Assembly (NCBI RefSeq): GCF_000189755.2
Contig: NZ_KI912183.1
Coordinates: forward strand, 1,552,257 to 1,616,256
DNA from: Desulfotomaculum nigrificans DSM 574
Lineage (GTDB): Bacteria; Bacillota; Desulfotomaculia; Desulfotomaculales; Desulfotomaculaceae
Direction: 5' to 3'
Length of the DNA: 64,000 nucleotides
The position numbers were made by a program, and so were the translations under genes. How positions within the stretch are numbered: the first letter of the stretch is position 1; every line of letters begins with the position of its first letter. This document shows, in pieces, positions 1-64,000 of this stretch. The notes beneath the pieces were generated by a model. The model made no database searches, was not told the DNA's origin, and worked only from the letters and a program-made list of their open reading frames with translations.

Positions 1-1
1 T

Positions 2-160
2 TGTCCGGAATGTGTCCGGACAAATTATTCTCCACGGTGTATTTCATTTCCAATTTTTTTTAAAAATACTATATCGTGTATTTTAAAATGGCTTATGTCC
101 GGACATTTTCCGGATATTCATTACATGTTTCAGGTTTTATGTCCGGACAATATCCGGACA
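2..160. repeat. Array of paired TGTCCGGACA palindromes
   Basis: The 10-bp palindrome TGTCCGGACA occurs intact at 13-22, 96-105 and 140-149. Each intact copy has a degenerate partner whose start is 11 bp away (2-11, 107-116, 151-160), so the sites come as pairs one helical turn apart on AT-rich DNA. This is what a cooperatively bound operator, a centromere or iterons look like. No protein can be assigned. The array begins at the window edge and may continue to the left. Confidence 0.6.
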
Positions 161-198
161 TAAATTAATTTTTTCGTATAGCTGCCGCAGGATAAAGT

Positions 199-886
199 TA
201 CCCCTGCCGGGGTTTTGACTGCCCTTACCAGGGCAGAAATCATTTCACTTCCTGATCATTTTTTTACCGGCCACTTACATTGCTGCCGCAATGCAAGCAG
301 CACCTACCGGTGCTGTGGCACCCTGGGCTCCCGCCCAGGTGCTTAGCTTTGCTATTGCCTTGACACTACCGTTATCAAGGCAATAGCAAAGCTAAGGTTT
401 GACGCCCCCTGCCAGGGTCGTTTATTTATACCTACCGGTCTAAATAAACGACCCTACGGGTCTTGGACGCAAACCTTCCTACCGGAAGCTTTGCAATATT
501 CATCCGCCATTGGCCTGTTCCCATCAGCCCAACGGCTATGTATTTCTTACAGGTCTTTATTCGACCCATGCGACTCCCGTCGCTCTCGACCGGGTCCCTA
601 AGCCGCCCTACCGGTCCGTCTCACCTACCGGTCATCGACGTTTAGACTCCATACATAGGAACGATCCCTATGATGGAAAATACTCATTTGGGAAAAATGA
701 GCTGAGACAAGTGATTTAAGGCAGTTACCACTGCCGCAGGTTCTACCGAACTTATTTCCAATCAACCTGGTTTCCACCAGGTGAAATATAATCACATGTG
801 CTGTAACCCCAGCACTTGGGACAAAATTGTTGCAAAGCTATTCCCCCGTCAGGGGATGGCCTGGCTTGCACCAGGCCAGAACAATT
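199..886. other. Gene-free array of about 20 short hairpins with TNCC loops
   Basis: No credible gene is present. The stretch is a chain of short GC-rich inverted repeats. Many have the tetraloop TACC (219-236, 298-315, 475-488, 720-735, 740-751) or a relative TGCC, TCCC or TTCC (201-212, 278-293, 322-339, 570-583, 765-782). Two long stems stand out: a perfect 22-bp stem with arms 342-363 and 375-396, and a 14-bp stem with arms 415-428 and 441-454, both with TACC at the tip. At several tips the loop with its closing pairs reads ACCTACCGGT. It could be a structured RNA (the other strand would show GGNA loops), a single-strand initiation or transfer site, or amplified palindromic repeats. I see no promoter or terminator that fixes the strand. 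Confidence 0.6.
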
Positions 887-903
887 AACGTCACTATTTT
901 GAC

Positions 904-1281
904 TTAGATTCTTTCTACAATCAGTGCTTTTTTGCCGAACTTCCTCACATCAGCCTTAGCAATTTCCACTAAAGTATTTAAAAACTGATGGTTACGAAGG
1001 AGTTTATTAACACCTTCTTTTTGAAATATTTTTATCAACTGTTTTATCCGGTGTTTTGTCCACCTGTTCTCAAGAACTCGGCGGGCTTTCAGCATTTTTT
1101 CCATCTTTTCTGCAGAGATGCCGGCTTCACACCAGTAGCACAAATAGTCAGGGCCGCCGGGGAATCCTATATATGTCCCGTGCTCGCAGTGAGTAAGGCA
1201 GTAATCACATTCCTCGCTACCACCGTTGATGGAAGGGTAAAAAGGGTTACCACAGGTTTTGCAGATCTTTTCAACTAACAT
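904..1281 (-). CDS. Small zinc-ribbon protein of unknown function
   Basis: A 125-residue protein whose first 55 residues hold several Cys pairs (CKTCG near residue 7, CDYC near 26, then CEHG and CYWC), typical of treble-clef or zinc-ribbon folds. The rest is basic and helical. The start has a good ribosome binding site, GGGAGGG, eight bases upstream. It is the last gene of the minus-strand accessory cluster, 15 bp downstream of the DUF6573-like gene and probably cotranscribed with it. I do not recognise the family; a small nucleic-acid-binding accessory protein is a guess. Confidence 0.6.
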   Translation of the reverse strand: MLVEKICKTCGNPFYPSINGGSEECDYCLTHCEHGTYIGFPGGPDYLCYWCEAGISAEKMEKMLKARRVLENRWTKHRIKQLIKIFQKEGVNKLLRNHQFLNTLVEIAKADVRKFGKKALIVERI

Positions 1282-1296
1282 TTAAAAACCCTCCCT

Positions 1297-1683
1297 TTAA
1301 TCTTCATCCGGCAGCATGATGGTGACAACGGGCTCTCCCCTGTCACCCGGGTGGCACAGTGCTTTGAGCTTCACTGTTTCTCGGTGATTATCCCTTACCG
1401 CTTCAACACTAAACATGATCTGTGATTGTGCCCTGCTTCGTCTGGCGGCTAAGTAACACATCCAGAGGACATCCCAAAGCCGGCCGGTCTCTGATTGACC
1501 TTGGGTACGATCTGCTTCATCCGGAGTAATTAGTTCCGTCCACACAGCCTGGGTAACAGCTACAGGATATCTAAATCCTACTTCCATGGCAGTTTGAGAA
1601 ACATCAATTAACACACCGTCTTCAATAGCCTGTTGTCTGGTATAAGTGTAAATTACTTCCCCAAAATCTAATAAACTTTCCAT
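1297..1683 (-). CDS. DUF6573-like accessory protein
   Basis: A 128-residue cytoplasmic protein. Its N-terminal part (FGEVIYTYTRQQAIEDGVL..., then a segment ending RYPVAVTQAVW) and the later GRLWDVLWM motif match what I know of the DUF6573 family, found on plasmids and conjugative elements beside ArdC-type genes, as here. No biochemical function is known to me. The start is set by a strong site AAAGGAGGGAGG, but that site is 27 nt from ATG because a 20-nt hairpin lies between them. Confidence 0.6.
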   Translation of the reverse strand: MESLLDFGEVIYTYTRQQAIEDGVLIDVSQTAMEVGFRYPVAVTQAVWTELITPDEADRTQGQSETGRLWDVLWMCYLAARRSRAQSQIMFSVEAVRDNHRETVKLKALCHPGDRGEPVVTIMLPDED

Positions 1684-1722
1684 GTTCTTGATACCGGCTG
1701 CCGCCGGTATCCTCCCTCCTTT
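1684..1722 (-). promoter_or_regulatory. Ribosome binding site with hairpin before the start codon
   Basis: On the minus strand the order is Shine-Dalgarno (1711-1722), hairpin (1691-1710, arms ATACCGGC and GCCGGTAT, loop GGCA), seven bases, then ATG at 1683. With the hairpin folded, the spacing becomes about seven bases, which is ideal. The same design occurs before the genes starting at 3570 and 5270, and in looser form at 2271. Confidence 0.6.
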
Positions 1723-1772
1723 CGGATTGAATTTACCGGCCTGCAGCCTGGTATTTTCTTGCTACGCTATGC

Positions 1773-1800
1773 TTGATTATCACCACAAAAAATGTATAAT
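1773..1800 (+). promoter_or_regulatory. Sigma-A-type promoter, plus strand
   Basis: TTGATT at 1773-1778 and TATAAT at 1795-1800 are separated by 16 bp. An inverted repeat, ATGCTTGATTA and TAATCAAGCAT, overlaps the -35 box and follows the -10 box, so it could be an operator. The promoter points towards the 3' end of the small minus-strand peptide gene at 1885-1995. Confidence 0.55.
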
Positions 1801-1806
1801 TTAATC

Positions 1807-1900
1807 AAGCATACTCCTCTGTGAAGGAGGAGGCGTGTGGTTTTTTAATCGTGAACCTTTATTTATCTACGTTAGGTTTTAAACCTAACGCTTTTTCTTT
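1807..1900 (+). ncRNA. Candidate short RNA antisense to the 3' end of a small peptide gene
   Basis: A transcript from the promoter at 1773-1800 would run about 90 nt to the terminator at 1870-1900 and overlap the last codons of the convergent peptide gene. It contains a CTCCT/AGGAG hairpin. The convergent arrangement, a short regulatory RNA overlapping the 3' end of a small hydrophobic peptide gene, is the layout of Gram-positive type I toxin-antitoxin systems. The assignment is an inference from layout only. Confidence 0.35.
1870..1900 (+). terminator. Intrinsic terminator
   Basis: A 21-nt palindrome (CGTTAGG and CCTAACG around TTTTAAA) is followed on the plus strand by CTTTTTCTTT. It ends the short plus-strand RNA and overlaps the stop codon of the opposing peptide gene. 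Confidence 0.6.
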
Positions 1901-1995
1901 CTCTTGCGGCTGACGCCAGCATGTTTAAGTTCAACCAGTTTCGTCAGCAGTGTAATGGCTGCTGACAGAACCTGGAGCAACTCAGTTATCGGCAT
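1885..1995 (-). CDS. Small 36-residue peptide, possible type I toxin
   Basis: ATG at 1995 is preceded by GAGGGGGTGA with five-base spacing, so the short frame is well supported. The peptide has an aliphatic, probably amphipathic helix for about 25 residues and then a very basic tail (SRKRKKKR). That composition is seen in small membrane-active peptides, but I recognise no family. A long hairpin just upstream (2006-2059) traps part of the ribosome binding site, and a candidate antisense RNA runs into the 3' end. It may instead be a harmless leader peptide. Confidence 0.45.
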   Translation of the reverse strand: MPITELLQVLSAAITLLTKLVELKHAGVSRKRKKKR

Positions 1996-2005
1996 GAGCG
2001 TCACC

Positions 2006-2059
2006 CCCTCTCTCTGTTGGTCCCACACGCCTCCATGTGTAGGGACCAACAAGAGAGGG
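2006..2059 (-). promoter_or_regulatory. Long 5' leader hairpin masking a ribosome binding site
   Basis: Arms 2006-2028 and 2037-2059 pair over about 21 bp with two bulges, including GTTGGTCCC against GGGACCAAC. The GGG of the peptide gene's Shine-Dalgarno lies in the stem, opposite CCCTCTCT, so translation should be poor until the stem is opened or processed. Confidence 0.5.
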
Positions 2060-2094
2060 TTGCGTCAGGGCTGTACCACCAAACCCATATTCTT

Positions 2095-2271
2095 TTAATT
2101 ATTTATCAGGTAGTTGATTAGATGGGCGCCAAAGTACAGCGGCACCGCGACAATCAAAAACCTGAACAGCTTACGCTCGAAAAAATCATCCAGCCGGTTG
2201 AAGGTATCCATCAGTGTATCTTCACCGGTTGGTTGGCTTTCGTAAACAGCCTTTCGTTGTACTTGTTCCAT
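2095..2271 (-). CDS. Small single-pass membrane protein
   Basis: A 58-residue protein beginning MEQVQRKAVYES with a hydrophobic C-terminal segment (LFRFLIVAVPLYFGAHLINYL), probably a membrane anchor. I chose ATG 2271 over TTG 2304, which lies inside a hairpin. The strong site AGGGAGGTG (2319-2327) is followed by a perfect 12-bp hairpin (2289-2300 with 2307-2318) and 17 more bases before ATG 2271. Function unknown. Confidence 0.5.
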   Translation of the reverse strand: MEQVQRKAVYESQPTGEDTLMDTFNRLDDFFERKLFRFLIVAVPLYFGAHLINYLINN

Positions 2272-2331
2272 ACTTAAAGCCGGGTATGGCCCTGCCGGGG
2301 CCAATTCCCCGGCAGGGCACCTCCCTGCTAT

Positions 2332-2520
2332 TTACTTTTTATTTGGCATTTTCCATTTAACTTCTCCATTCAAGAAGTCATAATAGAAAAGCAGCTCTTC
2401 TCCATTTTGATCAATTACAATTTTCCCTCCAGGTAAAAAAGGAAAATCAACTACCTGGAAATATGAAAGATCAAAATTTTCGTCTAGGTACTGCATAACC
2501 ATCTTTTCATTATTATTCAT
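2332..2520 (-). CDS. Small hypothetical protein
   Basis: 62 residues starting MNNNEKMVMQYL, with alternating beta-type sequence in the C-terminal half. ATG 2520 has AGGTGAAGGT just upstream; the longer frame from 2565 has no usable binding site. It lies 51 bp after the Toprim gene in the same direction and is probably cotranscribed. I do not recognise it. Confidence 0.5.
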   Translation of the reverse strand: MNNNEKMVMQYLDENFDLSYFQVVDFPFLPGGKIVIDQNGEELLFYYDFLNGEVKWKMPNKK

Positions 2521-2571
2521 ACCTTCACCTATCCCCAGGGTCTTTGTACTGCTGAATAAGACCATCCTCTT

Positions 2572-3570
2572 TTAACTTATCTTTCTAAACAAAAACTTGC
2601 ACCCGGCTACAGCGGCATCATCTGCGCCTTTGAATTTTTTGTACCAAAGGGCTTCACATAACCGCCTGCCGGTTCCGGCTACCGCCTTCCGAAATTCTTC
2701 GCAGGCTCTGCGGACGTGCAGGTTGGTATACTTGTCCTGGTCAAAGGCCTCCACTACTTCGTGATCAGGGAAATCACGCTGGAGGACTTCTACTGCTTCT
2801 GACCACGTATTAGCGCTTACGGTACCCAGTACCACAGCGCCGATCTTTTGACTGAGGATGGTAGCCTTTAAGGCCCCTTCCGTTACCCAGATTCGGCTGT
2901 CCTTTATCACTTGCGGCCTGGCCACATGTACCGGAACTCCGGAACAGGCTCCCGATTGTTTATTTCCCGAACTAAATATCTGGTATTTTCTCCTCTCTAC
3001 ATGTTTGTCCAGCCTGATCTGCAGGGCTTGGATTTTCCCCGTGCTGTTCAGGATGGGAAATACAAACCCGGGAGAGTAGTTGAAACACCAGTAATACCCG
3101 TTACCTTTTTTATTAGGGGCCTGGTAGAACCCAGGAACTCCTTTCAGGTTATGACCCATATTTATGAGTCGCTGGCACACTTCCCAAGGCTTTATGCCGG
3201 TGAGTGACCGAAAGCCTGCTTTCTCGACTTCTTCAACCGTTAAGCCGCGGCGTTTTAGCTCTTTGATGTGGTGGTATTCCAGGGACAGGAGGTCCAACAT
3301 AGACCTGTATACCCGGTCGCACACTTCAATTGGAGCTTTTGCAGCAGCTCTTTCTACCCTGTCTACGGGCCGGTAATATATCGGTGTAGCAGTCAGCTTA
3401 TGCAGCCAGCCGCCCATTTTACCCGATACCGGGTGGTTGCTCTCAATGCGCATGCAGATAGCTATGCGGTCGTTGAAAGAACACCAGTCGGTTTTGCCGC
3501 AGATGGGGCAGGGCTGATGCCGATTCACCCGTTGTAACGGTTGGTTTACATACTTTTTGGCATAAGTCAT
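2572..3570 (-). CDS. Toprim-domain primase-like protein (DUF3854 type)
   Basis: A 332-residue protein. The N-terminus has Cys motifs (CPICGKTDWC near residue 21, then a further Cys) resembling the zinc-binding domain of DnaG-type primases. The C-terminal third has a Toprim-like core: VTEGALKATIL carries the conserved Glu, and VVEAFDQDKYTN carries the DxD acidic pair. This resembles DUF3854/Toprim proteins of phages and plasmids that prime or assist DNA synthesis. There is no separate helicase domain. AAAGGAGGTGAAG (3593-3606) is separated from ATG by a GGCGGC/GCCGCC hairpin (3577-3592), leaving six bases after it. Confidence 0.65.
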   Translation of the reverse strand: MTYAKKYVNQPLQRVNRHQPCPICGKTDWCSFNDRIAICMRIESNHPVSGKMGGWLHKLTATPIYYRPVDRVERAAAKAPIEVCDRVYRSMLDLLSLEYHHIKELKRRGLTVEEVEKAGFRSLTGIKPWEVCQRLINMGHNLKGVPGFYQAPNKKGNGYYWCFNYSPGFVFPILNSTGKIQALQIRLDKHVERRKYQIFSSGNKQSGACSGVPVHVARPQVIKDSRIWVTEGALKATILSQKIGAVVLGTVSANTWSEAVEVLQRDFPDHEVVEAFDQDKYTNLHVRRACEEFRKAVAGTGRRLCEALWYKKFKGADDAAVAGCKFLFRKIS

Positions 3571-3606
3571 ATATCCGGCGGCTGCTGCCGCCCTTCACCT
3601 CCTTTA
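3571..3606 (-). promoter_or_regulatory. Ribosome binding site with hairpin before the start codon
   Basis: Shine-Dalgarno 3593-3606, hairpin 3577-3592 (GGCGGC AGCA GCCGCC on the minus strand), then GGATAT and ATG 3570. A second hairpin of similar sequence (GGCGGC TTT GCCGCC on the plus strand) lies upstream near 3613-3627, between this gene and radC. Confidence 0.55.
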
Positions 3607-3645
3607 GGTTTTGGGCGGCTTTGCCGCCTTTTAGATTATTACCTT

Positions 3646-4395
3646 TTATATAAGTCCCTTGGCCTTTAAGCTTACAAACTGCTCAAAACCAATTACGATA
3701 TGGTCCAGGATTTGTACCCCGATAATTTCACCGGCCTCCATCAGTCTTTTAGTAATAGTAATATCTTCTTGGCTAGGTGTCGGGTCGCCGCTGGGGTGGT
3801 TGTGTACCAGAATTATACTGGCCGCACTCCGGCGGATGGCCCGTTTAAACAGCTCCCTGGGATGAACCATAGAAGAATTTAAAGTTCCGATGGAGACTAC
3901 TTCTTTTGCTATCACCTGGTTTTTGATATTCAGAAGAACGGCCACAAAATGCTCTCGGTCCAGCAATTTTACTTCGTCCTTAAGCCAGTGGTAGACGTCT
4001 TCTGGGCCTCGAATTACAACAAGATTAGATGGAACTGCCTTTGACAGTTTTTTAGTCAAAGCAAAGGCGGCCATTAATCTAGCAGCCATACTTGGCTTTA
4101 CTCCCGGGTAGGCCATTAACTCTTCCTTGCTCATATTTAAAAAATCTACCAGGTTCATTGACATAAGGGCAGTCATTGTCTCATCCGGAATATTTCCTAA
4201 GAGAGCCGTTAGGATTAATTCCATTGAAACGTTATCATCCCCGGCGATATTGTATATGGCCCGTGTCTCCATTAACTTACCAGCGAGACTCTTCTCTTTT
4301 CTGGTGTAGTCTTTACTTTCCCACATAGAAAGCTGTTGCATATATGTGGTACCGGCCGGAACGGCCTTCATAAAGACAAAAAGAGAACGTTTCAA
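3646..4395 (-). CDS. radC: RadC-like JAB-domain protein
   Basis: The C-terminal half is a complete MPN/JAMM domain: HNHPSGDPTPSQED carries the metal-binding His, His and Asp, with the preceding SASIILV-like strand. The N-terminal half has the helix-hairpin-helix region of RadC proteins (MAYPGVKPSMAARL). RadC proteins are common on plasmids and phages; a repair role is doubtful and the biochemical activity is not settled. The start is uncertain. TTG 4395 and ATGs at 4371, 4341 and 4326 are all in frame, none has a clear binding site, and the family comparison favours one of the later ones. Confidence 0.75.
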   Translation of the reverse strand: MKRSLFVFMKAVPAGTTYMQQLSMWESKDYTRKEKSLAGKLMETRAIYNIAGDDNVSMELILTALLGNIPDETMTALMSMNLVDFLNMSKEELMAYPGVKPSMAARLMAAFALTKKLSKAVPSNLVVIRGPEDVYHWLKDEVKLLDREHFVAVLLNIKNQVIAKEVVSIGTLNSSMVHPRELFKRAIRRSAASIILVHNHPSGDPTPSQEDITITKRLMEAGEIIGVQILDHIVIGFEQFVSLKAKGLI

Positions 4396-4423
4396 TGGAA
4401 TACCATCGATAAACGTTCTCTTT
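4380..4423 (-). repeat. 13-bp inverted repeat overlapping the radC 5' end
   Basis: AAAGAGAACGTTT at 4380-4392 and AAACGTTCTCTTT at 4411-4423 form a 13-bp stem with an 18-nt loop. On the minus strand it is followed by TTTTTGTCTTT, like a weak terminator. It lies on top of the first possible radC start codon, so it may attenuate radC. Confidence 0.45.
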
Positions 4424-4468
4424 CTTAAATCCCGCCCTTTATGGCGCCTTGCTTTTAGTTAGCGAGTT

Positions 4469-4813
4469 TTACTTCGCTATTGATTCTAATTTAGCTGCTC
4501 TTACTACAAGATAGCTGGTATCTGCTTCTATTTTATCCAGTCTTCTTTCAATACGATCCATCCGGTCATTTTGCATTTCCCGATCATCATATAACCCGCG
4601 CAGTTTTTCAACGACCTGGTTTTCAATCTTAGTTTCAAGTTTTAATAAGTTGGCTTCCAGCTTTACTTGTCCTTCAGTTAATACCTGAAGTTGCCGAATT
4701 ACCATTTCTTGAAACTTCCTATTCTCCTGAAGTTCTTGGAGTACATATTCTTGAAACTTCCGGTTCTCCTGAAGTTCTTGGAGTACATATTCTTGAAACT
4801 TTTCCTGTTCCAT
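4469..4813 (-). CDS. Coiled-coil protein with tandem repeats
   Basis: 114 residues, almost all heptad-like helix rich in Glu, Gln, Leu and Lys. The N-terminus has near-identical 14-residue repeats (KFQEYVLQELQENR twice, then a third diverged start KFQEMVIRQLQ). The DNA repeat unit is 42 bp, so copy number can change without breaking the frame. ATG 4813 was preferred because the protein then starts directly with the repeat and AAAGGA lies upstream. Probably a self-associating accessory protein; no known family recognised. Confidence 0.55.
   Translation of the reverse strand: MEQEKFQEYVLQELQENRKFQEYVLQELQENRKFQEMVIRQLQVLTEGQVKLEANLLKLETKIENQVVEKLRGLYDDREMQNDRMDRIERRLDKIEADTSYLVVRAAKLESIAK
4715..4798. 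repeat. Tandem 42-bp repeat, two nearly identical units
   Basis: Units 4715-4756 and 4757-4798 differ at about two positions and encode the 14-residue coiled-coil repeat. A partial third unit precedes them. Such recent repeats commonly expand or contract by slippage. Confidence 0.7.
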
Positions 4814-4835
4814 ATTCCCCAATCCTTTCCAGGGG

Positions 4836-5270
4836 TTACAGCTGCTTGGCTCTAATAGCAAACCAGGCTTCCCCGTCTTTCATTACATTATACTCGATCT
4901 CAAACTTCTTGTTCAGACCATCTTGCAGTGATTTTCCGACACCGTTTTTGGCAATGATTATTTGGGCATCCTTGCCGTTTTCTACCTGACAGATGGCTCT
5001 GGTGTTGCCGTTTTTGGTTACTTCCACTTTGGTGACAGTAACCGTTGCTGTGGGGTTCTCTTTTTCACTCTTTGCTGCCCCTTCGGTTTCGGTCGAAGGC
5101 TCGCCTTGGTTTCCGGTGTTATTGACAGGTTGTACGGCCGTATTTTGAACGCCAGTTAAACCGGAAAATAAAACCGGGACCACAAACATACGGCAGTCAG
5201 AACCGGACCATGCTATACATTGTTCCTGCAGGCAATCTTCAAAACCTCTGAACGGACATGCTTTTTTCAT
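4836..5270 (-). CDS. Hypothetical protein with Cys-rich N-terminus
   Basis: 144 residues. The first 30 contain four Cys (residues 5, 13, 18 and 26 or so), possibly a small metal site. A Ser/Glu/Thr-rich linker follows, then an 80-residue beta-rich domain (VTVTKVEVTKNGNTRAICQV onwards) that could be an OB-like fold. A strong Shine-Dalgarno (AAAGGAGGTGGAGG, 5299-5312) is followed by a hairpin (5279-5298) and eight bases before ATG. Function not recognised. Confidence 0.5.
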   Translation of the reverse strand: MKKACPFRGFEDCLQEQCIAWSGSDCRMFVVPVLFSGLTGVQNTAVQPVNNTGNQGEPSTETEGAAKSEKENPTATVTVTKVEVTKNGNTRAICQVENGKDAQIIIAKNGVGKSLQDGLNKKFEIEYNVMKDGEAWFAIRAKQL

Positions 5271-5312
5271 ACTTTCGGATACGGGCCTCGGCCCGCATCC
5301 TCCACCTCCTTT
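5271..5312 (-). promoter_or_regulatory. Ribosome binding site with hairpin before the start codon
   Basis: Third clear case of the arrangement: Shine-Dalgarno 5299-5312, GC-rich hairpin 5279-5298 (ATGCGGGCC against GGCCCGTAT on the minus strand), CCGAAAGT, then ATG 5270. Confidence 0.55.
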
Positions 5313-5354
5313 GATTTAGTGTAGGATTACAGGCCGCTAGGCCGTCAGCTTTCT

Positions 5355-6229
5355 TTATGCAGCACTTTTCTTTTCTAAGTCTTCTGCTGCTGCAAAAACT
5401 CTTTTCATGCACTCTTCTACATCGGATAGTACACGAAAGATAACTTTTAAAGCTTCACCGGGGTCGTTGGCAGCATAGTGCCTGATATATTCCCAGGAAT
5501 GCTGATGATATCCGCGAATACCGTGCAGCTCACACATTACAGCCGCAAACAACTCGGCAACAATTTCTTGTTCCGCCACCTGCCCGTTTTGAAGATGTCG
5601 GAAAGTGTGGTGAACTGCATGTCCGAGTTCATGAAACCATGTCTTTACGTCATGGGTATGCAGGACAATCTTCTTTCCGTTTTCACCCCAGGAGTAAAAA
5701 CCGTAGGATCTGTCGCTGCTTGGTGTGTAAATAATTTCTTGTACTCCGAACGCTTTTGCCACCTCCGCCAAGGGCGGCGGTTCAGGTGGAGCATATTTGG
5801 TTTCCGGGAGCGGTTCCCCTTCCGTGTCCTCATAACGGAATACCGGGATAAACCGAAACCCGATAACAACCATGCGTTCTTCTTCGATTTTACATTCTTC
5901 TCCCGTTTCCGGATCTATTTCTTTGGCTTTAAATATTACTTTTTTAGTCAACGGCGCTAAAATATAGAAGGCTTTGGCGCCCTTTTTAACACGCCTGTTG
6001 ACTTCTTCCCACTGTTTAAACCCCCGGGCATCTTCGGTACCGTTAAAAGCATTATGATTCTGTTGCCCATGCTCCACTTATCAGACGGTCTTTCGTCACC
6101 CGCCTGGCGGCGAAGCATTGTTCTGGCCACGGCCGGCGGCAGGTCGCCGCTTTCAAACATAGCCAACAGCCGGTTAAGGGTTGCCTTTGCTTTCTCAGTA
6201 TCAAGTTTCATGCTTGTAGGGCAGGCCAT
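5355..6229 (-). pseudogene. ardC: ArdC-like antirestriction protein, split by a -1 frameshift
   Basis: Two overlapping frames together give one ArdC-like protein of about 290 residues. The first frame (6229 to 5957) supplies the N-terminus through NRIIMLL; the second (to 5355) continues NGTEDARGFKQWEEV, matching the ssDNA-binding N-terminal domain of this family. The switch needs a -1 step at CTTTTAAC near 6042-6050, equivalent to loss of one A from TTTTAAAC. The C-terminal half is a zincin-type metallopeptidase domain with HELGH and a downstream glutamate (EIVAELF). ArdC proteins protect incoming plasmid DNA during conjugation. This may be a real mutation, a sequencing error or programmed frameshifting. 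Confidence 0.7.
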
Positions 6230-6323
6230 CTATTGCCCGCCCCTTTCACCTCCTTTGTGGTGATGGGCGGGCCGGGCCGCCTAATTACCAAACAGCAGGT
6301 TTTTTCCCTGCCTAACTTATACT

Positions 6324-6707
6324 TTAATAACCAAGAAGCAAGCCAATTTTATTTTTAACTTCAGCCAAAGTTTCAGTATCCAAATGACCGATTAACTTTA
6401 CTGAAGCCTTTGGCACCACCGTTAAATGATCTGTGACCACTTTCGATGGCTTTCTAAGGCCTGCTTCCAGCCATTTCTTAATATTTACTTCCCAGTGATT
6501 TCTAGCCGTACTGCCTGATATTTTTGCTACAACCAAGTCCAGTCTGGTGGTATTATGTTCAAGTGCACTCAACACCACTGCGGGCCTGGTTTTTCCTCCC
6601 GGCTTATCACTATATAGCATATCTTTTACAGTTACTACATCTCCCGGTGCAAATACACCTTTTCCACTAACTTTCTGCTTCTTCCCATTTTCTTTTAAAA
6701 TACTCAT
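6324..6707 (-). CDS. MazF/PemK-family endoribonuclease toxin
   Basis: 127 residues. The core FAPGDVVTVKDMLYSDK, then KTRPAVVLSA and DLVVAKISGS, is the SH3-like barrel of the MazF/PemK family, mRNA interferases that cleave RNA at short motifs. The C-terminal VVPKASVKLIGHL matches the family's last strand and helix. I chose ATG 6707 because the longer frame would lie inside the antitoxin gene. It overlaps the antitoxin by 41 bp, as expected for translational coupling. The N-terminal 20 residues are basic and not typical of the core. Confidence 0.75.
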   Translation of the reverse strand: MSILKENGKKQKVSGKGVFAPGDVVTVKDMLYSDKPGGKTRPAVVLSALEHNTTRLDLVVAKISGSTARNHWEVNIKKWLEAGLRKPSKVVTDHLTVVPKASVKLIGHLDTETLAEVKNKIGLLLGY

Positions 6708-6885
6708 CGTCTTCTTCGGTGTAACCGTCATCCTCTTCATAGAATCCAGTGGCCTCATGAAAGACCACCTTCTTCCCTGCCAGTTCCGGCCACAGCCGGC
6801 ACATAATCCGGTTGAACAGCCAGTTCTGATCTTCCCAAGTTAATTCCGAAATTTGACGATCTAATTCTTCCCTTGTTCTTGTCAT
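6667..6885 (-). CDS. Probable antitoxin of the MazF-type pair
   Basis: A 72-residue acidic protein upstream of and overlapping the toxin gene. The N-terminal helix region (REELDRQISELTWEDQNWLF) is followed by a very acidic C-terminus rich in EEDD, suitable for wrapping a basic toxin. There is no obvious AbrB or ribbon-helix-helix fold. The start has AAAGGAG 14 bases upstream and AGGA close by. Role assigned by position and composition. Confidence 0.55.
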   Translation of the reverse strand: MTRTREELDRQISELTWEDQNWLFNRIMCRLWPELAGKKVVFHEATGFYEEDDGYTEEDDEYFKRKWEEAES

Positions 6886-6980
6886 TCCTAATTTCTCCTT
6901 TCATATCCCGGCACGCTCCTTTCTAGATATAAAGCGCCCGGGGTGTCCCGCAGGCGCTGTTTTACAACGCCCACGGGGCA

Positions 6981-7054
6981 GAAAAAACGAAAAAAAGACA
7001 CACTAACAGAACAAGCCGTCTTTCTACGCTTGTTTTATCTGCCAAAGTGTCTTT
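6981..7054 (-). terminator. Intrinsic terminator of the large structured RNA
   Basis: On the minus strand AAAGACACT...ACAAGC pairs with GCTTGT...AGTGTGTCTTT in a long interrupted stem (about 6996-7054) followed by TTTTTTTCGTTTTTT. This would end a transcript coming from 7707. Confidence 0.6.
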
Positions 7055-7707
7055 CTCAATCTTATAAATACCTTCTATTTACTTTTCCTTTTAGCTTGCG
7101 CTAAAAATTACCTTTCAAAAGCTCATAGTTTATATACTTTCAACATCTTACCTAAGGTAAAAAACTTTCCTTAGGCCACAACTTTTCAGGATAGGTTGTT
7201 CCTATCAGATGAAGGTGAAAAAAGTCATACTACACCTATCCTCAAACGGGACCTTTCTCGTAACACCGCCTGGAGCAGCCCGCCCTTCCAGTGTTTGCGG
7301 TGCTTAGGGCAGCTTGTTTTAACGGTCCTGCCTTAGGTGCATACCCCGTCGAGAGCCCACCTCGCCTGCACCAACCTGTTAAAGGTTTTCAGTCCCGAGA
7401 CCTGTTCTAGCCGGTCCCTGCCAGGTTTTGCTTTGCTCATCGCCACACAAAACCATGTTGCCCATCCTATCGTGCGGGTCATGACGTCCGGTTTTGCTCT
7501 TCGCCACCCCGGATTTCACAGCTTGCTCTTCGCCTCACTGTGCGCTCCTAAGGATTCCCTTTGCTCTTCGCCACAGTCTTTCCTTAGGCCGAAAGTTCTC
7601 AACCCAATTTTTGCTCTTCGCCTAAAATCAGGTTCCAGTACTTCCAACTGTTTTAAGCTGGGTTCGCTTAAAAGAGAACTTTTTGAAAATAGGTTTATTT
7701 TGTACTT
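6985..7707 (-). ncRNA. Candidate large structured noncoding RNA with repeated loop motif
   Basis: A gene-free stretch of about 720 nt with a strong minus-strand promoter at one end and a strong terminator at the other. GGCGAAGAGCAA (once as GGCGATGAGCAA) occurs five times between 7430 and 7625. At least four copies sit in the apical loop of a hairpin whose stems differ in sequence (CACAG/CTGTG, TCCGG/CCGGA, GGTTTTG/CAAAACC, CCTGATTTT/AAATTGGG with wobbles); a fifth lies within CCTAAGGA/TCCTTAGG. An outer helix AAAGTTCTC/GAGAACTTT closes the first. Different stems with a constant loop point to RNA structure. Size and design recall ornate large bacterial RNAs such as GOLLD or ROOL, but I cannot match it to any family. 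Confidence 0.6.
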
Positions 7708-7713
7708 GATTTT

Positions 7714-7743
7714 AATATAATTTCATTTTCTTATTATTGTCAA
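7714..7743 (-). promoter_or_regulatory. Strong sigma-A promoter for the large RNA
   Basis: Minus strand: TTGACA at 7743-7738 and TATATT at 7719-7714 with an 18-bp spacer (17 if the -10 is read as TTATAT). The -35 box overlaps the stop codon of the upstream gene. Transcription would begin near 7707. Confidence 0.7.
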
Positions 7744-8513
7744 GTGTTTTCTTTGGCCTCTGACAAATCATACACTTTGTTGTTTTGGGATAGCTTTGCC
7801 AGGAAGAATTGAATCTGGTCTTTAATTCCTAGTTCATCGGCTATTTTGCTGTCGTAAAGTATGATCTTATCAACCACCTTATCTCTGAACAAACTTTGCA
7901 CCCCTTCATGCACAGCCCTTTCTACTATATCCTCAAAAAACAGCAGGTTATTGGGGATGTTTTTTATTCCTTCATTGGCCGCGTAAATATTTCTTCTGGC
8001 TATGGCGATACGCTCATCAAAGCTGGAGGTGTAGGGCAATTTTTGGTAGGGTATCCCTGCCTCCTGTAGGGCAAAAATGCCGCCGGTATCGACGATGTAA
8101 ATGCTGTCAAATACCTGATTCCATTTACTATCTACAGCTGTGTTGCGGCAAAATAACCCCCGGCTGATACCTTCTTCTAATAATCTGAATGTTTCTGTAT
8201 AGCTCAAACCTGTTAATCTAGTTAGCTGTCCTGCCGTTAATACCTGGAATTTGTTTAAGGTGATCAGCAGTTGTAAATGCATTTCATTCAAAAGCCAGGC
8301 TCGGAAAAAGCCGGCTATGGTTTCAGGATAACAGTACCCTGAAATTTCTGGTTTTTCATCTTCAGCTAACTTAAGCCCCAGATTGTACCGTTCTCCTTTG
8401 ACGTCGTGTATCTTTGAGCAGATATACCATGTTTCGTATTTGTTTCTTAAATGCACTTTTACCCACCTCGTCTTAAAATAAAAGCATCCTTTCATGTAAA
8501 GGGGTTCCGTCAT
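7740..8513 (-). CDS. Winged-helix protein, possibly replication-relaxation type
   Basis: 257 residues. A central segment, FQVLTAGQLTRLTGLSYTETFRLLEEGISRGLF, has the spacing of a winged helix-turn-helix, and the downstream region is alpha/beta. The pattern resembles Replic_Relax-type proteins carried by Firmicute conjugative elements, but I am not certain. It overlaps the upstream gene (stop at 8473) by 41 bp, suggesting translational coupling; there is no good binding site at either ATG 8513 or ATG 8495. Probable DNA-binding accessory or plasmid-processing protein. Confidence 0.5.
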   Translation of the reverse strand: MTEPLYMKGCFYFKTRWVKVHLRNKYETWYICSKIHDVKGERYNLGLKLAEDEKPEISGYCYPETIAGFFRAWLLNEMHLQLLITLNKFQVLTAGQLTRLTGLSYTETFRLLEEGISRGLFCRNTAVDSKWNQVFDSIYIVDTGGIFALQEAGIPYQKLPYTSSFDERIAIARRNIYAANEGIKNIPNNLLFFEDIVERAVHEGVQSLFRDKVVDKIILYDSKIADELGIKDQIQFFLAKLSQNNKVYDLSEAKENT

Positions 8514-9135
8514 TATCTAATAATCGCATGTCAGAGGTGATTTGTTTGGTTTGTTTGGTTCCAGCCATTATTGTTTTTGCTTCATCGTCTGTTGGGAAAA
8601 TTATTAATTGTGCATCCGGGTGTGGTTTTTCTCCTCGCCTGGGAGCATCAATAATCATTTTTGACAGTTCCTTGGTTGCCCGGTTGATATAGCTCATTTC
8701 CGCCATTACCGGAGTATCTTTGCTTCTGATAAGCCGCCAGCCAAAGCCCGGTACTTCTTTTTTAGCTAAAGCGTAAAAAAGACTTAAAGTAGCCAAACGG
8801 CATGCTTCATTAGGATCCTTGGGAGGCCTGGAATCCATGGTCATATAAATCTTAAAAATGGCATTGTTTCCTGATACACTAATCCAGCGGATCAATCCTG
8901 CATACCAGAGGCTGTTAATTGACTTATTAACTGCATATCTGTTTTCTTTTATAAGGTTTGCTAAAGACAGGCTCAATAAAAATTCCGCCTCCTCCATATA
9001 CTGCAGCACTTCAAAAGCACGTCCACCGAAGTCCTGGGATATTATTTCCACCGGCAGCCGGGACATGCTTACGGCTGTGCCGTAAGCAAAGGCGCTGTCC
9101 CGGGGTCTGGCTTCTTTTTTCTTTGTATCCTGCAT
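8473..9135 (-). CDS. Hypothetical DNA-binding-like protein
   Basis: 220 residues. Residues around 45-95 (LQYMEEAEFLLSLSLANL through NKSINSLWYAGLIRWI) look like a winged helix with recognition helix and wing. The C-terminus is mixed alpha/beta without a family match. The start has a good site, GGAAAGGAG, eight bases upstream. It is the first gene of a coupled pair with the 7740-8513 gene and lies downstream of the S1-domain gene, so the pair may act in DNA processing or regulation of transfer. Confidence 0.45.
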   Translation of the reverse strand: MQDTKKKEARPRDSAFAYGTAVSMSRLPVEIISQDFGGRAFEVLQYMEEAEFLLSLSLANLIKENRYAVNKSINSLWYAGLIRWISVSGNNAIFKIYMTMDSRPPKDPNEACRLATLSLFYALAKKEVPGFGWRLIRSKDTPVMAEMSYINRATKELSKMIIDAPRRGEKPHPDAQLIIFPTDDEAKTIMAGTKQTKQITSDMRLLDNDGTPLHERMLLF

Positions 9136-9155
9136 TTTAGTTCTCCTTTCCTAAT

Positions 9156-10049
9156 TTACTTGTACACGCCGGTGCTTATCTTTTCTCCCCTGCTGTTGCT
9201 GGCTTGTTTGCTGCGCCGTTTCCGGGAAAATAATTTTTGGCGACGGCGTTGCAGTGTTTTCTTAGGATCCCATTCCACCAGGTGCAGTTTTCTTTCTTTT
9301 ACATCAAAGGCTGCTACTTGGAATTCAAGTTTGTCACCCACTGCAAATGTATCCTTGGCCCGGTATGGGGCAATACCTATCAGACCAGGTTTTACTGCCA
9401 CAAAAGTTGTGGTATCTCTGGTACCCACGATGGTTCCAACCACCACTTCTCCTCTTTCAAACTGCCATTTAGCCCAGGGATCAATTGGTTCTACGGTAAT
9501 GGTTTTTTCTTGTTTGTCGACGCCTGTCACTATTACATTGACTACGCTTCCCATTCGGTACTGCACGTCCAGCGGTACGCCATCGGACAGCCGTGCCTTT
9601 TCAATGGGCAGTTTGACAATAACTCCTCCGCCGATATCCAGCAGGACACTGCGCTCCCCTACCGCCTTAACCACTGAACTGATTTCTTCTCCTTCTGTTA
9701 CTTGGTTTATCAGTTTGTTTAAAGCAATATTTACTGCTTCTTTGCGGCTGGCTGCCACCAGGTTTTCTTTCCTGTTTACTGCGATTACTTTGACAGAGAT
9801 AGGTTGTCCAATGAAGGTTTTCATAGATGTCTTGTCCGGCAGTCCTGATTCATCAGCCGGAACTAAACCGGTAATACCCGGTGCGTTATCAAATTCAATC
9901 TCCCAGGTTTCTCCCTGTCCGTTGATGTGGCGTACCCGAACCACTCTTGCTGTGATTATAGTGCCGTAAGTTTTAGCTTCGTAGATGGGACCCCATACGT
10001 CAAGTTCTCTTAATTCCAGTCCTTCAGGAGCCAGTTTAAAGTTTTGCAT
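9156..10049 (-). CDS. S1-domain RNA-binding protein
   Basis: 297 residues with about three S1-type OB repeats. The clearest is GEVVVGTIVGTRDTTTFVAVKPGLIGIAPYR with FAVGDKLEFQVAAFDVKERKLHL after it; two earlier repeats start near residues 28 and 120. The C-terminal tail is strongly basic (QRRRQKLFSRKRRSKQ), likely to strengthen nucleic-acid binding. Plasmid relatives of ribosomal protein S1 are uncommon. The gene lies just after the VirD4 gene and an intrinsic terminator, with about 30 bp between the terminator T-run and ATG. An RNA chaperone or translation modulator is an inference. Confidence 0.65.
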   Translation of the reverse strand: MQNFKLAPEGLELRELDVWGPIYEAKTYGTIITARVVRVRHINGQGETWEIEFDNAPGITGLVPADESGLPDKTSMKTFIGQPISVKVIAVNRKENLVAASRKEAVNIALNKLINQVTEGEEISSVVKAVGERSVLLDIGGGVIVKLPIEKARLSDGVPLDVQYRMGSVVNVIVTGVDKQEKTITVEPIDPWAKWQFERGEVVVGTIVGTRDTTTFVAVKPGLIGIAPYRAKDTFAVGDKLEFQVAAFDVKERKLHLVEWDPKKTLQRRRQKLFSRKRRSKQASNSRGEKISTGVYK

Positions 10050-10074
10050 ATTTGACCACCCTTTCGTTTTTGAA

Positions 10075-10107
10075 TTTTAAAAATAGATCCCGGAACAACC
10101 GGGATCT
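10075..10107 (-). terminator. Intrinsic terminator between virD4 and the S1-domain gene
   Basis: Perfect 9-bp stem AGATCCCGG/CCGGGATCT (10085-10107) followed on the minus strand by ATTTTTAAAA. It directly follows the virD4 stop codon and leaves no room for a promoter before the next gene. Confidence 0.75.
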
Positions 10108-10109
10108 CA

Positions 10110-12380
10110 TTACCAAGGAACGTTATTTTTCTTTGGAGTATCTTTTGTATCAACAATAAAGTCTTCAATATCGCTGCCGGGATGATCTGTTCTAACTGTT
10201 TCTCCAGCATTTTCTTGTTTTTGTTGATCATCCAAAGCAGCTGTCTGTGTTGTTGTAGCTACTTGACAGCTATATTGGTCATGTTGCCTATTTTGTTGAT
10301 TAAAACTTACCTTTTCAGCAGTTTTCTTTTGGGAGAATAATAATGGTTCTGAGAACGAATTTGTTTGTTTCTCATCAAAGGAATTTTCTCCGTCAACGTC
10401 CGGTTTGCTGACATTAAAATTCCTGGCCGGTATAAATTCGTTAACTGGCAGCATACCGCATGAAATAATTTCTTTAGCTTGTGGCAGTTCTGTCCAGCCA
10501 ATTTTTCTTAGAAAGGCCGGATAGCTCCACTGTAAAAGGGCAATGCAGTCTTTGGGACCAATCCTTAGTATTTCGCTCACGGTCATTAATGGCCGTTCTA
10601 TTATCGTTCGTGTTTTCTTCTTTAACTCAAAGACATGTTTTATTGGGACTGTTGTATCTTCACTGGTATGCTCGGCTTCCACTGCTGCGCTGCCAAGTTT
10701 TTCGCTGAACATTTTGGCCAGTTCACTGTCTGCCGGGGCTATACCTATCAGCATTACTGTCGGGCAGTTGCCCAGGATGGTTTTTGCTTCTTGGACACCG
10801 TAGACGTATTCCAACTGGGAAGGGGTTTGCAGGATCATTTGTATGTGAATCCCTTTACTCCTGGCAGTTGAAATAATTTCCGGCAGGCCCGGTATCATAC
10901 CGACATTGGCCATTTCATCCCAAATGTTGCGGACTTTGACCGGCAGTGTTTGTCCGGGACTATTAAATGCCAATTTATCCAGTCTTTTAAAGAGGAATTT
11001 ATAGAATATGGATAAAATTGGCCTTAAATAGACGCCTTCGCCGCTGGTAGGAATGATCAGGAATAGAGCTGTTTTCTTCTTGCCAATCTCATCAAGTTTT
11101 ATTTCTTGTTCTGAAAGTAGTGCGGCCAGTGGGTCGGTGGTCAGGTTTTTTAATACTGCAGTGAGGTTTGATTGGGCATATCCATAGTTTTCTTTTACGA
11201 CACCGCGCCAGCGTTCATAGATGGTGGAGCTGATTTTCCCGGCTTTATATGCGTCTCTGAAACGAACCTCTAGTTTTTCTGCCGGCCAGGCAGATAAGGT
11301 CATAATGGATCGCATATGCTGCTGTTCTATGGGAAAGTCGCCTTTCAGGAGGCCGATGAAGGCCTCCATTAGTTCCATAGCTTTTAACATGAAATATGAT
11401 TTACTGTCGCTGGCGGCATTTCGGGATAAGGTATCTACCATTTCTGATATTTCAGCATCGTTCTCACATTCAAGAACAGGGTTCCAGCGGTGGCTGTGTT
11501 CTGGTGTCATAAAGTTTAACGCCCATACATTTTCGTATCCCTTCTTTTTAAGCCATTTGGCAAAGGTTGTAAATAGTTCTCCTTTGGGGTCAATGACTAC
11601 CAGGGATTGTCCCTCGGCGGCGGCTGCCACAATATTGCTGGAAACAAAGCTGAAGGATTTACCTGATCCAGTTCCGCCGTAGGCAATGCAGTGAGGCGCC
11701 GTTTTGGGTGTGTTTTTCAGTACTGTAGGCATTTTTTCAAAATTAACCCGGACAATTTTCCCTTCCAGTTCGCCAATCAGGTTGCCGCCGGGAAATTTTA
11801 TTTTATTTCCCGGGTTGTTTTCCGGTGACACCGGCGGCCCGAATTCACAGAAGCTTTTAAGGTCTTTTAATGACGCCCATCGTGATGTACCATAGGCTGA
11901 GTTGTTAACGATTTTAAGGCCGTGTATCATGTTAGAGTTGTTTTTGTTTTGTTTGTGTTTTCTCAGAAATATTACTCCTGCTGCCACAGGGATTGTTAAA
12001 AATAAATTTAACCACCGCCAGATGTTCCGCACGTCCGGGTGGATTAATTCTCCATCCGGTTTTTTTAGCCAAGCTAATCCCGTTTGCACAGGGTGTTCTA
12101 AAACATATGGCATCATTTTACTGTGAGCTTTGGCTGCCGCTATTTCTTCCGGTGAAGCCAGAACATTAAAGGCCTTCATACTCCAGCTGATATCATGGAT
12201 GAAAGCCGCCAGGCTGCCTATGGCCCACACGTCTGCGATATAGAGAAGAGGTATGGCCACCGGCAGCCCGGCTGTGATGAGTACGGCTTTTTTATGTTTC
12301 TTTACCCAGGGCGGCAGTTCTATGTCACGGGCAGCTTTGATTGTTTTTAAGGCAGGCTTAAGTTTATCCGGCAGTCTCAA
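10110..12380 (-). CDS. virD4: VirD4/TraG-type conjugation coupling protein
   Basis: A 756-residue inner-membrane ATPase that brings the relaxase-DNA complex to the transfer channel. Two membrane segments lie near residues 33-60 and 121-140. The Walker A motif GGTGSGKS is at about 235-242, followed by VVIDPKGE; the Walker B region is VRNIWDEMANVG, and STARSKGIHIQMILQTPSQL is the typical sensor region. The C-terminal 150 residues are variable and polar, possibly for substrate recognition. TTG 12380 is supported by GAAGGTG six bases upstream, and the gene overlaps the AbrB-like gene by 17 bp. Confidence 0.9.
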   Translation of the reverse strand: MRLPDKLKPALKTIKAARDIELPPWVKKHKKAVLITAGLPVAIPLLYIADVWAIGSLAAFIHDISWSMKAFNVLASPEEIAAAKAHSKMMPYVLEHPVQTGLAWLKKPDGELIHPDVRNIWRWLNLFLTIPVAAGVIFLRKHKQNKNNSNMIHGLKIVNNSAYGTSRWASLKDLKSFCEFGPPVSPENNPGNKIKFPGGNLIGELEGKIVRVNFEKMPTVLKNTPKTAPHCIAYGGTGSGKSFSFVSSNIVAAAAEGQSLVVIDPKGELFTTFAKWLKKKGYENVWALNFMTPEHSHRWNPVLECENDAEISEMVDTLSRNAASDSKSYFMLKAMELMEAFIGLLKGDFPIEQQHMRSIMTLSAWPAEKLEVRFRDAYKAGKISSTIYERWRGVVKENYGYAQSNLTAVLKNLTTDPLAALLSEQEIKLDEIGKKKTALFLIIPTSGEGVYLRPILSIFYKFLFKRLDKLAFNSPGQTLPVKVRNIWDEMANVGMIPGLPEIISTARSKGIHIQMILQTPSQLEYVYGVQEAKTILGNCPTVMLIGIAPADSELAKMFSEKLGSAAVEAEHTSEDTTVPIKHVFELKKKTRTIIERPLMTVSEILRIGPKDCIALLQWSYPAFLRKIGWTELPQAKEIISCGMLPVNEFIPARNFNVSKPDVDGENSFDEKQTNSFSEPLLFSQKKTAEKVSFNQQNRQHDQYSCQVATTTQTAALDDQQKQENAGETVRTDHPGSDIEDFIVDTKDTPKKNNVPW

Positions 12381-12747
12381 TCACGGCACCTTCTTTCTGG
12401 CGTGTAATGTCGTAAGGCACAATTCTCATGGCCAGTTGGTTGTCTACGCCCAGGGCGTCTAAAACCTCCCTGCGGACGTAGACGTAGCCTATTTCTCCCA
12501 GTTCATTCAAGTTTTCGCTGAAACGAATGCAAGCCTCGTATTCTTTGTTGATTTTCAAAGAGGTAATATATCCGCCCGGGGGCAGGTATTTTTTGTCGGT
12601 ATCCAGTTGGACCAGGATTTCATCAGCAATTCCCAGTCGGTTTTTTAGTTGATGGGGGATATAAATTCTGCCGATCCTATTCATGCCTTCGGTAAACACT
12701 GTTTTGTTGGGTGTTTTCTTGTAGTACCTCATGTAAAAGCTGTACAT
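12364..12747 (-). CDS. AbrB/SpoVT-like protein with two swapped-hairpin segments
   Basis: 127 residues. Two segments look like AbrB-type swapped-hairpin half-domains: MNRIGRIYIPHQLKNRLGI near residues 22-40 and LGEIGYVYVRREVLDALGV near 90-108. AbrB-like proteins bind DNA as dimers; carrying both halves in one chain would be unusual. A good site AAAGGAGATG lies before ATG 12747. It lies between topB and virD4 in one operon, so it may regulate the transfer genes. Confidence 0.55.
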   Translation of the reverse strand: MYSFYMRYYKKTPNKTVFTEGMNRIGRIYIPHQLKNRLGIADEILVQLDTDKKYLPPGGYITSLKINKEYEACIRFSENLNELGEIGYVYVRREVLDALGVDNQLAMRIVPYDITRQKEGAVIETAG

Positions 12748-12764
12748 GGGTTCATCTCCTTTCT

Positions 12765-15161
12765 TTATCTGTTTTTCCTGGTAAACTCAAATTCAACTTT
12801 ACCGTTACTAATAACCAGAGCGGCCGCAAATTCCTTGCCGGCTTTACTTTTAAATCCTTTTAAAACACTGGAACGGCCTTTAGCCAGCAGTTCTTTGACA
12901 ACGGTAATTCCGATTTTCTTTCCTGAGATTTCCTTCCAGATGGTGAATTTACAACCATCTTGATAGCCTGAGCATCCAAATCCCCGGCTGTTTTCAACCA
13001 CATCTCTGCCGCAGATAGGGCATTTACCCAGAGAGTTTTTGCTGGTTTTTTCCGGCGATTGGGATCTGTCCGGAAAGTTAAACTCGATCTTGCCGCCTTC
13101 CCCAATGACTAATATCGCATCAAAGGTTTTTCCAGACTTTCCTTTGAAGCCTTTGATAATTCCCGTTTTACCCTTGGATAACAGGTCCCCGGCTTGTTTT
13201 GGGCTGATCTTTTTACCGGCTATTTCTTTCCAGATGGTGAATTTGCACCCGTCTTTGTACCCTGAACACCCGTAACTTTTGGATGTTTCTATCACGTCCC
13301 GGCCGCAAACCGGGCAAGTGCCAAGAGCTTTCTTTTCCGTGGCAATGCTGATGGCTGTTTCTTGATTCCGGGCCAGTTCCACCAGTTCCCTGGTATATTC
13401 ACATATACTCTTCATCCATGCCGCGCTGTTTTCTTGTCCTTGCTCGATCCGCCGCAGGCCTTCTTCCCAGGTTGCAGTCATCTCAACTGATTTCAGCTGC
13501 TCCGGCACCAGGTCAATCAGGGTTATGCCTTTTGGGGTCGGGACCAGGTTCTTTTTATCACGGTTGATGTAGCCAACTTTTATCAATCGTTCGATGATAG
13601 CCGCCCGGGTAGCAGGTGTGCCAATGCCACCGGCCTCCTTCAGCACCTCGGCCATTTCCCTGTCTTCAGTAAACCGGCCGGCACTCTCCATAGCTGCCAG
13701 TAGCGTTGCTTCTGTAAATCGTCTGGGTGGTTTAGTCTGTTTTTCCACTGGCTCTGCATTTGCTACCACTACATTTTCCCCTTCACTTAGAGGCGGCAGG
13801 TGCTGGTCTTCCTGCTCTTCATCGTCTTCTTTTTGCTCCTGCTGTTGATCACGCCACAGAACTTTCCAGCCAGCGGCCAGCTCCACTTTACCCTTAGAGC
13901 CGAAAGTTTCACCGGCTGCCTGGGTAACAACTTCAGTTACGGCATACCTGGCCTCCGGGTAGAATATGCTTAAAAACCGCCGCACCACCAAGTCATATAT
14001 TTTTTCTTCTTGATCGTTCAACTGCACTTCGGCCGGGTTTCTGTCTGTGGGGACAATGGCATGGTGGTCGGTGATTTTGGCATCGTCCACGTATCTTTTA
14101 TTCAGGACCGGTACTTCTGCAGGGATAAAACCCTTATAGCCCGGCAGGTTTTGCAGTGCTGATAAACGTCCGGCTAAGGTTGCAACCATGGCAGTGGACA
14201 GGTGACGGCTGTCGGTACGGGGATAGGTCAGTAGTTTGTGCTTTTCATACAGGGCCTGGGCAATATCCAGTGTCTGCTGGGCTGTATAGCCGTACCGCCG
14301 GTTGGCTTCTTTTTGCAGGTCGTTAAGGTTAAATAAAAAAGGCGGCTGTTCTTTGGCCTCCTTCTGCACTAAAGTTATGATTTTCCCTACACCTTCACGG
14401 GCAACTTTGTCTGCCAGTGCTCTGGCAGTTTGAGAATCATTGAGCCTGCAGGTTTCTTTGGTGAACCATTTGCCCCGGTAGGTTCCTCCGTTGACCTGAA
14501 AACCTGCGTAAACTTCCCAGTATGGCTTTGACACAAAGTTTTGTATCTCCCTTTCCCTGCTGACCACCAGGTTTAGGGTTGGGGTCTGCACCCGCCCCAC
14601 CGACAGTACGGTGTTGTGCCGTACTGAAAAGGCCCTGGTACCGTTAATGCCTACCAGCCAGTCCGCCTGGCTGCGGGCTTCGGCGGCTGCTGCCAGGTTG
14701 TTGTATTCCCTGCCGTCCCGTAAGGCAGCAAAGGCGGCTTTTACCGCCGACGGCGTTGTTTCGGACAGCCACAGTCTTTTAATTGGCTTCCGGCAGTTGC
14801 AGTACCGGTAGATCCGGCGGAAGATTAATTCACCTTCCCTTCCGGCATCGCAGGCGTTTATCACCTGGACTACTTCCGGTAGGTTGAGCAGTTTTTTCAG
14901 CGCCCGCAGCTGTTTGGCAGATGAGCCGCTAATCTCTGTAAGTTTGAAGGGGTCAGGGATGATAGGCAGGGTTTCTAAAGCCCATTTGGTAAGGGCCGGG
15001 TCGTAGACGGCCGGGTCGGCCAGTTCCACCAGATGGCCAAAGGCCCAGGAAATCAGGTATTCGCTGTTTTCCAGGTAGCCGTCCTTGCTTTCGAATCTGC
15101 CTAAAACTGAGGTAATATCTTTTGCTACGGATGGTTTCTCGGTTATTACTAAGGTTTTCAA
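12765..15161 (-). CDS. topB: DNA topoisomerase III
   Basis: 798 residues, a complete type IA topoisomerase. The N-terminal Toprim domain starts MKTLVITEKPSVAKDI and contains NACDAGREGELIF near 102-114. The catalytic tyrosine is Tyr313 in LLTYPRTDSRHL. Two C-terminal zinc-binding repeats (CPVCGRDV...CSGYKDGC and CPICGRDV...CSGYQDGC) follow, with about 40-residue linkers after each. TopB is often carried by conjugative elements to resolve replication or transfer intermediates. TTG 15161 is preceded by AGGAGGTG at seven bases. Confidence 0.92.
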   Translation of the reverse strand: MKTLVITEKPSVAKDITSVLGRFESKDGYLENSEYLISWAFGHLVELADPAVYDPALTKWALETLPIIPDPFKLTEISGSSAKQLRALKKLLNLPEVVQVINACDAGREGELIFRRIYRYCNCRKPIKRLWLSETTPSAVKAAFAALRDGREYNNLAAAAEARSQADWLVGINGTRAFSVRHNTVLSVGRVQTPTLNLVVSREREIQNFVSKPYWEVYAGFQVNGGTYRGKWFTKETCRLNDSQTARALADKVAREGVGKIITLVQKEAKEQPPFLFNLNDLQKEANRRYGYTAQQTLDIAQALYEKHKLLTYPRTDSRHLSTAMVATLAGRLSALQNLPGYKGFIPAEVPVLNKRYVDDAKITDHHAIVPTDRNPAEVQLNDQEEKIYDLVVRRFLSIFYPEARYAVTEVVTQAAGETFGSKGKVELAAGWKVLWRDQQQEQKEDDEEQEDQHLPPLSEGENVVVANAEPVEKQTKPPRRFTEATLLAAMESAGRFTEDREMAEVLKEAGGIGTPATRAAIIERLIKVGYINRDKKNLVPTPKGITLIDLVPEQLKSVEMTATWEEGLRRIEQGQENSAAWMKSICEYTRELVELARNQETAISIATEKKALGTCPVCGRDVIETSKSYGCSGYKDGCKFTIWKEIAGKKISPKQAGDLLSKGKTGIIKGFKGKSGKTFDAILVIGEGGKIEFNFPDRSQSPEKTSKNSLGKCPICGRDVVENSRGFGCSGYQDGCKFTIWKEISGKKIGITVVKELLAKGRSSVLKGFKSKAGKEFAAALVISNGKVEFEFTRKNR

Positions 15162-15194
15162 GTAATCGCACCTCCTGTTATTGTTTTTATACTT

Positions 15195-15292
15195 CAGCCG
15201 CCAGGAAAACCCTGGACTATAGTCCGGGGGTATGCGGCGGTAGCAGCCTGGATGAACCGAGAAGCCTCACGTTTCAACGTGGGGAGTCGTCA
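15195..15292 (+). ncRNA. Solo right end/omega-RNA-like scaffold of an IS605-type element, no tnpB
   Basis: Plus strand: GAAGCCTC, hairpin CACGTT-TC-AACGTG (15268-15281), then GGGAGTCGTCA. The right end beside the complete tnpB at 57440 (minus strand) reads GAATCCTC, hairpin, GGAGGACGTCA, the same layout. Upstream parts also fold: CAGCCGCC pairs with GGCGGTAGC, and GGACTATAGTCC is a palindrome. No tnpA or tnpB remains here. It is either a decayed insertion-sequence end or a guide-RNA scaffold that could use a TnpB made elsewhere. Confidence 0.5.
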
Positions 15293-15306
15293 CGAGACTT
15301 AGGTGT

Positions 15307-15822
15307 CTAACCGGTCTCCAACATCAGCCGTTCCGCTACGCCGTTAATCAACTGGCGTATATCAGCAGGCATGATAGCCATTTCTCGTTCCCGGGCGGCG
15401 TATTGCTCATAGGCCATGCGGAATTGGCCCCGAAGCACCTCTGGTTCCTCACAGGCACACATTTCACGCCAGCCAAAACGTTTTACTACGGCGGCAGTAG
15501 CCGGGGACATCGAGGCCAAGGCCTCATCCGGCCGGTAGTAGCCATATAACCTCATGGCTCTGGTTACTTCGCCCCAAGCTTCGGACGCACTGGGCAGTCT
15601 TGGAGTAGTCAATTCTACAGCTGCTGCCCTGATTTTTCCCACCGCCGGCAGGCATGAAATTTCTTGTTCAGCCAATACTTTTTTGACGGCTGCTTTGGCG
15701 TTTTCGTAGGGTATGTCACATAACAGGTCGTGCCAGGCTTCAATGGTCCCCTGCCGAATGTCGATATTGGGATATACCGCCGTGATGTAGCTTAACAGTT
15801 TAGCTGTTTCTGTTTTAGTCAA
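15307..15822 (-). CDS. Replicative helicase loader (G39P-like)
   Basis: 171 residues. The N-terminal 65 residues (MTKTETAKLLSYITAVYPNI, then EAWHDLLCDIPYENAKAAVKKVL) match the helical N-terminal domain of phage G39P-type helicase loaders, which bring the replicative helicase to the initiator at the origin. The C-terminal part is helical and divergent. It directly follows and overlaps the initiator gene by 8 bp, the same order as SPP1 genes 38-39 and lambda O-P. TTG 15822 has GGAGGG upstream. Confidence 0.65.
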   Translation of the reverse strand: MTKTETAKLLSYITAVYPNIDIRQGTIEAWHDLLCDIPYENAKAAVKKVLAEQEISCLPAVGKIRAAAVELTTPRLPSASEAWGEVTRAMRLYGYYRPDEALASMSPATAAVVKRFGWREMCACEEPEVLRGQFRMAYEQYAAREREMAIMPADIRQLINGVAERLMLETG

Positions 15823-17206
15823 TGGAGCAGCCCTCCTCTTCTTGTAGGTATTTTCTCAATACATGCCAGGCTTTCGGCACATTATCCCCAGCAGTTTTAA
15901 GTGCTTTTTCCAACCAGTCATCACTGTGGCTTTGCTCGCAGGACTCTTCCTCAAGGTATCTTTTGATTGTGTGCCATGCTTTAGGTACATTCAGTTGTGT
16001 TTCCACAGCAGGGTTTATCCAGTCCTCATAAGGTTTATTGGGGCCCAGGAAAGTTGCCGGGTGTTTGATGTATTTGGGTTCGGTACCGTGTGTCAAGCAG
16101 TATTGCCGGTAGTTTTGGGCAGCCAGTATCAGATCCCCGGGGTTAACACCTTCTTTTAATCTGGCTTGAAAAGCTTTAAATGCTTTTCGTTTTTCGATTT
16201 TACGGGGATATTCGGCATAGAATTCTTCAAATTCTTGGGTATATGTGTTGATAACCTGGTTATTACCTTTTCTGATCTCTTCGGGTTTATTAATATGGGT
16301 TGGAAGGTCTTGCGGCATATCTGTTTTTTCTGGCGTCAGTTTGGCAATAACAGCCTCTTCCTGCATCACGGTGTTGATAACCGCCTTTAAAAGGCCGAAG
16401 TAGCTGTGTTTGATATTACCCTGTTTTTGTTGTTGATTGGTCCTGCGGATTGCTTCAAAGACTTGTTCCGGTGTGGCTCCGGTTTCTGCGCAGAGTTGGT
16501 CTATGATAATTTGTTCCGGGTCGCTATCGGCTACCTCCAGTTGTTTGTCTTGAGCAATCTCTGCGCAATTTTGGTGCGACATATTATATCTATCTATCCA
16601 TCTATCATATATGGGTATTGTTATCTGGGTATTGTTAGAGTCAACTGGCTTTACTACGTCGTCAAATGGCTTTACCACGTGGTAAAGCTGTTTTACCACC
16701 CCCCCGCCTGTTTCAGGTGGGTTTTCGGTAATATTTTTTACCGGTAGTAAAGCAGTTTTACTACCCCCCATCTCTAAACCTGTTTGTTTTTTTACCGGTG
16801 GTAAAGTAGCTTTACCACCCTCTTCTTTCTCTGGTTCAGTTTTTACCGGTGGTAAAACTGTTTTACTACCATCATCTGTTTTGGGAGGGTCCAATAGGGC
16901 ATAGACAGTGCTTTCATGTTCCTGGTTAGGTCTGATGCGGATTGTTTTTTGTATCCAGCCTTTTTCTTCCAGTTCGTTTATTGCTTTTATTACGGTTGGT
17001 TTGCTTATTCCGCAGCATTTGGCAATGTAGTTTAGTGACGGCCATGATTGACGATCTCCGTTGGCACAACGAGCTAAAAATAACCTCACAAGTTTTGCTT
17101 TGTCTGAAAGGTCAGAGGAAAACACATCGTTATAGTCCCAAAACCAATTTTTACGGCGGTTGTCGTTTAAGTAGATTTTGGGTTCTGTAATTTGAATATC
17201 GGGCAT
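15815..17206 (-). CDS. Replication initiator/replisome organiser with internal origin
   Basis: 463 residues. Residues 1-100 hold a winged helix-turn-helix (SWPSLNYIAKCCGISKPTVI). Residues about 110-190 are a repetitive linker (TVLPPVK, TLPPVKK, ALLPVK) whose DNA contains the iterons. The C-terminal part has the phage replication-protein signature (FYAEYPRKIEKRKAFKAF, later YIKHPATFL). Such proteins bind the origin and recruit helicase through a loader, here the next gene. ATG 17206 has GGAGGG seven bases upstream; the longer frame from 17320 has none. The 5' end is duplicated at 18283-18467. Confidence 0.75.
   Translation of the reverse strand: MPDIQITEPKIYLNDNRRKNWFWDYNDVFSSDLSDKAKLVRLFLARCANGDRQSWPSLNYIAKCCGISKPTVIKAINELEEKGWIQKTIRIRPNQEHESTVYALLDPPKTDDGSKTVLPPVKTEPEKEEGGKATLPPVKKQTGLEMGGSKTALLPVKNITENPPETGGGVVKQLYHVVKPFDDVVKPVDSNNTQITIPIYDRWIDRYNMSHQNCAEIAQDKQLEVADSDPEQIIIDQLCAETGATPEQVFEAIRRTNQQQKQGNIKHSYFGLLKAVINTVMQEEAVIAKLTPEKTDMPQDLPTHINKPEEIRKGNNQVINTYTQEFEEFYAEYPRKIEKRKAFKAFQARLKEGVNPGDLILAAQNYRQYCLTHGTEPKYIKHPATFLGPNKPYEDWINPAVETQLNVPKAWHTIKRYLEEESCEQSHSDDWLEKALKTAGDNVPKAWHVLRKYLQEEEGCSID
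16576..16870. other. Putative replication origin inside the initiator gene
   Basis: Iteron-like repeats lie at 16670-16700, 16738-16765, 16791-16820 and 16843-16870, with a weaker one at 16649-16667; intervals are 68, 53 and 52 bp. Each carries three half-sites: TTTACC, its inverse GGTAAA, then TTTACC again, for example TTTACCGGTGGTAAA followed by TTTACCACC. Next to them lies an AT-rich stretch (16576-16640) with TATCTATCTATCCATCTATC and two GGGTATTGTTA direct repeats, a plausible unwinding element. Iterons within the initiator gene beside AT-rich DNA is the lambda O design. Confidence 0.6.
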
Positions 17207-17215
17207 TTTTATCCC
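17031..17215. repeat. 185-bp direct repeat, copy 1 (5' end of the initiator gene)
   Basis: Identical to 18283-18467 except at one position (17165 G, 18417 A). It covers the first 58 codons of the initiator gene plus the bases just before it. Confidence 0.95.
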
Positions 17216-17230
17216 TCCATAATTTTCTTC

Positions 17231-17264
17231 TTTAAAAAAGAAAAGCTCGGCATAAATACCGAAC
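17231..17264 (-). terminator. Terminator-like hairpin upstream of the initiator gene
   Basis: Minus strand: GTTCGGTA-TTTA-TGCCGAGC stem (with G-T pairs) at 17245-17264, followed by TTTTCTTTTTT. It lies 25 bp before the ribosome binding site, so it could attenuate initiator expression. Confidence 0.5.
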
Positions 17265-17359
17265 CTAACAATAGTAGCTTTTGGGCCGTATCTAGGGGTA
17301 GGGGTGCTGGTGGTTAACACATGGGAAAATATATTAATTACAAATATTTACAGCTTACG

Positions 17360-17388
17360 TTGACACGGCTTATTTTGGTAGCTATACT
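17360..17388 (+). promoter_or_regulatory. Sigma-A promoter of the HEPN/MNT pair
   Basis: TTGACA at 17360-17365 and TATACT at 17383-17388 with exactly 17 bp between, 38 bp before the HEPN start. Confidence 0.75.
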
Positions 17389-17425
17389 GATATAAACAGT
17401 ACATAGAGGCTGGGGAGGGGTGACA

Positions 17426-17812
17426 TTGAAAAAGCAAACAGAATATTGGGTTGCAGAATCAGAGGAAGATATTCTCACAGCTAAGATATTATTAAGGTCT
17501 GGAAGATTGCTGGAAAGTGCTTTTTTCTGCCACCTTGCATTAGAAAAAATGTTAAAAGCATTTATAGTTGAAAGACAAGACGAAATACCTCCCAAAAGCC
17601 ATAATCTTTTGGTATTAGCTAAAAAGTCAGGAATACACAAACAGATGGATGAAGAAACCATAGACTTACTCGCCGAAGTACAGCCATTCAATATCGAAGG
17701 CAGGTATCCTGAAACAAGAGAGAAGCTGCTAAGAAACACTCCGACAGCAAGATTTGCAGATATTGTGAGCAAAACGGAGGAAAAGATAAAATGGTTCAAA
17801 CAAATGCTGTAA
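17426..17812 (+). CDS. HEPN-domain protein of a HEPN/MNT pair
   Basis: About 128 residues, all helical. The pattern EYWVAESEEDILTAKILL, then SAFFCHLALEKMLKAF and PPKSHNLLVLAKK, is the HEPN domain (PF05168-like). These proteins act with MNT nucleotidyltransferases, and many HEPN toxins are RNases silenced by adenylylation by the partner. The usual Rx4-6H catalytic motif is not obvious, so RNase activity is uncertain. TTG 17426 fits GGGGAGG better than GTG 17420. The gene overlaps the MNT gene by 22 bp and reads against the backbone, indicating insertion. Confidence 0.75.
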   Translation: MKKQTEYWVAESEEDILTAKILLRSGRLLESAFFCHLALEKMLKAFIVERQDEIPPKSHNLLVLAKKSGIHKQMDEETIDLLAEVQPFNIEGRYPETREKLLRNTPTARFADIVSKTEEKIKWFKQML

Positions 17813-18123
17813 AGGAAAATATCAATAAATTAATTAATGATCTACAGAAAAAAAATATTCGTGTAAGCTATATCGTTTTATACGGTTCTCATGCTAAAGG
17901 AAGGGCAGGAAAAGACAGTGACATAGACATTGCTGTTATATCTCCTGATTTTGGCCAAAACCCTTTAAACGATAGCAAAGTTGTTTATAAGTCAATTTTT
18001 AATCTTGATATAGAGCCAAACTTTGATGTCAAAACCTACTCCCCGGAAGAATTTGAGAAAAACAACCATTATTTTGTGCAAGAAATAAAGCGAACTGGTA
18101 AAAAAATATATCCTTCAGTGTAA
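17791..18123 (+). CDS. MNT-family nucleotidyltransferase (antitoxin partner)
   Basis: 110 residues with the minimal nucleotidyltransferase signature YIVLYGSHAKGRAGKDSDID: GS, then D-x-D for metal and nucleotide binding. In HEPN/MNT systems this enzyme modifies and neutralises the HEPN partner. It overlaps the HEPN gene and is followed directly by an intrinsic terminator, so the pair is a self-contained two-gene unit. Confidence 0.8.
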   Translation: MVQTNAVKENINKLINDLQKKNIRVSYIVLYGSHAKGRAGKDSDIDIAVISPDFGQNPLNDSKVVYKSIFNLDIEPNFDVKTYSPEEFEKNNHYFVQEIKRTGKKIYPSV

Positions 18124-18127
18124 AATA

Positions 18128-18150
18128 CCGCCTATCCCGGCGGTTTTTTC
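18128..18150 (+). terminator. Intrinsic terminator of the HEPN/MNT pair
   Basis: CCGCC/GGCGG stem (18128-18143) followed by TTTTTTC, a few bases after the MNT stop codon. Confidence 0.8.
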
Positions 18151-18172
18151 TTCTGGCAGATGTTAAAAATCT

Positions 18173-18458
18173 GCCAGAGCCTTAGGGTTTTTTACCGCTG
18201 GCTTTGGTTTTTCAATGAGTGGTTCTTCTTTTTTAGGTTTTTCATCCGGCTTGTCATTTATTGAGATACCACTTGCCAGTAATTTAGTGACGGCCATGAT
18301 TGACGATCTCCGTTGGCACAACGAGCTAAAAATAACCTCACAAGTTTTGCTTTGTCTGAAAGGTCAGAGGAAAACACATCGTTATAGTCCCAAAACCAAT
18401 TTTTACGGCGGTTGTCATTTAAGTAGATTTTGGGTTCTGTAATTTGAATATCGGGCAT
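18173..18458 (-). pseudogene. Truncated copy of the initiator 5' end joined to a foreign tail
   Basis: From ATG 18458 the frame encodes the first 58 residues of the initiator and then runs into WQVVSQ and stops near 18258. Past the break another frame reads SGISINDKPDEKPKKEEPLI and ends NPKALADF at a stop near 18173; it looks like the C-terminal tail of an unrelated lost protein. It keeps the start region but no full domain, so it should not be functional. Confidence 0.75.
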
Positions 18459-18467
18459 TTTTATCCC
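18283..18467. repeat. 185-bp direct repeat, copy 2
   Basis: Second copy of 17031-17215, offset 1252 bp, with one mismatch. The two copies bracket the HEPN/MNT module. Confidence 0.95.
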
Positions 18468-18490
18468 CCTTTTGGCTCAGATGTTTCTCT

Positions 18491-18524
18491 TAAAAAATAA
18501 AAGCCTACGGGATATACCGTGGGC
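18491..18524 (-). terminator. Intrinsic terminator after parR
   Basis: GCCTACGG/CCGTGGGC (18503-18524) followed on the minus strand by TTTTATTTTTTA. It lies just after the parR stop and about 20 bp before the original initiator ribosome binding site. Confidence 0.7.
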
Positions 18525-18529
18525 ATGTT

Positions 18530-18802
18530 TTAGAAGTCGATAAAACCTTCCAAAAGAGTTGATAAACCGCTGTTTTCTTCTTGCTTTTCTTCCTTTTGGA
18601 CGGTAATTACCTTGATATTTTTAATTTCGTTCTGTATTTGTTCAAACCCCAGTTTTATTTCTTCCTGCAAGGACAAAAAGAGAGCTTCAAAGCGTAAACC
18701 AAGTTCAATTAGTTCCCTGGCCCTGTCTCCCCGTTTGCCTTTAGGCAGGGTAAATAAAACGTGATCTTCAGGGAGCTTAATATGGAAATTTTTTAAGGCC
18801 AT
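18530..18802 (-). CDS. parR: ParR-like DNA-binding partition adaptor
   Basis: 90 residues. The N-terminal FHIKLPEDHVLFTLPKGKRGDRARELIELG looks like a ribbon-helix-helix (beta strand, then two helices), followed by a helical region and an acidic C-terminal tail ending in LSTLLEGFIDF, which could bind filament ends. Size, position directly downstream of the actin-like gene and end motif fit the ParR/AlfB class that links a centromere to ParM filaments. The sequence identity of such proteins is low, so the assignment rests mainly on context. Confidence 0.65.
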   Translation of the reverse strand: MALKNFHIKLPEDHVLFTLPKGKRGDRARELIELGLRFEALFLSLQEEIKLGFEQIQNEIKNIKVITVQKEEKQEENSGLSTLLEGFIDF

Positions 18803-18858
18803 GTATCACCGCCTCCGGCCAGTCATTTCAAGGCATTAAGACCGTTTTTTTATTATTT

Positions 18859-18896
18859 TGTAACATCCCATCTTTGGTAATTTATGGGATGTTACA
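18859..18896. repeat. 13-bp inverted repeat between parM and parR
   Basis: TGTAACATCCCAT (18859-18871) and ATGGGATGTTACA (18884-18896) with a 12-nt spacer. It could be a ParR-binding operator/centromere element or an mRNA hairpin setting the ParM to ParR ratio. Confidence 0.55.
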
Positions 18897-18948
18897 ATTT
18901 ATCATTTTTTAACCTCTCAGCCCTTGATTCTTCTGGGTTAAAGCGGTA

Positions 18949-19941
18949 TCACGCTGTTTTTGTTTTATTCATGGCAATTTGTGCCATTTTGTAAAAACCA
19001 ACAGCATTGGCAAACTGGGGATCATTAATTTGTTGAACCTGGGGTAGCATATTTTTAATAGCATCACCCAGTTCTATTGCCCCACCGCCGGCCATTAGTA
19101 TCTGGTCAATCATTCCAATATGTTCTGTCCATATTTCTCTGATTGATGATGTTATGGCTCTTGCGGCATAGTTTTTGGCGTCCCTGACCATATCTTCGAT
19201 ATTAATTTCTTGGCCATTATATCTGACCCCTTTACGCTTCCATATATTCATGGCATTGATCAGGGTAAGCGATGCCCCTGTTTGTCTTGTGAAGTTATCA
19301 AGAAACAGCTGCAGTGCCCGGGATACTCCCTGATTAACTGACCGGAAATAAGTAGGCAGGGGAGTAATCACCCCATCATTGCATTCAAACAGCACCATAT
19401 CGGTAGTAAAGAATCCTATGTCAATCAAGCCGATTAGGCCGTTTTTGGGGATATTATCAAGGGAATAGACTGCACCAACGCCCTGGGCAAAGCAAAATAC
19501 GTTGGAAAAGGTAATGTATCTCTCCGGTCCGCCGTCAATACTGACGTATGCATTGATAGATTTTAGTGTTTTAATCACGTCTTCCCTGTACTGTTTATTT
19601 TTATATGTGTTGATCGGTAGGCCTACAGCCAGATCCACGCTGTCCTTTGCACCTATCAGGCCGGCAGCAGCCAGGGCCAGCACCGCGCTGGCCTCTTTGG
19701 TGAATTTTTGATTGTCCAGACTGAGTTCTACCGCCCGTCCTTCCTTGATCGCTCTTTCCCCGAATGAAAGGGTTCTCTTTTTGATTTCCCCGGGTTTTTT
19801 GAGTTCGATAATATGCCCGATGGTGTTAAATCCTTCGATGGTGTTTGCATCAGACGGCGCTACTGCAGATGGAAATATGACTCTGTTATCGGATGATACG
19901 GCCTTTGTGTAGCCAAAACCAAGATCGATAGCTATTTGCAT
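18949..19941 (-). CDS. parM: ParM/Alp-type actin-like partition ATPase
   Basis: 330 residues with the actin-fold motifs in order: phosphate-1 IAIDLGFGYTKAV at the N-terminus, phosphate-2 GLIDIGFFTTDMV near 170, and adenosine LMAGGGAIEL near 285. Plasmid relatives polymerise on ATP and push sister plasmids apart, giving low-copy plasmids stable inheritance. AAAGGAGTGA lies before ATG. The gene overlaps the HD-GYP gene by 10 bp, so the two are cotranslated, which is unusual for a partition operon. Confidence 0.85.
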   Translation of the reverse strand: MQIAIDLGFGYTKAVSSDNRVIFPSAVAPSDANTIEGFNTIGHIIELKKPGEIKKRTLSFGERAIKEGRAVELSLDNQKFTKEASAVLALAAAGLIGAKDSVDLAVGLPINTYKNKQYREDVIKTLKSINAYVSIDGGPERYITFSNVFCFAQGVGAVYSLDNIPKNGLIGLIDIGFFTTDMVLFECNDGVITPLPTYFRSVNQGVSRALQLFLDNFTRQTGASLTLINAMNIWKRKGVRYNGQEINIEDMVRDAKNYAARAITSSIREIWTEHIGMIDQILMAGGGAIELGDAIKNMLPQVQQINDPQFANAVGFYKMAQIAMNKTKTA

Positions 19942-20516
19942 AAAATTTTCACTCCTTTTAACTTTTCTCCCTCTGGTTTGCTGATCGCCAGCGCCTTAAC
20001 CACCTGCTCCGGGGCGAATCTGGCTATTTCCGACAGGGCTACTTCCGGGGTGAAGGCTTTCACCGTGCGGTAGTCCCTTTTTGCCACCATAGCGGTATAC
20101 ACATCACAGGCTGCCAGCACCAGAGAGTCAAGGGGCGGGTCGTATATGCCATGCGGGTAGCCACGCCCGCCGGGCCTTTCGTGGTGCTGACATACCAGGC
20201 GCAGGATGTCCCGTGGAATGTCCGGCCATACTTTTAAAATGATTTTTTCGCTTTGCAGAGTGTGAGTCTGTATAATACTCCACTCGTGCGGCTGGATAGG
20301 CGTTTTATAAAACAACTCCTTCGGCCAGGTAGTCTTGCCTAGGTCATGTAAAAATGCAGCTGTCCCCAGATATGTTACTTTCTCACTGTCAAAGTCCATG
20401 GCAATAGCTGTTTTGATAGCTAATTCCATTGTTTTAACAGCGTGCTGGTGTAAAATAGGTATCGGCTTCATCATCTTTTCCGCCCAGTACAAGTCTTTAA
20501 TTTTCAGGGTTAACAC
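19932..20516 (-). CDS. HD-GYP domain phosphohydrolase
   Basis: 194 residues, an almost bare HD-GYP domain: FLHDLGK (HD metal site), then HHERPGGRGYPHGI (HHE and GYP). HD-GYP enzymes hydrolyse cyclic-di-GMP or related dinucleotides. GTG 20516 overlaps the binding site GGCGG. The related fragment at 22115 starts ATG-AAA-GAC with the same site, so the equivalent CTG at 20507 may be the true start. It heads the HD-GYP/parM/parR operon; with the GGDEF protein at 29832 the element carries both halves of a cyclic-di-GMP circuit. Confidence 0.8.
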   Translation of the reverse strand: MLTLKIKDLYWAEKMMKPIPILHQHAVKTMELAIKTAIAMDFDSEKVTYLGTAAFLHDLGKTTWPKELFYKTPIQPHEWSIIQTHTLQSEKIILKVWPDIPRDILRLVCQHHERPGGRGYPHGIYDPPLDSLVLAACDVYTAMVAKRDYRTVKAFTPEVALSEIARFAPEQVVKALAISKPEGEKLKGVKILCK

Positions 20517-20540
20517 CGCCTTTATTCTAAATTTTTGTAC

Positions 20541-20574
20541 TTACAAAATAAAAACCTCCGTACAAATCGGAGGT
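20541..20574 (-). terminator. Intrinsic terminator upstream of the HD-GYP gene
   Basis: ACCTCCG/CGGAGGT (20554-20574) followed on the minus strand by TTTTATTTTGTAAG. Only 25-35 bp separate it from the HD-GYP start, so there is little room for a promoter in between. Confidence 0.65.
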
Positions 20575-20696
20575 ATGCGCGTACCTTATAAATATTTCCT
20601 TTATTCAATCATTTAGCAACTGAGAAGTTGATCTATATTTCACTGGACAGTGTTACCGATCATGCTCATTAACCGGTTCTTCTCAATGAAATCCTC

Positions 20697-20820
20697 TCAG
20701 TAGGTTTCCTTGATCCTGATCTGCCCACCAGGGAGCGGGTAAACCTTCAAAAGCTTATTTTTTTGACCACCGCCAGATCGTTGTCCGGCTCACACCCAGT
20801 CTCTTTATCACCTCCAGCAC
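20697..20820 (-). pseudogene. Excisionase/MerR-type HTH fragment, frameshifted
   Basis: From GTG 20820 the frame reads LEVIKRLGVSRTTIWRWSKK and stops at 20755. Dropping one A from the following A7 run restores NKLLKVYPLPGGQIRIKETY up to 20697, the wing and end of a winged HTH like excisionases. It is either a decayed recombination directionality factor or a read error in the homopolymer. The N-terminal half of the usual domain is missing. Confidence 0.6.
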
Positions 20821-20938
20821 AATTTGTTGAAAATAATATTCTTATACCACAATTTAACAAGTTCCCATAATGACTATTGACAAGCAATTAAATCTATGCA
20901 ACTAATTAGGATAAGAATTCATAATTATAGGATGAGCC

Positions 20939-21772
20939 ATGACTGAAAAAATAACACCAATAAAAATGGTTTTAAAGATAATCTGTTTTTTCTCTTTTAT
21001 AGTAATTTCTGGCCTAATTATAGGCTTTCTAAATACTAAATATTCAATTGGTTTAAATAAAAGTGATATTGAATTATTCTGGGGCTCAACAATCTATTTA
21101 GTTAGTTTTCTGGTCTTTATTCCAGGGTTATGGAAAGAATTCAAAAAGCAGTTAATAACCGCAAATCTTCTTAAAGCAGTATTAATTCCGTTAATTTTTA
21201 TCTTTACAGTGGATTATATCTCATACATAATTCGTTATATTCCTTTAATCTTTGGGTACCAAGCAATAGAGGTTGCTGCTGGACAGCATACAAGGAATTA
21301 TGGTTATCTCAGTATTTGGTCACTTCTTTTTAAAGGCATATTTCCGGCCTTTAATGAAGAGATTCTGTTTAGATTTTTACCATATAATGGGTTGCTGCTT
21401 TTAGTTTCCTTTTTATATCATGAGCGTAACAATATTAGCGAACCAAATACTAAGAATATTATTTTTGTATTGCTTTATAAATTTTTTAATTTCTTAACAA
21501 TACTTTCTAAAATTATTTATATATCACTTTTCAAAGAAAAAGATACTTTTGCAACATGTTTATGGGTTCTGGGATTCTCTTTTTTATTTGCTATGGCTCA
21601 TGAACCCAATATAATAAACTTCTATTTATACTTTATTCCAGGAGTTATTTTTTCTGTTTCTTTTCTTAAATATGGACTTTTATCATCAATGATTTGCCAT
21701 GCTGTTAGTAACTATACATCTCCATTATGGAATAAATTAGCTATTCTTACCCTTGTTCATTTTTTAAAGTGA
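20939..21772 (+). CDS. CPBP-family intramembrane metalloprotease
   Basis: 277 residues with about seven hydrophobic segments. The CPBP (Abi/CAAX-protease-like) motifs are present: FNEEILFRF (EExxxR) near 147, FAMAHEP near 220 and a final ICHAVSN near 260. Relatives process prenylated proteins or give immunity to bacteriocins, and some limit phages. It is markedly more AT-rich than its neighbours and lies on the opposite strand, so it was probably acquired. The binding site is weak (AGGATGAGCC). Confidence 0.75.
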   Translation: MTEKITPIKMVLKIICFFSFIVISGLIIGFLNTKYSIGLNKSDIELFWGSTIYLVSFLVFIPGLWKEFKKQLITANLLKAVLIPLIFIFTVDYISYIIRYIPLIFGYQAIEVAAGQHTRNYGYLSIWSLLFKGIFPAFNEEILFRFLPYNGLLLLVSFLYHERNNISEPNTKNIIFVLLYKFFNFLTILSKIIYISLFKEKDTFATCLWVLGFSFLFAMAHEPNIINFYLYFIPGVIFSVSFLKYGLLSSMICHAVSNYTSPLWNKLAILTLVHFLK

Positions 21773-21931
21773 TCGATTTAATAGGCCCATAAATCTATGC
21801 AATATTTTTTTAAATGTGATAAATATTAACCAGAATCCAATAAAAACAGGGATTCCAAGGATTGCATATAAGAACATTAATGTCTGTTTATTAGGTATTG
21901 TAAATACAGGTGCAACATTTAATTCAATCAA
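21764..21931 (-). CDS. Small 55-residue membrane peptide convergent to the CPBP gene
   Basis: TTG 21931 has AAAGGGG eight bases upstream and an open frame of 56 codons. The product has a hydrophobic core (TLMFLYAILGIPVFIGFWLI) followed by a basic, amphipathic end (KKILHRF). Its stop codon lies within the end of the CPBP gene. Convergent pairing with a CPBP protease suggests, but does not prove, a peptide substrate, toxin or immunity pair. Confidence 0.45.
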   Translation of the reverse strand: MIELNVAPVFTIPNKQTLMFLYAILGIPVFIGFWLIFITFKKILHRFMGLLNRSL

Positions 21932-22001
21932 AATTTATACCCCTTTCCATATTGAAATACTGCATCACCGTGTGGTATTCTCTCGGTTACCGTTTTTACT
22001 A

Positions 22002-22115
22002 TCAAAGGGACAAAGTAACCGCTGTTTTGATAGCTAATTCCATTGTTTTAACAGCGTGCTGGTATAATACGGGTATCGGCTTTATTTTCTTTTCTGCCCA
22101 GTACAAGTCTTTCAT
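22002..22115 (-). pseudogene. Truncated paralogue of the HD-GYP N-terminus
   Basis: ATG 22115 encodes 37 residues (MKDLYWAEKKIKPIPVLYQH, then AVKTMELAIKTA) almost the same as the HD-GYP N-terminus, then VTLSL and stop. DNA similarity to 20405-20530 is roughly 85 percent and extends into the leader and terminator hairpin. With the intact gene it brackets the CPBP module. The stretch 21932-22001 shows nothing I recognise. Confidence 0.75.
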
Positions 22116-22150
22116 GGTTAACACCACCTTTTCTTTAATTTTGGTGCCTA

Positions 22151-22178
22151 TAAAAAAACCCCCACCGTATTGGTGGGG
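22151..22178 (-). terminator. Intrinsic terminator
   Basis: CCCCACC/GGTGGGG (22160-22178) followed on the minus strand by GTTTTTTTATA; it lies in front of the HD-GYP fragment, matching the terminator before the intact gene. Confidence 0.65.
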
Positions 22179-22271
22179 CGGAATATAAGTAACAGTTACA
22201 GAGTCTTTTAATTCCTGTGAAATTTAAATATTCTTCTCATATTCATACTTCCATAAAATCACCTTTAAATA

Positions 22272-22310
22272 TAAAAAACGGGCCAGATTCTAATATGAAC
22301 CCAGCCCGTT
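22272..22310 (-). terminator. Intrinsic terminator after the Thr/Pro-rich exported protein
   Basis: AACGGGC/GCCCGTT (22277-22310, 20-nt loop) with a T-run on the minus strand just after the stop at 22318. Confidence 0.7.
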
Positions 22311-22317
22311 TTGATTG

Positions 22318-23337
22318 TTAATTTACCATTGTGAAGTTCAAATTAGCCATGGACAAGTCTCCATATCCGGCCATCATAAATTCAATCTGCTGCTGGCCGG
22401 TTACGGTAAATTCTTTAGACCAGGTTACCTTACCTCCTTTAATTTCAGCAACCTTTTCCCCGTTGAAGTACGCCGTGATATTTACTGTAGCTGGTATTCC
22501 TAGTACACTTAATAATTTTATGGTTGATGGGTTAGAAGTGTTCAGGGTTGCTTTTACTACCCCGGCGCCAACAAACTTAAATGGGGCTGGGTTTTGTGCC
22601 TGAACAGGTACCTCCGGTACATTCACCGGGGGAACTTCGGGCTCCACAATCGGGGGCTCAACTACTGGAGGATCTTCTACTGTAGGGTCTTCTGTAGGGT
22701 CTTCGGCTGGAGTTGTTACTGCACCTCCCCCACTAACAGGGGGAGTAGTAGGTGTTTCAGTGCCAGGCTGTTCTCCAGTTTGACCATCACTGGTTTGATT
22801 ATCCCCTGCGGGTTCGGTAGGATCGGTGGCCACCGCTCCGTCAGCTGGTGGTTCATCAACCGGTGTTGTTACATCTCCAGGAGCATTAATAGGGGGTTCA
22901 GATGGTGTTTCAGGTTCACTTTGTTCCCCTCCCGGTTGTACTTCATCTGTTGGAGTAGTATCCCCCGTCGTGGGTTCAGTAGGGGTCACCTCAGTTGGGG
23001 CCTGCACATCGCCGCCAGTTGGTTCACTAGACTGATTATCACTACCAGAGTTATCTGCCGGCTGTGTATCTACCGAAGTTGGTTCTCCCCCGACTGGAGT
23101 AGAATCGGAAGTCCCGGATTGTTGGTCCGTTGAAGCTGTATCTCCCACACTTGCCGACGTGTCTGGGTTGCTTGAGGTATCAGGTGTCGTAGAATTTTCT
23201 GATACACTCTCGGTTTGACTTGCTTCAGATGATGGCGATGTTGATACTGCATCCTCTGCAAAGGCCGGGGACACTAATGAACACAGCATTATACCTGTTG
23301 CAAATATGCTTACCAAAGATTTCTTACTAAAAAACAA
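22318..23337 (-). CDS. Exported protein with long Thr/Pro/Ser/Glu-rich stalk
   Basis: 339 residues: a signal peptide (Lys-Lys, hydrophobic core, AFA-E cleavage near 28), about 220 residues of low complexity rich in T, P, S, E, D and G, and a C-terminal beta-rich domain of about 85 residues. That domain contains GIPATVNITAYFNGEKVAEI and ends QQQIEFMMAGYGDLS. The same domain forms most of the next protein (23352-23861). The stalk could span the cell wall. TTG 23337 is preceded by GGAGGG. A surface or pilus-accessory role is an inference. Confidence 0.6.
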   Translation of the reverse strand: MFFSKKSLVSIFATGIMLCSLVSPAFAEDAVSTSPSSEASQTESVSENSTTPDTSSNPDTSASVGDTASTDQQSGTSDSTPVGGEPTSVDTQPADNSGSDNQSSEPTGGDVQAPTEVTPTEPTTGDTTPTDEVQPGGEQSEPETPSEPPINAPGDVTTPVDEPPADGAVATDPTEPAGDNQTSDGQTGEQPGTETPTTPPVSGGGAVTTPAEDPTEDPTVEDPPVVEPPIVEPEVPPVNVPEVPVQAQNPAPFKFVGAGVVKATLNTSNPSTIKLLSVLGIPATVNITAYFNGEKVAEIKGGKVTWSKEFTVTGQQQIEFMMAGYGDLSMANLNFTMVN

Positions 23338-23351
23338 ATTGATCCCTCCAC

Positions 23352-23861
23352 TTAGTTAAAAATATTAATTTTTAATTGACCAGTTAGAGTACTATCACTT
23401 CGTAGAACTGTAATTTCAAACTGTCCCTTTAGTTCACTGTTTTCAGGAATAATGTTAATGTTCAATTCCCCCCAGATCTCGTTTTTAACTGGTTCAAATG
23501 TCAGTCGGGAGTTAGTAGGTAGACCTTGACCTGCCAAGTGAAGCTCCACAGTTTGGATTTTATCTACCCAAAATGGTTGAGAGTAAAGAACCTCATGCCC
23601 CTTGATAACGGCCACTGTTTTATCCCCGGATGTAACCTGAACCATGAGAGTGGTAGGTATTCCGGTAACGGATGTAAGGGCCATGTATGAGGCTGTTTCA
23701 TTTGTTACCACCGAAGGCAACACTCCCAGGGATGGCCCTTCAATGGCCGGGGGACCAGTTTGTGTCGTTTGATTAGATACGTCCTCAGCCGCAAAGGCAA
23801 AGGCCGGCAGGAGGATAATAAAGATTAATACTGACAATATAAACCCTGCTTTTCGAATCAA
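23352..23861 (-). CDS. Exported protein sharing the C-terminal domain of its neighbour
   Basis: 169 residues with a signal peptide ending near residue 24 (FAFAAED). The mature part has GIPTTLMVQVTSGDKTVAVI and KIQTVELHLAGQGLP, aligning with the neighbour's terminal domain (G-I-P-x-T, G-x-K-x-A-x-I-K-G, Q-x-x-E, A-G-x-G). A short repeated tail (LKGQFEITVL, LTGQLKINIF) follows. Family not recognised. TTG 23861 has AGGTGA upstream. Confidence 0.6.
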   Translation of the reverse strand: MIRKAGFILSVLIFIILLPAFAFAAEDVSNQTTQTGPPAIEGPSLGVLPSVVTNETASYMALTSVTGIPTTLMVQVTSGDKTVAVIKGHEVLYSQPFWVDKIQTVELHLAGQGLPTNSRLTFEPVKNEIWGELNINIIPENSELKGQFEITVLRSDSTLTGQLKINIFN

Positions 23862-23901
23862 TAAATCTCACCTCTCTTTCTTTGAAGTATTTGTAACCCC
23901 T

Positions 23902-23935
23902 TAAAAATAAACAAAGCGTGGAACAAGTCCACGCT
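23902..23935 (-). terminator. Intrinsic terminator
   Basis: AGCGTGGA/TCCACGCT (23915-23935) followed on the minus strand by TTGTTTATTTTTA, just after the stop of the large adhesin gene and about 40 bp before the next start. Confidence 0.7.
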
Positions 23936-23941
23936 CTGTAA

Positions 23942-26900
23942 TTACGCCACCCACTTTACTTCCATGGTTTGCGCATTGATGTATGCTGCCATCTTTTTGA
24001 CAGGTTTTGTTATCTTGTAAACTCCGATATCCGTTGTACCATACCGAATAACAATTGTACTTTCCTTTTTGTTGAGTCCTTTTATCAAGCCTGGAGCAAA
24101 ACTAACCTGAATCATTTGGTTTGTATACTTAATTGGTTCGGTTAAATTTACGACCACTGTTCTGGTAGGAACATATTTTAGTTTAGCAATTGTCCTGTTC
24201 CCTGTCTTAATGGTTACATTTTTGCGTCTTCTAAAAGGCAGCAAGAATAGGTATACCCCACCGATACCACCTCCGGCTACCGTTACCACCGATGCGGCCA
24301 CTGTCACCATCTTTTCAATAGGTTTGGGTGCCGGTACCACCCTAATTGGTTTTATTGATGGTGGGTTATTAATTTGGGCTAACTGTGCTAACTGTTCTTC
24401 GGAGATAATAAAGTCAACCTGATCTCCGTTAACCTGGGCCTTAACTTGTACATTTCTGTTACTCCGCCGACTTCCAAAGACATTTTCAATTCGGTTCATG
24501 CCCGGGTGAACAATTAAAGTAGCTTGAGCTAACTCCAGAGTCCCATCATGGGAACGTAGGTAAATATGGTGTTCTCCAGGTTCTACATTTTCGAACTTGT
24601 AATAGCCATTGTGATCCGTGAACGCAGTCCGTACAACCGAGTGTAATTCTACCAGGATATTAGGAATTGGTTGCCCATAGGCATCTACAACTCGGCCATA
24701 TATGGTTCCTAGTTGAACAGGCTCACTAGATGTTTGCGGTGCCTGTTCTGTAATAGGTTCTGGTATTGGTGTTGGTTCTGGAGCCGGTTCTGACTCCACC
24801 ACTGGGGTTGGTTCTGGCTGCGGGTCAGGTATTATTATTGGTTCTGGCTGCGGTATCGGCTCTGGAATTGGTTCTGGCAACGGTTCTGGTTCCGGGGCAG
24901 TGTAACCGCCGCCTCCACCACCGACCCCGGCCGGAGGGGCTACCGCTTTAATAGTTATACTGGTCATAGCAATCTGTCCCGAATGACTAGCAGAAATAAT
25001 CACTGAACCACCGGCAAGCCCACTAAGTAACCCATTTGTAATACTAGCAACTGCTGGGTCTGATACATTCCATGTGGCTGAATTAGTCACATCTAAAATT
25101 GAACCGTCTGACAGATTCAAGGTTGCCGTGTACTGAAATGTTTCGCCTTGGTTTATCTCCGTTGTAGTAGGGGTAATGGTTAGCCCCATAGCGGCCGGAG
25201 GTCCTACTAAAACGGGTATCGTTGCTGTAACTGAACCCTCTGTTATTGTTATATTTACTGTCCCTTCGCTAAGGCCTGTGATAAGCCCACTTGGATCAAC
25301 TGTGATAATATCCGGAATATCTACTGTGTAAGGCGCGGTTGCGGTAATATCAATAATGCTGCCGCCTGTGTAATGCGCCATAACTGAAAGCTGCTGGGTT
25401 AAACCCTTAGCCACGTTTACAGGGTTTGGGCTTGCTATTAGATTATCTAAAACTGATATTTCACTTCTAATCATACAATGCTGGGCAAACTTAAGAACTT
25501 TACCCTCGGCATCTACTGCTACAATACCAATGTAATCTCCTTCCGATACTGGTACACAATCGGGCTGAACTAAAATCGTTCCTCCAAAAACCTCCCCTAC
25601 CAATGGGGGTGGATTAAAGGGTGTTTGTTGTAGTTTATATTCATATCTAACTGCTCCCTCGGTTAAAGTTAATTCCGGTAGACTGACCGATGTTGTTCCT
25701 GGTAAGCTGCCTGGCGCATAAGTTACTCCTTCTAGTAAAGGTGCTGCTGTTTTTATACTAGCGATAAGTAAAACTGGTTGGTTTTCTTCCCCCGCGCTGT
25801 TCCTGGCTGTTACCCATACCTCATAGTCGGTGTTTGGTGTTAAACCTGTTATAGATCGTCCCGTTTCCACAGTGTCAAAGTCAGAACTGGCCACCACTTC
25901 ACCGTCAGGACCCGACCCCTTTAATTTAATATCAATTTTCACCTCCGGGATTGACCCGTTATTTGGATCATTAACTATATCAAATGTAAGGGCATTGCTG
26001 TCATATCCGGCTATATTTAACGCTGTGGGGTCTAGTGCTTTCGTATATTGACTAACCTCGATTGATTCACTTTCATTCCCCACTGCATCTCTGGCTTTAT
26101 ACTTGTATGAGTATTGAGTATTTCCTAATAGGCCACTGTCAACGTAATCTCCGGTCTGCCAGGAGCCAACCGGGTTGCCGTCACGGTGATATAAATAAGG
26201 CGTAGCGTCTAATCCAACCCCGGAATCCGTGGCATCGGCATGGACGGTAATTTGAGTCCCACTGTCCACCGTGACAACTGGATCAATCACAGTGGGTGGC
26301 GTTCTGTCCACTTTAATGGTACCGGTATAATTCACAGTACTGGTACCGCCAAAGCCATCGTCTGCTGTAATCGTAATGTTAGTATAATCTCCCTCCGGTA
26401 TGTTATCTGCTGCAACGTCCCATGTAAGAGTCCAGTTATCAGCATCCGGAAGACTGTTAGGTGCCGGAGTTAAATTAACGGTTTTGGTAACTCCACCTAA
26501 CGTTACTGAAACAGCCACGTTATCACAAGTTAAGTTATCTCCGTCCAGGTCAAAAACCTTACCAGAAAGAGAAATAACATTGTATCCTGATACCGCAGAA
26601 ACCTGCATATCATCGTTAGTTGATAAGCTTATAACCGGTGCCCGATTTGGTACCACATGAATATCTACAGTTTTCTCTGAGGCAATTCCACCATGGTCAT
26701 CACTGGCATTAATGTGCATAGTGTAATCTCCTTCGCCCGGGAAATCTTCGCGTTTAATTATCAACCGTTTCCCAAAGAAATCCTCGATCCCGCCGGATAT
26801 GTAGGACTTTAAGAAAACGTTGTTGTGACTGGGTAATGGAGTAGAATCTCCCTTTCTAGTTATTGAGTATCTGATTGTTACTGTGTCTCCAGCATCTACA

Positions 26901-27070
26901 TCGGTACATGTACCTTTTAAGTCCAATGAATCATCTTTGTAAAAAGTTTGGTTTAATGCTGGAGAGGTCAGGGTTAATGTTGGAGCTGTTTCAGCCCAAG
27001 CAAACGTTGCTTGCAAAGGCAGGATAAAGCAAGCTATTAATATTATCCTGATCAAAAGTCTAATACTCAT
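23942..27070 (-). CDS. Large multidomain surface adhesin-like protein
   Basis: 1042 residues. In order: signal peptide (1-27); two cadherin/Ig-like modules (to about 260); two fibronectin-III-like modules ([11 protein letters not shown]..., DAVGNESES, then a second to about 440); two BIG2-type modules ([40 protein letters not shown]); a PEPEP linker; a carboxypeptidase-regulatory-like domain ([20 protein letters not shown]); a hydrophobic segment followed by FRRRK; and a 90-residue beta-rich end. No LPXTG motif, so anchoring would be by the hydrophobic segment. Probable contact protein for mating or attachment. Confidence 0.75.
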
Positions 27071-27151
27071 AGGCTATAGCCGGTTCCTTTTACCTGTTCG
27101 ACTAGCAGGTGGCCGTGTATTTACCCGGGGCTAACCTGACCCCGGTTAAAA

Positions 27152-27343
27152 TTACAACCGGGGAACCAGATTCAACCCTCCTTTGGTGTCATTTGAAAGA
27201 TGTTGTGTGCTTGCAGAAAGCCCATTGGGCATATCATCACGAGCCTTATGTAATATATAAGATGGGCATCGGCAATTAATAAAGATTATTACTTTACAAG
27301 GTGACCCTCTACTTTCCCGTCTATGGATTATCTCTTTATACAA
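27152..27343 (-). CDS. Possible small protein in the adhesin leader
   Basis: A 63-residue frame from TTG 27343 with an excellent binding site AAGGGAGGTAAC at eight bases. The product is basic with a few Cys and no recognised family. It lies between a terminator and the adhesin gene, in a leader with several hairpins (for example CCCCGGTT/AACCGGGG at 27140-27163). It may be a leader peptide rather than a protein in its own right. Confidence 0.35.
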   Translation of the reverse strand: MYKEIIHRRESRGSPCKVIIFINCRCPSYILHKARDDMPNGLSASTQHLSNDTKGGLNLVPRL

Positions 27344-27403
27344 AAAGTTACCTCCCTTGAATGTTAATAACCACTGCCAATAAACCTAACATATAGCCTA
27401 CAT

Positions 27404-27444
27404 AAAAAAGAAACCCCCGCAGACTTTAAAAGCCAACGGGGGTT
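27404..27444 (-). terminator. Intrinsic terminator
   Basis: AACCCCCG/CGGGGGTT (27412-27444) followed on the minus strand by TTCTTTTTTATG, directly after the stop at 27451. Confidence 0.75.
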
Positions 27445-27450
27445 AAATAT

Positions 27451-28668
27451 TCATAAGCCATTCGGTAATGTGGTACCTGTACTATCAATTTTAATTTTTA
27501 TCTGCTTAGTTACTGAATTGCCTACCGAATCAGTACCGGTTATGGTACCAGTAATTAATTTTCCTTCTCCGAATTCAGCCTTGGAACTGTCTAAATACGT
27601 TTCTATTGTTGTAATTGGTGTCCCCAAACTACTAGCACTCAATTCTGGTATGTAGTTATTATTTTCGTCTCTACATTCTAAGTTTAACGAAGGTCCACCA
27701 GAAGCATCAGTACCAACAAAATGTAGCTTAAAGAAGCTATTTTTTGAATCAACCTGATTAAATGTTCCTTCAATTGTTGGTGGCGTTCTATCGGCGTTAA
27801 AACTTATACTGGCCTTGCCAACTCCACCCTTGTCGTCGGTGGTATAGATATAGAGAGTGTGAGCTCCATCAGTCAATGAGGGGTAATTAGTAAAGGGTTT
27901 AATATCAAAATTAAATGTATCGCCGGGAGCCGAGTTAATTGCGACTTTCGGTAAAGTTTGGCCTAAATTTAATACATCGAAGGCACTTGTTAAATCACCG
28001 GAAAGGTCATTGTCTATAGAATATTTTAAGGAGGTTATACTATCCCCTTCATCCTGATCATATATATTTGCGGAACAATGTATAATGTCATGTCCAGAAA
28101 TTGCAGAATAGGTTTGATTTGGTGCAGTAGGCGTCAAATCCACTAAAGGTATATTATTATAGATTTTAAATGATAATCCGTAAGCCCTACTATTATCACC
28201 TTTTACAAAGGTAAAATTAACACCATTAGCTGATTTATTTTGTACACTTCCAGACATATTTCCAATGCCGCCATAGCTGTTACTTATGCCCACTTGGTAA
28301 TGTTCATTTGCGTTTAATACAATTGGACTAATGTTTATAGTCCTAATATCTGTTAGACTGTCAATAGGTCCCCATTCTTGATATTTATAAAGTAGAGTGT
28401 GACCAGCTGTATCCGTTAGGACAAAATAACAATTAGTATTAGATTGCATATCGTTAAAACTGACCGGTATTCTTATTCCATCTATAACAATCTTTTTATC
28501 CGCATAAAAATATCCCTTATTATCAGTGCTACCTCCAACCCCATAAGTACCAGTTGTACTAATATCAATTGTATTAGAAGCAGCCTCTAATTCGTGAGGT
28601 GGTTGTGCAAATTGTAATAAAGTTCCTAATAAAAATATACAAAATAAAAATTTTACAAACCTTCCCAT
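27451..28668 (-). CDS. Exported Ig-like protein, paralogue of the next gene
   Basis: 405 residues: signal peptide (about 1-30), an N-terminal beta-sandwich module of about 140 residues (YGVGGSTDNKGYFYADKKIV...), then about 220 residues of cadherin/Ig-like modules (SGHDIIHCSANIYDQDEGDS, later YIYTTDDKGGVGKASISF and DRTPPTIEGTF). The last 220 residues are nearly the same as in 28711-29721, but the N-terminal module is unrelated. GGGGGG precedes ATG. Likely surface-exposed; ligand unknown. Confidence 0.6.
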   Translation of the reverse strand: MGRFVKFLFCIFLLGTLLQFAQPPHELEAASNTIDISTTGTYGVGGSTDNKGYFYADKKIVIDGIRIPVSFNDMQSNTNCYFVLTDTAGHTLLYKYQEWGPIDSLTDIRTINISPIVLNANEHYQVGISNSYGGIGNMSGSVQNKSANGVNFTFVKGDNSRAYGLSFKIYNNIPLVDLTPTAPNQTYSAISGHDIIHCSANIYDQDEGDSITSLKYSIDNDLSGDLTSAFDVLNLGQTLPKVAINSAPGDTFNFDIKPFTNYPSLTDGAHTLYIYTTDDKGGVGKASISFNADRTPPTIEGTFNQVDSKNSFFKLHFVGTDASGGPSLNLECRDENNNYIPELSASSLGTPITTIETYLDSSKAEFGEGKLITGTITGTDSVGNSVTKQIKIKIDSTGTTLPNGL

Positions 28669-28710
28669 ACAATTCCCCCCAAAAAGTAGTGGATATACTA
28701 TAATCTTATC

Positions 28711-29721
28711 TTACAGACCATTAAGCGTTGTTGTACCTGAACTATCAATTTTGATTTTAATCTGCTTAGTTACTGAATTGCCTACCGAATCAGTACCGGT
28801 TATGTTACCAGTAATTAATTTTCCTTCACCAAATTCAGCTTGGGGACTGTTAAGAAATTTTTCAAGCGTTGTTATTGTTTGGGCTACACCGATGGCACTT
28901 AATTCTGGTATAACATCATTATTTTCATCTCTACATTGTAAATTCAAAACCGGCCCCCCAGAGGCATCCGTACCAACAAAGTGTAGCTTAATAAAATTAT
29001 CTTTGGAAACAACCTGACTAAATGTACCCTGAATTGTTGGAGGTGTTCTATCAACCCTAAAAGTGATCGTGGCCTTACTGACTCCACCTTTATCATCGGC
29101 GGTGTAAATATAGATTGTGTGGTTACCATCGGTTAACGATGGGTAATAAGTAAAGGGTTTAATATCAAAATTAAATGTATCCCCAGGAGCCGTATTAACA
29201 GCCAATTTCGGTAAGGTCTGATTTAGATTTAATACGTTAAAAGCAGTAGCCAGGTTGATAGATAAATCACTGTCTACAGAATATTTTAGTGCTGTTATGT
29301 TATCTCCAGCGTCTGGGTCATAGATTTTTACTGAGCAGTTTATGGTGTCGTGCCCAGAAACAGATGAAATTATTTGATTTGAAGAAGGTTTAGTTATTTG
29401 TATTATGGGAATCTGATTGAAACGATCTGCAAATGTATAATCATATAAGTTTGCAGATATGATATCAGGATCAGTGGTTTTCCATTTAAATGAACCATCA
29501 CTGTAATAGTAAGTGGCCCCTGGGACTACTGTAAACGTGTTACCATATAAGCCCGCAGGTATGATATCAGGATCAGTGGTTTTCCATTTAAATGAACCGT
29601 CACTGTAATAATAAGAAGCCCCATAGGCCGCCTCAGCCTGCAACAAATGGGTGTTTTGTAAAGGTAGTAATAAACTGGTAAACACAATCATCGAAAATAA
29701 ATACTTAAATATCCTTAGCAT
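28711..29721 (-). CDS. Exported Ig-like protein with SDGSFKWK repeats
   Basis: 336 residues: signal peptide, two near-identical copies of YYYSDGSFKWKTTDPDII (repeated also at DNA level), then the 220-residue Ig/cadherin-like part shared with the downstream paralogue. ATG 29721 has AGGGGGG upstream and gives a proper signal peptide; the frame from 29760 would add 13 unlikely residues overlapping a terminator. A related YSDGS motif occurs in the exported protein at 41316-42794. Confidence 0.6.
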   Translation of the reverse strand: MLRIFKYLFSMIVFTSLLLPLQNTHLLQAEAAYGASYYYSDGSFKWKTTDPDIIPAGLYGNTFTVVPGATYYYSDGSFKWKTTDPDIISANLYDYTFADRFNQIPIIQITKPSSNQIISSVSGHDTINCSVKIYDPDAGDNITALKYSVDSDLSINLATAFNVLNLNQTLPKLAVNTAPGDTFNFDIKPFTYYPSLTDGNHTIYIYTADDKGGVSKATITFRVDRTPPTIQGTFSQVVSKDNFIKLHFVGTDASGGPVLNLQCRDENNDVIPELSAIGVAQTITTLEKFLNSPQAEFGEGKLITGNITGTDSVGNSVTKQIKIKIDSSGTTTLNGL

Positions 29722-29749
29722 TTTTTGCCCCCCTAAAAATCTTATACTC

Positions 29750-29786
29750 CTAAAAAACAAAAACCCCGTAGGATTAATCTACGAGG
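29750..29786 (-). terminator. Intrinsic terminator after the GGDEF gene
   Basis: CCCCGTAG/CTACGAGG (29764-29786) followed on the minus strand by TTTTTGTTTTTTA; about 30 bp from the next start. Confidence 0.7.
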
Positions 29787-29831
29787 ATTAATGGCTATAA
29801 ACTTTTGGATGGCGGCAACGAAATATTTCTA

Positions 29832-30422
29832 TTAATCCCCCGTGCATCCTTGATTCCTTCCGTTTTTCTTCGCCTGGTAAAGGGCATCATCGGCTTTTTG
29901 AAATACTTCCTTGGCAGTAAAACCTCCAATCGGATAGATGGCACACCCAAAGCTACATGTTACTTCAATGTTTAGTCTATTTACATTGAAGGGTACGCCG
30001 CAAACCGCCTGGCGTACCCTTTCTCCAATTTCAAATGTCTTATCATGACAGGGGGTAAGAATAACAAATTCTTCTCCACCGTACCGAGCAAAGAAGTCAT
30101 TTTCTCTTAATACCTTAACGGCCCGGTCTGAAAATTCTTTTAGTACCGCATCTCCGGTCAGATGGCCATATTGATCATTAACAGATTTAAACTTATCCAG
30201 ATCCAATACGATGAGCCCAAACCCAGCATTTTGTCTGGCAGATTCCTTTACGGCCAACTCTATAGCTTGTTCATAAGCCTGTCGGTTAGGAATACCTGTA
30301 AGATAATCCTTATGCTCACCAACTGATGGCCAAGTAATCATCAATCGCTCCAGTTTATCAGTCCCAAAGAGCTGATAGGCCGGGATGGAAATCCAGGGGG
30401 CTAGGCGTAGTCTTTTCACCAT
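29832..30422 (-). CDS. GGDEF-domain diguanylate cyclase
   Basis: 196 residues, essentially a bare GGDEF domain after a 35-residue N-terminus. DYLTGIPNRQAYE is the usual entry, LIVLDLDKFKSVND the metal and nucleotide part, and ARYGGEEFVIL the active loop. RENDFFARYGGEEF places an RxxD inhibitory site exactly five residues before GGEEF, so feedback control by cyclic-di-GMP is likely. No sensor or membrane domain is present. It is the last gene of the Tad pilus operon, 10 bp after the MinD-like gene. Confidence 0.85.
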   Translation of the reverse strand: MVKRLRLAPWISIPAYQLFGTDKLERLMITWPSVGEHKDYLTGIPNRQAYEQAIELAVKESARQNAGFGLIVLDLDKFKSVNDQYGHLTGDAVLKEFSDRAVKVLRENDFFARYGGEEFVILTPCHDKTFEIGERVRQAVCGVPFNVNRLNIEVTCSFGCAIYPIGGFTAKEVFQKADDALYQAKKNGRNQGCTGD

Positions 30423-30432
30423 TTATTCCTCC

Positions 30433-31563
30433 CTAGTTTTTGGATGATCCTAGCATTGCTACAACCTTATTTAGAACTCTCTCCGCCAAGGGAATATTTA
30501 TTATGTTCTGGTGGTCTAAAGTTATTAAGGCAGAAAAGATAACTACGCAACATGTAACAAAATAAAAAGGTATTTCAAAAACATGCCATAAACCTGCAAA
30601 GAAACTCCTAATCTTATAGACTACCGGATCAATCTTTTTGTGCATTCGTCTATTGGTGTTGGTATAAGCCATAATGATTTCTCCTAGCTTGCTAGTTGAC
30701 TCTTTAGGCATGTATGATGACTTTTCTTTATAAATAGCTTCGTAAATACCCATAACCCCTTTAAAAAAAGGTGATTTGATAGAGATAGTTTCTTGTTTAT
30801 CTAATCTTTCAGCCAGGGTTGGGTCATATGGTATATCTAGTAGTTTATCGGTTGAACCAGATACTATATTTAGTATCTCTTTTTTCCCAATCCCGTTGGC
30901 AATGAAGAACTGTTCCTTATCCTCAAACCTTGATGATAGTTTTTGTACCCGTAAGGCCTCCTGGTTTTTAGAACCTATTATCCAGATAATCGTATTTGCG
31001 CAGTTGGCAGCTTCCATAGTAGCAGCATCTTGGGAATTAGGTAAATCCAGAATTACGGTGTCATATTGTTCCCGGGCAGTAAGTATTAATTTTTGAATTT
31101 CCTCAGGAGTAGCTGGCCGTTTAATATGGGTTAAAGGTGGCAAAATATCCAGGTTTTCTTCAAGCTCCATTACATGTTCTAGTGAAATTGACTCCTTCGG
31201 AAAGTACGGAAGATCCAAATAATAGCCTACGTCACTGCCACCATCGGAAAGATTAAGGCATATCAGCAAGGTCTTGGTTTTATCACTTGTTAATCTTGCT
31301 AGGCATATAGCCGTTGCCGTGGCCCCGACCCCGCCCTTAGCCCGCCAAACTGCGATAACTCTTTGTCGTTGAGTGTTATTATATGTTTTCATATGGATAA
31401 TTTTTTGTTGCTCTTGAACCCGTTCTTCCACCTTTATGGGTTTATCCTGAAGAATTGCCTCAACAGCATCTACCGGAATTTTAAGGGCTTCGGCAATTCC
31501 CTCCGGTGTAAATAATTCGCTCATTTCCTTAACCCGTTGTCTTAACTCTTCAGCCTGACTCAT
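30433..31563 (-). CDS. MinD/CpaE-like ATPase with C-terminal membrane segment
   Basis: 376 residues. After a helical N-terminus comes a ParA/MinD fold: VIAVWRAKGGVGATATAICL (deviant Walker A; the usual KT after the second glycine is AT), LLICLNLSDGGSDVGYYL, and DTVILDLPNSQDA for Walker B. A membrane segment (FYFVTCCVVIFSALITL) lies near residue 330. Such proteins place Tad pilus machines at a site in the cell. It sits between a second TadZ-like gene and the GGDEF gene. Confidence 0.65.
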   Translation of the reverse strand: MSQAEELRQRVKEMSELFTPEGIAEALKIPVDAVEAILQDKPIKVEERVQEQQKIIHMKTYNNTQRQRVIAVWRAKGGVGATATAICLARLTSDKTKTLLICLNLSDGGSDVGYYLDLPYFPKESISLEHVMELEENLDILPPLTHIKRPATPEEIQKLILTAREQYDTVILDLPNSQDAATMEAANCANTIIWIIGSKNQEALRVQKLSSRFEDKEQFFIANGIGKKEILNIVSGSTDKLLDIPYDPTLAERLDKQETISIKSPFFKGVMGIYEAIYKEKSSYMPKESTSKLGEIIMAYTNTNRRMHKKIDPVVYKIRSFFAGLWHVFEIPFYFVTCCVVIFSALITLDHQNIINIPLAERVLNKVVAMLGSSKN

Positions 31564-31569
31564 TACAAA

Positions 31570-33069
31570 TCACCTCCTTTTAATCAAATTTTTTAGTGAA
31601 CTTATAACAGATACTTTCTCCTTTGATTTCTTTGAGGGTAACTCATATTTCTGACCAATCATATCCGCCACCTCAACACAAACCTTGTGTAAGGGATTTT
31701 TAGGGTCATCAACCCCCAGGGCTTTTCCTTTATAACCTGCTTTAACATAGGCATCCCAATTTTCTCCGATGGTGGCAATAATCCGGGGAAGTTTCTTTTT
31801 ATCTACGGACTTTTTAAAACCAGCACAAAATTGGGCTTCAATCCTCCGTGGGTTATGCAGTTTGGGGCTAAACTTATTTAGGATAAGTCGCATATTCTGG
31901 GGTTGTACACCCATCATTACCAAGAGTGGTGCATAGTCATAATTCTCTTTCTCACTAAAGATAGACTGGTCAACTACGCAAAAAGCCAGGTCCGTTAATT
32001 TAAATAGTTCCTTCAACCACCATTTGTCCGTAAATCCAGGTGGGGTATCTCCAATTACTACGTCAAAGCGATTGCGAAGTATATCGGCAATTTGGGTTAA
32101 CTGGCCAGGTCTAAAGTCCGGTATTCCCGGTTTCATTGGCCCTGGGAGTATATATAGGTTTTCATTAACCTCAAAGAGTACATCTTCAACCATAGCAGGG
32201 GTTATGCGCTTATTTGCCAGGTATTCAATACCCAGACCGTTGTCAATTTTAAAAAAAGTACCTAAGTCCGGGCCCTCAAAATCAAGATCCCAGAGAACCG
32301 TTTTAATCTTAGAATTGCTTAAGGCAATACCAAGATTATGGTTGGTGGTGGTTTTGCCTACGCCGCCCTTATTGGCCACTGTAAAGGTCATTAATCCCTT
32401 TCTTCCTCCATACCATTCGTCAGTAGGCGTTGTCGGGCGCGGCCTATGCTTTCGGGTATCTAATATATTTAAACTTCTCTTTATGACAATTCTTCTTCGA
32501 GGTATAGCAATATCTATTAATCCCGGTTCTTTTGCGCTGTCCTTTTTAACTGTTTCAATAGATGCTTTTCGTTTTTCTAATACTTCCCTCTTTGATGGTA
32601 TAGGGGAAGCTATGTCTTCTCTAGTAGGGAATGTGGTTTGTTCATCCTCGTCTGTTAAATCATCCTCTTCAAAGATTACAGGGCCTTTAGAGAAGTCTTT
32701 ATGGTGGTCTAAGGCATAATATATAGGATATGGTTTATCACCCGGCAGAGGCCCTGTTACGATGTTCTCCAAGCCATTTGTTTCCGCCATTCGTATATAT
32801 CCTTTGGTTGATTCGGTGACTTTACCGGCCAGTATAACAATGTGAGAAACCATAAACCTTAATTGAAGGTTTGGAAATAATTTTTCATGACTTTCACCCG
32901 GCAAGCAGCGACTTATAACCAAAACATGGGGTCTTCGATCCTCCCACTTACTAAGTTCATCGGTATGAGTAACTAATTCAAATCTCCAATCTTTAAACTT
33001 AGTCATTCTTTCCAGGGCCTGTTTTACTATTTTGGCCGTCTGTGGCGAAGCTGCTATAACACAAAGCAA
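31570..33069 (-). CDS. tadZ: TadZ/CpaE-like pilus-localisation ATPase
   Basis: 499 residues. The N-terminal 130 residues resemble a receiver-like domain (LCVIAASPQTAKIVKQAL, HVLVISRCLPG), as in TadZ/CpaE. The ATPase half has a full deviant Walker A, MTFTVANKGGVGKTTTNHNL, then WDLDFEGPDLGTFF and VVIGDTPPG. TadZ recruits the Tad secretion ATPase to its site. TTG 33069 is preceded by GGAGGTG. The gene lies six bases upstream of the second ATPase. Confidence 0.75.
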   Translation of the reverse strand: MLCVIAASPQTAKIVKQALERMTKFKDWRFELVTHTDELSKWEDRRPHVLVISRCLPGESHEKLFPNLQLRFMVSHIVILAGKVTESTKGYIRMAETNGLENIVTGPLPGDKPYPIYYALDHHKDFSKGPVIFEEDDLTDEDEQTTFPTREDIASPIPSKREVLEKRKASIETVKKDSAKEPGLIDIAIPRRRIVIKRSLNILDTRKHRPRPTTPTDEWYGGRKGLMTFTVANKGGVGKTTTNHNLGIALSNSKIKTVLWDLDFEGPDLGTFFKIDNGLGIEYLANKRITPAMVEDVLFEVNENLYILPGPMKPGIPDFRPGQLTQIADILRNRFDVVIGDTPPGFTDKWWLKELFKLTDLAFCVVDQSIFSEKENYDYAPLLVMMGVQPQNMRLILNKFSPKLHNPRRIEAQFCAGFKKSVDKKKLPRIIATIGENWDAYVKAGYKGKALGVDDPKNPLHKVCVEVADMIGQKYELPSKKSKEKVSVISSLKNLIKRR

Positions 33070-33093
33070 AGGATTTACACCTCCAAAATGTCT

Positions 33094-33134
33094 TTTAAAA
33101 ATAAGAAAACCTGGCTGTAATTGAGCCAGGTTTT
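33094..33134 (-). terminator. Intrinsic terminator between cpaB and tadZ
   Basis: AAAACCTGGCT/AGCCAGGTTTT (33106-33134), 11-bp stem, followed on the minus strand by CTTATTTTTAAAAG. Only 25 bp remain before the tadZ start at 33069, so tadZ depends on read-through or on a promoter upstream of the hairpin. Confidence 0.7.
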
Positions 33135-33139
33135 ATAGC

Positions 33140-33778
33140 TTATTTTTTATCAGGGATATAATCGCTTTTTACCAGATATATTTTTTTCTGATCAGCTAAT
33201 TTTGCTACAGTAGTTTGTAATTCCGGTGGGATATCTACCCCAATTGAAACAGGTACAAATTTTTTCCTTTTTGCTTCACCGATTAAGGTGTTTTTGGTGG
33301 ATGGGTCAATATCGTTACCATCATTATCCAAACTTCGTTTTACTAAAGCATTCACGTATAATGGTTGGGTACCACTATCGTCTACCGGTATTAGGTTTAC
33401 ATATTCTCCTGGTAAGGCCAGGGCTGATTTTGATAAATCAGTGGGAATTAAGATTTCAACAAAGCCTGGCCTTTTTCCAGCGCCCGGACTAACAGAGCCT
33501 TTATAAATTTTTTGATCCTTCAACATAGATACTACGGCGCCTTTTCCCACTATTTCTTTTTTATCCTTGATCAGATTACTGGATAAACTCTCTGGAAAAT
33601 CAACTTCTTTAATATCGCTTTCTTTAATTGTAGTTCCTTGCGGGATAAATTTAGCTGCCTGGTATACTTTTGTAGGCTTGGTGGCAGCAGCATATTTATG
33701 ATTACTGCTTACCCCTACTAATGTGGTAAAAACTATTGCAATGACCAGAGCAGTAATAATGCCCCATTTTCTACTCAA
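33140..33778 (-). CDS. cpaB: CpaB/RcpC-like SAF-domain pilus assembly protein
   Basis: 212 residues: N-terminal membrane segment, then the SAF domain (TKVYQAAKFIPQGTTIKESDI, KGAVVSMLKDQKIYKGSV) and the family's later LPGEYVNLIPV segment. CpaB links the Tad secretin or envelope to the pilus base; in Gram-positive Tad systems it is kept without a secretin. TTG 33778 overlaps the stop codon of the upstream gene (TTGA). Confidence 0.75.
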   Translation of the reverse strand: MSRKWGIITALVIAIVFTTLVGVSSNHKYAAATKPTKVYQAAKFIPQGTTIKESDIKEVDFPESLSSNLIKDKKEIVGKGAVVSMLKDQKIYKGSVSPGAGKRPGFVEILIPTDLSKSALALPGEYVNLIPVDDSGTQPLYVNALVKRSLDNDGNDIDPSTKNTLIGEAKRKKFVPVSIGVDIPPELQTTVAKLADQKKIYLVKSDYIPDKK

Positions 33779-34425
33779 TTATCTTTACCCCCCATTTTCG
33801 GCACAATAAGCGCCGCCCTTCGGACGTGTGCCTTATTTTTCTTTAACATTTTGCCAGTACCGGGCGGGCTCGGTATTGGCCACCGGCCCTTTTCCCAGAC
33901 TGCTTTATTTAGTTGTCGCTGTCTTCTCAACAAATTTCGGTACCTGATTGGAATTGGTACATGCGTCTCCCATAGCAATAGGCAGTTAGTTAGTTCGCTC
34001 ATTCCTGCCAGTTTATTAAGATCACTATTTAGTAGCTCAATAATCTGTTGATTTGATCTTTTTCTGCTATCAGTTAGGTGTAACTCATAAGCCTTTACTA
34101 CTTGACCGTTTAATCTATGTCCTGTAATTAGTTGCCCCCAGGATACTGGTATAGGTAGTAATACTACCATCTTTAACCCAAGCTGTTGGGAATTGTGGCG
34201 GGCTTTTGGCATATCATAAAACTGGTATTTAAGCAGAGGTATCAAGGCAATAATATAGGCTACCAAAGTGACCCTACTTATTATTTGGAAAGCATATATG
34301 TCGGTGATTATATTAACTATGCCACTAACCAGCATGACCATTGCTATAAAAAGGGCTATCCAAATACATAAATCCCGGGCTTTAATTCCCATGGGCATTT
34401 TACTAAGGAGTGGTATAGGACACAT
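33775..34425 (-). CDS. Membrane protein of the Tad operon
   Basis: 216 residues with two to three membrane segments in the first 90 (LCIWIALFIAMVMLVSGIVNI, VTLVAYIIALIPLL) and a basic soluble C-terminal half. ATG 34425 is chosen because GGAGGG lies at the right distance; the longer frame has none. Overlaps both neighbours by a few bases, so it is translated with them. Family not recognised. Confidence 0.55.
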   Translation of the reverse strand: MCPIPLLSKMPMGIKARDLCIWIALFIAMVMLVSGIVNIITDIYAFQIISRVTLVAYIIALIPLLKYQFYDMPKARHNSQQLGLKMVVLLPIPVSWGQLITGHRLNGQVVKAYELHLTDSRKRSNQQIIELLNSDLNKLAGMSELTNCLLLWETHVPIPIRYRNLLRRQRQLNKAVWEKGRWPIPSPPGTGKMLKKNKAHVRRAALIVPKMGGKDN

Positions 34426-34813
34426 TATACCCTCCAAGATATGAACAGACCGAACGGCCCTGGGCGTGAACAGGTACCGTAAAATCAATCAACGAACCTA
34501 CTTTAAAATGGTACTGATCTGTTAGTTCAGTTCTTATGGTTGTACCATAAGGTACCGGGGCATTGCCGGCGTCCGCATTTATATCTAGTACAACCTTGGA
34601 AGCATCACGATTGTGTTCATCTATAAAATTTTGTAGGACTTCCTCAGCTTCCACCCGGTAGCCACCAAATTTACCTGCATCGCTGGCAATAAATTGGGCA
34701 ATGGTCTGCAGTGAATCTTGATAATCCACATAACCATTGACCAAGGCCCCACCTATTACAAACATCATCAAAATCCCTAGTAAACCCAGAAACATAATTA
34801 TTTTATCTAGCAT
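34403..34813 (-). CDS. TadE/TadF-like or DUF4320-like pseudopilin
   Basis: 136 residues with one N-terminal membrane helix (IIMFLGLLGILMMFVIGGALV) and an extracytoplasmic domain ending in a beta-rich region (HFKVGSLIDFTVPVHAQGRS). The pattern is that of minor pseudopilins of Tad systems and of DUF4320 proteins. It follows the Flp pilin gene by 15 bp and has AAAGGGGGAT before ATG. Confidence 0.55.
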   Translation of the reverse strand: MLDKIIMFLGLLGILMMFVIGGALVNGYVDYQDSLQTIAQFIASDAGKFGGYRVEAEEVLQNFIDEHNRDASKVVLDINADAGNAPVPYGTTIRTELTDQYHFKVGSLIDFTVPVHAQGRSVCSYLGGYNVSYTTP

Positions 34814-34828
34814 TAGGAGTATCCCCCT

Positions 34829-35047
34829 TTAGAGCCCTATGACACCCCTTATTGAATCAATGGCATCCTCAAATAAGGATCTAGCTGTATCTGGAGCTAA
34901 AACCAAGAACACAGCGATAATGGCCGCAGCTACTAACCCTAAACCAACTACAGTAATCAGAGTGTTCATTTCACCTCTTTGATCCTTTAGTAACTCCAAT
35001 GTTATACGTTTATAATCTTTTAACTGGTTTTTAAACTTTTTTAACAT
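34829..35047 (-). CDS. flp: Flp-type major pilin candidate
   Basis: 72 residues: basic N-terminus, DQRGEMNTLITVVGLGLVAA as the prepilin-like junction and hydrophobic helix, then a short polar tail ending IRGVIGL. Size and the Gly-Glu followed by a hydrophobic helix fit Flp/Tad pilins cleaved by a prepilin peptidase. No peptidase gene is seen in this window. Excellent site AAGGAGG before ATG. Confidence 0.65.
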   Translation of the reverse strand: MLKKFKNQLKDYKRITLELLKDQRGEMNTLITVVGLGLVAAAIIAVFLVLAPDTARSLFEDAIDSIRGVIGL

Positions 35048-35060
35048 TAAATATTCCTCC

Positions 35061-35582
35061 TTATTTTTTAGCTAACTGATTAGATTTCACCACTGCAAAA
35101 TTAGTAATCGGAAAAGATATTGTCTTGTGTCCTACCCAGGGCAGATCCGCGTCAAGTAATGGCACCTCAATAGTTGCCAGAAAACCAGGCTGGCGGGCTG
35201 TAATTCCGTTAGGTAACGTTTCTCCTGGGGACACAATTTCAAAGTCCGTTATTTTAATAGGGCCAGGATAATAATCCGTATTGAGGGGAGTTATTGTTTC
35301 ATTACTTAAGGAGCCGTCCAATATATCTGCTAAGGCAATTGAGAAATATTGTTTAGCCATGTCCGGGTCTAATTGGCTTATATCTAAGTCACCATTCATA
35401 TTGGAGGCGGCTGCCGCAAACTCTAAGGCTTCATTCATCCATGCTTTAGTTTGCATCCCTTTGTGCTTTACTCCATAGTAAATACCGGTTATATATGGGA
35501 CAATAACCATAAAAATTAACATCCCACACATCAGCACCAGTATGGAAATAAATCCTCTCTGATCCTTTATTAAACGCTCCAC
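35061..35582 (-). CDS. TadE-like pseudopilin
   Basis: 173 residues from GTG 35582: LIKDQRGFISILVLMCGMLI is the TadE-type N-terminus (Gly-Phe before a hydrophobic helix), followed by an extracytoplasmic domain of about 140 residues. I chose GTG 35582 over the longer frame (to 35687) because the region upstream is occupied by a small frame with a perfect binding site, and GGGAG lies just before the GTG. Confidence 0.6.
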   Translation of the reverse strand: MERLIKDQRGFISILVLMCGMLIFMVIVPYITGIYYGVKHKGMQTKAWMNEALEFAAAASNMNGDLDISQLDPDMAKQYFSIALADILDGSLSNETITPLNTDYYPGPIKITDFEIVSPGETLPNGITARQPGFLATIEVPLLDADLPWVGHKTISFPITNFAVVKSNQLAKK

Positions 35583-35659
35583 GCATTTATCTCCCATACC
35601 AACAATACGGACATAACTATCAGTATCAAGAAGGCTATTAGGTATCCCACTATTTTCAT
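35570..35659 (-). CDS. 29-residue membrane peptide in the Tad operon
   Basis: AAGGAGGTGAATT-ATG gives a near-perfect start at 35659. The product is one hydrophobic helix (VGYLIAFLILIVMSVLLVW) ending INAWSV; its stop overlaps the TadE-like start. It is too short for ordinary gene callers. It could be a membrane subunit or a coupling peptide for the TadE-like gene. Confidence 0.6.
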   Translation of the reverse strand: MKIVGYLIAFLILIVMSVLLVWEINAWSV

Positions 35660-35683
35660 AATTCACCTCCTTACTTCTTGTCA

Positions 35684-36499
35684 TCACATGCCAAACCCCC
35701 CGGATACCTTTTCCATAAGGACTTTGTATGCCGGAAAACCATAAATAAAAAGTGCCCCTATTAAGCCAATGATTGCTAAAACGGCATAGGTTGCACTTTT
35801 GGCTACTGTTGCTTTGGCGGCCGCCATTTCATTAATTTCTTTAATTTGGTCAGACAAATCATCGAAAATAGTAGGCTCAAACCGGTGATCCCAGGACACT
35901 TTTAACCGTGAACAAATGGCATCTACTAAAGGGTGTCTTGCCCGGTCAATTAATCTATCCATAGCTTCATCGACCTCAGCTTTCCGGCTAATTCGATCTA
36001 ATGCTGTAGATAGTTCTCCTTTAAATGGTTCAGGAATGAATTCCAATGATAGTTTAAAGGCCGCCAGAGGAATAATGGTGCCTACCGATAAGAAAGCAGG
36101 AACAAAGTTTACCATTTGAGCTACACCTATTAGTAATTGAGATTGCCATTTCTTAAATTCATTTCCTAATACCCATTTAACTAGTAACAATCCAAGGATA
36201 CACAGTAGTATAGCTACCAAACACGAGTATGGGCCGATAAAATGTACCGTAGCTATCCAGCCTAGTAGCCCAAAGGCCAAACCAATAAATAAACTAGCCT
36301 TAATAGCGTAGTCCGGTGATTTACCAATAATTTTTAGTTCCTCATTTTCTGTAGAGTAGAAATCCCTTAATTTTCTTTGGATTAAGTCAATAGTAAGATT
36401 TCCCGGACAAATACCATATCTGTCAGGGACTAATAACAGGTGTAGGGTGATATATACCGATATGCCTACACCTAAAAGTAAAATAAACTGCACAGCCAC
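35684..36499 (-). CDS. tadC: TadC-like inner-membrane platform protein
   Basis: 271 residues with membrane segments near the N-terminus, at about 90-130 (ASLFIGLAFGLLGWIATVHF, then CLVAILLCILGLLLV) and at the C-terminus (YAVLAIIGLIGALFIYGF). The T2SF-type cytoplasmic helix bundle lies between (SLEFIPEPFKGELSTALDRI). With TadB it forms the platform driven by CpaF. The start may be GTG 36499 or GTG 36493; the latter has better spacing to GGGGGG. Confidence 0.75.
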   Translation of the reverse strand: MAVQFILLLGVGISVYITLHLLLVPDRYGICPGNLTIDLIQRKLRDFYSTENEELKIIGKSPDYAIKASLFIGLAFGLLGWIATVHFIGPYSCLVAILLCILGLLLVKWVLGNEFKKWQSQLLIGVAQMVNFVPAFLSVGTIIPLAAFKLSLEFIPEPFKGELSTALDRISRKAEVDEAMDRLIDRARHPLVDAICSRLKVSWDHRFEPTIFDDLSDQIKEINEMAAAKATVAKSATYAVLAIIGLIGALFIYGFPAYKVLMEKVSGGFGM

Positions 36500-36505
36500 C
36501 CCCCC

Positions 36506-37288
36506 TTATAAGTCTTTGTTTGATGAAAGTTTAATTGCTATGAAAATCAAAGCAATTTCAAACGCCAACCCAATTGCTAAAAGAAATTTCCCACTTTGTT
36601 GGTATAAGTCACGCCAAATCGTTATATCTAACATAAGCCCAAGTCCCAGTACCAAGATAACAAACATGGACGCAATTTTAGGTTCCAAATTGGCTTTCTT
36701 TCGTTCTAGCAACAGTTTGGAGCGCATTCTGATGGCTGCACCTAGTTTCATTAGTCCATTGGCCTTTGCCACAGGACCACCAACAATATCACCGGCTTCG
36801 ATAATGGCCGATGCAGCTGCAAATTCCGGAACATTATATTTTTCACCTAATCTTCGAAGCATCGAAGGGTAAGAAACCTGGTCATTCATATGTCGTTGAA
36901 CTACCATTTCATGAAGTTCACTAGCCAACGGTTCGGGGAGCCTCTTTGACATAGTGGAAATCACTTCAGTATCTGATTGTCCGGTCGAATATAGCCCGGA
37001 AGCAGCCATAACAAAGTCTTTGGCCTTTTCCCGGACTTGCCTTATCCTTTCTTCACGAACTAGGTTAATGATATAACCGGGTAATTTCCAACCCAATACA
37101 GCCAAAATTAGACCGGATAGAACGGTCATAAATGCCCAACTGCCCAACGTAAAGAATATTGCCGCGCATCCCGCCGGGTACAAATATTTTTCCAGCCAGT
37201 TTTTAGTTGTCTGTTTATCTGGTGTTCCGACAAAGGCGAAGTAGAACAGTAAGAAAATACTAACGAACAGTCCCAATTTAGTGAGCAC
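36506..37288 (-). CDS. tadB: TadB-like inner-membrane platform protein
   Basis: 260 residues: membrane segments at the N-terminus and about 45-75, a T2SF cytoplasmic domain (KDFVMAASGLYSTGQSDTEV, EFAAASAIIEAGDIVGGPVA) and two C-terminal membrane segments. It overlaps cpaF by 11 bp, and GTG 37288 is preceded by AGGTGGTGA. Standard partner of TadC. Confidence 0.75.
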   Translation of the reverse strand: MLTKLGLFVSIFLLFYFAFVGTPDKQTTKNWLEKYLYPAGCAAIFFTLGSWAFMTVLSGLILAVLGWKLPGYIINLVREERIRQVREKAKDFVMAASGLYSTGQSDTEVISTMSKRLPEPLASELHEMVVQRHMNDQVSYPSMLRRLGEKYNVPEFAAASAIIEAGDIVGGPVAKANGLMKLGAAIRMRSKLLLERKKANLEPKIASMFVILVLGLGLMLDITIWRDLYQQSGKFLLAIGLAFEIALIFIAIKLSSNKDL

Positions 37289-38672
37289 TTAATTCACCAC
37301 CTGGGCCTGGGTATAGGTATTTTCCTTTTTCGTTTGTCTCATATTCTTTTCTGTTAATCTTAGCCCCCCGAAAGGCTAGTTCGGACAGCCTGGTTTGGCT
37401 GATGGGGTTTTCATATATCCAGCGCCGAATCTTGCCCTGACTAGTGGCAAAAGCATCTTTATCAAAACGGATAATTGTTTTATAAGGCTTTTCAAGATCA
37501 AGATTTACTTCTACAAGCTCCATGAAGGTTCTTTTGCCGGACGGATCTTTGTCGCAGAAAATCAGGAAATGGAACATAGAGGCAATTTGCTCATCTATAT
37601 ATTCCCGTGGCAGCACCATACCCCCCCACATAAAGAGTTTAGGTATACGGGATCGAAATTGGGCTACTGATCCGGCGTGCAAGGTTGTCCAGAATCCACC
37701 GGAGGTTGATTCTGCTATTTCTGATCCGGCCACTATTTCTCCCCCGCGGATCTCGGATAAAATAGCTCTCTCAGGGTTATTCCGGTTGATACTTTTACAA
37801 ATATCACCCATAGATACTACCTGTTTACCAGCTACACTAACTTCAACCAGGTTAATGCAATTCTGCATGTGGGCTAAGTACAGTTCAAAGGAGGTTTCCC
37901 CAATGATCATACGCTCCATAGGGTCAATTCGTTCGGCCATCGCCCGCATGAATGTAGTTTTACCACTGTCTGTCCTGCCGCACACGGCGAGGTTAGCGTG
38001 GCCATCAACCAAAATATCTCCCAATATGTCTGCGGCTAACTGAGGCAGAGTACCGTTTTCCACCATTACTTTTAAGGGGATAGGTGGCCGTACCAAAGGA
38101 GATTTACGAATGGTTCCGGCAACTCCCAAGGGACTGCAATCAAAGCCCATTACAGCTAAACGACTGCCGTCTCGCATCCAGGCGTCCACGATGGGGTTAT
38201 CACTGGTAAAGGGGCGTTTAGAGTCATTACAGATTTTTTGGAAGTAGCGCAGAGCATCCTCATTGTCTTTAAATATTGGACCGGCATAATAGGGCCTGCT
38301 GTGTTTAGCATAAAAGACTTTTGGTCCATCTTTTGATGGGTTGACCATGATTTCGGTAATTTCTTCGGCACCTTCTCCTTCAAAGAATTGGGCCAGTTTT
38401 CCATAGCCTGTAACTTGACCTTTAATGCTTCTGATAATCTCATCTTGTTCACCTGGTGGAATAAGATCGGATTTGGTTAAGATTGCTTTTCTCACAATCT
38501 CTTCCACTTCCGGTGTCCACCCACCAAAGAGTTGTCCCCCATCAAATAGCCCTGGATTACTGCGGGATATCTCGGCTGCAAGTGTTTCGACCAAATCATT
38601 AACAGTTGCCTCTTGATCTTTCTCCCAGTCCAGGGTGCTAATTTCGATAGGGCTAGTTTCATCCTGTGTCAT
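37278..38672 (-). CDS. cpaF: CpaF/TadA-type pilus assembly ATPase
   Basis: 464 residues of a type II/IV secretion ATPase. Walker A LAVCGRTDSGKTTF at about 228-241, with Asp where Gly is usual. The acidic and Walker B regions are MIIGETSFELYL and AILSEIRGGEI, and TSGGFWTTLHAGS is the His box. It powers Flp pilus assembly. The gene starts the operon cpaF-tadB-tadC-tadE-flp; AGGAGGTG lies before ATG. Confidence 0.88.
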   Translation of the reverse strand: MTQDETSPIEISTLDWEKDQEATVNDLVETLAAEISRSNPGLFDGGQLFGGWTPEVEEIVRKAILTKSDLIPPGEQDEIIRSIKGQVTGYGKLAQFFEGEGAEEITEIMVNPSKDGPKVFYAKHSRPYYAGPIFKDNEDALRYFQKICNDSKRPFTSDNPIVDAWMRDGSRLAVMGFDCSPLGVAGTIRKSPLVRPPIPLKVMVENGTLPQLAADILGDILVDGHANLAVCGRTDSGKTTFMRAMAERIDPMERMIIGETSFELYLAHMQNCINLVEVSVAGKQVVSMGDICKSINRNNPERAILSEIRGGEIVAGSEIAESTSGGFWTTLHAGSVAQFRSRIPKLFMWGGMVLPREYIDEQIASMFHFLIFCDKDPSGKRTFMELVEVNLDLEKPYKTIIRFDKDAFATSQGKIRRWIYENPISQTRLSELAFRGAKINRKEYETNEKGKYLYPGPGGELSAH

Positions 38673-38726
38673 TTACTTAAAATTGCACCTCCTGTTTTTG
38701 CTTATATTTAAACCTTCTTTAAATAC

Positions 38727-38763
38727 AAAAATCCCCTAACCTCTTGTAGGCTAGGGGATTTTT
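38727..38763. terminator. Bidirectional terminator, copy 1 of a direct repeat
   Basis: AAAAATCCCCTA/TAGGGGATTTTT stem with T-runs on both strands. About 38 nt, including the loop, recur almost unchanged at 41276-41313. It precedes the cpaF operon. Confidence 0.8.
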
Positions 38764-38788
38764 GTAGGAATTTAAAAAACTTATGTTG

Positions 38789-40109
<1,321 letters not shown>

Positions 40110-40165
40110 AAAAAACTTATGTTGAAAATAACCTATATAATTTTTAAAAGGGGGCTAAAATTCTT

Positions 40166-41074
40166 TTGATACTTACTAATATGCAAGCTATTTTAAATGA
40201 AAGTACCAAGAACAATGGCAATAACTGGGCTCACATTCAACGTCAAAATCGACAAATTTTAGAAACAGTACTAGATAGATTTAATCTAAACACAAAAAGA
40301 ATATTGTTGCTTGGAGCCGGCAATGGAAACGACCTACCATTAGATTTTATTGAAAAAACATTTGATCATATCGAAGTTGTGGATATTGATAAATCAGCCT
40401 TAAATAGGCTCCTTGAAAAGGTACATAATAAAAATAAATTTAGTTTGAAAATATGTGATTTTACGGGCCTGAATAATTACGACTCTTTAATTCATAAAAT
40501 AATAAATGAAACTAGTATGATAAAAAAGGGTAGGTTAATTAAACAACTTCAACCATCTCCTAACCTTAAAGATCTTTCTTATGACAATGATATAGTTATG
40601 AATTGCAATTTTTCTACTCAGCTTTTAATGCCAATAACCCCTCACTTGGTGGAATTACCTCCGGAAATTGGATATCCTATTAATTTTCTATCAAATAAAA
40701 TCCATGCAAAGTTATTATTTGAGCAAATAAAGGAACATCTAAATCCAAATGGAATATTACTTCATTCATCCGACACCTTTGAATTATCAGGAAATAAGTA
40801 TGGGGTTAATCCTGCATTTAAACCACTAATGTCCCTAATCAATAATAAATTCGATAACATTTATAACCTCGTAAATGTAGATCAAAAAGAGTTTGACAAA
40901 CTTATAGAGCAAGGCTTGAACATCATTGGCAGCCTGCTTCCCAGTAATCATAAGAAAATCTATGAACATTTAACTACTTTTCGAGCCTTATGGTACTTTA
41001 AACAATCACCTGAAGAATTTAAAATTTATATAGTTTTTTTACGTGTTCTAAAGTTAAAACCTCGTTTTCTTTAA
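40166..41074 (+). CDS. SAM-dependent methyltransferase-like protein
   Basis: 302 residues. RILLLGAGNGNDLPL is motif I of class I methyltransferases and HIEVVDIDKSALNRL the acidic loop that binds the ribose of SAM. The middle (MNCNFSTQLLMPITPHLVEL) and C-terminus are not typical, so the substrate is unknown. AT-rich and opposite to the backbone. It starts 42 bp from the IS30 target repeat; TTG 40166 follows AGGGGG at about 12 bases, ATG 40181 is the alternative. Confidence 0.6.
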   Translation: MILTNMQAILNESTKNNGNNWAHIQRQNRQILETVLDRFNLNTKRILLLGAGNGNDLPLDFIEKTFDHIEVVDIDKSALNRLLEKVHNKNKFSLKICDFTGLNNYDSLIHKIINETSMIKKGRLIKQLQPSPNLKDLSYDNDIVMNCNFSTQLLMPITPHLVELPPEIGYPINFLSNKIHAKLLFEQIKEHLNPNGILLHSSDTFELSGNKYGVNPAFKPLMSLINNKFDNIYNLVNVDQKEFDKLIEQGLNIIGSLLPSNHKKIYEHLTTFRALWYFKQSPEEFKIYIVFLRVLKLKPRFL

Positions 41075-41231
41075 TCTCTGTTGCCTTGATTTCAAGATTA
41101 TCTAAATTAATTTTCAGTATTTGCTGTAGGATTATCTCTGGTTTAATAAAATTACCTCTACTGTCTTGAATTTCAGAAATATGACGACACTTATTCATTT
41201 TTTCTTGATTTTTATAATTTTTGTTTGACAT
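41019..41231 (-). CDS. Small hypothetical protein
   Basis: 70 residues, lysine- and glutamate-rich, predicted helical; GGGAGG lies nine bases before ATG 41231. Its last 56 bp overlap the convergent methyltransferase gene. No family recognised; the good start is the main support. Confidence 0.4.
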   Translation of the reverse strand: MSNKNYKNQEKMNKCRHISEIQDSRGNFIKPEIILQQILKINLDNLEIKATEIKENEVLTLEHVKKLYKF

Positions 41232-41275
41232 GCTTTACATCCTCCCAAATTCTAGTTTTGTATATAGAACAGAAA

Positions 41276-41313
41276 TACAAAAATCCCCTAACCTCTTGTG
41301 GGCTAGGGGATTT
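41276..41313 (-). terminator. Intrinsic terminator, copy 2 of a direct repeat
   Basis: AAATCCCCTA/TAGGGGATTT stem (41281-41313) directly after the stop of 41316-42794, with a T-run on the minus strand. Nearly the same as 38727-38763. Confidence 0.8.
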
Positions 41314-41315
41314 CG

Positions 41316-42794
41316 TTAGTTTCCTCTACTGTTGACGCCGGTACCGTTAACTAATAAGGTACCACTCTCTGTTCCGCTTTCAGTGCCTGAGGCAGTATGG
41401 GTGACGGTATGAGAGTGTCCATTATGGTGGGTTGTTGTTGTCCATTTATAAATAAAACGAACTGTGTAGTTGGCTGTAATGGTATAGTTTGTGGGGCCAT
41501 CAACCATTTTTCTGGCTATAATGTCGTAGATATTAGCCCCATTCAATGACCAGTCTTCATCAAAAGTCACTGTAGCCTTATGCCCGGAGGGATTCATAGT
41601 GATTGTTTTTGTTCCCACTGGTGGCAATGGATGCCCAAAGGTAAACTTAGGATTTTTACTTGGATAGTTAAGCGTTGCTGATGTTACAGACCAACTAGTG
41701 ATCGTGCCCTTGGGTGGAGTGGGCTTTTTCGGTGACAGTGTAGCAGTAACATGGTCTGTCCATTTGGCTGTATTTGCTGGCCGGGTAATGGAATTATCTT
41801 GGCTTACAGCACTAAAGGTCAACCTCCCGTTGGCCGGGGCTTCTGCAAGATCACCAACTGATACGTCACATTCCATTATGTTATTCGTTTCGTCAGCCTC
41901 TTGGTATTGATCCGCAACGGGTGGCGTATCAATAACCGCTTTAAGTGTGAGTATTCCCTCAGCCGGAGTCTTATAGTTAACAGTAAAGGTTTTTTCCTCT
42001 CCCGGTTCAAAGTCAACCTTGGTCGTAGGCATAATCTTAGATGAGCCTGCGAATACGGCAAGTTCTACACCTTTAACGGGCTTGTCATAGTCATTTAGAA
42101 ATTTTACTGTTGCGGTATACTCGGTATTTGGTTTGGCTTCATCTGGCGCCCCGGTGTCTAAGTCACTAACCATTAGGTCAGGGCCGGATTTAGGTACGCC
42201 GCGCCATTCGATCACGACCGGCAGGGTCCATAGTATTGCCTCGGACTTACTAGCCCAGATGTCACCCCAAGTGGGGTCGTAGAAATAACCCGCATCGGGT
42301 TTACGAACATTTGCTGCTCTTTCCACTGGTGATAAATAAAAAGAATACTCATAATCTACTTTGCCGGTACTAAGATCATGAGTATCCTTTACGGTTAGAC
42401 CGTCTGGTGTTGGGGTTAAATAACTACTGTTAAACCGAATTTTAGTAAGCCCGTCTCTCCAAATATAAGTTTTTGTTTCGCTAACCTTAGATTTATCAAA
42501 CATATCGTTGGATAATGAACTGTCACTGGGAATATATACGTTAATGTCAGTAATATCCCAGTTTGACACATCAAATGGTGCCCCGGCAGATACCTTAACC
42601 GTCTTAGCTTGACCTAATGTAACTGGTTCCCCATTGTTGGCGAACCATTGGCTACTCCCGTCTGAATAAATAGCATAGTATCCACTGATAACACTACGGC
42701 AAATTAATTGCCCCTCAGTGGCCATTGCTGACCGAGGGGCAAACAGAGTAAACAACATTATTGTAGAAAAAAGCAGGCTTAGTATTTTCCTCAT
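41316..42794 (-). CDS. Exported CARDB-domain protein
   Basis: 492 residues: signal peptide (to about 26), an N-terminal region with YAIYSDGSSQWF, a central CARDB-type module (GPDLMVSDLDTGAPDEAKPN, then VKFLNDYDKPVKGVELAVFA, ending ADETNNIMECDVSV), and a C-terminal module that ends in a His/Thr/Ser/Gly-rich tail (THHNGHSHTVTHTASG). Probable secreted or surface protein. AAGGAGGTAAG lies before ATG. It follows the copper-amine-oxidase-N protein by four bases, so the two are coexpressed. Confidence 0.65.
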   Translation of the reverse strand: MRKILSLLFSTIMLFTLFAPRSAMATEGQLICRSVISGYYAIYSDGSSQWFANNGEPVTLGQAKTVKVSAGAPFDVSNWDITDINVYIPSDSSLSNDMFDKSKVSETKTYIWRDGLTKIRFNSSYLTPTPDGLTVKDTHDLSTGKVDYEYSFYLSPVERAANVRKPDAGYFYDPTWGDIWASKSEAILWTLPVVIEWRGVPKSGPDLMVSDLDTGAPDEAKPNTEYTATVKFLNDYDKPVKGVELAVFAGSSKIMPTTKVDFEPGEEKTFTVNYKTPAEGILTLKAVIDTPPVADQYQEADETNNIMECDVSVGDLAEAPANGRLTFSAVSQDNSITRPANTAKWTDHVTATLSPKKPTPPKGTITSWSVTSATLNYPSKNPKFTFGHPLPPVGTKTITMNPSGHKATVTFDEDWSLNGANIYDIIARKMVDGPTNYTITANYTVRFIYKWTTTTHHNGHSHTVTHTASGTESGTESGTLLVNGTGVNSRGN

Positions 42795-42798
42795 GGTG

Positions 42799-43809
42799 TT
42801 ACTTACCTCCTTGATAGAGTGGATTCTCTATAGCAAGGCAAGTATCTGAAGCAACTACAATGTATTTTACCTTAGTAATATCGGCCTGCCTCTTTCCGTA
42901 ATCGTAATGATTATCAACTACATCGTAAGTAAAGTCCCTGGGTACTCCGGGAGTACCCATATCCCGACGGAAACCCGGTCTGTAATGTGTAACTCCATCA
43001 TCGTCAATTAAGTAAATGACACATCCTGCCTGTCCCGGGGTAATTTCAGAAACCGTAACTGTGTCTTTACTAACCCTTAGACCAGTAATAAATTCCTCAT
43101 TTTTACAAATCTCATAGGATTTTTGGTTTAAGTCATTCATAGTGATAAATGATACACTATCCGCAAATCGAATATCTTTCCCCCAGGAATACTTAGATAA
43201 TGGCTCACCAGTTGTAGTCACATCCACCACGGACTTCTGACCAGGGGTTACGGATGTGCTATTAGTATTTAGGTAATCCTTAATTGCCGAAATATCCGGC
43301 TTTTCTGTCCCTGCTGGGTAGCAGACCACCAGGCCGTCGATGAAGTCCACCTGATAACCCAGGGCCTCGGCTACGAACCGGGCCGGCAGGTAGGTTCTAC
43401 CTTGTTTTAATTCCGGCGCCGTGTCTATGGACTGTGTTTTTCCATTTGTAGTAATTGCTTTTTTACCTACGGTCAGTTCGGCATAAACATCATTCAGAAC
43501 TAATTTAGCCCTCTGAATGTTGTTATCCCAATAAATATGATCATTGTCTACGCCCAGGGCGTTGCCAAGGTACCTAATGGGTACGAAAGTACGTCCTCCG
43601 GCTGAAATATAAGGTACCGCATCCATTTTCACACCTGGGGTCTTATTGTCAACAAAGTATTCATTTTGACCGGGAACAAACACCACACTCTTAACCAGAT
43701 TCTTTTGCTGGTCGTAGACGTTAACCTGTTCCTTTTGTTCCGCCATAGCGCCAGTGGCCAAGGTTAGGGCCAGACAGCCTGTGAGAATACCAACGATAAT
43801 TTTTTTCAT
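42799..43809 (-). CDS. Exported protein with copper-amine-oxidase N-terminal-like domain
   Basis: 336 residues: signal peptide (to about 23), then the Cu_amine_oxidN1-type stalk domain seen in many Peptococcaceae surface proteins (RTFVPIRYLGNALGVDN, KLVLNDVYAELTVGKKAI, GRTYLPARFVAEALGYQVDF). The C-terminal 160 residues are not recognised. The domain is thought to bind peptidoglycan or act as a spacer; there is no oxidase domain. GGAGGTGTAG before ATG. Confidence 0.75.
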   Translation of the reverse strand: MKKIIVGILTGCLALTLATGAMAEQKEQVNVYDQQKNLVKSVVFVPGQNEYFVDNKTPGVKMDAVPYISAGGRTFVPIRYLGNALGVDNDHIYWDNNIQRAKLVLNDVYAELTVGKKAITTNGKTQSIDTAPELKQGRTYLPARFVAEALGYQVDFIDGLVVCYPAGTEKPDISAIKDYLNTNSTSVTPGQKSVVDVTTTGEPLSKYSWGKDIRFADSVSFITMNDLNQKSYEICKNEEFITGLRVSKDTVTVSEITPGQAGCVIYLIDDDGVTHYRPGFRRDMGTPGVPRDFTYDVVDNHYDYGKRQADITKVKYIVVASDTCLAIENPLYQGGK

Positions 43810-43811
43810 AA

Positions 43812-44249
43812 CTACACCTCCGATAATTCAATTTTTTCTAACAAGTCACCAGGTGTACAAATTTGAATATTACAGTCTGGAAAATTTATGTTAAGAAAAT
43901 GTTTATCAAGGCTAACTAAATAAGCAACCCCGGCATTTATTGCTGCGGCAAGAATATCTGCATCCTTTTGGTTAATCATTTTTTGTGCTTGTGTGATCAG
44001 TTCTGGTGTAGGGTCTGCCAGTTCAAACGGAAGGGTTTTAAACAGTCTGTGATAATGGGGAAGGCACCGAGGGAGTTTTCTTTCGATATTCCTGATTACC
44101 TCAGTTACCACTTTTTCTGAAATAACAGGAGTAATAAATCCCATTTCACACATAACTAGCAACATATTCGAGGCACCATCCGGGGAAGCAAGACCTGCTA
44201 TTAATACACTGCTATCAAAGAAGACCCTAATCTTCTTTAACGTACTCAT
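43812..44249 (-). CDS. PIN-domain toxin
   Basis: 145 residues with PIN acidic residues: VFFDSSVLIAGLAS (first Asp), a central Glu in VVTEVIRNIE, NQKDADILAAAI (Asp pair) and YLVSLDKHFLNI (last Asp). PIN toxins are metal-dependent RNases. ATG 44249 is chosen for GGGAGGGAAGGC right upstream. It overlaps the AbrB-type gene by 23 bp, typical of a toxin-antitoxin operon. Confidence 0.8.
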   Translation of the reverse strand: MSTLKKIRVFFDSSVLIAGLASPDGASNMLLVMCEMGFITPVISEKVVTEVIRNIERKLPRCLPHYHRLFKTLPFELADPTPELITQAQKMINQKDADILAAAINAGVAYLVSLDKHFLNINFPDCNIQICTPGDLLEKIELSEV

Positions 44250-44514
44250 GCCTTCCCTCCCGCAGTTCTGCCAATAATTCATCTAGGTTTACTTTATATT
44301 CCTTCATCCCTTCCCTTACCGCTGCGGCTAATTCTTTTACCACCGGTTTTTCAGGCGTCGCGATAATGACTTTGCCAAAGCTATAAACGTCCAGAACTGT
44401 ATCTTCTCGAATACCCATCTTTTCTCTAAACTCAACGGGAATAGTAAATTGGCCTTTGTTCCTTACTCTCACCTTCTTTGGCCTATAGTTTTTGAAAATA
44501 ATTCTAGCTTCCAT
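44227..44514 (-). CDS. AbrB-type antitoxin
   Basis: 95 residues: VRVRNKGQFTIPVEFREKMGI is the swapped-hairpin DNA-binding domain and the C-terminal half is helical and acidic, for toxin binding. TAGGAGGAAGCC before ATG. A perfect 10-bp inverted repeat just upstream (44525-44555) is a likely autoregulatory operator. Confidence 0.8.
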   Translation of the reverse strand: MEARIIFKNYRPKKVRVRNKGQFTIPVEFREKMGIREDTVLDVYSFGKVIIATPEKPVVKELAAAVREGMKEYKVNLDELLAELREGRHEYVKED

Positions 44515-44524
44515 GGCTTCCTCC

Positions 44525-44590
44525 TAAAGTAAGATTTTCTAATTATCTTACTTTAGATAATAACATATTTCCGTGAAGTTTACAAACAAT
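44525..44590 (-). promoter_or_regulatory. Promoter and operator of the AbrB/PIN pair
   Basis: Minus strand: TTGTAA, 17 bp, TATTAT near 44588-44560. TAAAGTAAGA/TCTTACTTTA (44525-44534 and 44546-44555) follows, a perfect inverted repeat between promoter and ribosome binding site. Confidence 0.6.
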
Positions 44591-44684
44591 TTCGTCAAAT
44601 ATTTCTCCCAGCATCTCCCCCTTCGCAAATGCAGGGTGTTACACCCTTCATTACTGATTTAATCCTTACTACTCCCTCCTAGAA

Positions 44685-44713
44685 AATACAAAGCCCGGCC
44701 ATTGAGACCGGGC
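44685..44713 (-). terminator. Possible intrinsic terminator
   Basis: GCCCGG/CCGGGC (44693-44713) followed on the minus strand by TTTGTATTTT. It separates the small-toxin region from the AbrB/PIN pair. Confidence 0.55.
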
Positions 44714-44738
44714 AATTACCATATTTTTACTATATAGC

Positions 44739-44767
44739 TTGACATTTTAAAAGGAAAAATCCATAAT
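44739..44767 (+). promoter_or_regulatory. Strong sigma-A promoter of a candidate antisense RNA
   Basis: TTGACA at 44739-44744, 17 bp, CATAAT at 44762-44767 (five of six to consensus). No plus-strand gene follows. Confidence 0.65.
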
Positions 44768-44773
44768 ATAAGT

Positions 44774-44865
44774 GGGAATACTGATAACAACAAACGGCTT
44801 GGGTGCCTCACACTACCGAGGTTTTAATTACGGCCCCTTAAACTGTTGCAGCAGTTTAAGGGGTC
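44774..44865 (+). ncRNA. Candidate RNA antitoxin
   Basis: A transcript from the promoter at 44739 would reach the perfect 12-bp hairpin CCCCTTAAACTG/CAGTTTAAGGGG (44834-44863) about 90 nt later, where it could end or continue into the convergent peptide gene. The downstream T-run is poor, so the 3' end is uncertain. Assigned by layout only. Confidence 0.4.
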
Positions 44866-44871
44866 ACGCAT

Positions 44872-44961
44872 TTAACGCCTGCGGTCGGCGATCAGTACTA
44901 CCAGGGTGATAAGTAGGATGACTGCTGTTACGATTTGCGTTGCATCTGATACCGTCAGCAT
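44872..44961 (-). CDS. 29-residue hydrophobic peptide, holin-like type I toxin candidate
   Basis: ATG 44961 is preceded by AAAGGGGGTGG. The peptide is a short polar start, one strongly hydrophobic helix (IVTAVILLITLVVLIA) and DRRR at the end, exactly the plan of the small Firmicute toxins often called holin-like. A strong convergent promoter lies opposite its 3' end, as expected for an RNA antitoxin. No known family was matched. Confidence 0.55.
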   Translation of the reverse strand: MLTVSDATQIVTAVILLITLVVLIADRRR

Positions 44962-45033
44962 CCCGCCCCACCCCCTTTCCGGATGTTTCCATCCCCGGCA
45001 GGTGAGGCCCGTTTATTGTATTTGTATTCCCTT

Positions 45034-47055
45034 CTATATTTTACCACAATCTTCTAAGTAGGGTTGACTCAAAATTCCTTTTTCTTCTAATACTTTTAAC
45101 TTATGAAGCGCTTCCCCCCATATATTCTTCCCTCTGTTTATACAGTGAGGAGTACCTTGTTTAGCTGCGATAAAAATGTCATTGAAACTTATATTAACTT
45201 CAATCCGATGGTTACAAATCTTGGGAATCTTTTCATTGCCATTGATCATATAGAGAAGTTCAACTATAGGCTTCTCAACACTAATTCTCTTTAATTCTAC
45301 CAGTTGTTGAACAATAATTTCCGATTCCTGTGGAACTCCCAGCGAAGGAATTATAATCATGTCTGCTTCTGACAAGGCCGCAAAGGTGGGTGAATATTCA
45401 AAATCGTGGCCGGCGTCTATGATAACAGTTTGAACCTCTTCCCGGGCCTTTTTTATTACGTCCTTGAAGAGTGCCACACTACCGATGCTATAATCCGGGG
45501 TTCCAATATTCCCCATCTTATTTCCGGCTGGCAGATACCGAATCCCCCACTTAATTTTTCTAAGCATCTTAGGCACTAGTGCCGGACTCATTGATTCGCC
45601 CAAGGTCATAATCCCGGCATCTTTCTCAGTTACTTCCTTGATACCAGTCTGTTTAATGCCAAACCAATAATCTAATTCAGGACAGGCAAGGTCAAAGTTT
45701 AATAAAGCTACATTCTCTCCTTGTTGAGCCATTGTAATTGCTAAATTCAAGGCTGTTTCAACTTTCATTCTTCCTGTAGGGTTCCATACCGATATAACTC
45801 TATTTTGGCTATTTGTTACAGGTGCTATCTTGCTCCCGAAACTCTTTAAACGAACCTTATTTATTGACTTAACTCTATCTAGAGATTTACTAATTTTAGA
45901 TTTGATTTCTTGTTTCCCTTTACTTAAAGCCGGGATAAAATTCCGGGTATCGTTAGGAATATCATTTTTTTTATTATATTTTGCTTCAATGGATAAATCC
46001 CGTGTTTGTGGGGTTGTTTCTTCTTTAACAATGGACTGGGGTTCGTTTTTCACTGGTTCGGGGGGTACTTTAGGGATCTCCTTATCCTTGATAATGTTAG
46101 TTTTTTCTGTTCTGGCCTTTACTTTTTCTATTACCTCAGTACTTAATTCTGGAAAACATTCGCTTTCCCCAGCTTCAATAAACTTAGGAGAACAGTCCCC
46201 GACTATATAAATCGGGCAATTAACGAATTGCCGTAGAATCTTTATGGTTTGAACAATGTCTACCATACAGGACTTAATAAATATCGCTTTGAAATCATCA
46301 TTAGAAAGTGTAGAACTGGCATCATTTAGGCTTTCAAATTCCCTTATTTGACCGTTATCCATTAGTAGCCCTAGAGGGTAAGAAGAATTAGTTTCCACTT
46401 TAGGATTAACCGGAGCATTATTATTAGCTATTTTAGGTTGTTTTATGGTTGCCTTGGATTGGAAAGTTTCGTTTACTGAATTTGTTATTTTCCTTTTTTC
46501 CGATGCTAAATCTTGTTTTGAATTTATTTTTTTAATAATTTTCTCTGATGATTTCCTAACGGAACTTATTTTTACGAATCTTTTATACCAAGGATTTCTT
46601 ATTTCTTTTACTTCATTAATCAAGTTTCTGTCGCCAGTATTAGGAGTTACCTTTGAGTCAGTGCTTTGGTGGACCTGTTTTAAAAAGGCAAATACTTCAT
46701 CTATTGTAGCAGGATTTTTTAAACGATGAAGTATTTCCTCCAGGTTAAGGGGATATGTAAGAATATCCGTAACCCCGATAGCTGCAGCATAGTTCATTAA
46801 GGACTCTTCTTTTTTTCTATCAGCCACTAGTAAAACTCGTATGAGCTTTTTCCTAGTGTCCGTAATAGCGTCCTCATGTGAGATAACAGCATTAACCTTT
46901 GTTAAGTAAATTACTGTATCAATCTGATATTTTTCTATCATTGGTATAATCAGATCATTGCTATATAAACTCCATGCGTTATATCCTGATTCTTTTAGAT
47001 AGTCCCTTATTTGGTCATCTGGAGCCGCAACTAGTATGTTCAAGTCTGCCACCAC
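45034..47055 (-). CDS. TadZ/CpaE-like protein with degenerate nucleotide site
   Basis: 673 residues: an N-terminal receiver-like segment (NILVAAPDDQIRDYLKESGY), a long lysine- and serine-rich linker (about 170-390), then a MinD/ParA-like fold (VISVWNPTGRMKVETALNLA, LLNFDLACPELDYWFG, TVIIDAGHDFEYSPTFAAL). The Walker A lysines are missing (WNPTGRMKVE instead of KGGVGKT), so it may not hydrolyse ATP. The start may be TTG 47043, eight bases after AAGGTGG, instead of GTG 47055. It lies directly behind the group II intron. Confidence 0.65.
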   Translation of the reverse strand: MVADLNILVAAPDDQIRDYLKESGYNAWSLYSNDLIIPMIEKYQIDTVIYLTKVNAVISHEDAITDTRKKLIRVLLVADRKKEESLMNYAAAIGVTDILTYPLNLEEILHRLKNPATIDEVFAFLKQVHQSTDSKVTPNTGDRNLINEVKEIRNPWYKRFVKISSVRKSSEKIIKKINSKQDLASEKRKITNSVNETFQSKATIKQPKIANNNAPVNPKVETNSSYPLGLLMDNGQIREFESLNDASSTLSNDDFKAIFIKSCMVDIVQTIKILRQFVNCPIYIVGDCSPKFIEAGESECFPELSTEVIEKVKARTEKTNIIKDKEIPKVPPEPVKNEPQSIVKEETTPQTRDLSIEAKYNKKNDIPNDTRNFIPALSKGKQEIKSKISKSLDRVKSINKVRLKSFGSKIAPVTNSQNRVISVWNPTGRMKVETALNLAITMAQQGENVALLNFDLACPELDYWFGIKQTGIKEVTEKDAGIMTLGESMSPALVPKMLRKIKWGIRYLPAGNKMGNIGTPDYSIGSVALFKDVIKKAREEVQTVIIDAGHDFEYSPTFAALSEADMIIIPSLGVPQESEIIVQQLVELKRISVEKPIVELLYMINGNEKIPKICNHRIEVNISFNDIFIAAKQGTPHCINRGKNIWGEALHKLKVLEEKGILSQPYLEDCGKI

Positions 47056-47077
47056 CTTAACTAATCTCCCACAAAAA

Positions 47078-49257
47078 TAGAGTAGGGAAACCAGTTTCCT
47101 GGCTTCCCCCTCATCAAACCGTACGTGCCCTACTAAGGCATACGGCTTACCAAGTGTGATTTGACATTGTCAGGTATATTTCGCCATTCTTTGAGCGTAC
47201 CGCATTTTACGAATCAGGTCCGGAGTATAATACTCCCGGCCTTTTTCTTTTGCCCTCTGTATTCTGCGTTCCAGTTTTGTCTTGGCCTTTTTCGTTATAC
47301 GCTGGATGTATTGTTCTAAGGTGTAGCCAAATTGCTTGCTGTAGTAGAGCCACATAGAGGGAATTAGTCCTATGCGAGCGAAGAACTCGTTATTCCATTT
47401 GGTTTTCATGATGTGCCCTTTTCTTTGTGTCGGATGGTTATGGATCATTGCCACCCTTAATCGTTGTCGGGTGTAAGCATCAATGGCTTCCAATTCTTTG
47501 CCGAAGGAATTATGAAAACAGCGGCTCTTTTGCCCGTACTTCTCATTCTCTTTAATCGCCTGATAGACAGTAAGAAAGAAATTGATTTTGCCCCGTATTA
47601 CCGGGTTCACCTGCTCCAGCCATTTCTCTTTGTTTAATGTCAGGGTTTTTCTTGTCTTGGCTTTTATCTTAGCTTTAAAATCTTTAAGATTGGCATCGGT
47701 AGGCCTTACAATGAAATACGCCTGACCATCCTTTTTGCGCTCTCTCCAATGTTTAAAGCTAAATCCAACGAAATTAAAGTCATCCTTGTCAAAGTCCACG
47801 AATCGTGTCTTTTCTATGGAGACTTCTAATCCTAACTCATCTAGGGTTGTTTTGGCTACTTCAGCTGCTCTCTCAATATCTTCTTTACTTTTGGCGAACA
47901 AGAGAAAATCATCGGCATACCTGACAAACCGTACCCCATGTTCTTCCAGCGTCCAGTCCAATTCGTTGAGATACAGATTTGCCAGCAAAGGACTGATGAC
48001 GCCGCCCTGAGGAGTGCCGGAATCTGTAGGATGGAATTTGCCTTCTTCCATGTATCCGGCTTTGAGCCAAGCCCATATCATGTCTAGTACTGTTCCGTCT
48101 GCGATATATTTGGTAAGCACTTTCATCAGCTTTTTGTGCGGGATATTATCAAAGAAGCCCTTGATGTCACAGTCGTAAATATGATTGTATCCCGTTTCGA
48201 TGTTCCACAAAATTATCTGCATCACTCGTTTGATACCCAGGTTAGGCCGGTAGCCACAAGACCACTTGTGGAATATGTGCTCTTCGCATTTGGGGCTGAG
48301 TACATTGACGATGGCTTGCTGTACAATTCTATCCTCAATGTTGGGTATACCCAGCGGGCGCAGTTTGCCGTTCTTCTTGGGTATGTATTGTCGGCGCACT
48401 GCTGTCGGTTTGTATGTCTTGGTTCTGAGCCTCTGTAATAAGTCTTCTATTTTCTCTTCCTCGTGTTTCTTGAAGCTTTTGATGGTTTCACCGTCTATAC
48501 CACCGGCTCCACCGTTTTCCTCAACCTTCCGCCATGCTGCCATAAGTTTCCGGTCGAATAGGATTTGTCCGTAAATGCTATGCCACTTGAGTTTGAGTTC
48601 CTTGTTCAACGTCTTATTCCTTACCTTTCTCGTGTCCATCCGGTTCGTTTCTACCGCAGTAACGTCCCCGTTTTCATTACACGTGAGTCCAGTTGGAGCC
48701 ACACAGGTCGGCACCCCTTCCGTTCAGTTGCAGTTTGGTCTGCAGCTTACTTCCGTACTTTGAGGCCGTCTGACTTCTCCATCCGTGGCAGCAACTTCAG
48801 CATAGCCTTATATGCTACCACCCTTTGCAGGCTTGGATGGAGATCTCACAGGGTCATCTCACCTTCCCTCTTGGCATACCGAACACCATCACTTGACAAG
48901 CTACCTCCTACCCGGCTGGCTCATTTGAGTAGGTGTCACCTTTTCCGGTGGGCTTCCCGTTTTCTTCGCACAGTCGCCAACTTGCCCAGCCGCTGTGTTT
49001 CACGCTCTCGCATTTCGGTCTGCCAAGCCGCTTGTGGGCCTCTCGGCTTCCACGTCTCCTTCAGACAGCACCTCACGATGCTGCCCTAGACTAAGCTTCC
49101 TGGTTCGCGCCAGCACTCCCAGGGGAGGACTTTCACCTCCGAGAACCCCCATGCTTCCAGACTCCCGGCCCGTTTTACTGCCGTATCGTGGCCGCTGTCT
49201 TTATAACATGAGTTTGTCCCGAACTATTAACGGGACAGGTGCGACTGCCTGTCGCAC
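47078..49257 (-). mobile_element. Group IIC intron
   Basis: On the minus strand the intron begins GTGCGAC right after the T-run of a terminator (49258-49282), the favoured target of group IIC introns. The 3' part has a domain V-like hairpin, AGCCGTATGCC...AGGGCACGTACGGTT (about 47115-47148), and a domain VI stem before the end near 47078. The reverse transcriptase lies inside. About 2.2 kb; the 3' border is accurate to a few bases. Confidence 0.8.
47170..48714 (-). CDS. ltrA: Group II intron reverse transcriptase/maturase
   Basis: Up to 514 residues. RT blocks are in order: GGIDGETIKSF, RRQYIPKKNGKLRPLGIPN, CDIKGFFDNIPHKKLM, GTPQGGVISPLLANLYLNEL and the catalytic RFVRYADDFLLF. Maturase X domain follows. 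No HNH endonuclease domain at the C-terminus, consistent with class C. The true start is probably ATG 48639 (MDTRKVRNKTLNKEL). No disabling mutation seen. Confidence 0.92.
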   Translation of the reverse strand: MPTCVAPTGLTCNENGDVTAVETNRMDTRKVRNKTLNKELKLKWHSIYGQILFDRKLMAAWRKVEENGGAGGIDGETIKSFKKHEEEKIEDLLQRLRTKTYKPTAVRRQYIPKKNGKLRPLGIPNIEDRIVQQAIVNVLSPKCEEHIFHKWSCGYRPNLGIKRVMQIILWNIETGYNHIYDCDIKGFFDNIPHKKLMKVLTKYIADGTVLDMIWAWLKAGYMEEGKFHPTDSGTPQGGVISPLLANLYLNELDWTLEEHGVRFVRYADDFLLFAKSKEDIERAAEVAKTTLDELGLEVSIEKTRFVDFDKDDFNFVGFSFKHWRERKKDGQAYFIVRPTDANLKDFKAKIKAKTRKTLTLNKEKWLEQVNPVIRGKINFFLTVYQAIKENEKYGQKSRCFHNSFGKELEAIDAYTRQRLRVAMIHNHPTQRKGHIMKTKWNNEFFARIGLIPSMWLYYSKQFGYTLEQYIQRITKKAKTKLERRIQRAKEKGREYYTPDLIRKMRYAQRMAKYT

Positions 49258-49282
49258 AAAGAAAAACCGCCCGAGGGCGGTT
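49258..49282 (-). terminator. Intrinsic terminator used as intron target
   Basis: AACCGCCC/GGGCGGTT (49265-49282) followed on the minus strand by TTTCTTT, directly before the intron 5' end and after the SLT/M23 gene. Confidence 0.8.
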
Positions 49283-49293
49283 AAAATATATGG

Positions 49294-50970
49294 TTATTTC
49301 ATTTGTTTTAATACCAGTTCCGGGTCTATCCAATTTCCCCCAATGGGTTTGATACCTAAGTGTAGGTGCGGTCCTTCGCTTAACCCTGTTGAGCCCACCT
49401 TGCCGATCACTGTACCAGGGGTAATCTTTTGACCGTTCTTAACCCCTATTACAGATAGGTGAGCGTACCAGTATTCATATATTCCGTCTTTAACTATGAT
49501 ATATTTGCCAAAGCCATCTGCTTCATATCCGGTGTATGCCACACCGCCTGATACAGAATATACCGATGTTCCGGTTGGAGCAGGTATGTCTATGCCATAG
49601 TGAGGCCTTGTAACCCCTAATATTGGGTGAGGACGACGCATACCAAAGTGAGATATTATTTGGGTATAGCCACGTAACGGCCAAGTGATCGTTGGGGCTT
49701 TAAACTGCTCGGCATATTGCCAAACGAGTTCGGCATAGTTTTTTTTCACGTATTCTTCCATCTTATGATTACCTATATTGCCTGGTCCGGCATTGTAAGC
49801 CACCAGCATTGGCAAACTTTCTTCCTGCCAGTTATCACCACCCCAGTTAACTTTTACTCCGTAAGATGACAGCATATAAGCACCCACCAGAATTTGTGCC
49901 CGGGGGTTATTTTTGTCTGCAACTGGGTCAAACCCGAGGATGGCAGAATACTTTCTCCAGTTTTCCGGCAGTGCTTGCATAAGGCCATAGGAACCGGTAC
50001 CGTCAAATCCAGATACTGTCGGGTTAAAACTGCTTTCCTTCATTGCTATAGCCGCCAAAAACCACCAAGGTATCCCAAATTGCTTTTCAGCCTCTAAAAA
50101 ATAAGGCTTTAACTCGGCCGGGACCATGGCGGAAGATACCCAACCAAAACCGCCGCCAAATTTGTTTTGTAGCCAGTCAAACCATTCCTTCCTAGCCGTA
50201 AAGCCCTGTCCGGCTTCAAAAACCATTTGCCGGGCGGTAGTTGTTTGTTTTTGATCCGGTAATGCAAGGTATTTTTTTAGAAATTCTTCCAACCTATCCC
50301 ATTCTCTAACCATTCTGATGTTTTCCAGTCTTTCATAGGATTTTTTGGGTGTATCAATCCACTTGTACTCATAAACATATTGGCCTCGAATGGTGTCAGC
50401 CTCAGTTAGAAGGTAAATCTCAACTACCTCATCGCCATCTTCGGTATGATATATGATCTGGGATTTTTTATAGTAAAAGTATGGCTTTAAGGTGTCTGCT
50501 GTATATTCAAGGTTTTTGGTTAACCAGCTTTCATCTTGTAACAGATTTTTATTCGGATTTTCGCTGGCCTTAAACAGTACAGGGGAATATATATCGCCCC
50601 ACTTATTGATAAGTTTAACATCTGAACCGTAGTAGTCGGCTAAAAAGCCCAGGTGGGTGTTCCCATCAGGGCCTTTTAGCCAGGTTTGTTCAACGTTTTT
50701 CTCAGACACAAGTTCTTCTGCCTGAGCATAGATCTTGCTGTCTTGGGCGTTGGCTTTAACACTCGTTAGTGTTTGCTGTTTCGGCATAGCCCCGAAGAAA
50801 GCGGCAAATAGCGTTACGGCTAGAAATATAGAGATTAATAGAATAAGTAGAACAGGTATCAGTGGTGCCAGCAGTACCATGAGTTTTTTTATTAAAAACG
50901 AGGCGGCCTTTTTGGCGAGCTTTCTTTTTAAAGCGTTTTTAATGTTGTGGGCTATATTTTTCATTTCCAT
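49294..50970 (-). CDS. VirB1-like cell-wall hydrolase (SLT plus M23 domains)
   Basis: 558 residues: membrane segment near 30-60, an N-terminal region of about 240, a lytic transglycosylase domain with catalytic Glu in AIAMKESSFNPTVSG and GSYGLMQALPENW, and a C-terminal M23 peptidase domain (HYGIDIPAPTGTSVYS, GPHLHLGIKPIGGNW) with zinc-binding His. Such two-domain enzymes open peptidoglycan for the conjugation channel. It is the last gene of the T4SS operon, overlapping VirB6 by 10 bp. Confidence 0.88.
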   Translation of the reverse strand: MEMKNIAHNIKNALKRKLAKKAASFLIKKLMVLLAPLIPVLLILLISIFLAVTLFAAFFGAMPKQQTLTSVKANAQDSKIYAQAEELVSEKNVEQTWLKGPDGNTHLGFLADYYGSDVKLINKWGDIYSPVLFKASENPNKNLLQDESWLTKNLEYTADTLKPYFYYKKSQIIYHTEDGDEVVEIYLLTEADTIRGQYVYEYKWIDTPKKSYERLENIRMVREWDRLEEFLKKYLALPDQKQTTTARQMVFEAGQGFTARKEWFDWLQNKFGGGFGWVSSAMVPAELKPYFLEAEKQFGIPWWFLAAIAMKESSFNPTVSGFDGTGSYGLMQALPENWRKYSAILGFDPVADKNNPRAQILVGAYMLSSYGVKVNWGGDNWQEESLPMLVAYNAGPGNIGNHKMEEYVKKNYAELVWQYAEQFKAPTITWPLRGYTQIISHFGMRRPHPILGVTRPHYGIDIPAPTGTSVYSVSGGVAYTGYEADGFGKYIIVKDGIYEYWYAHLSVIGVKNGQKITPGTVIGKVGSTGLSEGPHLHLGIKPIGGNWIDPELVLKQMK

Positions 50971-52985
50971 CTGGCCCCATCTAAACTACTGCCGCCGCCG
51001 TTGTACTTAGGATTGTTATTCCTAACCACTGCATTTGAGAATACCTGGTGTATGGCACTGCCGGCTGCTGAAAGGGTGCTTTGTTTACCTGTGACCTGCT
51101 TTAATGCCTCCCGGTAAGTTGTGTTGTTTTCCACCTTAGCCTGCCTAACTTTTAGGGCTGTAGCAGCAGCCGCCCCGGTTGCTCTGGCCCCGCCTTCCAC
51201 AACTTTGGCGGCTGCCTGGCCTATTTCACTGCCTGCCGGAACTGCTCCGGCCACTGTCCGTACTGCCGTACCAATTGTATGACTTGCCACCCCGCCAAAC
51301 AGTTGGGCCGCCCTTTGCGGGTCGTGCATGGTTTGCTGAAAGTTTTGATATAGCTGTCTTGCAGCAGATGTTTTTGTAGGCATATTTGCTGGTGTATTCA
51401 AAGTTGGTGCGGTTCCGGCAAAATTGGCGTTTCCACCAGGTACCGTTGCCGTACCTGTAATTGTAGTTCCTCCAGCTAATGTACCACTACCACCGGGTAT
51501 TGTTGCTGTACCGGTATTTAGAGTTCCCCCGGCTAAACCACCGCTGTTCTGTAGTCCACCTGGCACTCTCATTTCAGGCATTGATGTTGTTGCACCACCG
51601 GGCCCCATTGTTGTCCCAACATTTATAGTTCCCCCGGTTAAACCACCGCTACCACCCGGCACCGTTGCTGTACCGGTGATTGGAGTTCCGCCGGGCATCG
51701 TACCACTTCCGCCGGGTATCGGGTTTAATCTACTGCCGGCTGTTGTGTTACCATCCGTAGGTGATAACGGTCCATTGGTAGAATCAAGTTTTGCCCCAAG
51801 AGCACTGCGAAATACCCTGCCGACAGACATTATGCCCCCTAAACCGACCGCTGCCGCAATCGCTTTTTTGGCTGTTTGTTCCTCGTTTAGACCGGCCATT
51901 CTGGTAAATAATGACTGTAGCGTGTTGCGGATTACCTCGGCTAAAGGCATGATGGTGAATATGGCAATTAGGATTTGAAACCAGGTACCTTGTTGATTAA
52001 CATTCTTCACATCCATAAAGCCCAGGATGGTACATAAAACTAAAGCGTGTGCCACCGGCATGAAGGCATTGCTGGCCATTTCACCAAGTAAAACAGCCAT
52101 TGCAGTTGTGTTTTTGTTAATGGACCACATGAGAGCCATCAAGGGAGTGAAGCAGAACATCACGGACAGCACAATTTTTCTTATGACGTACACCACGTTA
52201 ATCCAAACCCAGAAGATAGCAAACATGAGTTTTACCAGGGCGGTACCCAGTACGCTGCCAGTGGTGATGGCTACACCGCCAAAATTAATGGCCCCCCAGT
52301 CTTCTACCGCCCGACCTATGCCGGATTTCGTTGATACCAGCTGGAAGGCATATTGTATACCGTCCAGAAGTATTGAGGTAAGCCAGGTCAGGGATTCTAC
52401 CATCACCGGGGCGGAGACAGTAATAATTAAGGCGCCGAACCAGCGCCAGATGGATTGAATAGCTTCTCCCCTTCCGGCAGGACTGCCGGATGTTGTCAGC
52501 AGTTTTATAAAGCTGACCGCAATGGAGATGATATAAAAAGGCAGGGCCACTCCTGCCATTGCCATAAACCATAGATTTAGGAATTTTATTTCGCTGGCTG
52601 TCCAGGGGGCTATTTTTTTCTCCGCATCCCCGAGATCAGTAAGAAAAACGATTTTGTCCACCGGCTGCAATCCGGCTACTTTTGAACCAAGAAATTGTAC
52701 CACTTTAATAATGGCTTCCAGCAAAGCCGCTACTATCTGTTCAAATACGCCGCCTTCATCCTGTACTTCTTGTTTGTCATCCTGCTGGTTACTAGTATTG
52801 TTATTTTGTTGGCTGTTGGTATCATCTGCACTTATATGGTCATAACCGCCCATATCACTCGGCCCTGCCCAGGCGGGTCCTGACAGCGACAGGATAATTA
52901 ACAGCAACAGGATAAAAGCCAGTATCTTTTTGTTCCTAATTTCCGTCGCCCCCTTTAAGCCACAGGGGCAGGCGGTTAGCATCAT
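50961..52985 (-). CDS. virB6: VirB6/TrbL-like channel protein with repetitive tail
   Basis: 674 residues: signal-peptide-like start, about seven membrane segments between 130 and 390, then a cytoplasmic or wall-side tail with imperfect Gly/Thr/Pro repeats (GTATVPGGSGGLTGGT and variants). VirB6 forms part of the inner-membrane channel. The frame opens at ATG 52985, but AAAGGGGGCGACGGAA followed by ATT 52940 gives a normal signal peptide (RNKKILAFILLLL), so a rare ATT start is possible. Overlaps the small membrane gene upstream. Confidence 0.75.
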   Translation of the reverse strand: MMLTACPCGLKGATEIRNKKILAFILLLLIILSLSGPAWAGPSDMGGYDHISADDTNSQQNNNTSNQQDDKQEVQDEGGVFEQIVAALLEAIIKVVQFLGSKVAGLQPVDKIVFLTDLGDAEKKIAPWTASEIKFLNLWFMAMAGVALPFYIISIAVSFIKLLTTSGSPAGRGEAIQSIWRWFGALIITVSAPVMVESLTWLTSILLDGIQYAFQLVSTKSGIGRAVEDWGAINFGGVAITTGSVLGTALVKLMFAIFWVWINVVYVIRKIVLSVMFCFTPLMALMWSINKNTTAMAVLLGEMASNAFMPVAHALVLCTILGFMDVKNVNQQGTWFQILIAIFTIMPLAEVIRNTLQSLFTRMAGLNEEQTAKKAIAAAVGLGGIMSVGRVFRSALGAKLDSTNGPLSPTDGNTTAGSRLNPIPGGSGTMPGGTPITGTATVPGGSGGLTGGTINVGTTMGPGGATTSMPEMRVPGGLQNSGGLAGGTLNTGTATIPGGSGTLAGGTTITGTATVPGGNANFAGTAPTLNTPANMPTKTSAARQLYQNFQQTMHDPQRAAQLFGGVASHTIGTAVRTVAGAVPAGSEIGQAAAKVVEGGARATGAAAATALKVRQAKVENNTTYREALKQVTGKQSTLSAAGSAIHQVFSNAVVRNNNPKYNGGGSSLDGARWK

Positions 52986-53151
52986 AATTCTTTACCCGTC
53001 GGCAGTACAGGTGTGAGGCTGTTACCTGCCACAGGGTTCTAATTATCGGTATCAATGTGGTTATGATGAGGCCGAGTATAATCCCTACGGAAAATCGAAA
53101 AGCCCAGGCCATCATTTCCTCCAGCACATCTCTTTGATCTTCTTGATACAT
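52936..53151 (-). CDS. Small membrane protein of the T4SS operon
   Basis: 71 residues with one membrane helix (WAFRFSVGIILGLIITTLIPII) between an acidic N-terminus and a basic C-terminus. It sits between virB4 and virB6, overlaps virB6 by 50 bp, and may be a channel accessory subunit. Family not recognised. Confidence 0.55.
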   Translation of the reverse strand: MYQEDQRDVLEEMMAWAFRFSVGIILGLIITTLIPIIRTLWQVTASHLYCRRVKNYDANRLPLWLKGGDGN

Positions 53152-53173
53152 CTCTTTTCACCCCCATCCGGTT

Positions 53174-55006
53174 TTATATTCCTACTACTTTCGTTTCCAC
53201 CAGAGGCCATTCAAAGGGGGCCGGAGACACCTGCACGGCTGATGTTATGCCAGAGGTACGTAGTATCCCCATACCTGGTGCTGCTTTGGCAAGCAAATCA
53301 CGGCAGCCGCTGGCCAAGCTAAAGTATTCGACAGCCGCATCAGCTGCATGTTCTTCCTGTTTTAAGACCAGGATGGTAGCACATGAGTCGATAATGGCCC
53401 GTCCGGAGGGGGTATGGGTAAATTCCTCGAAGCGCTGTGTAATAACCGTCAAGGCACAGCCGTGCTTGCGGCCCCGCCGGGCCAAAACTTCTAAATATTT
53501 GGCCACGTCAGGGTGTTTTAAGAACATCCAGGCTTCGTCTATGTTGACGCTTTTTTTGACGGACTTACCGCCTCTTTGAGCAAATTTTTGCCACAACCAG
53601 GCCAGGGATGCGTAAGATGCCACAAACCGGGCAAAGTCTGATTGTACTTGTTTTAAGTTAAAGCAAATTAACGGCACGTCTTTTAATTTTATTGTTGTTT
53701 GACCGTCGAACATGCCGAGGGAACCGCCAGCCAACAGGGGTTTGATGGCGTCCGCCAGATCTTCGACGCCCGCTTTTTGTGCCAGTCGGGCTTGTATATC
53801 TGACAGTGTGGGCATATTTTTTTTGATGCCGCCGCTGTATAAACTTTCGGGATCTTCGGTGATTTGCTTGGCCCGGTATTCTTCCATGATGGCTTCTTCT
53901 AAAAGGGCTGCCTGCCGCATGTCCAGTCCCTGGCCGGAGTAATACCGCATGACGGCTGCTATCAGGTCTACCACTTCCGCTGTTTTTTCCTGCAGGTTGA
54001 CTCTTTCGATTTTGACACCGTTTTCTTCTATGGTTTCCGGTTCCACGTCCAGTATGTTCATACCGCTGAACCTGCCGGGCATCAGTGTAATGACCTGCCC
54101 GCCCAGTTTTTCGGTGTAGTAAACATATTCTCCTTCGGGATCGATGTAAGCTGTTTTGGTATTGAGGTCTAACTCCAGCAGTGTTATCAGTCTCGCGGTA
54201 ACTGACTTACCGGAACCGGGCTCGCCGCAGATAAGCATATGCTGGTTGGATACCACATGTTCTCCCGCAAACCTGTCTAAAAACACCAGCGAGCCGGTGA
54301 AAATGTTGTGTCCCAGGGCTATACCGCTGATATGCCCCGATGATGAAGTTGTTAGTGGCATACAGCAGGCTGCTGCCCCAGAAGTAAGGTTTCTGGCCAT
54401 GTCCATGATTTTTAAATCGTTCAGGGGTAGACAGCTTTTCAGGGCGTTTTCCTGTCTAAAGGACAGTGCTACGGGCAGTACGCCTTTTCGGGCCAATATA
54501 TCTTCCACCAGAGATGACCGCTGGCGCAGTTCTTCTTCGTCTTTGCCGTGGATAGCGATAAAGATTGTTACATAATACAGGTTGTCATTACCTAGTTGCA
54601 CCGCTTCCCGCAGTGCCCGGTAGTCTGCTATGGCGGCTTCCAGTTCCGGTATGCGTGCTATATTGCCGCTCTGCTGGTCAAGGATGTACTGTGAACGGGA
54701 TTGTGTTTCTCTCTCCAGTAGACTGTTTACCACCTGACCCGGTGGTGCCGGGTGCATATGAATTGAGATGTCTATATCTCCAGCACGGCTCAGATCGTCC
54801 AACCAACCTACCCGTAACTGCCGGGGCAGTGTATATACGGCATATATACGGCTGTACCTGTTGGCTCCCAGATACAGGCTGTCCCGCATGATTTCCAATG
54901 CTTCCGGGGAGAACAGGTCTTGTATATCAAGTGTGTTGTCGGTTAAGTCTTTTACCGGCGGTGGGTTTGTTTTTTTCTTTTTAAACAGTTTAAGCATGTT
55001 TTTCAC
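53174..55006 (-). CDS. virB4: VirB4-type conjugation ATPase
   Basis: 610 residues. Walker A HMLICGEPGSGKSVTARL at about 257-274, followed by AYIDPEGEYVYY. Walker B is KSVNIDEAWMFLKHP and ALTVITQRFEEF the later ATPase motif. VirB4 powers pilus/channel assembly and transfer, and defines this as a type IV secretion operon. AAAGAGGTG lies before ATG, only 16 bp after a terminator T-run. Confidence 0.9.
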   Translation of the reverse strand: MKNMLKLFKKKKTNPPPVKDLTDNTLDIQDLFSPEALEIMRDSLYLGANRYSRIYAVYTLPRQLRVGWLDDLSRAGDIDISIHMHPAPPGQVVNSLLERETQSRSQYILDQQSGNIARIPELEAAIADYRALREAVQLGNDNLYYVTIFIAIHGKDEEELRQRSSLVEDILARKGVLPVALSFRQENALKSCLPLNDLKIMDMARNLTSGAAACCMPLTTSSSGHISGIALGHNIFTGSLVFLDRFAGEHVVSNQHMLICGEPGSGKSVTARLITLLELDLNTKTAYIDPEGEYVYYTEKLGGQVITLMPGRFSGMNILDVEPETIEENGVKIERVNLQEKTAEVVDLIAAVMRYYSGQGLDMRQAALLEEAIMEEYRAKQITEDPESLYSGGIKKNMPTLSDIQARLAQKAGVEDLADAIKPLLAGGSLGMFDGQTTIKLKDVPLICFNLKQVQSDFARFVASYASLAWLWQKFAQRGGKSVKKSVNIDEAWMFLKHPDVAKYLEVLARRGRKHGCALTVITQRFEEFTHTPSGRAIIDSCATILVLKQEEHAADAAVEYFSLASGCRDLLAKAAPGMGILRTSGITSAVQVSPAPFEWPLVETKVVGI

Positions 55007-55019
55007 CTCTTTCTGCCAA

Positions 55020-55044
55020 ATAAAAAACCCGGCAATTTGCCGGG
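55020..55044 (-). terminator. Intrinsic terminator inside the T4SS operon
   Basis: CCCGGCA/TGCCGGG (55028-55044) followed on the minus strand by TTTTTTATTTGG. It lies between the TrsE-like gene and virB4, immediately before the virB4 ribosome binding site, with no room for a promoter. Confidence 0.75.
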
Positions 55045-55053
55045 CGTATGTGT

Positions 55054-55791
55054 TTATGCTGATTCTTTTTCAGATATGGTGAACAGCGACATAATTCCTT
55101 TTTCTCCTGCCTCAGACGGCCGCCAGGTTCTACCCCGGTTTAGAAGGTGTGAAAGCAGGTCGCACACACCTCCGGTGTCCAGTGGCTCGGCGGTCATTTT
55201 GGCTCTACTTAAAGCATCCATCAATGAACCTGCCCGAGCGTATAGTTCTGCCCGTGCGTAGTCCAGGCCCTTCACTGTGTCAAAAGGTATGACTAAGTAT
55301 GCCCGGCGGGCGGTTACAGCTCTTTGCTGCTGCAGGTTTTCCAGGTAAATAACCCTTTCCAATGCGTGTTCCTTGATAGTTTCCGGCAGTTCCGCCGCAC
55401 TAGTTTTTAATGCTTGTACTGCCTTGCGGGTATCCAGGGCTTCCGATGTCATTAGTATTTGAACAGGAAATTCCAGCCCCCGCAGGACACTGGCCATCAT
55501 GTCTTCGGCGTTGTTCTGCTCGATTTCTGAAAGCAGGTAAAAGTCCTGGGCTGTTACACGTAAAATTAACCTGTAGCGATCTCCGTTTAGTATAACAACT
55601 CCCTTTTGAATATCTTTGATGTTAAAAAAGTTTTTCAGGTTTTTCTTTTTGCTGCTGTCCTGAGTATCCTTTTTTTCACTTTGTCCTTTATGTTTTACAT
55701 TTGTAAGACGAAGGTATATCCAGGCGGCAACCCCTGTTAAAAGTGACATTGCTAAAAGAACTATAGTCAACCAACTAATCAGTATCACCAC
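55054..55791 (-). CDS. TrsE/VirB4 N-terminal-like T4SS protein
   Basis: 245 residues: one N-terminal membrane helix, a Lys/Ser linker, then a domain like the N-terminal part of Firmicute VirB4/TrsE proteins (DIQKGVVILNGDRYRLILRV, FYLLSEIEQNNAEDMM). No Walker motifs. It probably joins VirB4 to the membrane. It overlaps the PrgI gene by 17 bp. Confidence 0.65.
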   Translation of the reverse strand: MVILISWLTIVLLAMSLLTGVAAWIYLRLTNVKHKGQSEKKDTQDSSKKKNLKNFFNIKDIQKGVVILNGDRYRLILRVTAQDFYLLSEIEQNNAEDMMASVLRGLEFPVQILMTSEALDTRKAVQALKTSAAELPETIKEHALERVIYLENLQQQRAVTARRAYLVIPFDTVKGLDYARAELYARAGSLMDALSRAKMTAEPLDTGGVCDLLSHLLNRGRTWRPSEAGEKGIMSLFTISEKESA

Positions 55792-56071
55792 CCAGGAAGT
55801 ACCTTCTTTTTTTCACTTTCCATATAAACCAGCGCAGTAAGTATATGTCTAAACTTGTCTTACCTGCAGGAATAAAGGCAAACGCCATGCCTATTAGTAT
55901 GCCGAATATAGCTATTATTAATCTTACTGCTATTGGTAGATTTACTGCCAAGGCAATGCCGCAGCCTACTACCGTACCAATAACCAGGTAAAGCAGTTGT
56001 CTAAGAGTTAAACGTCCACCAATGATCCTTTCTTCTTGATTCAGCTGGACCGGTACCGGATAAACCCTCAT
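55775..56071 (-). CDS. prgI: PrgI-family (VirB3-like) T4SS protein
   Basis: 98 residues: VYPVPVQLNQEERIIGGRLT is the PrgI family N-terminus, then two membrane helices (YLVIGTVVGCGIALAV, IIAIFGILIGMAFAFI) and a basic end. VirB3-like partner of VirB4. Adjoins the pilin-like gene by one base. Confidence 0.8.
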   Translation of the reverse strand: MRVYPVPVQLNQEERIIGGRLTLRQLLYLVIGTVVGCGIALAVNLPIAVRLIIAIFGILIGMAFAFIPAGKTSLDIYLLRWFIWKVKKRRYFLGGDTD

Positions 56072-56412
56072 TATTTAGCCAGCTCCTGACCTGAACCAAT
56101 TACGAACCCGGCTATAAGCATTATTGCACCTAGCCCTACGCCGCCAAACAAAATATATGGCAGGGAAGACATTGCCTTAGCCCGTTCCTCTGGTTTATTC
56201 GCTGTTATAATTATTTTGATGGCCGCAAAAGCGATGGAGATAAAAATAATTACTGCCCCAATTGGTTGGATTATGCTGTGCGCCCAAGTGACCACTTTAC
56301 TTGATACTTGGTCTGCTGTTTGGGTGGTAATCCCTGCTGTACTATCTGCCCAAGCGTTATTGGTTATTCCGGCCAGTATCATTGCAGTCAGGCAGGATAG
56401 TTTTTTGATCAT
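56071..56412 (-). CDS. TrbC/VirB2-type conjugative pilin
   Basis: 113 residues: signal peptide (AWA-DS near 23), two hydrophobic helices (PIGAVIIFISIAFAAIKIII, YILFGGVGLGAIMLIAGFVI) with a short loop. The plan matches VirB2/TrbC pilins. GGGGGAATTA lies before ATG. Confidence 0.7.
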   Translation of the reverse strand: MIKKLSCLTAMILAGITNNAWADSTAGITTQTADQVSSKVVTWAHSIIQPIGAVIIFISIAFAAIKIIITANKPEERAKAMSSLPYILFGGVGLGAIMLIAGFVIGSGQELAK

Positions 56413-56427
56413 GTAATTAATTCCCCC

Positions 56428-56847
56428 TTAATTTATGATTTTTAAAGCAACGCCTTTAATTAGCCCTACAATTAACGGTGTGCCGTAATAAACGAGAAGA
56501 CCAAAGCCGGCTGTTAACAGAGATGCTATCACTCTTTTAAAGAGTGCCATACCGGCAAACAATACAAAAAATGCGGCAATGCCTGTGCAAGAGAATATCA
56601 GTGAAGCAATGGTATCAACTACCGGTTCGGCGGTTTTGTATGCGCTTTTAGCCACGCTGTCAATTTTTCCGGCAAATTCCGTTGGGCTCACCGGTTGTAT
56701 GCCAGCCGGGCTTGTCGTCTGTGTTCCTACCGTGCTCACCGGATGGTTTTCTCCGGGGTTGGTTTCTGCTGCTATAGCTATACCGGACCCCACAATTAAA
56801 ACTGTGAACACGGCTAAAATCAGAACCAGGTCGCATGTTTTTTTCAC
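56428..56847 (-). CDS. Second pilin-like T4SS membrane protein
   Basis: 139 residues from GTG 56847, which has AAGGGGTGG upstream: signal peptide, Thr/Pro-rich linker, then two hydrophobic helices (IASLIFSCTGIAAFFVLFAG, LLTAGFGLLVYYG). Resembles VirB2-like subunits or a minor component. The longer frame to 56925 overlaps the zinc-ribbon gene and lacks a binding site. Confidence 0.55.
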   Translation of the reverse strand: MKKTCDLVLILAVFTVLIVGSGIAIAAETNPGENHPVSTVGTQTTSPAGIQPVSPTEFAGKIDSVAKSAYKTAEPVVDTIASLIFSCTGIAAFFVLFAGMALFKRVIASLLTAGFGLLVYYGTPLIVGLIKGVALKIIN

Positions 56848-56867
56848 TTTTCCACCCCTTCCACGCC

Positions 56868-57020
56868 TTATATTGCCTGAGCCTTTTCTTGATCCAATCG
56901 AATCTCCTCCGCACATCTCCGGCACATAAACTTACCATTATCACTAGGCTTGCCGCAGATAATACACTTTGTTTCTTGTCTGATGATGGGAGGCGTTTCG
57001 ACTGTGTGCTTGCTTTTCAT
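56868..57020 (-). CDS. Small zinc-ribbon protein, first gene of the T4SS operon
   Basis: 50 residues with CIICGKP and CRRCAEEI, a clear four-Cys zinc ribbon. GGTGGTGA lies upstream of ATG 57020, and the next gene starts 20 bp after its stop. Small zinc-ribbon proteins commonly bind nucleic acid; here it could regulate the operon. Too short for most gene callers. Confidence 0.6.
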   Translation of the reverse strand: MKSKHTVETPPIIRQETKCIICGKPSDNGKFMCRRCAEEIRLDQEKAQAI

Positions 57021-57180
57021 CTACTCATTCTCACCACCTTCCAGTTTTTTCTTTATAAAAAAATAAAAGCCCCGCACTCGACCTATGCGGAGCTTTGGGG
57101 GAGGTACTTCCGCAACCTGCCGTCCTCCCTCCGGCAGGTATCCTTAAAATAAAAAACCTACACTGTAAATGTAGGCTTTT
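57021..57180 (-). promoter_or_regulatory. T4SS operon leader with two terminators and competing stems
   Basis: In minus-strand order: terminator CCTACA/TGTAGG (57157-57175, T-runs both ways); hairpin ACCTGCCG/CGGCAGGT (57115-57139) with GAGGGAGGA in its loop; a CCTCCCCC segment able to pair with that loop; terminator AAGCTCCGCA/TGCGGGGCTT (57067-57095) with TTTTATTTTTTTA; then the first gene. Competing pairings make it look like a transcription attenuator. No known riboswitch class recognised. Confidence 0.5.
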
Positions 57181-57218
57181 TGCGTTATGAATGGAATATA
57201 CACTAAAAAATTCTTATT

Positions 57219-57440
57219 GACGTCCTCCACTGACTAGAAGTCAGAGGATTCCCCGGGAATTACGTGTCCTTGCGGGTTCACGCCCGGTTTCGGTTGGGTT
57301 TCGCTTCAACAGGTACATTTCTGCCCCGCCTCATCAACTCCCCCTCTGGGCCGCGCCAATCGGCCCGCCCCCAACGGTTCAAATGACCACCTGCATCCCA
57401 CCCATTGAGGAAGCCACCCTGTGACCAGGTGACCGGAATT
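57219..57440 (-). ncRNA. Putative omega-RNA and right end of the tnpB element
   Basis: About 220 nt of GC-rich sequence after the tnpB stop, ending GAATCCTC, hairpin CTGACT/AGTCAG, GGAGGACGTCA. This is the usual place for the TnpB guide RNA, whose guide would be the flanking bases past 57219. The same end layout recurs at 15261-15292. Confidence 0.5.
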
Positions 57441-58522
57441 TAGCCTGCCAACCCGCTTATAGCCTGCGCTATATTATCGGCTCCATTTACGTCTATGTGC
57501 TTTATTTTCTTGCACCGCTTGCACGTAAACCACCGGCCTTTCGGTCGGCTCTTGTGAACGTGCCCGCACCGGCTGCATGTCAGACTGGTTAGGTCAGGAT
57601 TGACCAACTCCACCTGGATACCCGCCAGGGCCGCCTTATACTCAATGAACTGCCAAAGCTGGTAATAGGCCCAACTGTGCAAACTCCTGCCGCGGTCTTT
57701 CCGCTGTCCTTTCCTCTGGCTCTTCGTCCACCTTACTCCAGTTAAATCTTCTAGCCGGATTTTCGTTACTCCGTGCAGTTTGGCAAACTCGATCACTGCG
57801 TGGCTGATTTTGTGGTTTATGTCTGTTACCCAGCGGTGCTCTTTGTCGCCCAACTTCACCAATGCTTTGTGTGCCCCGGCTTTTTGGAGTTTTCTGCGGA
57901 GTTCCGCATAGTGCCTCCGGATATATGCCAGCTCACCACCGGAAAAGAACAGCGTCTGACCGTTTACGCTCGCTACCAGCAGGTCAATCAGCCCCAGGTC
58001 TATGCCCATATTTTTTTCCGTCCTTTTGGTCTGCTCTACGGTTAGGACTATGCTCAGATGAATGTACCAGTCTTTGCCACATCTGATAAGCCGTGCAGAA
58101 CCCTGTTTGACTTCGCCGGACAGCAGCAGGTTTAAGTATTTTTCCTGGTATGATTGAGCAACTATGGGCACTCCAACCCTTCTCTCCAGCGTAGGGAAAG
58201 ATGCTTTCCACACGGCTCCGCCGTCTTTGGAAACCTCTTTCTCCACTTTGAAGTTTTGGTTATTGAAGTTAGGCCATAGGCGTTTAAACCGCTTGACTTT
58301 CTTTTTTGATTTAATGTCCCTGATAGCCTGGGCTAATACTGCCGATGGCAAAGGCTTTGAATATTCTTTAGCTTCTTTAGATGTCTTGGGTCGGTCTTTT
58401 TTGTCCAACTTCAGATAGTTGTTCGCAAATTCTGTTGTCCGGTCGGCCATTTCCTGATACATTTGCTTTTTTGCTTGCGTCGGCTGGTACAGCTTGATTT
58501 TGAGTGTGATTGTTTGTTCCAT
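57440..58522 (-). CDS. tnpB: TnpB RNA-guided endonuclease
   Basis: 360 residues. RuvC-like catalytic residues are present: Asp in NMGIDLGLIDLLV, Glu in IRLEDLTGVRW, Asp in KHIDVNGADNIAQAI. A four-Cys zinc finger (CSRCGH...CKRCKK) lies before the last. N-terminal helical domain intact. The protein therefore looks active. A little shorter than typical 380-400 residue TnpB. Confidence 0.9.
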   Translation of the reverse strand: MEQTITLKIKLYQPTQAKKQMYQEMADRTTEFANNYLKLDKKDRPKTSKEAKEYSKPLPSAVLAQAIRDIKSKKKVKRFKRLWPNFNNQNFKVEKEVSKDGGAVWKASFPTLERRVGVPIVAQSYQEKYLNLLLSGEVKQGSARLIRCGKDWYIHLSIVLTVEQTKRTEKNMGIDLGLIDLLVASVNGQTLFFSGGELAYIRRHYAELRRKLQKAGAHKALVKLGDKEHRWVTDINHKISHAVIEFAKLHGVTKIRLEDLTGVRWTKSQRKGQRKDRGRSLHSWAYYQLWQFIEYKAALAGIQVELVNPDLTSLTCSRCGHVHKSRPKGRWFTCKRCKKIKHIDVNGADNIAQAISGLAG

Positions 58523-58581
58523 TTTTCTTTTTCACCCCCTTCTGTAGGTATATCTTACTAAAAAATCTCCTGGTAAATCTG

Positions 58582-58626
58582 GCCGCCTTTCATCTCTGGA
58601 CTAAAAGTCCAGAGATGAAAGGCGGC
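58582..58626. repeat. Perfect 21-bp inverted repeat
   Basis: Arms 58582-58602 and 58606-58626 with a three-base loop. It is either the left end of the IS605-type element or a strong bidirectional terminator; there is no long T-run, which favours the first. Confidence 0.75.
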
Positions 58627-58720
58627 TAAAGTATAATTTCTTTTAATGTGTAACACATTACCTTTTATTACCATATTGTAAATTACAAAGTATAAAAGTA
58701 TAAAAGGGGGGATTTTAATT

Positions 58721-59053
58721 ATGAATCAAAAAAACATGATGCCTCCGTACTACCATTCACAGCCTACTGAGTATTTGGAAGCCATGTACCCAGATATTTA
58801 TTATTGCTGTTATCCGGTTGTAAAAAATTGTTGTGAAATGTACGATGTTCCTTCTAACCCCATGTGTTATCCCTACCCCACTAGGGCGGCTGTGGAACAA
58901 ATGACGGATTACTGTACTAGAATCGTAGCAAGTGATCCGGCATTTTCAGGCGATCCGATGGTTACTATCGATGGAGGTAGATTCTTACGCACTCTGATTG
59001 CAATATTGTTGATTAGAGAACTGTTGAGGAGAAGGGGCATATATACTTATTAA
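58721..59053 (+). CDS. Tyr/Pro/Cys-rich, spore-coat-like protein
   Basis: 110 residues. The first 60 are rich in Tyr, Pro, Cys and Met (MMPPYYHSQPTEYLEAMYPD, YCCYPVVKNCC, CYPYPTRAAVEQM), as in clostridial coat or spore-associated proteins; the C-terminus has a hydrophobic, basic helix. AAAGGGGGG lies before ATG. The coat role is an inference from composition. Confidence 0.55.
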   Translation: MNQKNMMPPYYHSQPTEYLEAMYPDIYYCCYPVVKNCCEMYDVPSNPMCYPYPTRAAVEQMTDYCTRIVASDPAFSGDPMVTIDGGRFLRTLIAILLIRELLRRRGIYTY

Positions 59054-59063
59054 AGAAAAACAA

Positions 59064-59101
59064 AGGATTAGGAGTAGAGTTATTCTTAATCCTACTTTTT
59101 T
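59064..59101 (+). terminator. Intrinsic terminator
   Basis: GGATTAG/TAATCC-type stem followed by ACTTTTTTG, just after the coat-like gene. Confidence 0.6.
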
Positions 59102-59127
59102 GTTACATAATATCTAGCGAAAGTGCA

Positions 59128-59346
59128 TCAGAGGGATTTCACCTCTGATGTTTGAATGTTATACGCACTAAAGATTAACTGCTTCGTAAGCCCCAATTTC
59201 AATAATTTCATACATTCCAGAAACAGCACCATATAGTCACTAATTAGTTCATCGTCTGTTGGATAATTTGGCCTGTTAAACATCCTGAATAAATTTAACT
59301 TCAATGGGATCTTCCAAGGCAAATCTAACTACATAATGTTCTTCAT
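59128..59346 (-). pseudogene. Small frame with an in-frame UAG at codon 6
   Basis: AGGAGGTAATCGC-ATG gives a near-perfect start at 59346, but the frame reads ATG-AAG-AAC-ATT-ATG-TAG and then stays open for about 66 codons (LDLPWKIPLKLNLFRMFNRP...). Either a nonsense mutation killed the gene, a downstream start such as TTG 59322 is used, or UAG is decoded. Pyrrolysine is known in some Peptococcaceae, but nothing here shows it. A CATCAGAG/CTCTGATG hairpin (59124-59149) lies at the 3' end. Confidence 0.45.
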
Positions 59347-59461
59347 GCGATTACCTCCTGCGAATGAAGTATTTACTAAGCTTCTGAAAGTAATAACTAG
59401 TTGCCTTGCACAATTATAGTTGCCTTGGAATATATTGTAAAAAATATAAGGAGGGATATCT

Positions 59462-59872
59462 ATGACGGATACTAACAGACACTTCATGGATAATTTTGAT
59501 GAATGCGATCAACCTGCTAATGATGGTAACAATAGTAGTCAGACCCATACACATGAGTTTCTTGGGAGTACCAAACTTGCAGAAGAAGGGGACGATAGGC
59601 ATAACCATCGTTTTGCAGGAGTAACAAGTGAGACAATACTCGTCCCAGGAGGTCGTCCTGGCGACCATGTACATGAAATTCTAGTTAACACTGATTTCTT
59701 TGACCACCATCACGAAATTGGGGTGCGTACTGGTTTACCAATTGATGTAGGAGATGGTAAACATGTACACTTTGCCAAGGGGAATACTACCTTTGTTGAA
59801 AACCATTGCCATGTATTTGAATTTGCAACACTAATATTATCGCCACTTCTACCAGCCGAAGATTGCCCCTAA
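59462..59872 (+). CDS. ymaF: YmaF-family His-rich protein
   Basis: 136 residues with regular His motifs: QTHTHEFLGSTKLAEEGDDR, HNHRFAGVT, DHVHEILVNTDFFDHHHEI and KHVHFAKGNTTF. This is the YmaF family found in spore-formers; metal binding is likely, but the function is not known to me. AAGGAGGGATATCT lies before ATG. Confidence 0.8.
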   Translation: MTDTNRHFMDNFDECDQPANDGNNSSQTHTHEFLGSTKLAEEGDDRHNHRFAGVTSETILVPGGRPGDHVHEILVNTDFFDHHHEIGVRTGLPIDVGDGKHVHFAKGNTTFVENHCHVFEFATLILSPLLPAEDCP

Positions 59873-59896
59873 AAGCTCAGGTAGATCTATAAGATC

Positions 59897-59933
59897 CAAA
59901 AGCTAGGGATAATTCTCTGGCTTTTGTTTTTTG
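59897..59933 (+). terminator. Possible intrinsic terminator
   Basis: AAAAGC...GGCTTTT stem with interior mismatches followed by GTTTTTTG, just after the YmaF gene. Confidence 0.5.
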
Positions 59934-59971
59934 TTCATGCACATTTTTTAGCAAATGTGCAGTTAATTTCT

Positions 59972-60853
59972 TTAGATCTCCCCTTTTTCCAGTGCCTCCA
60001 TCATTGTTTTTCTATCTGGTTTCGTATATATTGCTGTAGTATTCAGATTGGCATGTCCCAGAATTTGGGCTACTGTCACAAGATCCGCGCCAGTTCGAAT
60101 CATATTTGTTGCCGCTGTGTGGCGCAAAACATGCGGGTGGATATCAAGCCCGGCAAATTTTCCTATATTCTTTACCAGCTGCTCTGCGTTCCTGGCAGTG
60201 ATATGGCCACCATTCCGGTTTGGAAAAAGCCAGTCGCTATCCGGATACCTTTTTGCTCGCTCGATCATCCATTCCCTAATAGCTTTCCGCGCTTCCGGCG
60301 GTACCGGTACTTCCCGGTATTTGTTACCCTTTCCTCGAACGGCGACCATTCCGTGACGTTCACCTATGTCCAGATCAGTCAGACGAATAGCTACCACTTC
60401 GCTTACCCTCAACCCGCAGCTCATCATCAGCCGGATCAAGGCAATATTCCTGACTTTTCCACGTCGTTCAGCTTCCCTGAGTAGGCGGTTCTGTTCCACC
60501 CGACCCAGTGCTTTAGGCGGTGTTTTCTGCTCCCTGACGATCTTTGGAAATGTCGGTAACCGGTCAACATATCCTTTTTCGTGAGCCCACCTGATATATT
60601 TCTCCAGGGCGGCCATACGGCGGTTTATCGTAGCCGGCCTTAGATCCTGCACACTTTGCATATATCCCTGGTATTCTCTAAGGTCGATACTGGTCACATC
60701 CCCCAGATGTGGTTCTTTGTCGGTTGTGTCCATGTACCATTTAGCGAAATATGCTATATCTTTTTGGTAGGCATTCACCGTACTCAAGGCTAAACCGTTG
60801 TAACGAATCTCCTTCAAAAATTCACCTAAAACATTTCCCGAACAAATTTTCAT
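59972..60853 (-). CDS. Tyrosine recombinase (XerC/D-like)
   Basis: 293 residues: N-terminal SAM-like core-binding domain (FLKEIRYNGLALSTVNAYQK) and a catalytic domain with Arg in MSCGLRVSEVVAIR, Lys in VRGKGNKYREVPV, HxxR in HPHVLRHTAATNM, GH in ILGHANLNTTAIY and the nucleophile Tyr in AIYTK. All catalytic residues are present. It could integrate the element or resolve plasmid dimers; no att or dif site could be identified. AGGGGG precedes ATG. Confidence 0.88.
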   Translation of the reverse strand: MKICSGNVLGEFLKEIRYNGLALSTVNAYQKDIAYFAKWYMDTTDKEPHLGDVTSIDLREYQGYMQSVQDLRPATINRRMAALEKYIRWAHEKGYVDRLPTFPKIVREQKTPPKALGRVEQNRLLREAERRGKVRNIALIRLMMSCGLRVSEVVAIRLTDLDIGERHGMVAVRGKGNKYREVPVPPEARKAIREWMIERAKRYPDSDWLFPNRNGGHITARNAEQLVKNIGKFAGLDIHPHVLRHTAATNMIRTGADLVTVAQILGHANLNTTAIYTKPDRKTMMEALEKGEI

Positions 60854-60880
60854 GCGTTAAACCCCCTACTAGAAGCAAAA

Positions 60881-60905
60881 AACCCGGCTAACCGGGCCGT
60901 TTTTA
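60881..60905. terminator. Bidirectional intrinsic terminator
   Basis: CCCGG/CCGGG (60883-60896) with GTTTTTATT on the plus strand and GTTTTTTG on the minus strand. Confidence 0.65.
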
Positions 60906-61559
60906 TTCGGGAAATGTATATTTATTGTATTTATTATACGTAATTATAGTATTAAAACAAGCAGGAATTAATTGCAAGATGTCGAAAATGCGAAAATGAT
61001 GAAATAATATTTTAATCTAAAGGGTCTATGAAATGCAGCATGTTCCTACCAGAAAGAATGTATAGTTTGAATTTCCTGAAAAACAAAAATTTATGAATTC
61101 CTATTAGGACTTCTCCTCAATAGGACTGAACCGGTAGTTATTGCGCCACTTTCAGAGAAGGTTATCGCTACCAGCTACTTACGATGTTCTGAATATATTC
61201 CGGAATATCCCGGAGCAGATTGAGACATTCGGAATACATCGAGTTTGCCGAACAACAAAATGTGAATGAAAGGCAGAAAGAATGAGAAACTACTACACCC
61301 GCGTACGGGTATAGTAGTTTCTTTACTAATATAGTAATTCGACAAATTATAAGATTTTTCTCTAAGAACTGCCACACCGTAGTAGTTATACATTATCGAA
61401 CTTTTAACATATATTGTATTTCTGTATACTATATGATTCAAATAAAACAAAACATCTTTATTAGGAAAAACTGGAATATTCTCTTACTGGTAGGAAGTTT
61501 CCCTACTTTCCTTGCTTTACCTAGGTCACAAAAAAATTTAACTTATGAGGTGATGCAAA
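60906..61559. other. Gene-free stretch before the GHKL/SIR2 operon
   Basis: No credible gene. It holds a 16-bp hairpin with one mismatch (GAAACTACTA...TAGTAGTTTC, 61286-61321, loop CGTA) followed by TTTCTTTAC, possibly a terminator or attenuator for the operon to its right. AT-rich promoter-like boxes (TATACT, TATATG) lie near 61425. The piece 61175-61285 may be decayed coding sequence but matches nothing I know. Confidence 0.4.
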
Positions 61560-63209
61560 TTGAAACTTACGCTTAATGTAGCAACCGGACTTGGATCTGA
61601 GCTGGTTGCTAGATTATATGGTAGTTATGGCAGAAGAATTAGAGAAGTCGTAGGCAACTCAATTGATGCAGGTGCAAAAAATTTCTTTATGAATTTTGAT
61701 GCATCAACACCAGAAGGAAAAATTACATTTTTAGATGACGGTTCAGGAATGACCGAAGAGATCATAATGTCGGAATTTCTAAAAATCGGTGGTAGTAGTA
61801 AGAGAAACGATCCTCATAAAATTGGTCGCATAGGGATAGGATTTCTTGCAATGGCCGGCTTAGGAAAAAAAATTAAAGTACAAACCCGTTCTAGAAAGGG
61901 CAAAGCTTTTCAGGAACTAACCCTTTCTATTGATACAGGCTATCTGTTCGATGAAAGTCTACGGAGTCAGGATATAACAAAAATAAATATTGCTGATATG
62001 CAAACAGGGATAACTATAGAAAAGCCCTTTGAAACCTTCACATATATTGAAATCACAAACCTGTCTAAGCCATTTCTAAATTATTTACTGAATAAGGAAC
62101 ACGATTTAAAGTTTGACTTAAGGAGAATCTTACCTCTACCCTATCCTGACAACTGTCCCTTATTTGATCATTTAAAAGAAACAGTCGAAGGTCAAAATTT
62201 AATGTCGTATCTTAAAAGTTTAAATACTATTTCCTTTTGGTATAGGGATACCGAACTTCTAAACAGGCTTGCTTATTATGAAGACGGCTGGGGGTGTGTT
62301 GGAAAAAAAGGTGGTAATCCGGAAATTTGGAATATATATATATTAGACACAAACATCCCCTCAAGCAATGGACAAGACATTAGTTTAAAGGGATATTTAA
62401 TTCTAACAAGTAAAAACCCCATGGACAAATGGAGGGGTTTTGTATCCCGTGTAAAGAACGTAGCTGTTGAAGAGAATGGTCCTCTGAACCTTCCTGTAAC
62501 ACAACCAACATACTGGGCCAGGCATACGGGTGAATTATTTATAGACAATATTGATGACAATATGGCTCTAAACATGGATAGAACCTCATTTAACTATGAA
62601 TTTGATGACATGATCAAAATTTCAGATAAGCTTGAGAAATGGGTAACACAAATATTCACCAAATCAGAAAAAATTCGGAGAGAGCGGACTTCCAGAAAAT
62701 ACAAAAAAAATCTCCCGAATCAGAAACCAGATCCAGATGAGGAAAACAAACAGCATGAAAATCAAAATAATTTTTCCGGAAATGCTTGTCCCCCACCCGC
62801 TCAAACAGGAGGAATTGCTTCTGAGAAAGAAGAAACCAACCAAAACCAGACTGACCATGAAGCAATAGCAATAGCTCCTGATAATGAAGGAAGTATTAAA
62901 GTGGAAACAGTAAATAAAACCAACATTACTACCACGATTAAATATAAGGGCTTTACTTGGTCAGTGTCCACAAAACTTTTTGAACATGAAAATTCCTTGG
63001 GTGATATAATCAGGGATACAAAAGATATTTATCTTAACTCCGGGAACCCTCTTATTTCCGAAGGTAATTCTGATATTATGAAACTCTGCGCATACTTTGT
63101 GCTGCTACAGAATCCTGCTGTGGATGAAATAGACCAAGGAGAAAAAGAAAAAATTGATAATGCGATATTGGTATTGACTAAGGCTCTCATTAAAGGAGTT
63201 GGGGCATAA
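61560..63209 (+). CDS. GHKL (Hsp90/MutL-like) ATPase of a putative defence operon
   Basis: 549 residues. The N-terminal ATPase has the Bergerat motifs: REVVGNSIDAGAKNFF (N box), FLDDGSGM (G1) and KIGRIGIGFLAMAG (G2). A second domain runs to about 380, then a polar linker (about 380-455) and a 95-residue C-terminal domain. Such GHKL proteins form sensors in several antiphage and MORC-like conflict systems. Starts TTG/ATG region at 61560 after GAGGTGATGC. The stop overlaps the SIR2 start (TAATG). Confidence 0.75.
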   Translation: MKLTLNVATGLGSELVARLYGSYGRRIREVVGNSIDAGAKNFFMNFDASTPEGKITFLDDGSGMTEEIIMSEFLKIGGSSKRNDPHKIGRIGIGFLAMAGLGKKIKVQTRSRKGKAFQELTLSIDTGYLFDESLRSQDITKINIADMQTGITIEKPFETFTYIEITNLSKPFLNYLLNKEHDLKFDLRRILPLPYPDNCPLFDHLKETVEGQNLMSYLKSLNTISFWYRDTELLNRLAYYEDGWGCVGKKGGNPEIWNIYILDTNIPSSNGQDISLKGYLILTSKNPMDKWRGFVSRVKNVAVEENGPLNLPVTQPTYWARHTGELFIDNIDDNMALNMDRTSFNYEFDDMIKISDKLEKWVTQIFTKSEKIRRERTSRKYKKNLPNQKPDPDEENKQHENQNNFSGNACPPPAQTGGIASEKEETNQNQTDHEAIAIAPDNEGSIKVETVNKTNITTTIKYKGFTWSVSTKLFEHENSLGDIIRDTKDIYLNSGNPLISEGNSDIMKLCAYFVLLQNPAVDEIDQGEKEKIDNAILVLTKALIKGVGA

Positions 63210-64000
63210 TGAGATTCGCCTTTGTATTCGGAGCAGGAGCATCTGCCGCGGAAGGTGCCCCCACGATTGCAAATTTTCTGTCTGAATCTTACCGGTTATA
63301 TGGAAATAATGCTGAATTTACACTTATTTGGAATTTTATTAAAGAATCCTTTAGTAAACCAATAACCGGCTACCAAGATATGCAGGATAACTTCCCAAGT
63401 ATTGATGAAATATTCTCTTTAATTGACTACTGTCTAATTTCAAACACTTCACTAACCAGGCAACACAGCATTGATTCTATCCATAAAATAAAAAGACAAT
63501 TAATTTCACTTATGACCCGGACACTCCGGGAAATGGCCAAAAGTTATGATACTCACCTTGTTTTCTTAGAAAGACACCTAAATGCTTTTAAAGGCTGTGA
63601 TATTATTTCTTTAAACTACGATACCCTGCTAGATAAAGCGCTGACCAGTATTGTTAAAGACAAGGTAAATTATGGATTTAGTTCAGAAAACTCTTTTGCA
63701 CAAGTAAAAGGAAAATACAGATTATATAAGCTTCATGGCTCATTGAACTGGGGTAACTGTACTTTTTGTAAAAACATTACCATTTTTGACAGGGATGTTG
63801 CTCATGAGCTTGGGAGCAATTATCCGTGCAAAGAGTGCTCCCACCACAATCTTGAGCCAGTCATAATTACTCCAACTCTACTTAAAGATTACAATTACGC
63901 AAAATTACAAAATGTTTGGGACTCGGCTTTTAAAGTTATTTCCAAGTGTGATGTTTTGGTATTTATAGGTTATTCTCTTAATTTCGCAGACGTGTCCATT
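63209..64000 (+). CDS. SIR2-like NADase effector, truncated by the window end
   Basis: About 264 residues seen. SIR2-like core motifs are present: FAFVFGAGASAAEGAPT, ISLNYDTLLDKAL, YKLHGSLNW and, near the end, VFIGYSLNFADV. A small zinc-binding insert (CTFCKN...CKECSHH) lies after the HG motif. In defence systems SIR2 domains hydrolyse NAD to stop infected cells. AAAGGAG lies before ATG 63209, which overlaps the upstream stop. The right end is outside the window. Confidence 0.8.
   Translation, partial: MRFAFVFGAGASAAEGAPTIANFLSESYRLYGNNAEFTLIWNFIKESFSKPITGYQDMQDNFPSIDEIFSLIDYCLISNTSLTRQHSIDSIHKIKRQLISLMTRTLREMAKSYDTHLVFLERHLNAFKGCDIISLNYDTLLDKALTSIVKDKVNYGFSSENSFAQVKGKYRLYKLHGSLNWGNCTFCKNITIFDRDVAHELGSNYPCKECSHHNLEPVIITPTLLKDYNYAKLQNVWDSAFKVISKCDVLVFIGYSLNFADVSI

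Follow-up and report, generated by a model that had tools for sequence, protein, structure and literature searches.

What is made from the roughly 720 nt that separate a promoter from a terminator, and hold no evident gene, within the 64,000-nt stretch of Desulfotomaculum nigrificans DSM 574 analysed here (the window)? The original prediction took this locus for an undescribed large structured RNA with five identical hairpin loops. A scan of the window for GGCGAWGAGCAA recovered the five predicted GGCGA(A/T)GAGCAA repeats exactly, all on the minus strand between 7433 and 7622 (7611-7622, 7561-7572, 7523-7534, 7494-7505 and 7433-7444). This is far above chance: 100 shuffled windows contained 0.04 copies on average and none of them contained five. 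Both proposed boundaries were confirmed, with about 720 nt between them. The sigma-70 promoter (7714-7743, minus strand; TTGACA at 7743-7738, TATATT at 7719-7714) has 11 of 12 consensus bases and an 18-nt spacer, and suggests a transcript start near 7707. At the other end lies a terminator hairpin with a U run (6993-7053, minus strand; -32.8 kcal/mol, z -5.0) and the conserved AGACACTTTGGCAGA strand; it is absent from the list of a simple terminator scan, though folding shows it. In keeping with the claimed absence of a gene, the ORF list has no minus-strand frame of at least 60 aa between 6886 and 7739; a 127-aa ORF overlaps the locus on the opposite strand (7337-7720).

The 726-nt minus strand folds with a z-score of -6.8, and none of 20 shuffled sequences folds as well. 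At least four copies had been expected in loops over unlike stems, and the minimum-energy fold places all five on hairpins with differing stem sequences. By a simple stem score the first and fifth copies exceed the 95% level obtained with shuffled flanks. Stems of 6 and 5 bp leave the third and fourth copies under it, and the second copy belongs to a larger hairpin, which this score does not register. Domain D1 (7594-7681, minus strand, as are all parts of the RNA) consists of a closing stem, a conserved GGAAG hairpin and the hairpin bearing the first constant tip, and corresponds to helices 2-5 of an alignment of the 5' hairpin region (A9), which show compensatory changes. Domain D2 (7547-7588) is an internal-loop hairpin with the second tip and forms helix 6 of A9, where both sides have changed in eight of nine pairs. 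Hairpins D3 (7517-7542) and D4 (7487-7513) carry the third and fourth tips; both are seen in the fold and by the stem score, and their outer stems are outside the A9 consensus structure. The conserved core (7257-7488), in which 11 helices were counted and which is described by the covariance models R1 and R2 below, contains hairpin P5 (7423-7454) with the fifth tip.

At the gathering score, no Rfam 15 family matches the RNA stretch or the relatives scanned, and up to an E-value of 10 the window stretch yields weak unrelated matches only. The original prediction noted a likeness to GOLLD and ROOL; it stands with regard to size and mobile habitat and fails at the level of family, as neither these two nor the Csr/Rsm families of Rfam match the window RNA. 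No paper on this RNA, termed type I below, was seen in listings of open-licence papers. Homologues share a common plan, namely a TTGACA promoter, D1, D2, D3, D4, the core with P5 and the terminator. In all 25 type I loci scanned, TTGAC[A/G] lies 16-18 nt from a -10-like box (exact TTGACA in 24), and by eye other loci have 3' ends similar to the terminator of the window RNA.

A blastn search of 113 genomes of the class gave matches in 19 genomes, several of them short and chance-like. R1, a model of the core built from seven sequences, detected five divergent loci beyond its seed (E 2.9e-14 to 2.1e-10) and new loci in G019 and G065, and did not pick up the RNAs of G066 and G048. With 14 loci in its seed, R2 matched G066 (E 1.9e-9) and further out-of-seed loci (E 9.7e-28 to 8e-15). 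In a phylum-wide sample of 398 genomes it matched eight; seven of these had not been in the seed (E 5.7e-42 to 2e-9), and six belong to other orders. Relatives of the S1-type protein c0, encoded near the RNA, occur in 38 of the 113 class genomes, and 15 such loci that had given no RNA match before were inspected, first ten and then five. Among the ten, R2 finds a type I RNA in G071, G036 and G026 and a type II RNA (see below) in G005; G112 was later recognised by eye as type II and used in model R3. The contigs of G009 and G070 stop ahead of the RNA site, G069 has c1 and no RNA in the remaining ~1.75 kb of its contig, and the S1 loci of G018 and G068 belong to other contexts. The further five include one type I RNA, in G067, and four loci without a match. 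In total, type I comprises 26 loci in 25 genomes of the phylum, the window included, and is present in at least 19 of the 113 class genomes, a lower bound given that R2 was run on part of the class only. Two sets of loci are near-identical (G318, G470, G451 and G208; G063b, G061 and G064).

No relative of the window RNA was found in plasmid and phage records by nucleotide search, and the conserved core string has no match in viral contigs. Among tip-pattern matches in viral contigs, L005-L007 look by eye like coding repeats and L008 like a short duplication between genes; an R2 search of 33 sources, these four and 29 pattern matches in genome contigs, gave nothing convincing (best E 0.18). Weak matches in G050, L071, L064 (8549 and 15674), the window (294), L087 (3363) and G005:C23 were not counted, nor was one in L154 at 10461 (E 5e-4), away from the RNA. 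As the latter about equals the G048 match in strength, weak R2 matches can be chance.

Homologues with compensatory changes in the stems were sought as one of the two tests that could refute the prediction, and were found in both the core and the 5' region. In the core alignment fitted to R1 (14 sequences), 93.4% of cells pair, compared with 73.9% in shuffles and 33-43% in slid controls, and both sides have changed in 34 of 48 pairs (22.2 in shuffles). The unfitted MAFFT alignment of seven core sequences gives 97.3% pairing versus 85.2% and both-side changes in 19 of 48 pairs versus 11.1; its count of further pair types was reached by 8 of 500 shuffles. In A9 (11 sequences, unfitted) the figures are 93.0% versus 76.1%, and 24 of 38 pairs versus 13.7. 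For the core and the 5' region the percentage paired, both-side changes and covariation score exceed all 500 shuffles and the slid controls. The window RNA is thus almost certainly a real structured RNA, as judged from these comparisons.

In the alignment fitted to the structure, G-U cells outnumber A-C cells by 59 to 8 on the transcribed strand; therefore, this strand looks to be the functional one. The ratio bears on whether the hairpins might act as single-stranded DNA during conjugation, as an origin or a single-strand promoter, and not as RNA. A coupling protein and, by eye, SSB-like and ArdC-like genes are encoded nearby, and transferred single strands could form the same hairpins. Given the promoter, the terminator and the excess of G-U over A-C, we consider this very improbable. 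The locus does belong to a conjugative element, as marked by a VirD4/TraG coupling protein (10110-12380, minus strand, by protein-family match), and is situated within a single contig of 3.05 Mb, not in the plasmid setting originally assumed. The homologous loci define a large structured RNA family of conjugative elements, outside Rfam 15, with an array of constant-tip hairpins. Elsewhere in the window a Group II intron RNA is matched by Rfam at 47077-48714, with a reverse-transcriptase-like ORF (47170-48714, by eye), and a TnpB-like ORF is seen by eye at 57440-58522.

The constant unit proved smaller than first described: it is the 9-nt tip GC-GNNRA-GC, and the sequence on either side of it differs from genome to genome. 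Across loci the clamp admits GU wobbles, and the loops include GAUGA, GAAGA, GAAAA, GAGGA, GUCGA, GACGA, GCUGA and others. Exactly five tips fit the pattern in 12 of 19 non-redundant RNAs; the others have four to seven. In 21 loci, the outer stems of 64 of 104 tips score above the 95% level set by shuffling their flanks, where about 5 would be expected. The stem test took 21 of 25 loci, the tip-likeness test 19 of 25 and the 5'-region alignment 11, the rest being near-identical or too different in length; the tips GTGGAAGC and GTGAAAGC were excluded from the first two because they are part of the conserved GGAAG hairpin. CsrB, CsrC and RsmZ similarly repeat one short loop element in hairpin loops (PMC7652899), and the repetition on unlike stems that characterises CsrB-type RNAs is found here, with 72 distinct stems among the 90 of at least 4 bp (21 loci). 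In contrast to these RNAs, the type I tip is GC-GNNRA-GC and not GGA, the conserved core is large, and the proposed partner is not CsrA.

The tip probably forms a GNRA-like pentaloop, judging by its consensus and its substitutions. The GC/GC clamp of D1 is replaced by CC/GG in G318 and by AC/GU in G044, with both sides changed. In G065, GNRA tetraloops cap D1-D4 (GUGA once, GAGA three times), and three of these four hairpins have lost the internal bulge; P5 keeps GAUGA. Such a replacement is expected if the pentaloop adopts a GNRA-like fold with one base extruded, and the tetraloops therefore fit this reading. A known case is the P22 boxB loop GACAA, a GNRA-like pentaloop whose looped-out base touches the N peptide (PMC12550061). 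Lambdoid nut/boxB sites have such GNRA-like pentaloop hairpins (PMC12550061) ahead of a terminator; type I RNAs may resemble them in the tip, judged by sequence only, and fit them in position, and differ in having four to seven tips each (19 RNAs) and a length of about 720 nt. The tips of a given RNA tend to resemble one another and to vary jointly: within-RNA tip identity is 0.528 versus 0.199 when shuffled (0 of 10000; 19 RNAs), and 0.542 versus 0.251 when hairpin position is kept (0 of 10000; 12 RNAs), where the shuffles ignore relatedness in both cases.

Upstream of the RNA and on the same strand are a topoisomerase-like gene (by eye), often a VirD4-like gene, c0, c1 and sometimes c6. In the window, c0 (297 aa, 9156-10049, minus strand) has an S1-type RNA-binding domain just below the Pfam cut-off, along with partial sub-threshold matches to ribosomal S1 models. 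The 257-aa protein c6 (7740-8513, minus strand), of unknown function, adjoins nine of 26 type I RNAs and has no detectable relationship to c1. The c1 protein (220 aa, 8473-9135, minus strand), the proposed partner of the tips, shows in profile and homology searches a weak similarity to winged-helix proteins of the MarR kind (PDB 2dbb, E 5.5e-4; MarR_2 in three of 18 members); single-sequence structure prediction gave no usable fold (pLDDT 34.8). Both c0 and c1 are present in 25 of 26 type I stretches fetched. The exception is G046, with c0 and c1 about 15 kb upstream of the RNA; this gap (L057, L193) is perhaps an insertion. In the 398-genome sample, all eight genomes with the RNA are among the ten with c1. 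In the class, c1 occurs in 23 genomes and the type I RNA in 19, the others being G009, G070, G069 and G024 (a distant relative). No c1 was found by search in viral contigs or plasmids. Relatives of the S1 protein were present in eight plasmid records, leading to L142-L144; none of the three has an R2 match, and L142 also lacks R3 and Rfam matches. On its own account, L142 (Brevibacillus marinus plasmid NZ_CP034542.1) has at 8350-8850 a hairpin-rich stretch with a terminator-like end in a similar gene order, behind topoisomerase, TraM-recognition, S1 and hypothetical genes.

The co-occurrence of c1 bears on the role of the tips. They might instead dock, as GNRA-like loops, into receptors in the same or other RNA copies and build a multimer of RNA only, in the manner of ROOL and GOLLD. 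The size, the mobile-element habitat, the ornate core and the GNRA-like tips that are alike within an RNA would all agree with such an assembly. With c1 accompanying the RNA, neither ROOL nor GOLLD matching in Rfam, and no receptor that changes with tip type noticed in an unsystematic look, we regard it as rather improbable. Of the three roles that had been suggested for the constant loop, namely protein binding, RNA binding and self-assembly, repeated protein binding is the best supported. On comparative grounds the tips probably bind a protein, and the chances that this protein is c1 are evenly balanced; given its likeness to DNA-binding winged helices, c1 may bind DNA alone.

Three pairs of genomes have a mosaic structure. 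In 60-nt windows, G062 and G065 are 93-100% identical from c0 to the start of c1, 60-93% over the remainder of c1, the promoter and D1-D2, 40% over D3-D4 and 88-100% from the core onward; the tips of D1-D4 differ, and identity drops as well (77-85%) farther upstream, where the topoisomerase-like gene ends. In this one pair c1 and D1-D4 have diverged jointly. Between G063b and G066, c0 has been replaced (35%), c1 is 80% identical, the tips are kept and the later core is divergent. In G342 and G318, c0, c1 and D1-D4 are 45-78% identical in most 100-nt windows; the core begins with 100 nt at 92%, followed by windows at 73 and 62%. Tips thus follow c1 and not c0 in two of the three pairs, G062/G065 and G063b/G066; both differ in the third. 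However, c1 identity is 65% between G006 and G002, whose tips differ, and 64% between G006 and G045, where most tips are alike, and these equal values give no support to strict co-evolution. Moreover, c1 adjoins the hairpins within the same element, and joint divergence and co-occurrence are partly expected from linkage and ancestry.

Model R3, built from three divergent RNAs, recovered its own three and additionally G094, G043b and G105; the six constitute type II. The evidence that links them to type I consists of weak matches, of R2 to G005 (E 1.5e-6) and G048 (E 2.4e-4) and of R3 to the type I RNA of G071 (E 1.9e-4), together with their location and neighbouring genes; at E 1, R2 does not match G112, G094 or G043b. 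Type II RNAs have no GNNRA array, and other loops are repeated instead, by eye: CCAGG three times in G094, CUAGG twice in G105, CAGGG twice in G005 and CUGCG/CCGCG in G043b. A constant-loop scan limited to clean stems of at least 6 bp found groups in two of 16 loci, G094 and G005; the remaining four type II loci and the two of type III escaped it and were read by eye. Block shuffles gave no groups for G094 and G005 and a few for G043b and G068. None of the six type II loci has c1; c0 and c6 are present in four, and two are without both. Type III, found at two loci, is a short three-hairpin stretch behind a distant c1 relative (E 7e-29), in L191 at about 2899-3075 and in L192 at about 1650-1890 on the reverse strand. 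Its hairpins read GC-UUGCGG-GC or a one-base variant and fold when taken singly; in the G025 stretch (z -4.1) not all three form, as the first two repeats pair mutually. Type III is possibly a minimal form of the RNA, and with two loci only it is a lead.

The first same-strand start with a ribosome site lies 30-100 nt past the terminator in 24 of 31 loci. In the others (G043, G044, G063a, G019, G026, G005 and G105) it is farther downstream, though in G019 and G026 the script skipped a nearer SSB start. A consensus scan of the same strand, which had no chance control, shows no promoter-like site between terminator and start in 25 of 31 loci. The genes behind the terminator, named partly by eye, encode SSB, MazF-like, ArdC-like, RadC-like and primase-like proteins; some group B loci have long opposite-strand ORFs there. 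In the window, a leader with GC-rich hairpins (6886-6992, minus strand) precedes the first downstream gene, and the promoter scan found no promoter in it. By eye, this leader is similar in many loci, and its GCGGGCG/CGCCCGC and GCGCCCG/CGGGCGC hairpins look mutually exclusive, like an attenuator. In group B (L065, L066, L068, L069 and L087) the sequence CCUAAGC(A/G)CCG...CGG(U/C)GUUA seems by eye to be repeated two to three times downstream of the core.

Transcripts from the RNA promoter or from preceding genes must cross the terminator to reach these genes, and for this reason readthrough control is proposed. The strong promoter would yield a noncoding RNA of about 720 nt with three parts: an array of hairpins (five in the window) capped by GC-GNNRA-GC, the conserved multi-helix core and the terminator. 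The tips would serve as binding sites for several copies of a single protein, for which c1, with its gene immediately upstream, is the likeliest candidate, and the loaded RNA would govern the genes behind the terminator by allowing polymerase to read through or not. Our leading, still tentative reading is hence a multivalent protein-docking RNA, probably bound by c1, that would control the genes past its terminator; it falls slightly short of an even chance. The control of downstream genes in cis, taken separately, is a possibility that we rate a little lower. Against the docking reading, type II RNAs retain constant loops although c1 is absent, and a large core would not be required in a simple docking array or antiterminator.

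Alternatively, the free terminated RNA could act in trans like CsrB and titrate c1 or another nucleic-acid-binding protein, its position ahead of the operon being synteny only. Such a sponge would have a strong promoter, its own terminator and repeated tips whose stems differ, all of which are seen here, and CsrB, with repeats of CAGGA(U/A/C)G in hairpin loops or single-stranded regions, competes for CsrA (PMC7652899). Four to seven tips are few for this purpose, however, and the gene starts 30-100 nt past the terminator are mostly without an evident promoter. The conserved core of about 230 nt is also unlike CsrB. We consider titration unlikely, though more plausible than an assembly of RNA only.

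A broader version of the docking reading would cover all three types. They may represent a new mobile-element riboregulator class of swappable cassettes, each combining an ornate core, an array of like tips and a cognate tip-binding protein, with tips that change together with the protein to make a private RNA-protein code for each element. The tip sets would be GNNRA with c1, CCAGG, CUAGG, CAGGG and similar in type II, and UUGCGG with the distant c1. This generalisation is tentative, and we hold it with somewhat less confidence than the docking reading itself.

To our knowledge, few large bacterial RNAs of unknown function have been described. OLE RNA is a large ornate RNA with protein partners; the type I RNA is likewise large and ornate with a possible protein partner, and differs in that it has no Rfam match and its proposed partner is winged-helix-like. 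GOLLD and ROOL are also large, ornate, noncoding, carried by mobile elements and of unknown function. Their genes are found in phages and prophages, frequently close to tRNA islands, and ROOL has no identified protein partner (PMC12286853). The type I RNA resides in a conjugative element beside c0 and c1 and has a constant-tip array, and the 64-kb window has no tRNA genes. Since the comparison indicates both a specific neighbour protein and a specific 9-nt tip, the role of the RNA is directly testable. The pattern of like tips on unlike stems may also help to find other multivalent RNAs. With this RNA, a family of conjugative elements gains a conserved noncoding component; if the cassette reading is true, each of these elements would run the genes behind its RNA by a private RNA-protein code.
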